Source: Bacillota bacterium
Lineage (GTDB): Bacteria > Bacillota > Dethiobacteria > Dethiobacterales > Dethiobacteraceae
Reading direction: 5' to 3'
Assembly (NCBI GenBank): GCA_012800795.1
Contig: JAAZIQ010000017.1
Span: 1-35,962 of the forward strand
DNA length: 35,962 nt
Part shown: positions 1-35,962 of the stretch, in pieces
How positions within the stretch are numbered: position 1 is the first letter of the stretch
How the letters are laid out: each line of letters starts with the position of its first letter
Position numbers and translations under genes: made by a program
The notes under the pieces: generated by a model
The model's input: the letters and a program-made list of their open reading frames with translations, nothing else
What the model was told of the DNA's origin: nothing
Databases searched by the model: none

Positions 1-2
1 AC

Positions 3-31
3 TTGACAGCTGCAAGACCATATTATAAAAT
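3..31 (+). promoter_or_regulatory. Probable sigma-A promoter of rplM-rpsI
   Basis: A perfect -35 box TTGACA (3-8) is followed after 17 bases by TAAAAT (26-31), one mismatch from TATAAT. It lies about 75 bases before rplM, leaving room for the leader described next. Upstream genes cannot be seen, so read-through from a larger ribosomal operon is also possible. Confidence 0.55.
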
Positions 32-45
32 ATTTTTGTGTCAAT

Positions 46-85
46 TCGCCGTTTCTGCCCCGTTAGCGGCGTATTGCAGATGTTT
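46..85 (+). promoter_or_regulatory. Probable L13 ribosomal protein leader
   Basis: The untranslated stretch before rplM holds the elements CGCCGTTTCTG, CCCCGTTAGCGGC and GTATTGCAGA. They resemble, from memory, the short structured leader found before rplM in Firmicutes (Rfam L13_leader), which is thought to allow autoregulation by L13. The resemblance is by eye; a covariance-model search was not possible. Confidence 0.5.
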
Positions 86-105
86 TCTGATCAAGGAGGA
101 TAAGT

Positions 106-537
106 ATGCATACCACATTTATGCCTAAGGCCGGGCAGGTCGAACGGAAATGGTATATCCTTGATGCCGCCGACAAGCCCTTGGGCAGAGTAGCTACAGA
201 AGTTGCCCGCATTCTTCGCGGCAAACATAAACCAATTTATACACCTCATGTGGATACCGGTGATCATGTCATTGTGATCAACGCCGCAAAAGCTGTGCTC
301 ACCGGGAAAAAAGCAGAGCAGAAATTTGCTTATCGCCACTCCGGTTATCCTGGTGGGTTAAAAAAGGTTTCCTATGGCACCCTAATGGCAACTAAACCAG
401 AAAGGGCTGTAATGCTAGCAGTGAAAGGGATGCTGCCGCGTAATCGACTGGGACGTGCGATGTTGAAGAAAGTTCGCGTTTATGCCGGCAGTGAGCATCC
501 CCATGAAGCACAACAGCCTGAGGTCTGGACATTTTAG
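106..537 (+). CDS. rplM: 50S ribosomal protein L13
   Basis: The 143-residue product matches L13 along its full length. It carries the family pattern [19 protein letters not shown] near the N-terminus, then [11 protein letters not shown] and the C-terminal [19 protein letters not shown]13 is an early-assembly protein of the large subunit that binds 23S rRNA. The ATG is preceded by AAGGAGGATAAGT, an ideal ribosome binding site. The gene is followed after 20 bases by rpsI, the usual Firmicute pair, and is probably co-transcribed with it from the promoter at 3-31. No oddities were seen. Confidence 0.97.
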
Positions 538-557
538 GGTAGAAAGGAGGAAACTTA

Positions 558-950
558 GTGGCACAGGTTCAATATTATGGTACCGGTCGTAGGAAAAATG
601 CCATAGCCAGAGTTCGCCTTGTTCCCGGTAGCGGAGAAATCATCATTAATGGTAGAACACTCGATGACTACTTTGGCATGGAAACATTAAAGTCTATTGT
701 ACGTCAACCTTTAGCACTAACGGATACTGTAGGCAAGTTTAACGTGATTGCCAATGTTAAAGGCGGAGGAACCACAGGGCAAGCCGGCGCGATTAGACAT
801 GGCATTGCTCGCGCCCTTTTACAAGCTGACGGTAATTACCGTCCAGCTTTAAAAAGTGCCGGTTTTCTCACCCGTGATCCGCGGATGAAAGAGCGTAAGA
901 AATACGGTCTAAAGAAAGCCCGGCGTGCACCGCAATTTTCCAAGCGTTAA
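558..950 (+). CDS. rpsI: 30S ribosomal protein S9
   Basis: The 130-residue product is a typical S9. It begins with the [14 protein letters not shown] motif, has [19 protein letters not shown] in the middle and ends in the conserved basic tail QFSKR, which reaches the P-site tRNA in the 30S subunit. The start is GTG, set by the strong site AAAGGAGGAAACTTA immediately upstream; it gives the normal family length. The gene closes the rplM-rpsI unit and is followed by a rho-independent terminator. Confidence 0.97.
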
Positions 951-1012
951 TGTTGTTGTTTATTTACACACGAGTTTGTTTACAATTACAAAGTTTGCTT
1001 ATCGCAAGCGCC

Positions 1013-1048
1013 AACCGTCAGGGGGTTCATTCCCTTTGGCGGTTTTTT
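1013..1048 (+). terminator. Terminator of rplM-rpsI
   Basis: A stem of about 13 pairs (arms 1013-1025 and 1032-1044, with several G-U pairs) is followed by a run of six T. It lies 63 bases after rpsI and ends the ribosomal unit. Confidence 0.85.
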
Positions 1049-1225
1049 GTGTTCAAAAATAAAGATAAGCAAAATAAAAATCTGTATAATTAAGTAAATG
1101 TAATAAAAATTATAAAAGTTCAATGGTTAACATACCTAAGCTTCTTAATGGGTACAAAGGTTTATTATAATATTTCCCTTTAACGTCTTATTGATAAAAA
1201 CTCGTATGGTATAGTTCATGAGGTG

Positions 1226-1254
1226 TTGAAATGCGAAGGTGTATCTGATATAAT
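1226..1254 (+). promoter_or_regulatory. Probable sigma-A promoter of azlCD
   Basis: TTGAAA (1226-1231), a 17-base spacer and a perfect TATAAT (1249-1254) form a good housekeeping promoter. Transcription would start near 1261, leaving a leader of about 147 bases before azlC. The rest of the gap after rpsI (1049-1225) is AT-rich and shows no gene that I can support. Confidence 0.65.
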
Positions 1255-1346
1255 GCCAATATTATTGGGGAGAGCAATGCCTGGCTGCCAAAAATAAATG
1301 CTGTATAACAGAATCTAAACAAACAAACTTAAGTGTAACTTGACAC

Positions 1347-1376
1347 CACCAGTTGCTGTTATATGCAGAACTGGTG
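1347..1376 (+). promoter_or_regulatory. Leader hairpin before azlC
   Basis: CACCAGTT (1347-1354) pairs perfectly with AACTGGTG (1369-1376), and CTG/CAG inside the loop can extend the stem. The following sequence is T-rich (ATTTTCTAT) but lacks a clean T run. It could be an attenuator, a weak terminator or an operator in the azlCD leader. No T-box sequence is present. Confidence 0.45.
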
Positions 1377-1407
1377 ATTTTCTATAGTTTCGGAGGTGCA
1401 AGCTTAA

Positions 1408-2091
1408 ATGCCTTTGGACGAGGTATTTGCCGGTGCAAAAAAAGCCGTGCCTATTGTTTTAGGCTATTTACCGCTAGGATTTGCCTATGGTACCTTGGGG
1501 CGCCTGGCAGGCATTCCGTTGCCCTATATTACCATGATGTCACTGCTGGTTTTTGCCGGCAGCGGTCAGTTTATTGCTGTAAGTATGATTGCTGCCGGCA
1601 GCAGTGCCCTTTCTATTATTCTAACTACTTTTCTGGTTAATTTACGTCATTTATTGATGAGTGCTTCACTTTCAACACTTTTACCGGATATACCCCGCAG
1701 CGCACTGCCTTTGATAGCATTTTGGCTGACAGATGAAAGTTATGCAATGGCCTGTGGAGAGCTGCGCGTACACAAAAGGTCTCATTATTATATCCTTGGT
1801 TTATTTGGCACAGCTTATGCCGGTTGGGTTATCGGGGGAACGCTTGGCGGACTGTTAGGGAGCATCTTTAGCGGTACACAGGCTACTCTTACATTGGAAT
1901 ATGCTTTGTACGCCATGTTTATTTTCCTTTTAGTTATTCAGTTAACGGATAGAAAATTACTTTTGGCTGCCGTTATTGCCGGTTTGCTGTCCCTTGTTTT
2001 TTATTTAATTATTCCGGGTAGTTGGTATGTGATTCTTGCTACCGTTTGTACGGCCACATTGGGGGTGTTGATGGAAAAATGCCAAACATGA
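1408..2091 (+). CDS. azlC: AzlC-type branched-chain amino acid exporter, large subunit
   Basis: The 227-residue hydrophobic protein has the AzlC pattern: an N-terminal AVPIVLGYLPLGFAYG motif, then VFAGSGQFIA and LVNLRHLLMSASL. Several membrane helices follow. AzlC with its small partner AzlD forms an exporter of branched-chain amino acids and analogues in the cytoplasmic membrane. The ATG at 1408 is preceded by CGGAGGTGCAAGCTTA, a good binding site. The gene overlaps azlD by 13 bases, which implies coupled translation. The substrate is assigned from the family and not shown here. Confidence 0.9.
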   Translation: MPLDEVFAGAKKAVPIVLGYLPLGFAYGTLGRLAGIPLPYITMMSLLVFAGSGQFIAVSMIAAGSSALSIILTTFLVNLRHLLMSASLSTLLPDIPRSALPLIAFWLTDESYAMACGELRVHKRSHYYILGLFGTAYAGWVIGGTLGGLLGSIFSGTQATLTLEYALYAMFIFLLVIQLTDRKLLLAAVIAGLLSLVFYLIIPGSWYVILATVCTATLGVLMEKCQT

Positions 2092-2396
2092 TGCTTTTGA
2101 TTTTAGGGATGGCGATAGTTACTTATTTGCCCCGTTTTTTACCGTTGTACCTGCTGACAAAAATAAAAATTCCTGAAATAGTGGTAGCTTGGCTGCGCTA
2201 TGTTCCCGTGGCAGTTTTGTCGGCTCTTATTATGCCCGGCATTTTTACTGTTGACAAGCAATTTGCCGTTAGCTTTTCTCATCCCTATTTGCCGGCTAGT
2301 ATTTTGGCCTTTTTAGTTGCTTATCGTACCAAAAATATGATGCTAACGGTAAGTATAGGCATGGTAACAGTTTTGATTTGGCAGGTTATTTTTTAG
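2079..2396 (+). CDS. azlD: AzlD-type branched-chain amino acid exporter, small subunit
   Basis: The 105-residue protein has about four membrane helices and the AzlD signature MAIVTYLPRFLPLYLL near its start, with WLRYVPVAVLSALIMPGIF after it. The start at 2079 (MPNMMLL) is chosen because a longer reading would run far into azlC, while this start gives the usual family length of about 105 residues and a 13-base overlap. It forms the two-component exporter with AzlC. No clear terminator follows in the 104 bases before the next gene. Confidence 0.9.
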   Translation: MPNMMLLILGMAIVTYLPRFLPLYLLTKIKIPEIVVAWLRYVPVAVLSALIMPGIFTVDKQFAVSFSHPYLPASILAFLVAYRTKNMMLTVSIGMVTVLIWQVIF

Positions 2397-2500
2397 GTAT
2401 AGCAGTAAATTAGCAGGAAAAGGCTTACTTGTGTCAAAATAACAAATGGCTTATATTCTCAGCTATACATGAGTCATTGAAAAGAATCGAGTGAGATAAG

Positions 2501-3214
2501 ATGCCCAACCGCAAAAAAATTGCCAATTTGGTATTTATACTTGTTTTTTTCTTCACATTTATAGGCAGCTGCAGCAAGGGCTTAGCTTTTATACGGAAAA
2601 AGGCAATTAAAGGTGTTTTTATGCTGCCGCAAGGCGAGCTGGAGGAAAATATTCTTAAACTGGATGGCGAATGGGAATTTTACTGGCAGAAACTGCTTGA
2701 ACCAAACGATTTCCTTGAAAATACGTACAGTTTTGTTTATGTTGATTTGCCCAATTCTTGGTGTGGTTATAATTTTTCCGGCAGCGGTTATGCTACTTAT
2801 CGTTTACAGCTTAAGGCAGAGCAAAGTGGTAGGTTGGCGTTAAAATTGCCGAGAATACTTACTGCATATAAGTTGTGGATTAACAATGACTTGATAGCGT
2901 TTGCCGGCAGTGTAGGGCAGAACAGGGAAAGCATGGTACCGCAGTATTTGCCGCAGGTTGTTTTTTTTGAGGTGATGGAGGGAACAAACGAGCTGGTTTT
3001 GCAAGTTTCAAATTATTATCATCGTAGCGGAGGAGTATTGGAAAGTATTCTACTGGGCAGTGAGGAAAATATCCTTCATTTACGTTATAAAAATATTGCC
3101 CTGGAATTTTTTTTGTTTGGTAGTTTACTGCTGATGAGTTTATACCATCTGCTATTATTTTTTTTCGGCGAAAATATTATCCTCCGCTTTATTTTGGCCT
3201 TTTCTGTTTATTAA
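2501..3214 (+). CDS. 7TMR-DISM sensor, N-terminal part of a frameshifted diguanylate cyclase
   Basis: The reading frame gives 237 residues: a hydrophobic N-terminal segment (about residues 8-26), an extracytoplasmic galactose-binding-like sensor domain (LDGEWEFYW, then YATYRLQL and LWINNDLIAFAG), and the first membrane helix of a 7TMR-DISM unit ending YHLLLFFF. The frame then runs to a stop at 3214. In the -1 frame the membrane unit continues without break as FFRRKYYPPLYFGLF. The shift falls in eight T at 3158-3165. As written, this half would make a truncated sensor with no output domain. The sequence shows the shift directly; whether the gene is dead, slippery or misread is open. Confidence 0.75.
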   Translation: MPNRKKIANLVFILVFFFTFIGSCSKGLAFIRKKAIKGVFMLPQGELEENILKLDGEWEFYWQKLLEPNDFLENTYSFVYVDLPNSWCGYNFSGSGYATYRLQLKAEQSGRLALKLPRILTAYKLWINNDLIAFAGSVGQNRESMVPQYLPQVVFFEVMEGTNELVLQVSNYYHRSGGVLESILLGSEENILHLRYKNIALEFFLFGSLLLMSLYHLLLFFFGENIILRFILAFSVY

Positions 3215-3231
3215 TTGCAGTAAGGACTATC

Positions 3232-4428
3232 TTGGTAGGGGAAGGATTTTTAATTAGCCTTTTGCCTAGTTTTAACTGGGAGTTAGCGCATAAGATACAA
3301 ACCAATGCCTTTTATCTTGCCGTGCCTTTAGTGATGATGTTTTTTAAAACTCTTTTTCCCCATGATATAAACGCTACCATTTGCAAAATCACTGTCATTG
3401 TGGGATCAGTCTTTGCTGCACTGGTTATCCTTACACCGGCACGCACTTATACCCTTTTAAATCCTTTTTATCAGATTTTTACCATGGTTATGACTTTTTG
3501 TTTAACATATTTTTTATTAAAAAAAATTCGCCGGCGGGAAAAAGGTTTTAGATTAATATTTGTCGGTGCTTTATTTTTATTCTATACAAGCATTAATGAT
3601 ATTGTTTTTTTAAGTTTCTGGCTTAATGATTCTGCTTCTCCATTGTTACGCTTCATTTTCCGCACGGAAAATCTCTCTTCCTATGGACAGTTATTTTTTG
3701 CTTTTACCCAATCTTTATTGTTGGCACAAGAGTTTTCCCATGCACTGGAGCAGGAGGAAATTACAAGTATCAAGCTCAAAGAAATGAACCTTAATTTAGA
3801 TGAACTGGTGAGGCAACGTACTCAGGCTTTGGAAGCATCAAAAAGAGAGATTGCCCTGCAAAAAGCAGAATTGGAAGAAACAAACAGGGTGCTTTATCTC
3901 CTTTCATTAAAGGACCCATTAACTAATCTTTGGAACAGGCGGCATTTTGACGAGTGTTTCCGGATAGAATGGAATCGCGCCTTAAGGTATAAACGTCCTC
4001 TTTCTTTGATGATGATAGACGTTGACAATTTTAAGGAATACAATGACTATTACGGACACAAAGCAGGCGATGAATGCCTGGTGATAATAGCACAGACATT
4101 GAAGGATGCCTTTAAACGGGGCACAGACCTAGTGGCTCGCTATGGGGGAGAAGAATTTATTGTTATTATGGCGGAGATAAGCCGGGAAGAAGCCATTGCC
4201 AGAGCAGAGTTTGTGAGAAAAAAAATAGAGGATTTGCGCATACCTCATAAAAAATCCCCGGTTAGTGACTATATTACGGTAAGTATTGGTGTAGCCACAT
4301 TGATTCCTGATGAGACACTTTCTGCCAATGATTTATTTGCCATGGCTGACCAAGCCCTATACCAGGTGAAAGAGGGCAGCAGAAATAGTGTTGCTTTCCG
4401 AGACTATATCATGCCGGCCAAAGAATAG
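3232..4428 (+). CDS. 7TMR-DISM diguanylate cyclase, C-terminal part (GGDEF)
   Basis: This frame holds the remaining membrane helices (LAVPLVMMFFKTLF onward), a coiled linker (about residues 175-220) and a complete GGDEF domain. Visible residues are DPLTNLWNRRHF, the metal-binding MMIDVDNFK, the active-site GGEEF and, five residues before it, an RGTD inhibitory site (RxxD). The enzyme should make cyclic-di-GMP. Homology in this frame extends upstream of 3232 to about 3164, so the true product probably fuses with the preceding part (2501-4428). A TTG at 3232 with TAAGGA upstream could allow separate translation. The intact catalytic site argues against long-standing decay. Confidence 0.8.
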   Translation: MVGEGFLISLLPSFNWELAHKIQTNAFYLAVPLVMMFFKTLFPHDINATICKITVIVGSVFAALVILTPARTYTLLNPFYQIFTMVMTFCLTYFLLKKIRRREKGFRLIFVGALFLFYTSINDIVFLSFWLNDSASPLLRFIFRTENLSSYGQLFFAFTQSLLLAQEFSHALEQEEITSIKLKEMNLNLDELVRQRTQALEASKREIALQKAELEETNRVLYLLSLKDPLTNLWNRRHFDECFRIEWNRALRYKRPLSLMMIDVDNFKEYNDYYGHKAGDECLVIIAQTLKDAFKRGTDLVARYGGEEFIVIMAEISREEAIARAEFVRKKIEDLRIPHKKSPVSDYITVSIGVATLIPDETLSANDLFAMADQALYQVKEGSRNSVAFRDYIMPAKE

Positions 4429-4468
4429 CATTCTGCAATTTTTATTTTACAAGAGAGGAGTTCCTGTT

Positions 4469-4690
4469 TTGAAGAAATTAATTTTTGGTGCTCTTGTTTT
4501 TTTATCTGGAATTGCCGGAATATTAGTATTGTTAGTTTTAGCCGTGAACAATCCCTGGGATTATAATGGCATAACGGGGATACGAGGTTTTTTACAGGGT
4601 TCTCAAACTTTATGGATTTTTATTATCTTTATTATTATGTTCATTGGGGGACTGGCGATCTGTTTTTATGAAGCTTATTTTAAGAAATAA
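4469..4690 (+). CDS. Small two-helix membrane protein
   Basis: The 73-residue protein has two membrane helices (about residues 4-27 and 48-66) joined by a polar loop with NNPWDYNGITGIRGF, and ends in KK. I do not recognise a family. The start is TTG at 4469, chosen because GAGAGGAG lies 8 bases upstream; an ATG at 4388 in the same frame would overlap the cyclase gene and lacks such a site. It sits between the GGDEF gene and a MetE-like gene with no visible link to either. Confidence 0.65.
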   Translation: MKKLIFGALVFLSGIAGILVLLVLAVNNPWDYNGITGIRGFLQGSQTLWIFIIFIIMFIGGLAICFYEAYFKK

Positions 4691-4756
4691 CTTTAGAATT
4701 TATAAGTTAGTATTAGTATTGTGATATACTTATGGCAGCTGTTCTAGGAGGTTAAT

Positions 4757-5836
4757 ATGCATAAACAATATTGGGGGGATATTACTGCCATTGGCAGTTT
4801 ACCTGATATCGGCACACAAGAAGGACTGCAGTTAGTCTTACAAAGTTTGCCGCGCATTCCGCATTGGCCGCAATTCCCAAAGCGTCCGCAAGAATATTTA
4901 ACGCATCAGTTTTTGCAGGTATTAATTGAGCATGACATTATGGAAGTTTCCCCAAACGGTAGTCCCCTTATCAACACCGAACGACCGCAGTTTATAGAGG
5001 GACTAACTGCCTTTTACGAAACATATCTAGAGGCAACCGGCGGCAATTCGGCAGCATTAGAAAAATTTGCTATCCCCCAGTGGGCAGGAGAAGGTTTTGC
5101 CGCTTTAATTAAGGAGTTAAAAAAGAACAGTTATGTAAAGCCTGTCTATGTAAAGGGGCAGTTGGTGGGGCCTTTAACGGCGGGCTTGCAGATTATGGAT
5201 AATAATATGATACCTGTTTTTTATGATGACCAGCTTCGCGATGTGGTGCTAAAAGCATTAACCATGAACATACGCTGGCAGGTAAAGCAGCTTGCGAGTA
5301 CTGGCTTGCCTGTAATGATCTTTCTTGATGAAGGTTTGCTGCATGCTTATGGACACCGTGATTTTCTGGGCATTAGCGCTAAAATGATTACTAACGCTTT
5401 TAGTGAGTTAATTACTGCCATTAAAGATAATGGTGCCGAAGCAGGGGTGCACTTTTGTTCCCGTGCTGACTGGGAGTTGTTATTTCCCGCTCGGCCGGAT
5501 ATTTTAGCTTTTGATGCTTACTCCTATTTTTCCGGCATGTTGGCCGCGGCAGATAAAGTGGACGTTTTTCTGGCAGAAGGCGGTACCATTGCTTGGGGAC
5601 TTATACCATCCTACGAAGCTTGTTTTAATGAGACGGCGGCCGGCCTGTGTCAGCGCTGGCAGGATTATATCAAACGCCTGGAAGAAAAAGGTGTGGACGG
5701 CGAGCGCCTTCGCACCCAGTACTTAATTACCCCCAGCTGCGGAACTGGCTTTTATACGCCGGAGATTGCGAGGCGAGTATACCGGCTCTTACGGGAAACG
5801 GGGGAGCTGATTGATAAAACACGTTTTGCTTTTTAA
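4757..5836 (+). CDS. MetE-like protein of the UROD/MetE superfamily
   Basis: The 359-residue product resembles the C-terminal catalytic barrel of cobalamin-independent methionine synthase. It has GVHFCSRADW (His-x-Cys, like the MetE zinc ligands), FLAEGGTIAWGLIP and TPSCGTGFYTPEIARRVYRLL, which supplies the last cysteine. The N-terminal ITAIGSLPDIGTQEG is also typical. MetE proper is about 750 residues, so this is a single-barrel core-MetE type; such proteins may move methyl groups between a corrinoid or other donor and a thiol. The exact substrate cannot be read from sequence. CTAGGAGGTTAAT precedes the ATG. A strong bidirectional terminator follows. Confidence 0.75.
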   Translation: MHKQYWGDITAIGSLPDIGTQEGLQLVLQSLPRIPHWPQFPKRPQEYLTHQFLQVLIEHDIMEVSPNGSPLINTERPQFIEGLTAFYETYLEATGGNSAALEKFAIPQWAGEGFAALIKELKKNSYVKPVYVKGQLVGPLTAGLQIMDNNMIPVFYDDQLRDVVLKALTMNIRWQVKQLASTGLPVMIFLDEGLLHAYGHRDFLGISAKMITNAFSELITAIKDNGAEAGVHFCSRADWELLFPARPDILAFDAYSYFSGMLAAADKVDVFLAEGGTIAWGLIPSYEACFNETAAGLCQRWQDYIKRLEEKGVDGERLRTQYLITPSCGTGFYTPEIARRVYRLLRETGELIDKTRFAF

Positions 5837-5874
5837 AACATATAACTTGTAGATTAAAAAATATAGCTGAATTG

Positions 5875-5916
5875 AAAACAGGTGGTTGGCATTGTGCTAA
5901 CCACCTGTTTAATTTA
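5875..5916. terminator. Bidirectional terminator between convergent genes
   Basis: AAACAGGTGGTT pairs with AACCACCTGTTT around a short loop, giving 12 or more pairs flanked by A-rich and T-rich sides. It lies between the MetE-like gene (plus) and the ferritin-like gene (minus) and can serve both. Confidence 0.85.
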
Positions 5917-7185
5917 TAAGCCGATGCCGGCTAATTGTTTTTGTTTTTCTCTACCGAGTTTGACGTTATCGGTAGTTCTGTTGCGTAGGGATTCTATGGG
6001 ATTGGGCTTGTCTTCATAGCGGTAATCTTTTCCTTTTCTCAGTTGACACTGTTCTATAACGACATGGCTGGGTACAGTTTTTACATCATGATTAACTGTG
6101 TCCTGATACCAGAAGAAAGTATGATTATCAGGCAGATCATTAACATTTTTAATAACTTCTTTGTCGCCAGTATTTTCAACCGTTTCCGCAAGAACTTTAC
6201 GTACATAGTCTTTGGTATTTTGGAACTGCAGCAGTTTGGGGAATTTACCGTCGCCCACCACTTGCTGCCAATCCTTCTTCTCATGCTGAGCCAAGAGGTC
6301 TTTTGCCCGGTGAAGCTGGGCGATTTCCTGAGCCAGGTGCATTTCCCAAATAGATTTGATATAAGGATCTTTTTCGTCCTGATAGAAGGAATAGTAGAGA
6401 TAGCACTCGTTATATTTATGCAGTAGAAGCATTTCCAACCATGTACAATTAGGATCAATTAAAGCACCGTATTGGGTAACATGAACTTCTTCAACCATTG
6501 CTATTTCTTGATAAAGCTGGCGTCCCAAGTCATTGTAATAAGCGGGTCCTAAATTCATATAGAAATTCATTGTTTGCTGTTCAGCGGCGGTGATGGTTAA
6601 GATATTAAGTTTAGTACGGATATCTGCATTTTTAAAATTAATATATCCTCTAACTGTATCATTGGGATGACGGTGATGAGCAATTGTAGGCCGCCCCGGG
6701 TATATTTCCACATATTCTTTTACTAATTTTTGGGCCGGAATGTTTTTGTCTAGGTCCATTAAATTGGCATAGCGGTATAAATGATCAAAATCCTCCAGCA
6801 GAGCAAGGTCCAGTGTTTCCTTTACATAGAAATCCGGTTCATTTTGAGCGAGCCAGGCCGTCAAATCAACGGCAACATGTTCGTAACCAATGGTTGTTTC
6901 CAAAGGTGTTTCCCCTATAGGAGAAAGCCAATTGATCCGCTTTTGCTGTAGTTGGTCAATGCGGCGCCCAAATGCCAAATCGCGGCGCAGTTCATTGTCA
7001 GTGCAGTGGCGATGGAATTGATGTGAAAAGAGTGCCGATTCCACTTTTATACCGTTCATAAGAATAATGCGCACTTTTGTGTAGGGATCGGCTTCGTGCT
7101 TATCGTACGCTTTGGGATAAATGGTTTTCCAGTCCATAATCGCTTCGCCCAGCAGCATGGGTTTTTCGTCAAAAGGATTGAACAT
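5914..7185 (-). CDS. Putative ferritin-like helical protein of unknown function
   Basis: The 423-residue soluble protein does not match a family that I can name. Its central half is helical and has acidic/histidine motifs spaced as in di-iron ferritin-like proteins: LLEDFDHLYRYA, VEEVHVTQYGA, LLHKYNECYLYYSF and MHLAQEIAQLHRA. In between is HHRHPNDTVRGY. I infer a possible di-metal four-helix bundle; this is not proven. The start at 7185 (MFNPFDEKP) is chosen over upstream codons because GGAAGGAGA lies just before it. It stands alone, downstream of the rtcB terminator. Confidence 0.7.
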   Translation of the reverse strand: MFNPFDEKPMLLGEAIMDWKTIYPKAYDKHEADPYTKVRIILMNGIKVESALFSHQFHRHCTDNELRRDLAFGRRIDQLQQKRINWLSPIGETPLETTIGYEHVAVDLTAWLAQNEPDFYVKETLDLALLEDFDHLYRYANLMDLDKNIPAQKLVKEYVEIYPGRPTIAHHRHPNDTVRGYINFKNADIRTKLNILTITAAEQQTMNFYMNLGPAYYNDLGRQLYQEIAMVEEVHVTQYGALIDPNCTWLEMLLLHKYNECYLYYSFYQDEKDPYIKSIWEMHLAQEIAQLHRAKDLLAQHEKKDWQQVVGDGKFPKLLQFQNTKDYVRKVLAETVENTGDKEVIKNVNDLPDNHTFFWYQDTVNHDVKTVPSHVVIEQCQLRKGKDYRYEDKPNPIESLRNRTTDNVKLGREKQKQLAGIGL

Positions 7186-7266
7186 AGCCAGTCTCCTTCC
7201 TTTTTGTATTTTCCTTTTCATTATTTTCAAACCGGTGAAAAACTATGCAAAAGGTCAAGAAAACAG

Positions 7267-7290
7267 AAAACCCACATAAGTGGGTTTTCC
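7267..7290 (-). terminator. Terminator of rtcB
   Basis: On the minus strand AAAACCCACTTATGTGGGTTTT forms a compact stem with a T-rich tail right after the rtcB stop. It separates rtcB from the ferritin-like gene. Confidence 0.8.
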
Positions 7291-7291
7291 T

Positions 7292-8515
7292 TTAGGATGC
7301 TTTAAAGTTGTACAATGGTTTAATAATATCAATAATTTCTACGGCGTCTTCAATGTTTTTTACGATTTCCTCCAATGGCTTATATGCCATCGGTGCTTCG
7401 TCCAGGGTGCTTTTCTTTACTGAGCTTGACCAGACATTCTGCATGGTGGCCTGAAAATCAGCCAAAGATAATTGTTCTCTAGCCTGCTTGCGGCTCATTA
7501 TTCTGCCTGCGCCGTGTGGAGCGGAAAAGTTCCAGTCAGGATTTCCTTTTCCTACTGCCAGAATACTGCCGTCACGCATATTGATGGGAATAAGCAGCCT
7601 TTCTCCCTGCTGTGCGGAAATGGCTCCTTTGCGTAAAATCAACTGCTCTGTATCAATATAGTTATGGATAGTCTGAAATTTATCCAGAGAATCATAATCC
7701 AGCTGGAAAACACTGCCAACAATTTTTCTGGCCATCACTTCTCTGTTGATCTCGGCATATTTTTGGACAATCTTCATATCGTGTAGATAATCTTGCATTA
7801 ACCGACCTTCCAAATAGGCAAGATCTTTAGGAATTTTGCATTCAGTTTTATATTTTTGCTTTAGTTCTGCCAATGCTTTTTTAATTTGTTTTCTTTTTCC
7901 CTGTTCTTTGTAGCTTTTTATAAGGGCTTGCTTGTCAGCTTCGAATTGATCATTTTCCCCACTATGATATGCAACGGCCTTTTTCTGATAGTGTGTTGCC
8001 ACCTGATGTCCTAAATTGCGGCTGCCGCTATGGACAACTAAATATTTGACGCCGTCTTTATCTTGGTTCACTTCAATAAAATGATTACCACCGCCAAGGG
8101 AACCTAAAGCACGGTTAAACTCTTTGGCTGATTTGGGAATTTCGCGAAAGCAAATTAGCTCCTCAATTTGTTTTATATAGTCGGTTTGCGGTTGTTTATT
8201 TATGGCAAAGCCGCAGGGAATATTGGCTCTAATATAATCATCCAGCTTCTGAAAGTCTATTTCAATGTCACCTAGCACGACAGTCAGCATTCCACAACCA
8301 ATATCCACCCCCACAAGATTGGGCACCACTTTATCTTTAATGGTCATTGTGGTTCCTATTACACAGCCTACCCCCGCATGAGTATCGGGCATGATACGTA
8401 TTTTACTTCCCTGTACAAACTCCTGGTTGCAAAGATTAATAATTTGGGAAATAGTTTCTTCATCAACATTATCTGTAAACACCTTAGCGGTATTATATTT
8501 ACCTTTTAATTTCAC
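7292..8515 (-). CDS. rtcB: RNA-splicing ligase RtcB
   Basis: The 407-residue protein is a full-length RtcB, a GTP- and manganese-dependent ligase that joins RNA 2',3'-cyclic-phosphate ends to 5'-OH ends. Visible motifs are MPDTHAGVGCVIG, the metal-binding GVDIGCGM, GGGNHFIEV, HSGSRNLGH and PHGAGRIMSR, whose histidine is the guanylylation site. The start is GTG at 8515: AGGAGG lies 9 bases upstream, and the resulting MKLKGKYNTAKVF fits the family start. No RNA repair partner (Archease, RtcA) is adjacent. It has its own promoter and terminator, so it appears monocistronic. Confidence 0.95.
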   Translation of the reverse strand: MKLKGKYNTAKVFTDNVDEETISQIINLCNQEFVQGSKIRIMPDTHAGVGCVIGTTMTIKDKVVPNLVGVDIGCGMLTVVLGDIEIDFQKLDDYIRANIPCGFAINKQPQTDYIKQIEELICFREIPKSAKEFNRALGSLGGGNHFIEVNQDKDGVKYLVVHSGSRNLGHQVATHYQKKAVAYHSGENDQFEADKQALIKSYKEQGKRKQIKKALAELKQKYKTECKIPKDLAYLEGRLMQDYLHDMKIVQKYAEINREVMARKIVGSVFQLDYDSLDKFQTIHNYIDTEQLILRKGAISAQQGERLLIPINMRDGSILAVGKGNPDWNFSAPHGAGRIMSRKQAREQLSLADFQATMQNVWSSSVKKSTLDEAPMAYKPLEEIVKNIEDAVEIIDIIKPLYNFKAS

Positions 8516-8602
8516 TGCCCATTGCCTCCTTTTTGTTTTTCCATTTTGCCAATGCAATTATTTGCTGCCAAAAGCTATGGCAGGATAAGCCACAGTATCT
8601 TT

Positions 8603-8631
8603 ATTGTAGATAAGGATGAACTTAATGACAA
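8603..8631 (-). promoter_or_regulatory. Probable sigma-A promoter of rtcB
   Basis: Read on the minus strand, TTGTCA (8631-8626), 17 bases and TACAAT (8608-8603) form a good promoter about 90 bases before the rtcB start. The plus-strand open frames over this gap have no convincing start or homology. Confidence 0.6.
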
Positions 8632-8768
8632 GGGCTACACTTCTGCTTTTTTGTTCTGTTTGGGTTCCCAAGCTTTTTTATGGGTATGCTTGAGAATTGG
8701 GGTACAGCCGCTATTTTGCTGCATCCGCTGATTATGGCACATGGAAAACGGGAGCTAGGGCAGACAAC

Positions 8769-8795
8769 GGAAAACCCCGCTGTGCGGGGTTTTGT
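8769..8795. terminator. Terminator of the LysM gene
   Basis: AAAACCCCGC pairs with GCGGGGTTTT around a TGT loop. It lies 8-34 bases downstream of the minus-strand LysM gene and can work in both directions. Confidence 0.8.
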
Positions 8796-8802
8796 TTAAT
8801 AA

Positions 8803-9768
8803 TCATGATATTCCTGCGGCTTTGCGGACATTTTCTTGATGGTCTGCCTGCATTAGATTATCTTTATGTCGAGTACTATTTAAGAAATGAACATCGAAAT
8901 GTCCCTCAAAGCCATTATCTGTAATGCTCTGTATATCATGCGGCATTGCACTTGCCGAAGCGGCAATTCTCCTGCCGTTAACTTCCACTATGACGGGCCT
9001 GGTGGCCCAGCTCCAGCCGCCCCAGATTTCTTTCATGATTGCAGTGTCGGCCAATGTCAGGGGCTCTGCATCAGCATGAAAGGCTCCGTAAGATCGTCTT
9101 ACATTAAAGCTTTTGCCCGTTGCAAAATCTATGATGCGTGCATTGGTACCAATGGGCCACAGATATTGGGCTTCTGTCCACCAATCCAGCAGTTCCCCGT
9201 ATTGGGGGCCGGGTGTACTTTTTACCGGTATGTGATGCTGCGGCACAGTTAATGTCATGCCTGCATAGAGAGGTGTATTTTCATTCATATTGTTAACTTC
9301 TAATAGTTCAGGCATCGGGATGCCTACTTTTTGCGAGATAAGCCAAAAAGTATCTCCCTGCAGAACTGTATAAGTTGTATATGTAACAGTGGGGCCGCCG
9401 CCGGAAGCAGAAGGATCCTTTTTTGTTTCTTTTATCGGTGGATTCGCCTGTTTTGCAGTTGTTTTCTTTTTCTCGGCAGCAGGTGGGGCTGTTTCTTGTT
9501 CTTGTTTTTCTGTAATAATTTCTGTCTGCTTTTCTGCCGGAGCAGCTTCCGGCATTTCCTGTTCTGTTTGTTTTTCATCTGCAGCTTCTTCTTTTTCACT
9601 GTCTGCTGTAGCTTGTTCTGTTTCTCTTTCAATTTCATCTGTTTTGTACAGATTACTTGCAGTAAGCGGGGGATTGTTTTGGGGCCTGCACCAGAGCTGA
9701 ACCCCAACGGTAGTAATGGCAGCAAACAAGAAAAGAAGCGCAATTAGATAGTATTTTTTCTTCACCAT
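8803..9768 (-). CDS. Membrane-anchored LysM protein with a C-terminal HFLNS domain
   Basis: The 321-residue protein has an N-terminal membrane helix (about residues 6-26), a long Glu/Lys/Gln-rich low-complexity stalk (about 40-130), one LysM domain (YTVLQGDTFWLISQKVGIP to GMTLTVP, about 130-175), and a conserved C-terminal domain with LWPIGTNARIIDF and GHFDVHFLNSTRH. LysM binds peptidoglycan, so it probably acts in the cell wall. I recall a similar C-terminal domain in clostridial LysM proteins but know of no function; its His residues suggest metal binding. The start is the ATG after TTGGAGGAACTA. The 291-base gap upstream is divergent with the DUF4489-like genes and holds no gene that I can support. 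Confidence 0.85.
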   Translation of the reverse strand: MVKKKYYLIALLFLFAAITTVGVQLWCRPQNNPPLTASNLYKTDEIERETEQATADSEKEEAADEKQTEQEMPEAAPAEKQTEIITEKQEQETAPPAAEKKKTTAKQANPPIKETKKDPSASGGGPTVTYTTYTVLQGDTFWLISQKVGIPMPELLEVNNMNENTPLYAGMTLTVPQHHIPVKSTPGPQYGELLDWWTEAQYLWPIGTNARIIDFATGKSFNVRRSYGAFHADAEPLTLADTAIMKEIWGGWSWATRPVIVEVNGRRIAASASAMPHDIQSITDNGFEGHFDVHFLNSTRHKDNLMQADHQENVRKAAGIS

Positions 9769-10059
9769 TAGTTCCTCCAAGTTTTAGCTATTTCTGTTAT
9801 AACGGTAGTTCTTCTCTAATTATTAAGATTCCTTCATAATTTTGCTGCCAATTAGTGCCACTGCTTGCTGCCTTTCAGCCTGCAGTTTTTTTGCAATAAT
9901 AGCTTTTTCGTAAGACAGCAATTTTCTCTGTCACCGAAAATAAATTTTGCCATATTATGTTATATAAGATTTGCAGCCGTAAAAGTATACCAATATTGCT
10001 GATCTGTTAAATGTCGTAATCTTATTAAGTTATCTAATGAGGAAGGCAGGAGAGCAGAC

Positions 10060-10650
10060 TTGAAAGAAAACTGTATTAAATCGTCTGTGGTAAAAAAAAC
10101 TGCGCCGCAGAAAGCAAAGCCTGCTGCGGTGCAGTTAGTATGCGGAAAGGAAGTAAGCAGTATTAGAAAAAGGGATTTTACTAAGGAAAATTTGCCTGAT
10201 ATTCCCATTGTACTTGCAAGGTTGGAGTTGGATCTTAGCGGTTACAATAAAGCTTTGGTTAGTTTGGACTTTTATACAATGCTTGAAGTTAGAGAAAGAG
10301 TGGGCCCCGGTGAAAATAGTTCCACCGGCTTAATTTTAAATTTTGCCCTGAGCAGAGAATGTGGCGGCAGAAGAGAAACCTTAAAAACATATCAGCAAAT
10401 AATCTTTATCGGTTTGGCTGCTGATGGAGACAGATATGATTTTCGGGATTCATTATATTTTATCTTTTGCGACGAACTTGCCTGCCGACAGGAGTGCTGT
10501 ATCTACACAGTGGAACTTGCGGGTATAGAGGTCATTGATCCCGCGAACGGGGAGGACGAAAATATTCATCGAGAGTTAAATATTGAGGATTCCGTGTTGA
10601 AAGCCATTATTCAAGAAACATCAATGCTTCAGCTGGGAGGCGTTAAATAA
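10060..10650 (+). CDS. DUF4489-like Cys-rich protein, single domain
   Basis: The 196-residue protein holds one copy (about residues 25-180) of a domain with CGKE at its start, PIVLARLELD, and near the end FCDELACRQECCIYTVEL. This order and the C-x3-CC pattern resemble the DUF4489 family of clostridial proteins, thought to form beta-rich, possibly spore-surface structures. There is no signal peptide. The start is TTG with GGCAGGAGAG upstream. It overlaps the next gene by one base (TAATG), so the two are translated together and probably form one assembly. Function is unknown. Confidence 0.75.
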   Translation: MKENCIKSSVVKKTAPQKAKPAAVQLVCGKEVSSIRKRDFTKENLPDIPIVLARLELDLSGYNKALVSLDFYTMLEVRERVGPGENSSTGLILNFALSRECGGRRETLKTYQQIIFIGLAADGDRYDFRDSLYFIFCDELACRQECCIYTVELAGIEVIDPANGEDENIHRELNIEDSVLKAIIQETSMLQLGGVK

Positions 10651-11732
10651 TGCAAAAACATAGCTTTTTGCCAGGCTATAAGCGAAAAGAGTGCTGCTTT
10701 GACCATGACAAACATTTTTTTTCTGAGCCGAAATTTGAAAAAACAAAAGGCATGATTATTGCCTGCGGTAAAGAAGTGCAAAGGGTGTGGAGAAGAGACA
10801 GACCTGGGGGAAACTTTGCAAGCAACCCCATTGTGTTGGCCAGAGTTGCCGTCGATACAAGTTTTTTAAATAGAGCTCTTGTGAAAATAGATTTTTCCAC
10901 TATAATCCAGATTATTATTACAGGCATTAATACTTTTGGTGCGGAATTGGATTTTCAATTGGTCAGAAACTGCCGCGGTGAAAGGGAAGTACTAAATAAT
11001 TATCAATATATAACAGATGTCCGGGAGGAAGTTTTTTGTAACCTCAGGCAGTCTTTTAGTTTTACCTACTGTGATGATGATATTTTCTGCCAGCGGGGCT
11101 GCTGCGTTTATTCAGTGGAACTTATTAACATCAATATTTTAGGAACCGGTCCTGAGGATCCGGTAATTGAACTGGGCATTGAAGATTCCGCCATCAGGGC
11201 AATTGCTCAGGGAATTTGTGAGGATGGGCAGATAGAAGCTCCTAGATATCCTGTTTGCCGGAATACTGCTTTAGTTTGCGGAAAAGAAAAAAATACAGTA
11301 GACAAAAGCCCTGTCACGTCCGAAGATCTTCGCTCTGATCCCATCATTTTGGCAAAGCTTTCCCTCGATGTAAATTGTACACATAAACCGCAAGTGATCA
11401 TAACTTTTTCAACTTTGATTCAAATAGAAGAGTCAGAAGAAGCGGGATTTACTGAAGGTGTGAAACTTAGTTTTCTCTTAAACAGAAATTGTAACGGTAT
11501 AGAAGAAGTACTAAGGGGATATGAGTATATTAAATTCATAGACAGAGCAGAAATATCGTATAGCCTGAAAAATGCCTTTACCTTTAACTTTTGTGATGAC
11601 CAATTAATCTGTACACAGGGCTGCTGTACCTATACAGTAGAACTTGTTGACATCGAAATCCTAGGCACAAACACTCTTATCGACCGACTCGTCATTGAGA
11701 ATTCAGCCATTAATGCCGTTTTATGTGATTAG
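10650..11732 (+). CDS. DUF4489-like Cys-rich protein, two tandem domains
   Basis: The 360-residue product contains two copies of the same domain as the preceding gene (about residues 37-190 and 207-358). Each starts with CGKE, continues with PIVLARVAVD or PIILAKLSLD and a FST stretch, and ends with FCDD or YCDD, then a GCC-Y-VEL motif. The N-terminal 35 residues are a separate His/Cys-containing tail (ECCFDHDKHFF). The tandem domains suggest a duplication from the single-domain neighbour. No signal peptide is seen, as for proteins assembled from inside the mother cell on spores, but that localisation is inferred. Confidence 0.75.
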   Translation: MQKHSFLPGYKRKECCFDHDKHFFSEPKFEKTKGMIIACGKEVQRVWRRDRPGGNFASNPIVLARVAVDTSFLNRALVKIDFSTIIQIIITGINTFGAELDFQLVRNCRGEREVLNNYQYITDVREEVFCNLRQSFSFTYCDDDIFCQRGCCVYSVELININILGTGPEDPVIELGIEDSAIRAIAQGICEDGQIEAPRYPVCRNTALVCGKEKNTVDKSPVTSEDLRSDPIILAKLSLDVNCTHKPQVIITFSTLIQIEESEEAGFTEGVKLSFLLNRNCNGIEEVLRGYEYIKFIDRAEISYSLKNAFTFNFCDDQLICTQGCCTYTVELVDIEILGTNTLIDRLVIENSAINAVLCD

Positions 11733-11758
11733 CTTAAGCTTAAATTCTTTTTTATATT

Positions 11759-11793
11759 AAAGCCGGAGAGTTACAATATATGTCTCCGGCTTT
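11759..11793 (+). terminator. Terminator of the DUF4489-like pair
   Basis: AAGCCGGAGA pairs with TCTCCGGCTT around a 13-base loop, 27 bases after the second gene. The T tail is short, so strength is uncertain. Confidence 0.7.
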
Positions 11794-11797
11794 AGAT

Positions 11798-11828
11798 TTG
11801 CAATAATTACCTTTTTTTATGGTATAAT
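11798..11828 (+). promoter_or_regulatory. Possible promoter of pepF
   Basis: TTGCAA (11798-11803) and a perfect TATAAT (11823-11828) are separated by 19 bases, slightly longer than ideal. Position, about 75 bases before pepF, is suitable. Confidence 0.4.
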
Positions 11829-11903
11829 AATGCTAATTATTACGGCAATAACTATTAATTCATTAGATAACTTGAAATTACTAGATTGAATGGAGGGAAA
11901 GCC

Positions 11904-13718
11904 ATGGCAGCTGATCAGGGTGTAAAAAAACTTCCCTTAAGAAATGAGATTGCAGAAAAAGATACTTGGAGGCTTGAGGATATTTTTCCCAGTGATGATG
12001 CTTGGGAAAGGGAATTTCAGGAAGTCAAGACAATGATTCCCGGGATAAAAAAATTTCAGGGTAGGTTAGGTGAAAGTGCCGCCACCCTTTATGAGGCTTT
12101 GCAGTTTCAAGACCAATTATTAGAAAGATTAGGAAAGCTTCATGCTTATTCCCATATGCGCTACGACCAAGACACCACCAATTCTTTTTACCAAGCCCTT
12201 GATGATAGGATGAGAAATTTATATGCACAGGCTGCAAGCCAGCTGTCTTTTATCGTACCTGAGCTGCTGAGTATTGCTGAAGAAAAATTAAATGCCTTCT
12301 TGGCAGAGAAAGAAGAGCTGCAATTGTATGAGCATGCTTTGGCAGAAATAAATCGTCAAAGGCCGCATGTACTGTCGGCGGAGCAGGAGGTAATATTGGC
12401 AGAAGCTTCAGAAGTAATGTCTGCCTCGCATAATACATTTAGCATGTTAAATAATGCTGATTTGGAGTTTCCGGCCATAAAAAATGAAAAGGGAGAAGAA
12501 GTGCAGCTCACACATGGCCGATTCATCAGCTTTTTAGAGAGTGCGGACCGTAGAGTTCGTCACGATGCTTTTAAAGCCATGTATGATAGCTATGGTAAGT
12601 TTCGCAATACCTTTGCCAGCACATTGAGCGGCAATGTTAAGAAGAATAACTTTTATGCCCGCATCAGAAAATATTCCTCGGCCAGGGAAGCAGCACTGGC
12701 TAAAAATAATATACCTGAAAGTGTATATGATAACCTTATTAGTACCGTTACTGAACATTTGCCCTTACTACATCGATATATAAAACTGCGCAAAGAAATT
12801 CTGGGGTTAAGTGAATTACATATGTATGATTTATATACTCCGCTTGTGAAGGATGTCAAAATAGAAATCACCTATGATGAGGCCAAGGACATTATTTTGG
12901 CAGGTTTATCTCCTTTGGGTGAAGACTATCTCAATGTAGTAAAAGAAGGCTTTGCCAACCGCTGGATAGATGTTTATGAAAATAAAGGGAAAAGAAGTGG
13001 TGCCTATTCAAGCGGAGCATACGGCACAAATCCCTATATCTTGCTTAATTGGCAAAATAATATTAATGATTTATTTACTCTGGCACATGAGCTTGGTCAT
13101 TCAGTCCACAGCTATTACACCAGAAAATACCAGCCATTTGTTTATGGCAATTACTCCATTTTTGTGGCCGAAGTAGCCTCCACCTGTAATGAAGCATTGT
13201 TAAATGAATATCTGCTCCGCAGTTTTGATGATGAGAAAAAGCGGATGTATTTGTTAAATCATTATTTGGAAAGTTTTAGGGCTACAGTATTTCGTCAGAC
13301 CATGTTTGCAGAATTTGAACACTATATTCACCAAAAAGCACAACATGGTGAGGCTCTAACAGCGGAATCTCTGACAAAAGATTATTATGCCCTCAACCAA
13401 AAGTACTACGGAACAGACGATATGGTTGTTGACGATGAAATCGGTCTGGAGTGGGCCAGAATACCTCATTTCTACTACAATTATTATGTTTACCAGTATG
13501 CCACCGGTTTTAGTGCGGCAGCAGCTTTAAGTAAAAAAATATTAACAGAGGGTACGCCTGCGGTGGAAAAATATCTGCAGTTTTTAAAGGCGGGCAGCTC
13601 TGATTATCCCCTTGAAGTTCTGAAAAAAGCAGGTGTGGATATGACAAGTAAAAAACCTATCGAAGATGCATTCCTTGTCTTTGCCGAAAAACTGGCTGAA
13701 TTTGAAGGGCTGATTTAA
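11904..13718 (+). CDS. pepF: Oligoendopeptidase F (M3 family)
   Basis: The 604-residue protein is a complete M3B metallopeptidase that degrades peptides in the cytoplasm. The zinc motif AHELGHSVHSYY (HExxH) and the downstream glutamate in FVAEVASTCNEAL are intact. The N-terminal helical part (DTWRLEDIFPSDDAWE) and C-terminal PHFYYNYYVYQYATGF are typical. The start at 11904 is chosen because GGAGGGAAAGCC lies directly before it; the ATG at 11886 would contain that site. It stands alone between the DUF4489-like terminator and the cobalamin riboswitch. No signal peptide is visible. Confidence 0.95.
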   Translation: MAADQGVKKLPLRNEIAEKDTWRLEDIFPSDDAWEREFQEVKTMIPGIKKFQGRLGESAATLYEALQFQDQLLERLGKLHAYSHMRYDQDTTNSFYQALDDRMRNLYAQAASQLSFIVPELLSIAEEKLNAFLAEKEELQLYEHALAEINRQRPHVLSAEQEVILAEASEVMSASHNTFSMLNNADLEFPAIKNEKGEEVQLTHGRFISFLESADRRVRHDAFKAMYDSYGKFRNTFASTLSGNVKKNNFYARIRKYSSAREAALAKNNIPESVYDNLISTVTEHLPLLHRYIKLRKEILGLSELHMYDLYTPLVKDVKIEITYDEAKDIILAGLSPLGEDYLNVVKEGFANRWIDVYENKGKRSGAYSSGAYGTNPYILLNWQNNINDLFTLAHELGHSVHSYYTRKYQPFVYGNYSIFVAEVASTCNEALLNEYLLRSFDDEKKRMYLLNHYLESFRATVFRQTMFAEFEHYIHQKAQHGEALTAESLTKDYYALNQKYYGTDDMVVDDEIGLEWARIPHFYYNYYVYQYATGFSAAAALSKKILTEGTPAVEKYLQFLKAGSSDYPLEVLKKAGVDMTSKKPIEDAFLVFAEKLAEFEGLI

Positions 13719-13828
13719 AACAATTGCACTTTAATGTGTGCTAATCTTTCCTGACTTTACAGATCAATCATCTTGCAGAAGGATTTTGCCATTTCATGTA
13801 GAATATTTTTTTAGAAATTAATAACCGA

Positions 13829-13982
13829 ACTATTCAGGTGCCCTACGGGGAGAATAGGGAACCGGGTGCAAATCCCGGGCGGACCCGCCACTGTAAGGTG
13901 AAGGGCGACACGTAAACCACTGGCAAAAGCCGGGAAGGTGTGTTTGCCAATGCAGCCAAGCCAGGAGACCTGCCTGAATAGC
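13829..13982 (+). promoter_or_regulatory. Cobalamin riboswitch controlling cblT-cblS
   Basis: The P1 helix is explicit: CTATTCAGG (13830-13838) pairs with CCTGAATAG (13973-13981). Inside are the conserved GGGAACCGGGTGCAAATCCC, CCGCCACTGTAA, a GGGAAGG element and the B12 box AGCCAAGCCAGGAGACCTGCC region (13955-13975). Adenosyl- or methylcobalamin binding should favour the terminator that follows. The 110-base stretch before it (13719-13828) holds no gene. Confidence 0.95.
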
Positions 13983-14000
13983 TATCAGCGTGGGTGATGG

Positions 14001-14036
14001 AAAAGCTCACGGTCTTAGTGACCGTGAGCTTTTTAT
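14001..14036 (+). terminator. Riboswitch expression-platform terminator
   Basis: AAAAGCTCACGGTC pairs with GACCGTGAGCTTTTT around TTAGT, giving 14 perfect pairs followed by T. It lies 19 bases after the cobalamin aptamer and 38 bases before cblT, as expected for a transcriptional off-switch. Confidence 0.9.
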
Positions 14037-14073
14037 ATTAATTAGTCATATTAATTTGAAGGAGGAAAAAATA

Positions 14074-14559
14074 ATGTCTACCAAAAAACTAGTTCGCTTA
14101 GCTTTTTTTATTGCTCTGTGTGGTGTAGGAGGTTTTATTAAAATTCCCAGTCCCACCGGTACAGTTGCCCTTGATTCCCTGCCTGGTTTTGTGGCTGCGG
14201 CACTTTTTGGTGGTTGGGGCGGTGCTGTTGTTGGCTTGCTGGGCCATCTGTTTACTGCCGCCACTGCCGGCTTTCCCTTTGGCTTGCCGGTGCATTTTTA
14301 TGTAGGACTGCAGATGGCTGTTTATGTTAGTGTTTTTGGCTTCATCTACAGAAAAGGTTATAAGCTGGTGGCGGTGCTTGTGGCAACGCTTTTAAATGGA
14401 GTGGTGGCTCCACTGCTGCTGGTGCCCATTTATGGAGCCGGTTTTTTTGCCACCGTGCTGCCTTCACTGCTTGTGGGTTCTGCCGTTAACATTGTGCTGG
14501 CCGCTTTAGTAGCACAATCGGCCATGATTAAAAAGGTGGGAACGGGACTTGAGGCCTAA
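14074..14559 (+). CDS. cblT: Alpha-ribazole transporter CblT (ECF S component-like)
   Basis: The 161-residue integral membrane protein has about five or six helices with the S-component style ALFGGWGGAVVGLLGHLFTAATAGFP and an N-terminal ALCGVGGFIKIP. In Firmicutes that lack part of B12 synthesis, CblT imports alpha-ribazole, the lower-ligand nucleoside of cobalamin. The identification rests on the fold, on the cobalamin riboswitch directly upstream, and above all on the overlapping cblS. GAAGGAGGAAAAAATA precedes the ATG. No ECF ATPase or T component is in the window, so shared components would come from elsewhere. Confidence 0.85.
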   Translation: MSTKKLVRLAFFIALCGVGGFIKIPSPTGTVALDSLPGFVAAALFGGWGGAVVGLLGHLFTAATAGFPFGLPVHFYVGLQMAVYVSVFGFIYRKGYKLVAVLVATLLNGVVAPLLLVPIYGAGFFATVLPSLLVGSAVNIVLAALVAQSAMIKKVGTGLEA

Positions 14560-15289
14560 AGTAACGAGCTTTCGCGATTTAACGCTGCTTGAAATGGGCG
14601 AAGAAATAATTGTTATTGCCTGTGATTCCTTGGGAGCCATTGGTAGTAAAGAAAGTGATCTGGTGAAGGCTAGCGGCAATATTGTAGGGCGTTTTACGGT
14701 GCGTGTACCCCTTATGGAAGTTATGGCCGCCGGAGCAGAACCGCTGGTTATAGTCAATGCTTTAAGTGTAGAAATGGAACCAAGCGGTAGGGAAATTATC
14801 AGCGGTATTAGGGAAGAACTTACTGCAGCCGGTTTAGCGGATATTGCCATCACCGGTAGCACTGAAGAAAATATGCTTACTACCCAGACCGGCGTAGGCA
14901 TAACGGTCCTTGGTCAGGTGGAAAAGGCAGTTTTACGTTTAGGACGGGCAGAAGCGGGAAACTATGTTTATTGTCTGGGGCGTCCTAAAGTTGGTAATGA
15001 TGTGCTCAATTCAACTGTGCCGGATATTCCACTGCTTCGCAGGTTATTGGCACAGAGCTGGATCTCTGAAATTCTACCCGTAGGTTCTAAAGGTTTATTG
15101 TATGAAGCCAAGCAGCTGGCGGCCGGCGCCGGTGTGAAATTTAGTTTAAATGCCGATCTTGAAGTGGATGTACATTGTTCCGCAGGACCGGTCACATCAA
15201 TACTTGTGGCGGCAAAAGAAGAGAGAATGGCAGACTTGGCAAGACTGTCAGATTTAGAGGTTTTTAGGCTTGGCATGCTCCACAGATAG
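14549..15289 (+). CDS. cblS: Alpha-ribazole kinase CblS (PurM/ThiL/HypE superfamily)
   Basis: The 246-residue protein has an AIR-synthase-like fold: IACDSLGAIGSKESDLVKA near the start, TVRVPLMEVMAAGAEPLVIVNALSVE in the middle, and ITGSTEENM and GVGITVLGQ after it. CblS phosphorylates alpha-ribazole to alpha-ribazole phosphate, bypassing CobT in lower-ligand salvage. The start is TTG inside the end of cblT (11-base overlap), with AAGGTGGG upstream; this fixes co-translation with the transporter. ThiL or selenophosphate synthetase are rejected because the gene is short, lacks the SelD N-terminal U/C motif and follows a cobalamin riboswitch. Confidence 0.85.
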   Translation: MRPKVTSFRDLTLLEMGEEIIVIACDSLGAIGSKESDLVKASGNIVGRFTVRVPLMEVMAAGAEPLVIVNALSVEMEPSGREIISGIREELTAAGLADIAITGSTEENMLTTQTGVGITVLGQVEKAVLRLGRAEAGNYVYCLGRPKVGNDVLNSTVPDIPLLRRLLAQSWISEILPVGSKGLLYEAKQLAAGAGVKFSLNADLEVDVHCSAGPVTSILVAAKEERMADLARLSDLEVFRLGMLHR

Positions 15290-15414
15290 TCAAAAAAGCT
15301 GACACGAACGACTATTCTAAGAAATGTAATAGATTTGTTATGATTAAATATTTTTTAGTTATATAATGGATATGTAGGAAGCTTGTGACTTTAAATTTAA
15401 AGGGGGTTTATCAA

Positions 15415-16131
15415 ATGCCGGAGGAATTTAAACCAGGATGTCAGAGACCACCAATAAAAAAACCAAGTGACACAAATCAGGAAAATATTAATAATGTACC
15501 TAGGGAGGACAGGAGCATGCTTGTGAAAGTTGGAAAATCGGCTCCTAAGTTCGTTGCACCGGGATTTTACCATAACAAGTTTATGAATTTCAGCCTTGAA
15601 GAGTATTTAGGGAAATGGGTGCTGCTTTGCTTCTACCCGGGCGATTTTACTTTTGTCTGAGCAACTGAAATTTCAGCAGTTGCTGAAAAGTATGATGAGC
15701 TGAAGGAGCTGGGGGTTGAAGTTCTGGCAGTAAGTGTAGATAGTGTCTATGTCCATAAAATGTGGAATGATCATGAACTATCGAAAATGGTCAACAAAGA
15801 TATTCCTTTCCCTATGCTGTCTGATCAGGACGGCAGTATTGGTAAAATGTACGGTATTTACGATGAAGATTCCGGAGTTGAAACAAGGGGACGCTTTATC
15901 ATTGACCCGGATGGGGTAATACAGGGATTTGAAGTATTGGCCCCTTCAGTCGGCAGAAATGTTGCCGAAACAATTCGTCAGATTAAAGCATTTCAACTGG
16001 TGAGGGAATCGGAAGGTACAGAGGTTACGCCCTCCGGCTGGAAACCCGGCAAGAAAACTTTGAAACCCAATCCTGATTTAGTCGGCAATGTCTGGAAAGA
16101 GTGGAGCGTTAAGGAAGCTTTTAAGGAATAA
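15415..16131 (+). CDS. Selenocysteine-containing peroxiredoxin (in-frame UGA)
   Basis: Two open stretches in the same frame join across a single TGA at 15658-15660, which stands exactly where peroxiredoxins carry the peroxidatic cysteine: PGDFTFV-U-ATE, the PxxxTxxC motif. Downstream are SVDSVYVHKMW, GRFIIDPDGVI and GWKPGKKTLKP, so the AhpC/Prx fold is complete (238 residues with Sec). It reduces peroxides using a selenolate. The resolving cysteine usually found in EVCPxxWKPG is Thr here (EVTPSGWKPG), so resolution must come from another thiol. The start at 15415 follows AAAGGGGG; a second start at 15517, behind GGGAGGACAGGAGC, would give 204 residues, closer to the family length. A weak TATAAT lies at 15362. 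Confidence 0.88.
15658..15684 (+). promoter_or_regulatory. Sec UGA codon and SECIS-like hairpin
   Basis: Immediately after the UGA, GCAACTG (15661-15667) pairs with CAGTTGC (15677-15683) around a 9-base loop, and A15660/T15684 add an eighth pair. A bacterial SECIS lies just downstream of the UGA within the coding region, as here. An alternative palindrome CTGAAATTTCAG lies within the same stretch. SelB binding is inferred. Confidence 0.75.
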
Positions 16132-16154
16132 AATAAATAGGAGCTAAAGTCAGC

Positions 16155-16193
16155 CAGCGCTTTGGTCAAGCTATCGGCCAAAGCGCTTTTTTA
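16155..16193 (+). terminator. Terminator of the Sec-peroxiredoxin gene
   Basis: AGCGCTTTGG (16156-16165) pairs perfectly with CCAAAGCGCT (16178-16187), followed by six T. It lies about 25 bases after the stop. Confidence 0.9.
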
Positions 16194-16294
16194 TTGCTAC
16201 AAAAATGACCGTGATTAATTAGTAATTGTAGTATCTTTGTACTAATTTTGTGCATGCTATAAATTAGGTAAGGAATACGGTAAGGAGAATGCCT

Positions 16295-17278
16295 ATGAGA
16301 ATTAAAGAACTTCTGCACATACAGAAGAAACCGGAAGCTAAATCACAAAATGTCGATATTCGTGAAGCTTTTTGTTTATGGGATATATTAAATTCAAAAT
16401 ACACGACCATGGAAAAACTAGTAATCTATAATGCCCTTGCCCATGATGCTGATTTAAAACTTATGCTAAAAAAAATGGAGAGTGATCTGGAAAAAAGCAT
16501 TGGAATTTTACACCGGCAGCTGAAAAAATATAATATTATCTCTCCTAATAAAAACAGAGTTGCTGCTCCTAGTCCCGCCAGTTCTGAATTGATGAATGAT
16601 GAATTTATTGCCATGGGTATGCTGCTGTACCTACAGGAGCATATAGAAAATCTGGTTATTTCACTTTACAGTATTGTGACAAATGATGAAGTACGCGAAG
16701 TGATCTCGGATATGTTATTGCGGACCGTTAAAAATGCGGATGATTTTATGAAATATGTTGCATTGCGTGGTTGGGCGGGTACACCGCCGGCTTACCGGAA
16801 CCTTCCTGCCAATACAAAGGAAAAAATAAACTGCGGAGAAGCGGGCTGCCTTTGGGATATGCTGACATATCGTTATGACACATTGCACTTTACTGAAGTA
16901 ATGACCAGTGTCATTCATGACACTGAACTTAAAGCAATTTTAGCCGCCGGGATTCAAATGCTTAAAAAGCAAATTGAACAAATTGAAAAAGAGCTTATTC
17001 ATTTTGGCATACCTTTACCTAAACGCCCTGCCGATATTACCATTGCTCTTGATAACAAGGACTTATGGGAAGACTCTCATATTTACAGAATGGTGCTTAG
17101 GGGCATGCAGGGGGCAGGAACATTGCATGTCAGATCTTTTAAAAATATGTTCAGCAATCACCGTCTGCGCGGCTTTATTGTTTCTTTATTGAAGCAAGAA
17201 ATAGAAAAAATAGATGATTTTATCCGCTACGGAAAGCTTAAAGGTTGGCTGCATCCCGTTCCCAAGTATGGTTCCTAA
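16295..17278 (+). CDS. DUF3231-like protein with two helical repeats
   Basis: The 327-residue protein contains two similar halves. Each opens with a Leu-Trp-Asp motif (EAFCLWDILNSKYTTME at about 25 and EAGCLWDMLTYRYDTLH at about 185) and ends with a D-D-F (M/I) segment followed by KLKGW or ALRGW (NADDFMKYVALRGW, KIDDFIRYGKLKGW). This is the layout of DUF3231 proteins, helical ferritin-like Bacilli/Clostridia proteins sometimes linked with spores. Function is unknown. The start at 16295 is preferred because AAGGAGA lies 6 bases before it; the ATG at 16289 touches that site. It is a single gene. Confidence 0.8.
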   Translation: MRIKELLHIQKKPEAKSQNVDIREAFCLWDILNSKYTTMEKLVIYNALAHDADLKLMLKKMESDLEKSIGILHRQLKKYNIISPNKNRVAAPSPASSELMNDEFIAMGMLLYLQEHIENLVISLYSIVTNDEVREVISDMLLRTVKNADDFMKYVALRGWAGTPPAYRNLPANTKEKINCGEAGCLWDMLTYRYDTLHFTEVMTSVIHDTELKAILAAGIQMLKKQIEQIEKELIHFGIPLPKRPADITIALDNKDLWEDSHIYRMVLRGMQGAGTLHVRSFKNMFSNHRLRGFIVSLLKQEIEKIDDFIRYGKLKGWLHPVPKYGS

Positions 17279-17307
17279 AAATCCGGCTGTTTTACGAAAA
17301 ATAATAC

Positions 17308-17336
17308 TTTACAACTAGGATTTCTTATGCTAGAAT
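17308..17336 (+). promoter_or_regulatory. Promoter of the T-box aroF-pheA operon
   Basis: TTTACA (17308-17313), a 17-base spacer and TAGAAT (17331-17336) form a good sigma-A promoter, placing the start of transcription at about 17343, just before the T-box leader. Confidence 0.65.
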
Positions 17337-17342
17337 AAGCCT

Positions 17343-17630
17343 TAAAATCTTAAAAAGATAAATGGCAGTGAAGGAGAAAAGTAGGGTAGATACGGCCTTT
17401 CAGGGAGGAGCCATCACCGACTGCAAATGGCTCTAGGTAGCGGTTTACCTGAAGTTCCCTCCGGAGCCGCAGGCTGAACTATAGTAGGCTGTGCCGGATT
17501 CCCCGCCCGTTAGTACCGGGGCAAATATCGGAGCAATCCCGTATTTGTAGAAAGTGGGTGCAGTCTGCACCAAATTGGGTGGTACCGCGGTTTAATATCC
17601 GTCCCTTTTTAGGGACGGATTTTTTATTAA
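17343..17630 (+). promoter_or_regulatory. T-box leader, probably tyrosine-responsive
   Basis: The T-box sequence TTGGGTGGTACCGCGG (17575-17590) is unmistakable, with a stem I region before it (AAAAGTAGGG, TTTCAGGGAGGAG) and the terminator ATCCGTCCC / GGGACGGAT plus T run (17596-17626). At 17476-17486 GAAC-TAT-AGTAG has the form of a specifier loop, so the likely codon is TAT (Tyr). Uncharged tRNA would stabilise the antiterminator and turn on aroF and pheA. The codon call depends on the alignment of stem I and is less certain than the T-box itself. Confidence 0.93.
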
Positions 17631-17656
17631 ATAAAGAAACAACAGGAGGGAAAGAG

Positions 17657-18688
17657 ATGATTGTGGTGATGGATCTGCATGTGGGGGAAAAAGAACTGCA
17701 GGCGGTGGAGAATGTCCTGCAGCAGCACGGTTACCGCTGCCACTTAATTCGTGGCGAAGAGCGGCTTGTTATCGGTGCAGTGGGATCAGCTATGGGGGAA
17801 ATTCCTCCTGTTTTGGAAACAATGCCGGGTGTGGAAAAAGTCCTGCGGGTGATGCAGCCTTATAAGCTGGTCAGCCGGGAAATGAAGCCGGAGGATACAG
17901 TGATTAGGACGGGATCGGTGTGTCTGGGCGGTGGTTATGTTTCTGTTTTGGCAGGGCCATGTGCCGTGGAAAGCATGGAGCAGTTGAGCACTGCAGCTCG
18001 CGAAGTAAAAAAATATGGGGCGGCAGCCCTGCGTGGAGGTGCATTTAAACCCAGGACTTCACCCTATGCTTTCCAAGGCTTGATGGAAAAAGGGCTGGCT
18101 TTTTTGCGCCAGGCCCGGGAGGAAACCGGCCTTCCCATTGTTACGGAAGTATTGAATCCGGCGGATGTGGAGCAGGTGGCTGAAACGGCTGATATTATTC
18201 AGATCGGGGCTAGGAACATGCAGAATTTCCCCCTGCTCAAAGAAGTTGGGCAGCTGCGCCTGCCTGTACTGCTGAAGCGGGGTATAGCAGCAACGGTGGA
18301 AGAGTGGTTGATGGCGGCTGAATATATTATGTCTGAGGGGAATTATCAGGTTATTCTTTGTGAGCGGGGCATCAGAACTTTTGAGACTTCCACCCGCAAC
18401 ACACTGGATATAAGTGCCATTGCCTTGGCAAAGCGCCTTTCCCATCTGCCGGTAATTGCAGATCCAAGTCATGCCGGCGGCAGCTGGCGCCTGGTACAGC
18501 CTTTAGCGTTGGCATCTTTGGCTGCCGGGGCAGACGGACTGCTCATTGAAGTCCATCCTGATCCCTGCACTGCTTTATGCGACGGTCCCCAGTCCCTCAC
18601 GCCGCAGCGTTTTGGCGAACTGATGGCTGCCGTAGAGGAACTTGTGATACTAATGGGAAAAAAGCTGGTCCCTGGAGTGAAACAATAA
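17657..18688 (+). CDS. aroF: 3-deoxy-7-phosphoheptulonate synthase (DAHP synthase, type I-beta)
   Basis: The 343-residue enzyme joins phosphoenolpyruvate and erythrose 4-phosphate in the first step of aromatic amino acid synthesis. Residues 1-80 form a ferredoxin-like regulatory domain (MIVVMDLHVGEKELQAVENVL), as in the Thermotoga-type enzyme. The catalytic barrel has VLAGPCAVES, GGAFKPRTSPYAFQG, IQIGARNMQNF, LLKRG and PVIADPSHAGG, with the metal-binding Cys, His and Glu in place. The start at 17657 follows CAGGAGGGAAAGAG; an upstream open frame overlaps the T-box and is rejected. The gene overlaps pheA by one base and is controlled by the T-box. Confidence 0.95.
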   Translation: MIVVMDLHVGEKELQAVENVLQQHGYRCHLIRGEERLVIGAVGSAMGEIPPVLETMPGVEKVLRVMQPYKLVSREMKPEDTVIRTGSVCLGGGYVSVLAGPCAVESMEQLSTAAREVKKYGAAALRGGAFKPRTSPYAFQGLMEKGLAFLRQAREETGLPIVTEVLNPADVEQVAETADIIQIGARNMQNFPLLKEVGQLRLPVLLKRGIAATVEEWLMAAEYIMSEGNYQVILCERGIRTFETSTRNTLDISAIALAKRLSHLPVIADPSHAGGSWRLVQPLALASLAAGADGLLIEVHPDPCTALCDGPQSLTPQRFGELMAAVEELVILMGKKLVPGVKQ

Positions 18689-19515
18689 TGAAAAGGACAG
18701 CTTATCTGGGGCCGCAAGGAACTTTTTCCGAAGAAGCAGCCGCCATTTTTGCCCGTTTTAGTAATGCCTTTAGCCTACGGCCTTATGCCACCATTTCCTG
18801 CTGCGCCCGTGCCGTGGATAAAAGTGAGGCAGAATTTGCAGTTGTGCCGCTGGAAAACTCGCTGGAAGGATCTGTAGCCGAAACACTTGATATTCTTACC
18901 GGCAGTGCGGAACTAAAAATTCAGGCCCAATTAGATATACCCATTGAACTATGCTTGCTGTCGACCGAAACAGAACCGGGTGAAATCCAAGAGATCTATT
19001 CTCATCCCCACGCCTTGGGCCAGTGCCGAAATTACTTGCAGCAGTTTTTCCCCGGGATCAAAACAGTACCGGTTTTAAGTACGGCAGAAGCTGCAGCTAT
19101 AACAGCAGAGCAGGGAAAGGGTACCGCCGCCATTGCCGGCCGAAAAGCTGCGGAGAAATATGGCCTGACCGTTGTGGCTGCCGGAATTGAGGATAATACT
19201 TCTGTCACCCGTTTTATTGCGCTGGGGCGGGAAGGAAGCAACCTGCCCCAGCCAGAAAAAACATCAATTCTTTTCTCCGTTAAAAATACGGCAGGCAGTC
19301 TTTATGCGGTGCTGCGTGCTTTTGCCGAGCATAAAGTAAATATGACTAGAATTGAATCCCGACCGGCAAGAAGCCGCTTGGGTGAATATATTTTCTTTGT
19401 TGATCTTGACGGCACACCGCAGGACGCAGCGGTGAAAGCAGCCATTCGCGAGGCGGCCAGAGAAGCTGTAATACTTAAATTGTTGGGTTTTTATCCCGTG
19501 CTCCGGTATAAATAA
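18688..19515 (+). CDS. pheA: Prephenate dehydratase
   Basis: The 275-residue protein converts prephenate to phenylpyruvate. The catalytic domain starts with AYLGPQGTFSEEAA and carries the NTSVTRFIALG motif, whose Thr is catalytic. The C-terminal ACT domain (SILFSVKNTAGSLYAVLRAF, then the ESRP motif) allows feedback by phenylalanine. It is a free-standing dehydratase with no chorismate mutase fused. The ATG overlaps the aroF stop by one base (TAATG), showing that the two share one message under the T-box. Confidence 0.95.
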   Translation: MKRTAYLGPQGTFSEEAAAIFARFSNAFSLRPYATISCCARAVDKSEAEFAVVPLENSLEGSVAETLDILTGSAELKIQAQLDIPIELCLLSTETEPGEIQEIYSHPHALGQCRNYLQQFFPGIKTVPVLSTAEAAAITAEQGKGTAAIAGRKAAEKYGLTVVAAGIEDNTSVTRFIALGREGSNLPQPEKTSILFSVKNTAGSLYAVLRAFAEHKVNMTRIESRPARSRLGEYIFFVDLDGTPQDAAVKAAIREAAREAVILKLLGFYPVLRYK

Positions 19516-19593
19516 ACATAAATTGTTTGTTATCTTATGGAACTTAAAGCATCAACCTGCGTCTAAAGGGCAAAAGGTAAAAGGAGGCATGAC

Positions 19594-20913
19594 ATGAGAA
19601 AACCGCTAACTTTACTGCTTGTCCTTATTCTCCTTCTTCTGACAGCTGAGCCCGGTTTTGCCGCAGAATATTATCAGACAGCCGTAGAATATTTGGCAAA
19701 AAAATATGAAGTACCCACAGACCGTGTCCAAGTCCATGAAGGAGATAAAATTACTCTGGAATATTTGCAGGAATCATTTTGGTGTGCTAAATATGAAATT
19801 TTATCGGACGGCCAGACTCCGGTAGCTTCACCGCAGTCACCCGGTACAATAGAACCCGTACCGCCGCAGGTTATGCCCTTGCCTGAACCGATCCTAGAGG
19901 AAGAACCTCCTGAGGCTAAGCATGAAATTGATCCGGACAGTTCTGTCAGCAGTTTACCCCGTTATGACACAGGTGGCTCCGCTTCATCCAATACCGGCAT
20001 TATCTATATTCGGGAAAAAACAGCTGAGATCTTGGATGATGCCGGCATGGAAGCTTATTTTCTCCGCGAGCGGGAATTGGCCGCCACCGCTTGGGAAAAG
20101 TTGCGGCAGGAAGCGGGTAAAGTGGAAGTAAATTTTTATAAACGCCTGCAAGAAGCAGACGCGCAAACTAAATTTAGTGTTCGTATTGTTCCCACTTTTA
20201 CCGAAACAGCTGAATTAACACAGCGTTTTAAGGAGCTAAAGTCCAGATACCCAGAATACAGTAGAGGCATCTCTTCCTTAAAGGAGCTGTTTGGCTCCAC
20301 GGCTTATGGGGTCACCGGACTTGAAGCCGTAGCGGATGTAGCCATTTTACCCTCCGCAGCAGCCGCTGACACTCCCCTTGTCCAAGGCGAAGCGGAAGGT
20401 GCCGGCAGTATGCCGGCTTACGGCGGCGACTCTGCAGGAGAGCCGGTACGCGACCTGCCGGTAATAGAAGAGGATTATGAAGCCTACTATAAGGAACTGG
20501 AAGCAATCCGCCTAACCGGCTTAGAAGCATCGGCCCGTATTATCACAGACAAGCTATCCGCTCTGGGCATCAGCCATACATACGAAAACGGTGTGGTAGC
20601 GGCAGAATTGACAAAAGCCCAGATCAATGAATTAGTAGATTTGGATGCTGTTCAGCTTATTAGCGATGATCAGTACTATGCCATGGAAACGGGAAGGTCA
20701 TTGGGCAACGCAGTTACACAAACGGCAGACGATTTAGAAGGAGCCGCTTCCGCTGCTCTACCCATCAGTAAAAAAAATATATATCACCCTATTTACTGCT
20801 TTTTGCCATCCCACTTTTTGCAGGCATTTACTGGTTGCGCCGTCTTTTCTTCACAAGTTAAAAGAACCCTAAAGATAAAAAAGCACAGTGCACATATTGC
20901 TCTGTGCTTTTAA
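19594..20913 (+). CDS. Secreted protein of unknown function, tail frameshifted at an A8 tract
   Basis: A clear signal peptide (MRKPLTLLLVLILLLLTAEP, cleavage near GFAA-E) leads into an exported protein with a Pro/Glu-rich linker (about 75-110) and a C-terminal region rich in short helices (ITDKLSALGISHTYENGVV, then AELTKAQINELVDLDAVQLI), which vaguely recalls I9-type inhibitor domains. I do not recognise the family. As read, it ends in an unlikely tail that runs into the terminator. In the -1 frame after A8 (20770-20777) it would end YISPYLLLFAIPLFAGIYW plus a short basic tail at 20861, a normal membrane anchor. AAAGGAGGCATGAC precedes the ATG. Confidence 0.75.
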   Translation: MRKPLTLLLVLILLLLTAEPGFAAEYYQTAVEYLAKKYEVPTDRVQVHEGDKITLEYLQESFWCAKYEILSDGQTPVASPQSPGTIEPVPPQVMPLPEPILEEEPPEAKHEIDPDSSVSSLPRYDTGGSASSNTGIIYIREKTAEILDDAGMEAYFLRERELAATAWEKLRQEAGKVEVNFYKRLQEADAQTKFSVRIVPTFTETAELTQRFKELKSRYPEYSRGISSLKELFGSTAYGVTGLEAVADVAILPSAAAADTPLVQGEAEGAGSMPAYGGDSAGEPVRDLPVIEEDYEAYYKELEAIRLTGLEASARIITDKLSALGISHTYENGVVAAELTKAQINELVDLDAVQLISDDQYYAMETGRSLGNAVTQTADDLEGAASAALPISKKNIYHPIYCFLPSHFLQAFTGCAVFSSQVKRTLKIKKHSAHIALCF

Positions 20914-20920
20914 TTTTATT
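20877..20920 (+). terminator. Terminator after the secreted-protein gene
   Basis: AAAAGCACAG (20879-20888) pairs with CTGTGCTTTT (20902-20911), followed by a T-rich tail. It lies inside the unshifted reading frame but just after the -1 frame stop at 20861, which supports the latter as the original gene end. Confidence 0.85.
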
Positions 20921-20934
20921 TTAAAAGCTGCATT

Positions 20935-20977
20935 CAAAAGCAAAATGCCACCCTGCCTAATTAACAAGGTAGCATTT
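20935..20977 (-). terminator. Terminator of the azoreductase gene
   Basis: On the minus strand AAATGCTACC (20977-20968) pairs with GGTGGCATTT (20952-20943; one wobble), followed by a T-rich tail (TTGCTTTTG). It lies 28 bases downstream of the azoreductase stop. Confidence 0.7.
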
Positions 20978-21004
20978 GAATTGGGAGATGCTAACTTAGA
21001 CATT

Positions 21005-21610
21005 CTAGAAAGTGGCAGCAAATTGGTTTGCTTTGGCGATAGTTTGAGCGACAACAGCATCCACATCTGTGGCACTCCGGTCCATATCATCGGCTGAAAA
21101 TGTGGTAAAATCTGTAATGCCCATAAAACCAAAGATGGTGCGCAGATATCTTTCTCCCATTTCATATTCATTAAAAGGAGGCGTTGTGTAGTTTCCGCCA
21201 CGAGTGACAAAGTACACAGCTTTTTTATTTTCCAGCAGGCCTACCGCGCCTTGAGAGGTATACCTAAAAGTTACACCTACAACAGTAACATAGTCGATGT
21301 AAGCCTTTAAAATGGCCGGAAAACTTAAATTCCAAAAAGGCGCGGCAATAATATATTTGTCGGCATCACGGAATTGATAGGCATACCTTAGCACAGGGTC
21401 GTCTTGACTATTTGGTGCCGGTGGTTCCAAATGTGATAATACCTGTTTTTCCTGCAGGAAACCAATCTTCTCTTTGTAGAGATCTAGAGTGATGATTTCA
21501 TCTTCCGGATGTAGTTCTTGATATTTTTCCACAAATGCATTGGCAATCCTCATTGTTCTCGACAGATGATCAGGTTTTGCATTGGCCTTAATATACAATA
21601 CTGTTGCCAC
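21005..21610 (-). CDS. azoR: FMN-dependent NADH-azoreductase
   Basis: The 201-residue flavodoxin-like protein reduces azo compounds and quinones with NADH and FMN. Motifs are TVLYIKANAKPDHLSRTMRI at the N-terminus (phosphate-binding loop), APFWNLSFPAILKAYIDYV and TRGGNY, all typical of AzoR. The start is GTG at 21610, behind GGGAGTGTGATGAA; upstream codons give an extra 27 residues unlike the family. It lies next to, and in the same direction as, the CCA-adding enzyme but with a gap of about 170 bases, so it probably has its own promoter. It likely serves quinone detoxification in an anaerobe. Confidence 0.9.
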   Translation of the reverse strand: MATVLYIKANAKPDHLSRTMRIANAFVEKYQELHPEDEIITLDLYKEKIGFLQEKQVLSHLEPPAPNSQDDPVLRYAYQFRDADKYIIAAPFWNLSFPAILKAYIDYVTVVGVTFRYTSQGAVGLLENKKAVYFVTRGGNYTTPPFNEYEMGERYLRTIFGFMGITDFTTFSADDMDRSATDVDAVVAQTIAKANQFAATF

Positions 21611-21780
21611 TTCATCACACTCCCGAGCTTTTGTTTTGATATTTTTAGTTTTTGCCCAAACCCAATTTCCATTCTGGCAACAGTGTAGCATAATTTTAAC
21701 TTATATCCATTAACAAATAATAAATATTACGCCGATCTGATTTGTAGGATATGGAAGGGTTTTCTTTGCGTAAAAAACTT

Positions 21781-23007
21781 CTAAACATTATGTTTCTCGG
21801 AAAGGACAATGTTAAGCAAATTTTCTTTAGTATTAAGTTCCGGCTTTGTCAGCACTTTTTCCAGTAAGTAATTAAGGATCTGTCCCATTTGTACACCGGG
21901 TTGAATACCAATTTTTATTAAGTCATAGCCATTAACAGCCAAATCCTTTATGGTAAGCGGCTGTTTTTCTTTGATGATTTTATAGACTTGCTCTTTTAAG
22001 GCATCTACAGCAGAAAAACCATGTGGAGGTTTGCAAGCCTTTATCACAGCAAGCTGTAACTCAAAAAAAGACTGTAAATTCTCCTGGCCAACTCTATTAA
22101 TAAACCTTTTTATACTGACTTCATCTGAATAATCAGGCAGCTTGAACTCTTGTAGCAGTCTATAAATCGCATCAATTGTTTTGTTGCTAAATTTCAATCT
22201 TTTAAGAGCATTACGCGCGATTTTTGCCCTTTCTTGCGGTTTGTCTATGTCAAGAAAGAGTGCAGCCAGCCTGACTGTCAAATCTTTTGGCGTAGCACCT
22301 ATTACTGCCAAGGTGTGGTCAAGATCAATGCAAGTCAGCTCTGGCAGAATAAAATCCATCAGTAAAGTAGAGTACAGCATCTGTATGCCTCGCCCGGGTT
22401 GTTCAATGAGCAATATTTTGCAGAATTCATCTCTGATTCTTTCCGTGCTAATACTTTTTAAAAGTTGATGGTTTCTGGTTATTGCAGCAAAAGTTTTTGG
22501 GGCAATTTCAAAGTCCAACTGGCAGGCTAAACGGATGGCGCGCACCATCCGTAAGGCATCTTCTTGAAAGCGTTTCTCAGGATCTCCAACGGCATTGATT
22601 ATACCTTCTTTTAGATCTTTAACACCGTTGAAATAGTCAACCAACCCCCTCTGATGATTATAAGCCATGGCGTTTATGGTAAAATCCCGCCTGCTTAAAT
22701 CTCCTTTCAGCAAAAGGATGTTATCAGATTGGCGGTAATCGCTCTGGCGAAATGTTGTAATTTCGTATTGCTTGCCGTTTATAAATACTGTAACCGTACC
22801 GTGTTTAATGCCTGTATCAATGCTTTTAGGAAATAATTGTTTAACTTGATCTGGCTGCGCATTAGTTGTAATGTCCCAGTCAACCGGCTCTTTATTTAAC
22901 AAAATATCCCGCACACAGCCGCCGACAATATATCCGGCAAAGCCATGTTCATCTAGTTTGTTCAAGATATAGGTCACATCAGCAGGGAGACTGATATTTA
23001 TCAACAT
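21781..23007 (-). CDS. cca: CCA-adding tRNA nucleotidyltransferase
   Basis: The 408-residue class II enzyme adds or repairs the 3' CCA end of tRNAs. The head domain has GYIVGGCVRDILL, the catalytic DWDITT pair of aspartates, RRDFTINAMAYN and RFQEDALRMVRAIRLA. Helical neck and body domains follow, giving the normal Firmicute length. The start at 23007 (MLINISLP) follows AAAGGAG by 6 bases; a TTG two codons upstream is less well placed. No neighbour suggests a larger operon. Confidence 0.93.
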   Translation of the reverse strand: MLINISLPADVTYILNKLDEHGFAGYIVGGCVRDILLNKEPVDWDITTNAQPDQVKQLFPKSIDTGIKHGTVTVFINGKQYEITTFRQSDYRQSDNILLLKGDLSRRDFTINAMAYNHQRGLVDYFNGVKDLKEGIINAVGDPEKRFQEDALRMVRAIRLACQLDFEIAPKTFAAITRNHQLLKSISTERIRDEFCKILLIEQPGRGIQMLYSTLLMDFILPELTCIDLDHTLAVIGATPKDLTVRLAALFLDIDKPQERAKIARNALKRLKFSNKTIDAIYRLLQEFKLPDYSDEVSIKRFINRVGQENLQSFFELQLAVIKACKPPHGFSAVDALKEQVYKIIKEKQPLTIKDLAVNGYDLIKIGIQPGVQMGQILNYLLEKVLTKPELNTKENLLNIVLSEKHNV

Positions 23008-23123
23008 TTGCAACTCCTTTGCCCTAAACTAAAGCTTTTCTGTTCATTCTTATACATAGTTTTCTTTATTCCCGCCATAATCCTGCGACAGGTAATTTTT
23101 TTAAAATTTAGTTTGCATTTTAT

Positions 23124-23151
23124 TTGCAAGGTTGAACTAATTATATATAGA
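23124..23151 (+). promoter_or_regulatory. Possible promoter of a short terminated leader
   Basis: TTGCAA (23124-23129), 16 bases and TATAGA (23146-23151) form a candidate promoter just before the hairpin at 23171. It would start a transcript near 23158. Confidence 0.35.
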
Positions 23152-23170
23152 AGCCTACACTATTTTGCCA

Positions 23171-23205
23171 GAACCTGTGTCTCGCAGCGACACAGGTTCT
23201 TTTTT
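23171..23205 (+). terminator. Strong terminator before the gene at 23267
   Basis: GAACCTGTGTC (23171-23181) pairs perfectly with GACACAGGTTC (23189-23199), followed by six T. The T run shows that it works on the plus strand, yet no plus-strand gene lies upstream as far back as the convergent genes near 20.9 kb. It may attenuate the downstream gene or end a small RNA. Confidence 0.85.
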
Positions 23206-23266
23206 AAGTCAAATTCCTCTTATCAAAATGGTGTGGCTTAGATTATTTTTCAAGGAGTGAAAACTT

Positions 23267-23623
23267 ATGGCAAAATGGATTAAAAGCATGACCCCGGAGC
23301 AAGCATGGAATGAGTTTGTAGCAGATTCGGTAGAAATGTTTCTTTCCAATTTTAGAAGTGAAGGTTACACCGACATTGAAGCTGCTTGCATCAGGTATGC
23401 AGCAGACATTCCCATTATCTACAGAAGACCATTTACGCAAAGCCAACTGGATCACATTGCAAACTTGCTCAAACAGTACATTGATGCTTACATTCACAGA
23501 AAGGGCGGCATTGATAAAATCAGGTTTTACACAGATGAAGAACTGGATTTGATGGATGCACTAGAGACGCAAGAGCTGCTGGAATGGTTTAAGGAAGTGT
23601 TAGAAAACCTTAAATGCCAATAG
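23267..23623 (+). CDS. Small soluble protein of unknown function
   Basis: The 118-residue acidic protein (MAKWIKSMTPEQAWNEFVAD at its start, LLEWFKEVLENLKCQ at its end) has no membrane segment or motif that I recognise and appears largely helical. CAAGGAGTGAAAACTT before the ATG is an excellent ribosome binding site, and codon use looks normal, so it is probably a real gene. It lies between the orphan terminator at 23171-23205 and a decayed defence-type gene; whether it belongs to the accessory region is not clear. Confidence 0.7.
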   Translation: MAKWIKSMTPEQAWNEFVADSVEMFLSNFRSEGYTDIEAACIRYAADIPIIYRRPFTQSQLDHIANLLKQYIDAYIHRKGGIDKIRFYTDEELDLMDALETQELLEWFKEVLENLKCQ

Positions 23624-23764
23624 GATCTTATGCAGGTGTACTACTGTCATGCCGTGGCAGTATCCCCTTCCCGTTAACAGAAAAGGAATTTAGTGACAAT
23701 GTATAGAACTAGAGTCAATATCTTGCACCTTATCATATTGTGTGTTTTCTGTAAGGAGGAAATT

Positions 23765-24108
23765 ATGGCTACCCTAATTCCTTTTCTCAACCCTGAAAGC
23801 ATAGAGAATACGGGAGAACGTCTCTTCTACCAAGCAGCTGCTAATTTACCTGATGAGCACACTGTACTTTATTCTTTTAAATATCTGATTCCAGAATCCC
23901 AGTATACCCGGAAACAATTCGTGAAGCCGATTTTGTCATTATCCATCCTGCGTTAGGGTATTTACTGGAGGCTGATATCGTCTTTCTGATTGGACTAAAA
24001 GAGTGGAACTACGCCTGTACACCGGCCGATATTTATGTTGGCGCCTCCAGGGCACGAAACCTACTTTATCTCTTTCACCATCAGGACTTTTCTTTAAATG
24101 AAACATGA
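23765..24108 (+). pseudogene. Remnant of a NERD-domain helicase gene
   Basis: The ATG at 23765 (behind AAGGAGGAAATT) opens a NERD nuclease-related start: TGERLFYQAAANLPDEHTVL, then a frameshift near 23915, then READFVIIHPALGYLLEA in the new frame. The NERD domain then breaks off, and within a few codons the text is that of a superfamily I helicase C-terminus: DIVFLIGLKEWN and TPADIYVGASRARNLLYLFH. A large internal deletion has therefore fused the two ends, leaving about 110 of an original several hundred codons. It is a dead gene; NERD-helicases often lie in defence islands. Confidence 0.75.
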
Positions 24109-24112
24109 TATC

Positions 24113-24210
24113 TATAAGCATTTGGCAGGGCTGATTGGAAGCTAGTGAAAGACGATCTGGATAGAATAGCAGAATAGTACTTTCTAGAAGCTGTCAAGAA
24201 GGAGGCTTAA
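24113..24210 (+). pseudogene. Short decayed coding fragment
   Basis: After a frame change the text WKLVKDDLDRIAE, then a TAG, then YFLEAVKKEA and a stop reads like the C-terminus of a helical protein. I cannot name the gene. From 24211 to 24425 the sequence is AT-rich; a frame opening at 24286 (MQFARKYIRYNLKNF) has no good ribosome binding site and I do not call it. Confidence 0.4.
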
Positions 24211-24425
24211 TTTATTAAGGTTGACTGCATAAGAGGGAAAACATCTGTAGTGTAGAACAAATAAAACAATTAAAGTTTTGAATAAATGCAATTTGCTCGG
24301 AAGTATATTAGGTATAACTTAAAAAACTTCAAGAGTAAGGAGTATCAGTATAAGTTGAGTGAAATTATAAAAGAAAAAAGAAGCTGGTCAAAACTAAATA
24401 TTCCGGATTTAATAGCAGGAAACAT

Positions 24426-26420
24426 GTGGACTATTCAGTTTTTCAGTATGGATCGCATATCCCACTGGAATTTCATGAAGATTTTAATGAAGCTAATGGC
24501 AGCATAACTTTAAATCGAGGAGAGAGGCGTGAAGTTACGCTTATAATTGAGGGCAAAGAGTATAAAGCTGCGCTTGTTAATATTGATCGAAAAGGTGTAG
24601 AAATAGATACACTCCAACTGCGATATGATAGCAACAACGATTTGAAGAAGTTATTAAAAGAACGTTTTCAAAGAAGTTATAATTATATTGAACAAAATAA
24701 AATAGGTAATCAGCTTGTCATTGTGCCAGATTCAGATGCAGAATATATGGAGTTTTACAAAACTAAAGAGCCTTTTAGATATCTAGTTAAATTAATTTCA
24801 CATCCCAAAGCACAACAACGAAATATTTGGTGGGTAAACCAAAAAATAGCAACACTAAACACTACAGTGGAGCATGGCATACTTTGGGCACCATTAAAAA
24901 CTAGTGATGGCAGGACACAATATCATTGGGAAACGATGGCGGAATTGAGAATAGGTGATATTGTTTTGCATTATGCAAATGGTGCATTACGCTACGTCAG
25001 CGAAGTGCTAGCGCCAGCTATTATCAAACCAAAGCCGAATTATTTAGGAGAGCAGTGGGAAGGGGAAGGACGGTTAGTAAAAGTTCGGTACCACAAATTA
25101 CAGCCTAGTATTAAGTTGAACACTTTTAATAATAGAATTTTAGAGTTAAACATTAATAGAGGCCCTTTAGATGTGAATGGATCAGTAAAACAAGGATTTT
25201 TATTTTATTTTAGCCAAGAGGGTTTAAAAATAGTGATGGAAGCCCAGCCGAAAACAGATTGGCCCGAATTCATTACAAGAGCGTATGAGCTAGAGGAAGA
25301 CAATTCTGTACTACCGGAGGCACCCCAGGAGAAGCCTAATGAGGGGTTTGAAAATCATGGAACTATTCTTAGTGTAAGCGAGGTTCTAGGTCATATCTGT
25401 AGCTACATTGCGGCTCAAGGTTTTACTTTTGAAGAGGAGTTAATTAAGAACTTTTATCTTTCCCTCAAGACTAAACCTTTTGTAATTTTAGCTGGGATCT
25501 CGGGGACTGGTAAGAGTAAGATCGGTGAGTTGTTTGCAGCAGCGGTTGGAGCTACGGAGAAAAATGGCAGATATAGATTAATTCCGGTGCGGCCAGACTG
25601 GAATGATAGTGCAGATTTATTGGGTTATTACAATTTGCAAGGTGAATTTGTAGCTGGACCTTTAGTTAAGGTTATTAAGGATGCTATCCAAAACCCTTAC
25701 AAACCATATTTTGTCTGTCTTGATGAGATGAACTTAGCCCGAGTGGAATATTACTTTAGTGAATTCTTAAGTATTATTGAGTCTCGGAAACTTGTTGATG
25801 GGCGGATTATTAGTCATGGTATCAATATCAATGGGCATGAGCATTCAGAGCGGGATGGGGGCAAGCTATATTTCCCGGAAAATCTTTATGTAATTGGTAC
25901 AGTTAATATGGATGAAACAACATATGCTTTTAGCCGGAAAGTACTAGATCGGGCTAATACCATAGAATTAACAGAAGTTAATTTGTCAAAGTTTCCGGAA
26001 GTATCTGAAGCTATTGACGCTATAGAAATAGATAATCGTTATTTTAAAAGTGATTATCTGTTAATTAAGGATTGTTATGTTGGTAATGAAGCTTTTATTC
26101 AGGAAAAAGTGCAAATTCTAGAAGAGATCAACAGCATAATTGCCCGTGGTGGATTTCAAGTGGGTTATCGTGTACGTGATGAATTTTGTTTTTATTTGCT
26201 CTATAACAAAGAATGGGGGTTACTGCCAGAAGAGCAAGCGGTAGATTTTCAGATTTTACAAAAAATCCTGCCACGCATTCAAGGTAGTGATGGGCAGGTA
26301 AAAGAAATTCTTGAGGAATTAGAAAGGCTATTTACTGATCGTTACCCGGCAAGTTTAAGGAAAGTCCAATTTATGTTAGGGAGGCTAGAAAGTGATGGCT
26401 TTACCTCTTTCTGGCCATAA
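24426..26420 (+). CDS. McrB-like AAA+ NTPase with B3-like and EVE-like N-terminal domains
   Basis: The 664-residue protein has three parts. Residues 1-95 look like a small beta-rich domain (REVTLIIEGKEYKAALVNID, LQLRYDSNNDLKKLL), perhaps B3/EcoRII-N-like. Residues about 130-275 resemble an EVE (PUA-like) domain that reads modified bases (IWWVNQKIAT, LRIGDIVLHYANGALRYVSE). Residues about 340-600 are an McrB-type AAA+ motor with Walker A GISGTGKSK, Walker B VCLDEMNLARVEYYFSEF and the GTVNMDETTYAFSRKVLDRA signature. The start is GTG; the upstream frame has no better codon. It overlaps the next gene by 26 bases. A role as motor and reader of a type IV restriction system is inferred. Confidence 0.85.
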   Translation: MDYSVFQYGSHIPLEFHEDFNEANGSITLNRGERREVTLIIEGKEYKAALVNIDRKGVEIDTLQLRYDSNNDLKKLLKERFQRSYNYIEQNKIGNQLVIVPDSDAEYMEFYKTKEPFRYLVKLISHPKAQQRNIWWVNQKIATLNTTVEHGILWAPLKTSDGRTQYHWETMAELRIGDIVLHYANGALRYVSEVLAPAIIKPKPNYLGEQWEGEGRLVKVRYHKLQPSIKLNTFNNRILELNINRGPLDVNGSVKQGFLFYFSQEGLKIVMEAQPKTDWPEFITRAYELEEDNSVLPEAPQEKPNEGFENHGTILSVSEVLGHICSYIAAQGFTFEEELIKNFYLSLKTKPFVILAGISGTGKSKIGELFAAAVGATEKNGRYRLIPVRPDWNDSADLLGYYNLQGEFVAGPLVKVIKDAIQNPYKPYFVCLDEMNLARVEYYFSEFLSIIESRKLVDGRIISHGININGHEHSERDGGKLYFPENLYVIGTVNMDETTYAFSRKVLDRANTIELTEVNLSKFPEVSEAIDAIEIDNRYFKSDYLLIKDCYVGNEAFIQEKVQILEEINSIIARGGFQVGYRVRDEFCFYLLYNKEWGLLPEEQAVDFQILQKILPRIQGSDGQVKEILEELERLFTDRYPASLRKVQFMLGRLESDGFTSFWP

Positions 26421-28956
26421 AGTACATACATTATTATCTATTGAGACAGAAGATTTCGTCTTAGTTATTAAAGGGCCAGCCAAGAATAAAATAGTGGAAG
26501 CATTTAAGTTGCATCAAGATGAGCATGGAGAAATGAAAAGAGCAGTGCTCCGTGTATCATCCGGTTCTGCCTCAATCAAAGTATTTGATCCCCAGCTGGG
26601 CTTGGTTGATTATAAGGGTGGTACTATTTGGCCTTGCTTTTTTGAGCAGACAAATTATGAATTTATTTTAGAGAAAAAGGCCGGATGCCAGAAGCAACTG
26701 GCTGTAGATCACCTAAATAAGCAAATCAGAGATGCTATTACTTCCCTAGGGGAAGGGGACAGATTGCTTACTGGTATCCTTAATTTTGGGGATGAAGTAG
26801 GCTTTTCTCATTTTGAGATAGTAGGGGATAATGAAGTATTGTTTTCCTTTGAACTTGAGGTCTTTCCTAGTAAATTGGATTATCAACGAGACTTTGAGCA
26901 ACTATTACGGGAAGTTAATGAAGAAGTTTATAATTTGGCTTATGATTTTTTATTAAAAACCAGGTTATATGCGGAATTACGGGATGAAAAAGCAACTACA
27001 CAAGCTGAATTTTATGCCATTTTTAACGCGATTCAAGAGAAGTTGTTTCAGGCTTTGGAACGAGTTATGAAACGTCCTCACCATAAAATTGTTTCTGTCA
27101 GTAGTGCGGTGCATCCGGCAAGGGCAAAGCATGTGGGTAAAGCAGCAGTGCGGTGGCTGCAAAAAAGAAGTAAACTTTTTGAGAGAGATAAATATGGTTT
27201 AGTACAGCTTGCAGGTGAATATTATACACCGCGGAGGATTTTAGATACTAGAAAAGAATTGAGTTATAACACTTATGAAAATCGTTTTTTAAAATGGATG
27301 TTGTGGCAGATTAATTTTAAACTAAAAGCCTTTAAGGAAAAATATCTTTCGCAAAAAAATGTAGACGAAAGAGTGATTGCTGAAATTACTAGAGCACAAA
27401 AGCAACTGCAACGTTATGCCCGTTTTGGTTTTTTACAAGAAGTAGGAAAACTAACGCAAGTAGAACATTCTTCTTTAGTTATGCAAATGGCGCCGGGATA
27501 TCGGCAGGTGTTTAAATGCTATTTGATGCTCCTAAAAGGTTTAAATATTTCTTCTGATTTATTTGCCATCTCGCCTAAAGGGCTAGCAGCATTATATGAA
27601 TATTGGTGTTTTTTAAAAATTAATGCACTGCTAAGGAAAAAGTATCGTCTTGAGCGCAACGATTTAGTTAAAGTAGAGTCGAATGGTATTACCGTTAACC
27701 TAGTTAAAGGTAAAGCTTCTACCCTGGAATATGTTAATCCACATAATGGTGAAAAATATACATTAACATATAATCGCAGATATAGTGATTTGCCGACTAT
27801 TGCTCAAACTCCAGATAATGTCCTAAAGTTGGAGAAGGAAGGCTCGGAGACAGAATTTCATTACATTTTTGATGCTAAATATCGGCTTGCAGTGGAAGAC
27901 GAGTATATTAAAAGATTTAAGCAACCCGGTCCCCCAGAAGATGCTATTAACACAATGCATCGCTACCGTGATGCCATTATTAGTCAGGAAAATATAAGTA
28001 GAAATGTTTTTGCGGCCATTGTACTTTTTCCCTATAATGATGAGTTACGCTATGCAGGACAAAAAGGAGAGCCGGCACATAAGTTCTACGAAAGTATAGA
28101 GCAGGTGGGAATTGGTGCTTTACCCTTTTTGCCGGACCAGACAAAGCTTGTAGAAACACTGTTGGAGCAACTAATTTTGGAGACACCGGATAGTGCTTTT
28201 GAGCGGACAGTCATGCAAGAAGGCACTGTGGAATATTTAACGCGGGATAGTAAACGCAATGTTCTAATTGGACCATTGGGCAGAAAAGACCAGCTCGATC
28301 TTTGTTTGAAAAATAATTATTACTATACATATTTAAAAGAAGTAAAGTCATACTTAAACGAGCTTGAATATGTGGCCATTTATCAATCTAAAAGATTGTT
28401 TACAAATGAAGCGGAGCAAGGCATTTACTATTATGGTCGAATAAAGGATTATACTGTTCTGTACAGATATGAGATAAAAGAGGCACCCAGGGGAAGAGCT
28501 CCCCATGAATTAGCTGTTCTTTTTACCATTGAACGTTGGGAGAAAAGATTAAACCCAATTAGGCCGGGGGGTTATGGTCCAGCGGAACCACAAAGAACTA
28601 GTTGGGAAATTTTTAAAGAAGCAAATTTATATCCTGAACTTCATCTTAGCAGCATAGAAGTGCGCTTATGGCGTGAATTAAGACGCTTTAAAGAATGCAT
28701 TGGCGTAGATTTTTCTGCAGAACGTATAGCTGAATCCGATCATATGACTTCTATGGAATTTCCAGGATTATTTGTAAAAAGGATAAATGAGAATGAGTTT
28801 CAAGTTATTACAGGCACGAATAAACGGATTTTTTGTTTTAATGATTTAAACGTTAGGCCTGCAAAGGTGCTAAGAGATATCATTAAATTTTGGCGCAAGA
28901 ATCTAGGAACACCCGATAGGAATTGCATTCCCTGGGGCAAAGGCGGCAGGGGTTAA
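26395..28956 (+). CDS. McrC-like DUF2357 protein with PD-(D/E)XK nuclease
   Basis: The 853-residue protein has a long N-terminal DUF2357-like part (FFEQTNYEFILEKKAG; FEVFPSKLDYQRDFEQLL), a helical middle with LSYNTYENRFLKWML, and a PD-(D/E)XK nuclease core where TPDNVLKL precedes FHYIFDAKYRL (catalytic D-x-K near residue 492). About 300 further residues follow, including YVAIYQSKRLF and GIYYYGRIKDYTVLYRYE, which could form a PUA-like or ASCH-like domain. Canonical McrC is about 350 residues, so this is a large variant. It follows the McrB-like gene with a 26-base overlap; GGGAGG lies before the start. It should be the nuclease arm. Confidence 0.82.
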   Translation: MALPLSGHKVHTLLSIETEDFVLVIKGPAKNKIVEAFKLHQDEHGEMKRAVLRVSSGSASIKVFDPQLGLVDYKGGTIWPCFFEQTNYEFILEKKAGCQKQLAVDHLNKQIRDAITSLGEGDRLLTGILNFGDEVGFSHFEIVGDNEVLFSFELEVFPSKLDYQRDFEQLLREVNEEVYNLAYDFLLKTRLYAELRDEKATTQAEFYAIFNAIQEKLFQALERVMKRPHHKIVSVSSAVHPARAKHVGKAAVRWLQKRSKLFERDKYGLVQLAGEYYTPRRILDTRKELSYNTYENRFLKWMLWQINFKLKAFKEKYLSQKNVDERVIAEITRAQKQLQRYARFGFLQEVGKLTQVEHSSLVMQMAPGYRQVFKCYLMLLKGLNISSDLFAISPKGLAALYEYWCFLKINALLRKKYRLERNDLVKVESNGITVNLVKGKASTLEYVNPHNGEKYTLTYNRRYSDLPTIAQTPDNVLKLEKEGSETEFHYIFDAKYRLAVEDEYIKRFKQPGPPEDAINTMHRYRDAIISQENISRNVFAAIVLFPYNDELRYAGQKGEPAHKFYESIEQVGIGALPFLPDQTKLVETLLEQLILETPDSAFERTVMQEGTVEYLTRDSKRNVLIGPLGRKDQLDLCLKNNYYYTYLKEVKSYLNELEYVAIYQSKRLFTNEAEQGIYYYGRIKDYTVLYRYEIKEAPRGRAPHELAVLFTIERWEKRLNPIRPGGYGPAEPQRTSWEIFKEANLYPELHLSSIEVRLWRELRRFKECIGVDFSAERIAESDHMTSMEFPGLFVKRINENEFQVITGTNKRIFCFNDLNVRPAKVLRDIIKFWRKNLGTPDRNCIPWGKGGRG

Positions 28957-29111
28957 GTAGTTCCTTTAAACGCTGTGTCCTTGTTAATAAAATGCCTTTT
29001 TGATATAGTTGGACATAGCTCATAAAACACACCTTATATTAGCAGTTTACGCACTTCAATCATAATATAATCAAAGCCCAGGGGAACAACATAGCAAAGC
29101 CAGGTGAGATC

Positions 29112-29315
29112 ATGAAGTTTGGTTTCCGCAAGCCCAGTCTTAAAAAAAGAATAGCTGCCAGAACCAGTATAAAAAGGCAGATTGTGCACAGAGCGGGACT
29201 TAAGATGCCACGGGGTTGGGGCTGGTTAAGAGATCCTAAAAAGTATGTATACAATAAAGTCTATAACAAAACTTCTTTTGATATCTTTAAGACTTTAAAG
29301 AAATTATTTAAATGA
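29112..29315 (+). CDS. Small basic protein of unknown function
   Basis: The 67-residue protein is strongly basic (MKFGFRKPSLKKRIAARTS at the start; PRGWGWLRDPKKYVYNKVYN in the middle). I recall similar short Firmicute proteins of unknown function with the same KKRIAARTS and RGWGW motifs, but cannot name a family. CCAGGTGAGATC precedes the ATG. It may bind nucleic acid by charge alone. It lies between the restriction-type pair and the second riboswitch. No gene is seen in 28957-29111. Confidence 0.6.
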   Translation: MKFGFRKPSLKKRIAARTSIKRQIVHRAGLKMPRGWGWLRDPKKYVYNKVYNKTSFDIFKTLKKLFK

Positions 29316-29383
29316 TTATACTGCTGATTGACATTTATAAGTTTATGTATTAATATGGGAATCAAGAAAAAAGCGAATACATT

Positions 29384-29553
29384 ACTGCTTAGGTCTTTGC
29401 CGACGCAAAGATAATTGGGAATCTGGTGAGAATCCAGAACGATCCGGTCACTGTATTTGGGGAGTGACCCTTAAAGAAGCCACTGTTCCGGTTTGGGAAT
29501 GGGAAGGCGAAGGGAAGCTTTGATCCATAAGTCAGGATACCAGCCTAAGTAGA
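29384..29553 (+). promoter_or_regulatory. Second cobalamin riboswitch, controlling a DUF2325 gene
   Basis: P1 is formed by CTGCTTAGG (29385-29393) and CCTAAGTAG (29544-29552). Between them are the conserved GGGAATCTGGTGAGAATCC, CGGTCACTGTA, GCCACTGT, GGGAAGGCG and the B12 box AAGTCAGGATACCAGCC (29529-29545). The match to the consensus is weaker than for the copy at 13829 but covers every core element. It is followed by a terminator at 29615. Confidence 0.92.
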
Positions 29554-29614
29554 AGCAGAGCCTTCCGTTGAAAGGTAATCTAGCAGTGGCAGTATTTCTT
29601 GCAAAAAAGCATTG

Positions 29615-29649
29615 CCCTTGACTTTCATCGGAAAGTCAGGGGTTTTTTG
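29615..29649 (+). terminator. Expression-platform terminator of riboswitch 2
   Basis: CCCTTGACTTTC (29615-29626) pairs with GAAAGTCAGGGG (29631-29642; one wobble) and is followed by six T. It lies 62 bases after the aptamer and 46 before the gene. Confidence 0.88.
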
Positions 29650-29694
29650 TTTGCAGCGGAAGTGACTCTAACAAATCATTTTGGAGGGATAAAG

Positions 29695-30873
29695 ATGTTA
29701 GAGTTAGACAAAAATGTAATGCATGTTTTGCGGTGCTGTGAGAAGGAAAACATATCCTTGGACGATATTTTGGCATTTTCTGCGTTTGCTTCAATTATAC
29801 AGAGTATGCCGCCGGATTTAGCAGTAAATATTCTTGAGTGCCTTATTACCATCCCGGATAAAAAAAATAAAGCTTTTAGGGAGGGGTGTAGCGAAGCGCA
29901 GCAATGGCTATTGCAGAAACTGGCAAAACGTTTTTATAAAAAAGCTGCAAAGCCGGAAAAAATAGCGTTTTCCCACGGTATGGATCCTAAAATAGTGCAG
30001 TTGGTTAAGCATGCAGTTGTAATGGTTTTTTTGCAGCAGAGCAAAGGATTTATTTTGGATATTTTTGTGGAGCAACAGATATGTAAAAAACCACTTGCGC
30101 AATTATTGTTTAACTATTCAGTTTTATATATTGCACAGCATGATCCAGAAATTAGAGAAAAATATTCTGAAAAAGTAATTACAAAGCCATTTGCCATGGA
30201 GAATTTTTTAGAGAATGTAAGGAAACTTGGTAAAATGGAGATTTTAAAGGCACAATTAGAAAGTGTTGCCCTTAAAACCGGTTGTTTTTTATACGACCAA
30301 AATAATTCCGGCAAAAATAAGTTAATGCATGTGGCCGGCGAAGGCAATATAAGAGCTGCATATTTAGCGTATGTAAATAATGTTGAAAGAGCTGCACTGC
30401 AGGCCATTGATGAAATATCGTTGGCGGAAAACAAATTAATAGCAGAAAGGGAGAGGTACAGTAAAGAAATTGCCAAAATGCAGCAGGAATTAAGCCGCTA
30501 TAAGAAAATTAATTCAGAGCTGCAAAGGAAACTGAAATTATTGCAAAAGGAAAATACCATGTTAAAAAAAAGAGTTTCTTTACATAACCACAAAGTTTTA
30601 GTAGTTGGTGACACCTGCCATAAAGACGGATACAGAGAAATTGTGGAGGGATATGGCGGCTCTTTCTTATTTGTCGATGGAGCGGAAGAACCGCAAAAAA
30701 CAGCCCATGAGGCAAAGAAAGCTGACATTATTATGCATGTCACGGCTTACGGTAAACATGTAACTCATGATAATTTGAAGCAATATAAAAATATTTGTTA
30801 TGTCAATAATGCCGGCTTAAGTACATTTCGCCAGGCATTGGAAAACCAAGTTAGAATGTTGCAAAACGCTTGA
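29695..30873 (+). CDS. DUF2325 protein with long helical and coiled-coil N-terminus
   Basis: The 392-residue protein is helical for about 250 residues, then has a heptad-rich coiled coil (about 245-300; ERERYSKEIAKMQQELSRYK) and a C-terminal DUF2325 domain (about 302-390: VLVVGDTCHKDGYREIVEGY, ADIIMHVTAYGKHVTHD, NAGLSTFRQAL). DUF2325 is a Rossmann-like family of unknown function with conserved His residues. The start follows TTTGGAGGGATAAAG. The cobalamin riboswitch just upstream says that it is made when B12 is scarce, so a role in corrinoid use, uptake or a B12-independent bypass is likely, but no mechanism can be given. There is no signal peptide or membrane segment. Confidence 0.85.
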   Translation: MLELDKNVMHVLRCCEKENISLDDILAFSAFASIIQSMPPDLAVNILECLITIPDKKNKAFREGCSEAQQWLLQKLAKRFYKKAAKPEKIAFSHGMDPKIVQLVKHAVVMVFLQQSKGFILDIFVEQQICKKPLAQLLFNYSVLYIAQHDPEIREKYSEKVITKPFAMENFLENVRKLGKMEILKAQLESVALKTGCFLYDQNNSGKNKLMHVAGEGNIRAAYLAYVNNVERAALQAIDEISLAENKLIAERERYSKEIAKMQQELSRYKKINSELQRKLKLLQKENTMLKKRVSLHNHKVLVVGDTCHKDGYREIVEGYGGSFLFVDGAEEPQKTAHEAKKADIIMHVTAYGKHVTHDNLKQYKNICYVNNAGLSTFRQALENQVRMLQNA

Positions 30874-30884
30874 GGATAAAAGGA

Positions 30885-30919
30885 AAAACCGTTCCCTTGA
30901 TAGAGGGAGCGGTTCTTTT
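30885..30919. terminator. Bidirectional terminator
   Basis: AACCGTTCCC pairs with GGGAGCGGTT (one wobble), with T runs on both strands. It serves the DUF2325 gene and the convergent ABC permease gene. Confidence 0.85.
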
Positions 30920-31653
30920 TAGTAGATCCATTTCTTTTGGATATTGCGTGTGCTCATGAGGAAAAGGAAAAGGGAGAAAGCTAAAAGGACAAGGAAGCTG
31001 ATCCAGGGAGGGATAAACCCGGTCTGATTAATTGCTGTTTTTAGGATATCGACACCATAAGTTAGGGGTAAGAGAAAAGAAAGGGGCTGCAGCACTACAG
31101 GTAGGTTGGGGATAGGTATAAACAAACCACACAGAAACATCATGGGGAAGCGAAAAAAGTTGGAGAATGTTTGTGCTTCAAATACTTCGCTGACGGAGAC
31201 GGCAATAAATAAACCTAAAAAAGTAGAGGTAACGGCAATTAGAAGCACACTTAAAAACGCTGCTATCCAATTGATGTTGGATAGATCCGTTAAAAAAGAA
31301 GCAAAAATGACGGGAATAAAGGCGTTAATAACCCCAAAGATTATAGCACCCGTTGTTTTGGCCAGCATTAAAAGATTTAGGCTGATGGGTGCCAGCAGTA
31401 AGCGTTCAAAGGAACGGCTTCTGCGCTCAAAGGTAATGGTCACTGCCAGCATGGAGGTTGTCCCAAAGAGGACGGAAAGTGCCATGACGCCGGGTAAAAT
31501 ACTTCTGATGTTTACAGCAGTTTCGGAACGAATAAAGAACATTAATGTCCAAGCAATGGGGAAGATGATTCCCCAACTGATATTGGGAGGCTTCAAGTAG
31601 TAGTTTTTCATGTCCTTTTTTAGGATGCTCCAAAAGGGGATCAATTTGTTCAT
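30919..31653 (-). CDS. ABC-2 type transporter permease
   Basis: The 244-residue protein has six membrane helices, with the ABC-2 hallmarks FERRSRSFERLLLAPIS in the first cytoplasmic loop and PMMFLCGLFIPIPNLP before the last helices. It forms the membrane part of an exporter with the ATPase encoded just upstream. The two genes overlap by four bases (ATGA), so translation is coupled. Substrate cannot be told; such small ABC-2 pairs often export drugs, peptides or lipids. Confidence 0.88.
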   Translation of the reverse strand: MNKLIPFWSILKKDMKNYYLKPPNISWGIIFPIAWTLMFFIRSETAVNIRSILPGVMALSVLFGTTSMLAVTITFERRSRSFERLLLAPISLNLLMLAKTTGAIIFGVINAFIPVIFASFLTDLSNINWIAAFLSVLLIAVTSTFLGLFIAVSVSEVFEAQTFSNFFRFPMMFLCGLFIPIPNLPVVLQPLSFLLPLTYGVDILKTAINQTGFIPPWISFLVLLAFSLFLFLMSTRNIQKKWIY

Positions 31654-32621
31654 TTTTTACGCCCCTCCCTTTCCTTCTTCATTTCACTTAGCTCTATGCC
31701 GGTAATTTTAACAAATACATCTTCCAGCGAAGGACGGATTACCCTAGCTTCGTATACCGGAACTTGATTTTGGGCAAAAAACTTCATGAAGGGCATCAGC
31801 TCAATCCGCTCCGGAGAACTGATTCTGATTTTTTCACCTTCCGCTTTGGTAACATTAGTTTCGGGGAATTCTGTTGCCAGTGCGTTTTGCAATTCCGTGC
31901 AGTAAGTTTCCAGTGTAAATTCTACGATATTGTCTTTTTGCGCATCCTGCATCAATTCACTCAATTGACCGATCCGTACAATTTTTCCTTTGACAATGAA
32001 CCCAATTCTGTGGCAGAGTCTTTCCGCTTCTTCTATGTAATGGGTGGTTAAAAAAATGGTTGTACCCTGGTGATTTAATTCCTGCAGCAGCTGTCGTATT
32101 TGCCGGGCGCTTTCCACATCAATCCCGGTAGTGGGTTCATCAAGAAAAAGAATTTGCGGTTGATGGATGATGCCTGCCGCAATTGTTAGCTTGCGCTTCA
32201 TTCCTTTAGAATAAGCTTTGAAGGGCCTTTTGCCGGTATTGTCCAAGCCGAATTGGGCCAGTAACTGTTTGGCTCGTTTTTCACTTTTTTGTTTGTCCAA
32301 GCCATACAGCGAAGCACAAAAGATTAGGTTTTCCAAACCGCTCATTTCATCGTATAGATTACTTTCATCAGGCACAATACCAATTAGCTGCTGTACTTTT
32401 TTGATATTTTTAATCCCATCTTCCCCGGCAATGTAGATGGAGCCTGAGGAGGGCCTGGCCAATCCGGTTAGCATATTTATGGTGGTTGTTTTACCTGCTC
32501 CGTTGGGTCCCAGAAAGCCAAAGATTTCGCCCTTATTGACGGAAAAACTAATTTCATCGACAGCTTTAAGGTTGCCAAAATATTTGCTCAGCCGATTGAC
32601 TTCGATGATTGTGCTGCTCAA
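31650..32621 (-). CDS. ABC transporter ATP-binding protein (ABC-2 exporter)
   Basis: The 323-residue protein has Walker A GPNGAGKTTT, a Q-loop region with GIVPDE, the YSKGMKRKL signature (variant of LSGGQ), Walker B ILFLDEPT and the switch His in LTTHYIEEAE. The C-terminal 100 residues (EFTLETYCTELQNAL to RPSLEDVFVKITG) are the usual DrrA-type regulatory extension. The start is TTG at 32621: AAGGAGG lies 7 bases upstream, and it yields MSSTIIEVNRLSKYFG. Longer frames upstream would overlap the ArsR gene. It works with the permease. Confidence 0.9.
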   Translation of the reverse strand: MSSTIIEVNRLSKYFGNLKAVDEISFSVNKGEIFGFLGPNGAGKTTTINMLTGLARPSSGSIYIAGEDGIKNIKKVQQLIGIVPDESNLYDEMSGLENLIFCASLYGLDKQKSEKRAKQLLAQFGLDNTGKRPFKAYSKGMKRKLTIAAGIIHQPQILFLDEPTTGIDVESARQIRQLLQELNHQGTTIFLTTHYIEEAERLCHRIGFIVKGKIVRIGQLSELMQDAQKDNIVEFTLETYCTELQNALATEFPETNVTKAEGEKIRISSPERIELMPFMKFFAQNQVPVYEARVIRPSLEDVFVKITGIELSEMKKEREGRKK

Positions 32622-32682
32622 ATGCGCTGCCTCCTTAGCAAGAAATTTGGTATGATCAAGATTGCTCATTTTCCCAGCGGTG

Positions 32683-33030
32683 TTATTTTTTGTTTTCTGT
32701 GGAGTGGACTTTTTCACATCTGCAATTGTCTTTATCTAGATGGTGACAGGCAGAACTAATTGGTGGCAAATGCGCAAGCTGCTCTAAATCATTGGCTGCT
32801 TGACGTAAAAGTTCACGTTCCACGTAGTAATGAGTATAATAGCCGCGCTTATCTCCCTTAACCAGGCCTGCCTGACGGAGAATTTTAAGATGCTGTGAGA
32901 CTGCAGATTCAGAGATATTTAACCTTTGGGCCAGAGCGCCAACACAATAATCATGCTGTAAAAGCAGTTGTAACAACTTATACCTGCTTTCATCAGATAG
33001 TGCCTTTAGGATTTCCAATAACTCTGCCAT
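32683..33030 (-). CDS. ArsR-family transcriptional regulator
   Basis: The 115-residue winged-helix protein has the ArsR fold: ILKALSDESRYKLLQLLLQ, the recognition helix SESAVSQHLKILRQAGLV and the wing RGYYTHYYV. The usual ELCVCDL metal motif is replaced by HDYCVGALA, with only one Cys. A separate C-terminal tail, CHHLDKDNCRCEKVH, is rich in Cys and His and could bind metal. It is the first gene of a three-gene unit with the ABC exporter and probably represses it. AGGGGATGCTACA precedes the ATG. Confidence 0.9.
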   Translation of the reverse strand: MAELLEILKALSDESRYKLLQLLLQHDYCVGALAQRLNISESAVSQHLKILRQAGLVKGDKRGYYTHYYVERELLRQAANDLEQLAHLPPISSACHHLDKDNCRCEKVHSTENKK

Positions 33031-33068
33031 TGTAGCATCCCCTCAATTAATTAAGTAAATCCTTAACT

Positions 33069-33099
33069 ATATCATATATTGCTGAGATGATATTGTCAA
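33069..33099 (-). promoter_or_regulatory. Promoter and candidate operator of the arsR-ABC unit
   Basis: On the minus strand TTGACA (33099-33094), 17 bases and TATGAT (33076-33071) form a good promoter. A perfect inverted repeat with arms ATATCAT and ATGATAT (33069-33075 and 33087-33093, 11 bases apart) covers the spacer and -10 box, as expected for an ArsR-type operator. Confidence 0.6.
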
Positions 33100-33431
33100 C
33101 CATTTGAGGTAGAGATAACCCCTGCATGTATGGTATACTGGCTATACCATTTCTGCGCAGGAAATTCCTACCGTTGCTTATGTCTGGGATGATATTACGG
33201 TAATCGCGGCTGAAAAGAGCTAATTTGGAATGTGACAAGGAACCGTCCCCTGTTACACTTTAGCTGAGGAGGAAATAGCACGGTTAAAAGATGAAGTGTA
33301 ATCAAGGGTGTATTATTGATTGAATTTATGGTACAATTAACTTGGTTTCATCAGGAGCTATATTTCTAGGCATATTGATACCACTTACTGCATTATTTAA
33401 TAGTGATTTCTAAAAGAAAGGTGGTAAGGAA

Positions 33432-33656
33432 GTGAAAAAAGACAGTATTTTTATGCAGGCAATGAGGATAAAAGAGGGACAAACCAGTTTTATTATTGCA
33501 GTTGTTTCTACTGTAGCACTATTTCCCCTGGGCAAATTTCTAGGTGATTCTCATTTTGGCTTTTTTATTATGCTTGCTGTTTCCATGGTATCTCTTTCAG
33601 CTGCACAGCAATTTGCCCGTATACTCGTAGCAATCAGAGATAGTCAGAATAAATAA
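33432..33656 (+). CDS. Small two-helix membrane protein
   Basis: The 74-residue protein has two membrane helices (about 19-36 and 42-58) after a short basic N-terminus. I do not recognise it. The start is GTG at 33432 behind GGTGGTAAGGAA. A terminator follows. The upstream gap 33100-33431 holds no gene that I can support; at 33239 it has GGAACCGTCCCCTGTTACAC, of the sort found near REP-type repeats. Confidence 0.6.
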   Translation: MKKDSIFMQAMRIKEGQTSFIIAVVSTVALFPLGKFLGDSHFGFFIMLAVSMVSLSAAQQFARILVAIRDSQNK

Positions 33657-33663
33657 TTTTTGA

Positions 33664-33693
33664 AAAAAATTCCGTCCATGGGACGGTTTTTTG
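33664..33693 (+). terminator. Terminator after the small membrane protein gene
   Basis: CCGTCC and GGACGG around ATG form a short stem, preceded by A and followed by six T. Confidence 0.8.
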
Positions 33694-33781
33694 TTTAGTG
33701 ATCTTTTTAAAGTACGAGTATTAAGTATAATATCTGCGGTAAGACGAACAATAAAAAAAACAATAGGGGGTTAAGAATAAT

Positions 33782-33946
33782 TTGGCTGATCAATTTACGG
33801 TAGGCAACTTAAAAGTAACAAAATTAGTGGATCAGGCGCAGATTGATGCTTTTGTGGCAGCACTGCCGCCAGAAAAGAAAGTGGATGTAAAAGATGTGAT
33901 TGTGGCACTACATGAAAATGGTCTTATTAATATTGAAGAAATTTAA
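33782..33946 (+). CDS. Small 54-residue protein of unknown function
   Basis: A TTG at 33782 opens a 54-codon frame: it starts LADQFTVGNLKVTKLVDQ and ends VALHENGLINIEEI. AGGGGG lies about 12 bases upstream, a little far. TATAAT lies at 33728. Codon use resembles the real genes, and a clean terminator follows the stop at once, so I take it as a small monocistronic gene. Nothing in it suggests a function; the composition is that of a soluble helical protein. Confidence 0.55.
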   Translation: MADQFTVGNLKVTKLVDQAQIDAFVAALPPEKKVDVKDVIVALHENGLINIEEI

Positions 33947-33975
33947 AAGAGATGCGCGCTGCATCTCTTTTAGTT
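33945..33975 (+). terminator. Terminator of the 54-residue gene
   Basis: AAAAGAGATGC pairs with GCATCTCTTTT around GCGCT, 11 perfect pairs with a short T tail. Confidence 0.85.
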
Positions 33976-34077
33976 TAAGATAATTTTAAGCAAATTTATT
34001 TAGGTAAGCTTTTGGACATTTATGGATGAATGCTTTATTATTAATTTGTATGAGGTAAGTATGGGGGAGGGAACATT

Positions 34078-34458
34078 ATGTTCTTTTTCTTTATTTTTGG
34101 GGTGTCATCAAAACAGGAAAAACTGGATTTTAATCAGCCAGCCATCTGCCGGCAGTGCGGTAGATATGGCTCTTATGAAGTTTTTATGGAGTATACTTAT
34201 TTTAGCTTGTTTTTTATTCCTCTTTTTAAATGGAACAAAAAATACTTTGTCAGAACAAGCTGCTGCGGCAGCCTTTATAGCATTGATGCAGAATTGGGAA
34301 ACCGTATAGCAAGGGGAGAGACTGTCACATTAACGGAAGAGGATTTACATTTGATACGTTCTGGTAGCTACCGGCACTTAAAAAGATGTGCCAACTGTGG
34401 TTATGAAACCTACGAAGATTTTCAGTATTGTCCTAAATGTGCCAATCCCCTTAATTAA
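34078..34458 (+). CDS. Zinc-ribbon protein with a hydrophobic start
   Basis: The 126-residue protein opens with a hydrophobic MFFFFIFGV and has a first Cys pair CRQCG (about residue 24), a hydrophobic stretch YTYFSLFFIPLFKW (about 40-52), a CC pair and a C-terminal zinc ribbon with CANCG (104-108) and CPKCANPL (118-125). Zinc-ribbon proteins of this layout are common in Clostridia; function is unknown. AGGGAACATT lies before the ATG. It is 39 bases upstream of the methyltransferase gene and may be co-transcribed with it. Confidence 0.75.
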   Translation: MFFFFIFGVSSKQEKLDFNQPAICRQCGRYGSYEVFMEYTYFSLFFIPLFKWNKKYFVRTSCCGSLYSIDAELGNRIARGETVTLTEEDLHLIRSGSYRHLKRCANCGYETYEDFQYCPKCANPLN

Positions 34459-34497
34459 GTTGCTTTGTTAAAGAGACTTTCAGGAAAGAGGAAACTT

Positions 34498-35874
34498 ATG
34501 AAGATAAAAAAGGAGATTCCTGTTTTTAAAGGACAGCAGCTGGAAATAGTGATAGATGGGCTTAATCACCAGGGTGAAGGTGTGGGACGCCACGAAGAGT
34601 TTACCGTTTTTGTGCCCCAGGCGCTTCCTGGTGATAAAGTTATTGCCCGGGTTATCTCTGTGCAGAAAAGTTATGCCCGGGCACTGGTGGAAAAACTGCT
34701 AAATACTTCACCACAGCGGGTAGTAGCGGTTTGTGAGCATTTTGGCCAATGCGGCGGCTGCCAGTTACAGCATCTTGATTACGCAGAACAATTAAAATAT
34801 AAACAAAGGGTTGTTTACGATGCGCTAAAGCGCATTGGCGGGCTCGATGTGACTGTTTTGCCGACCATTGGGATGGCTAATCCCTGGCACTACCGCAATA
34901 AAGCCCAAGTGCCAATCGGTATGAGCAGTGGCAAAGTGCAGGCCGGTTTTTTTGAGAAGGGCAGCCACAAAATTGTTGATCTAAATAGCTGCCATATTCA
35001 ACATCCCGTCAATGACCAAGTTGTGCATATAGTTCGTAAACAGCTGCAGGAATTAAAAATTCCAATTTACAATGAAAAAGAACATCGGGGTCTAGTACGT
35101 CATATCGTAGCTCGAACTTCTTTTGCCACAGCTGAAGTGCTAGTGACCATAGTTACCAATGGACGTGAACTGCCGCAGGCCCAAAAGCTCATTACAGCGC
35201 TGCGTGCCAACATTAATAATTTAGTAGGCATTGTACAAAGCATTAACACTCGTCGCGTCAATGTCATTCTTGGCGAGGAGGAAAAAACATTATGGGGCCG
35301 ACCTTATTTAATAGAAAAAATAGGTTCTTTAACTTATAGGTTGTCGCCCCGCTCTTTTTTCCAAGTTAATTCGCAGCAAACGGAAATACTTTATCAAAAG
35401 GCTAAAGAGTATGCAGCATTACAGGGACAGGAAATAGTATTTGATCTTTATTGCGGTATTGGCACCATAGCATTGTATGTAGCCGATGCCGCTGCTAAAG
35501 TAGTTGGTGTGGAAATAGTGGAGGCAGCCGTTGAAGACGCTAAACAAAATGCAAAATTAAACGGCATCTCTAATGTAGAGTTTCATGCAGGTGCCGCGGA
35601 AGAACTTGTGCCAAAGCTTTATCAACAGGGCTATAAAGCGGATGTAGTGCTGGTTGACCCACTGCGCAAAGGCTGTGATGAAAAGCTGCTGAAAACAATT
35701 GCTTCTATGCAGCCAGAGCGTCTCGTCTATATTTCCCGTAATCCAGCCACACTGGCACGTGACCTGAAATATTTAACCGCCCATGGCTTCACTGTCGTTA
35801 AAGTGCAGCCGGTGGATATGTTTCCGCATACAGCTCATGTCGAGTGCGTAATGTGGATACAAAAGAAAAAATAG
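34498..35874 (+). CDS. RNA uracil-5-methyltransferase, TrmA/RlmD family (RlmCD type)
   Basis: The 458-residue enzyme methylates uracil C5 in 23S rRNA (in Firmicutes one enzyme, RlmCD, usually does both positions 747 and 1939). It has an N-terminal TRAM domain (IDGLNHQGEGVGRHEEFTVF, VPQALPGDKV), a 4Fe-4S cluster motif (CEHFGQCGGCQ), the SAM motif VFDLYCGIGTIALY, DPLRKGCD and the catalytic cysteine in HTAHVECVM. The start at 34498 follows AAAGAGGAAACTT; the frame opens earlier but with no site. DPLRKG has Leu where Pro is usual, a minor change. A tRNA target cannot be excluded. Confidence 0.9.
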   Translation: MKIKKEIPVFKGQQLEIVIDGLNHQGEGVGRHEEFTVFVPQALPGDKVIARVISVQKSYARALVEKLLNTSPQRVVAVCEHFGQCGGCQLQHLDYAEQLKYKQRVVYDALKRIGGLDVTVLPTIGMANPWHYRNKAQVPIGMSSGKVQAGFFEKGSHKIVDLNSCHIQHPVNDQVVHIVRKQLQELKIPIYNEKEHRGLVRHIVARTSFATAEVLVTIVTNGRELPQAQKLITALRANINNLVGIVQSINTRRVNVILGEEEKTLWGRPYLIEKIGSLTYRLSPRSFFQVNSQQTEILYQKAKEYAALQGQEIVFDLYCGIGTIALYVADAAAKVVGVEIVEAAVEDAKQNAKLNGISNVEFHAGAAEELVPKLYQQGYKADVVLVDPLRKGCDEKLLKTIASMQPERLVYISRNPATLARDLKYLTAHGFTVVKVQPVDMFPHTAHVECVMWIQKKK

Positions 35875-35962
35875 TAGAGATTGCCCATTTTTCAAGGGTT
35901 ACGGAAGCCTACCAGTTTACAAAAAACGGTCCTGATTTTCGCAACAAAGTGCCTGTTTCAGA
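35853..35962 (+). CDS. Start of a gene cut by the window edge
   Basis: A GTG at 35853 opens a frame that runs without stop to the last base (MDTKEKIVEIAHFSRV, then YQFTKNGPDF), overlapping the methyltransferase end by 22 bases. The 36 visible residues look protein-like but do not identify a family. GAGTGCG upstream is a weak ribosome binding site, so the start is uncertain. Confidence 0.4.
   Translation, partial: MDTKEKIVEIAHFSRVTEAYQFTKNGPDFRNKVPVS

Follow-up and report, generated by a model that had tools for sequence, protein, structure and literature searches.

A selenocysteine peroxiredoxin gene, prxU, with a conserved internal start that most likely gives a second protein form

The prxU Locus

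The window, i.e., the whole stretch of 35,962 nucleotides that was analysed (contig JAAZIQ010000017.1 of assembly GCA_012800795.1, from a bacterium of the Dethiobacteraceae, Bacillota), carries a peroxiredoxin gene in which a single in-frame TGA occupies the place of the peroxidatic cysteine codon. The features of the locus that are referred to below are as follows.

15400-15407, plus strand: Shine-Dalgarno (SD)-like region, AAGGGGG, for the first start (ATG 15415)
15415-16131, plus strand: prxU, long form, 238 amino acids, selenocysteine (Sec) at residue 82
15415-15516, plus strand: N-terminal extension, residues 1-34, an arm with the GCxRP motif and Cys9, long form only
15439-15441, plus strand: Cys9 codon, TGT
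15502-15508, plus strand: internal SD sequence AGGGAGG, assigned by SD energy against synonymous resampling
15517-16131, plus strand: prxU, predicted short form, ATG 15517, 204 amino acids, Sec at residue 48
15628-15630, plus strand: Cys72 codon, TGC, ten residues before Sec
15658-15660, plus strand: UGA read as Sec, peroxidatic residue 82, motif PGDFTFV-U-ATE, sole in-frame TGA
15671-15688, plus strand: apical hairpin of the Sec insertion element (SECIS), UUUCAGC-AGUU-GCUGAAA, 10 nt 3' of the UGA, assigned by covariation
16027-16029, plus strand: Thr205 codon, ACG, at the site of the C-terminal resolving cysteine (EVCP) of AhpC
16156-16187, plus strand: intrinsic terminator 3' of prxU, a 12-pair stem with a T run, assigned by match to the consensus

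The product of 15415-16131 matches the Pfam domains AhpC-TSA (131 bits) and 1-cysPrx_C (32 bits), with homology on either side of the TGA, and belongs to the NCBIfam PrxU equivalog (NF040737), scoring 395.3 bits against a cutoff of 270. The sequence TFVU at 15658 agrees with the TxxU pattern of PrxU, where UGA stands at the peroxidatic position. Among annotated relatives, prxU of Peptoclostridium acidaminophilum is the nearest, with 67% identity over the full length; the Sec-peroxiredoxin of this organism has been described as a selenoprotein (Sohling et al. 2001, cited in PMC13188914). The window gene is prxU, an ordinary member of an already known family of Sec-peroxiredoxins, and a thioredoxin-dependent peroxidase activity is predicted for its protein from the family. 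A phage origin was considered and discarded, as phage sequences were at most 45% identical among the matches listed.

Since a strong terminator follows prxU, the gene probably stands alone. A promoter-like sequence, GTGACA-17-AATAAT, is found at 15467-15495, within the extension and shortly 5' of the internal start, and may be due to chance. Elsewhere in the window, at 10060-11732, there are two neighbouring DUF4489 genes, the second of which has two matched stretches.

UGA Codon 82 and Its SECIS Element

In a first set of relatives, each of the 75 family members that cover the site has TGA there. The set was enlarged to 115 rows, of which four are Cys-type AhpC, and TGA was found in all of the remaining 111 rows of the Sec family. 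The relatives sampled are skewed to Bacillota and Thermodesulfobacteriota; with Spirochaetota, Acidobacteriota, Nitrospirota, Krumholzibacteriota, Chloroflexota and Synergistota, the Sec-family rows come from at least eight phyla. The original prediction, according to which a UGA replaces the peroxidatic cysteine codon and homology continues past it, is thus borne out on both counts: TGA is codon 82, and the Pfam and PrxU matches extend to either side of it.

The original prediction also placed a hairpin directly after the UGA. Such a hairpin, GCAACTG/CAGTTGC at 15661-15683, does exist, and in the window sequence taken alone it is locally more stable than the helix at 15671-15688 (-7.7 versus -7.2 kcal/mol), but in relatives it is not maintained beyond what the protein constrains. 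As a SECIS candidate it was rejected: two wobble pairs are formed in 38 and 43 out of 81 sequences, which is near chance, about half of the rows do not form the two variable pairs, and the energy of -6.65 kcal/mol is not clearly above that of synonymous resampling (-6.41 +/- 0.14 kcal/mol).

The helix at 15671-15688 gave a different result. Its positions are paired in 95.7% of cells, and both sides of a pair are changed in 49 cells versus 12.7 in shuffled data; sliding controls were far lower. The mean energy is -8.14 kcal/mol versus -4.56 +/- 0.28 kcal/mol for synonymous resampling, and RNAalifold returns the same helix unprompted. The loop is GGUC in many relatives, as in the SECIS of E. coli fdhF. 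Apart from a chance match to an sRNA, no Rfam family was found on the element at E <= 1. Judged by these comparisons, the selected SECIS is the 15671-15688 helix, which overlaps the hairpin first proposed, and its covariation provides a clean model of the element for prxU gene finding.

A profile search of the genome retrieved selA over the family cutoff (581 bits). The selB gene is complete over two pieces, the ends of contigs C8 and C85 sharing 30 identical bases, and selD is present and itself has a Sec codon in KSAGUAAK. The selA-selB-selD operon is broken by the assembly (C8:4671-6541 and C85:9536-11921). A full tRNA-Sec was not found in the assembly with the Rfam model or with a pattern for the 5' half. 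Contig C43, at positions 1-28, begins with the last 28 bases (3' end) of selC, identical to those of a genome of the same genus, and the assembly break therefore falls inside selC. Matches to tRNA-Sec over the family cutoff were obtained in 22 of the 31 genomes searched, the same-genus genome included. The absence of selB or selC from the genome had been named as evidence against a Sec reading, and this is not what was observed: selA, selB and selD are all there, though of selC only the 28 bases at the contig edge are seen.

Under translation table 11 the UGA at 15658 is formally a stop codon, and the gene would then be broken or consist of two parts. We consider the probability of this negligible against the presence of TGA in all family members from at least eight phyla, the intact frames on both sides, the conserved SECIS and the Sec machinery of the same genome. 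Taken together, the equivalog match, the universal TGA, the covarying SECIS and the sel genes strongly support the prediction of Sec at the peroxidatic position.

Cysteines and the Resolution Step

Typical 2-Cys peroxiredoxins such as AhpC have their resolving cysteine in the C-terminal EVCP motif; the window protein has Thr205 instead. In the original prediction the missing cysteine was read from this sequence. The whole PrxU family turned out to share the trait: nearly all members have Thr or Ala at position 205, and a few Met or Ile. The sole case of a cysteine at this position among the 111 rows is L074 (2537-3145), a short-form Sec PrxU whose SECIS stem contains a T-T mismatch.

Two other cysteines are conserved. 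Cys72 is kept in 110 of the 111 Sec members, and AhpC relatives of the Cys type have Phe in its place. The rows taken from the species collection overlap in part with those of the genome assemblies, and non-redundant counts of 75 and 78 genes are used where stated; Cys9 is present in all 78 non-redundant long genes and absent from members that have the short form only. In the structure model, Cys72 lies at the end of a strand (68-73) before the active-site loop, and residues 80-91 form a helix. Thioredoxin has a buried Asp26, and by analogy with it Cys72 could sit near Sec82. The conservation of Cys72 and Cys9 beside Sec suggests that they have a redox role.

The claim that the enzyme has no resolving cysteine therefore holds for the C-terminal site only; with Cys9 and Cys72 conserved, the absence of any resolving cysteine is not shown. 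Because both residues are nearly invariant, it is not established that an outside thiol is the sole resolving agent. In the assembly, which is 90% complete, no thioredoxin reductase scored over the TIGR01292 cutoff. One short-form PrxU, L150 (G066:C1:1602265-1602876), has neither Cys9 nor Cys72, and the one cysteine it does have belongs to the C-terminal tail (EPGC).

It is possible, though less likely than not, that PrxU is a true 1-Sec peroxiredoxin, in which an outside thiol reduces the selenenic acid directly and Cys9 and Cys72 serve other functions or no function. The prevalence of Thr or Ala at the C-terminal resolving site, the lack of Cys9 in short-only members and of both cysteines in L150 are consistent with such an enzyme, as is the 1-cysPrx_C match, though this domain is also found in 2-Cys enzymes. 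Against it stand the retention of Cys72 in all Sec members but one, at a place where Cys-type AhpC has Phe, and the presence of Cys9 in all long members. L150 offers a naturally occurring test of whether an outside thiol can carry out the resolution.

Two Probable Translation Starts

Most PrxU members carry an extension, about 35 residues long, that includes the GCxRP motif. The SD duplex of the first start has a mean energy of -11.33 kcal/mol in the family, and pN/pS is 0.29 in the core of the extension (residues 2-13), 0.85 in the linker and 0.20 in the body of the protein. Since the core shows purifying selection at the protein level and the first start has a strong SD, we conclude that the extension is translated.

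A second SD lies within the coding sequence. Strong pairing at the internal ATG was found in 91 of the 91 long genes that have one, with a mean of -11.27 kcal/mol; the mean at other in-frame ATGs is -2.92 kcal/mol. Codons were then redrawn with the protein fixed and with each gene's own codon usage. The mean observed over 75 non-redundant genes is -11.26 kcal/mol versus -5.43 +/- 0.33 kcal/mol after resampling, and none of the 1000 resamplings was as low. At the internal SD, Lys is encoded by AAG in 59% of cases versus 37%, and Glu by GAG in 65% versus 32%. In L089 and L090 the SD is retained despite different residues (QGG replaces KE). The internal SD is followed by ATG, TTG or GTG in all 78 non-redundant long genes; three long genes have TTG or GTG rather than ATG. 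L145, a fast-evolving long gene, is without the internal site. The distance between SD and ATG is 11 nt in about a third of the internal sites and typically 6-9 nt at the first start. As can be seen, the internal SD and start codon are kept beyond protein constraint, as is expected of a two-start gene.

Early-branching relatives mostly have the short form only, whose start coincides in position with the internal one and has a similar SD, and the arm is therefore not essential to the chemistry. From this distribution, the extension probably arose as an upstream addition, the old start remaining in use. The same relatives make it plausible that the internal site is an ancestral ribosome-binding site, and one could propose that only the long form is made today, the SD-like sequence being a trace of the ancestral start, a ribosome pausing site or the result of codon preference. 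We regard this as improbable: with synonymous sites saturated (pS about 0.83), an ancestral trace would be gone; codon resampling based on the usage of each gene never reached the observed SD strength; and neither the SD kept in L089 and L090 nor the start codon that invariably follows it in the non-redundant long genes is expected on these grounds.

The sizes of the known protein bear on the opposite possibility. For P. acidaminophilum prxU, we computed 203 amino acids, Sec47 and 22.4 kDa from the internal start, and 240 amino acids, Sec84 and 26.6 kDa from the first one. The purified PrxU of E. acidaminophilum was reportedly a 22 kDa protein of 203 amino acids, equal to the computed short form, which speaks for a gene whose only product is the short form and whose upstream frame is an artefact or an untranslated leader. 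The equally strong SD of the first start (mean -11.3 kcal/mol) and the purifying selection on residues 2-13 at the protein level make such an arrangement very improbable. The Sec-peroxiredoxin of C. sticklandii is tabulated as Sec84 of 240 amino acids, i.e., as the long form (PMC3091704). Both forms seem to be present in the literature without remark, and nothing relevant on two starts in a peroxiredoxin was found in the literature searched.

Both the internal ribosome-binding site and, at the protein level, the extension are under selection, which argues for the use of both starts. We therefore consider it most likely, from sequence evidence, that prxU encodes a long form armed with Cys9 and a short form. 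What is new here is the conserved second start in prxU; the Sec-peroxiredoxin itself is already known. If two starts are indeed used, then genome annotations, family models and PrxU biochemistry each describe one isoform, and the recycling of a Sec-peroxiredoxin without the usual resolving cysteine becomes testable.

A Model of PrxU Function

The best explanation of the data as a whole, which we judge likely in all its parts jointly, is a prxU gene with Sec82 inserted via the SECIS at 15671-15688, with Cys72 and Cys9 as candidate resolving residues and with two starts. By the sequence evidence, UGA codon 82 encodes Sec, its insertion being directed by the SECIS and supported by the selA-selB-selD genes of the genome. 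In peroxiredoxins the peroxidatic residue attacks the peroxide; by this established chemistry, Sec82 would attack it and become a selenenic acid. The latter may be resolved by Cys72, on the strand leading into the active-site loop, or by Cys9, on a flexible arm, rather than by a C-terminal cysteine, and a thioredoxin-like partner would then reduce the enzyme. Initiation at 15415 would give the long form, which carries the Cys9 arm, and initiation at 15517, from its own ribosome-binding site, the short form, composed of the catalytic domain with Cys72 only. Speculatively, the ratio of long to short form could set the number of armed subunits in what is likely a ring-shaped complex.

A broader proposal is put forward tentatively, as a real possibility rather than the expected outcome: in anaerobes of many phyla, a two-start gene may supply forms with a redox-active Cys9 arm and armless forms that assemble together, the ratio of starts setting resolution and electron flow. 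If such co-assembly takes place, the PrxU that has been purified and described is only one of two natural products.

Comparison with Known Systems

The PrxU of P. acidaminophilum (Sohling et al. 2001; NF040737) shares with the window protein the peroxidatic Sec, the GCxRP arm as encoded in the genome and the equivalent of Cys72. It likewise lacks the EVCP cysteine and its gene has an internal SD and ATG; the two differ by sequence, at 67% identity. The protein that was described is reportedly the 203-amino-acid form, whereas the genome annotation and the family model hold the form of 240 amino acids.

With typical 2-Cys peroxiredoxins (AhpC/Prx1), the window PrxU has in common the fold and the active-site loop PxxxTxx(C/U); the best match among solved structures is 5zte, with a TM-score of 0.92 by target length. 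It differs from them in having Sec for Cys, no C-terminal resolving cysteine, and two further cysteines, Cys9 and Cys72. Human peroxiredoxin 4 has an N-terminal extension with an additional cysteine and keeps the C-terminal resolving one; it resembles the window PrxU in its cysteine-bearing N-terminal arm, the two arms having no shown sequence relation.

In the use of one frame for two proteins through an internal start, the proposed prxU is similar to Cas11b, ClpB, IF2 and CheA. Internal in-frame starts are known from bacterial and archaeal genes, those of ClpB, IF2 and CheA among them. Cas11b, too, is a protein produced from an internal in-frame translation start (PMC11899642).
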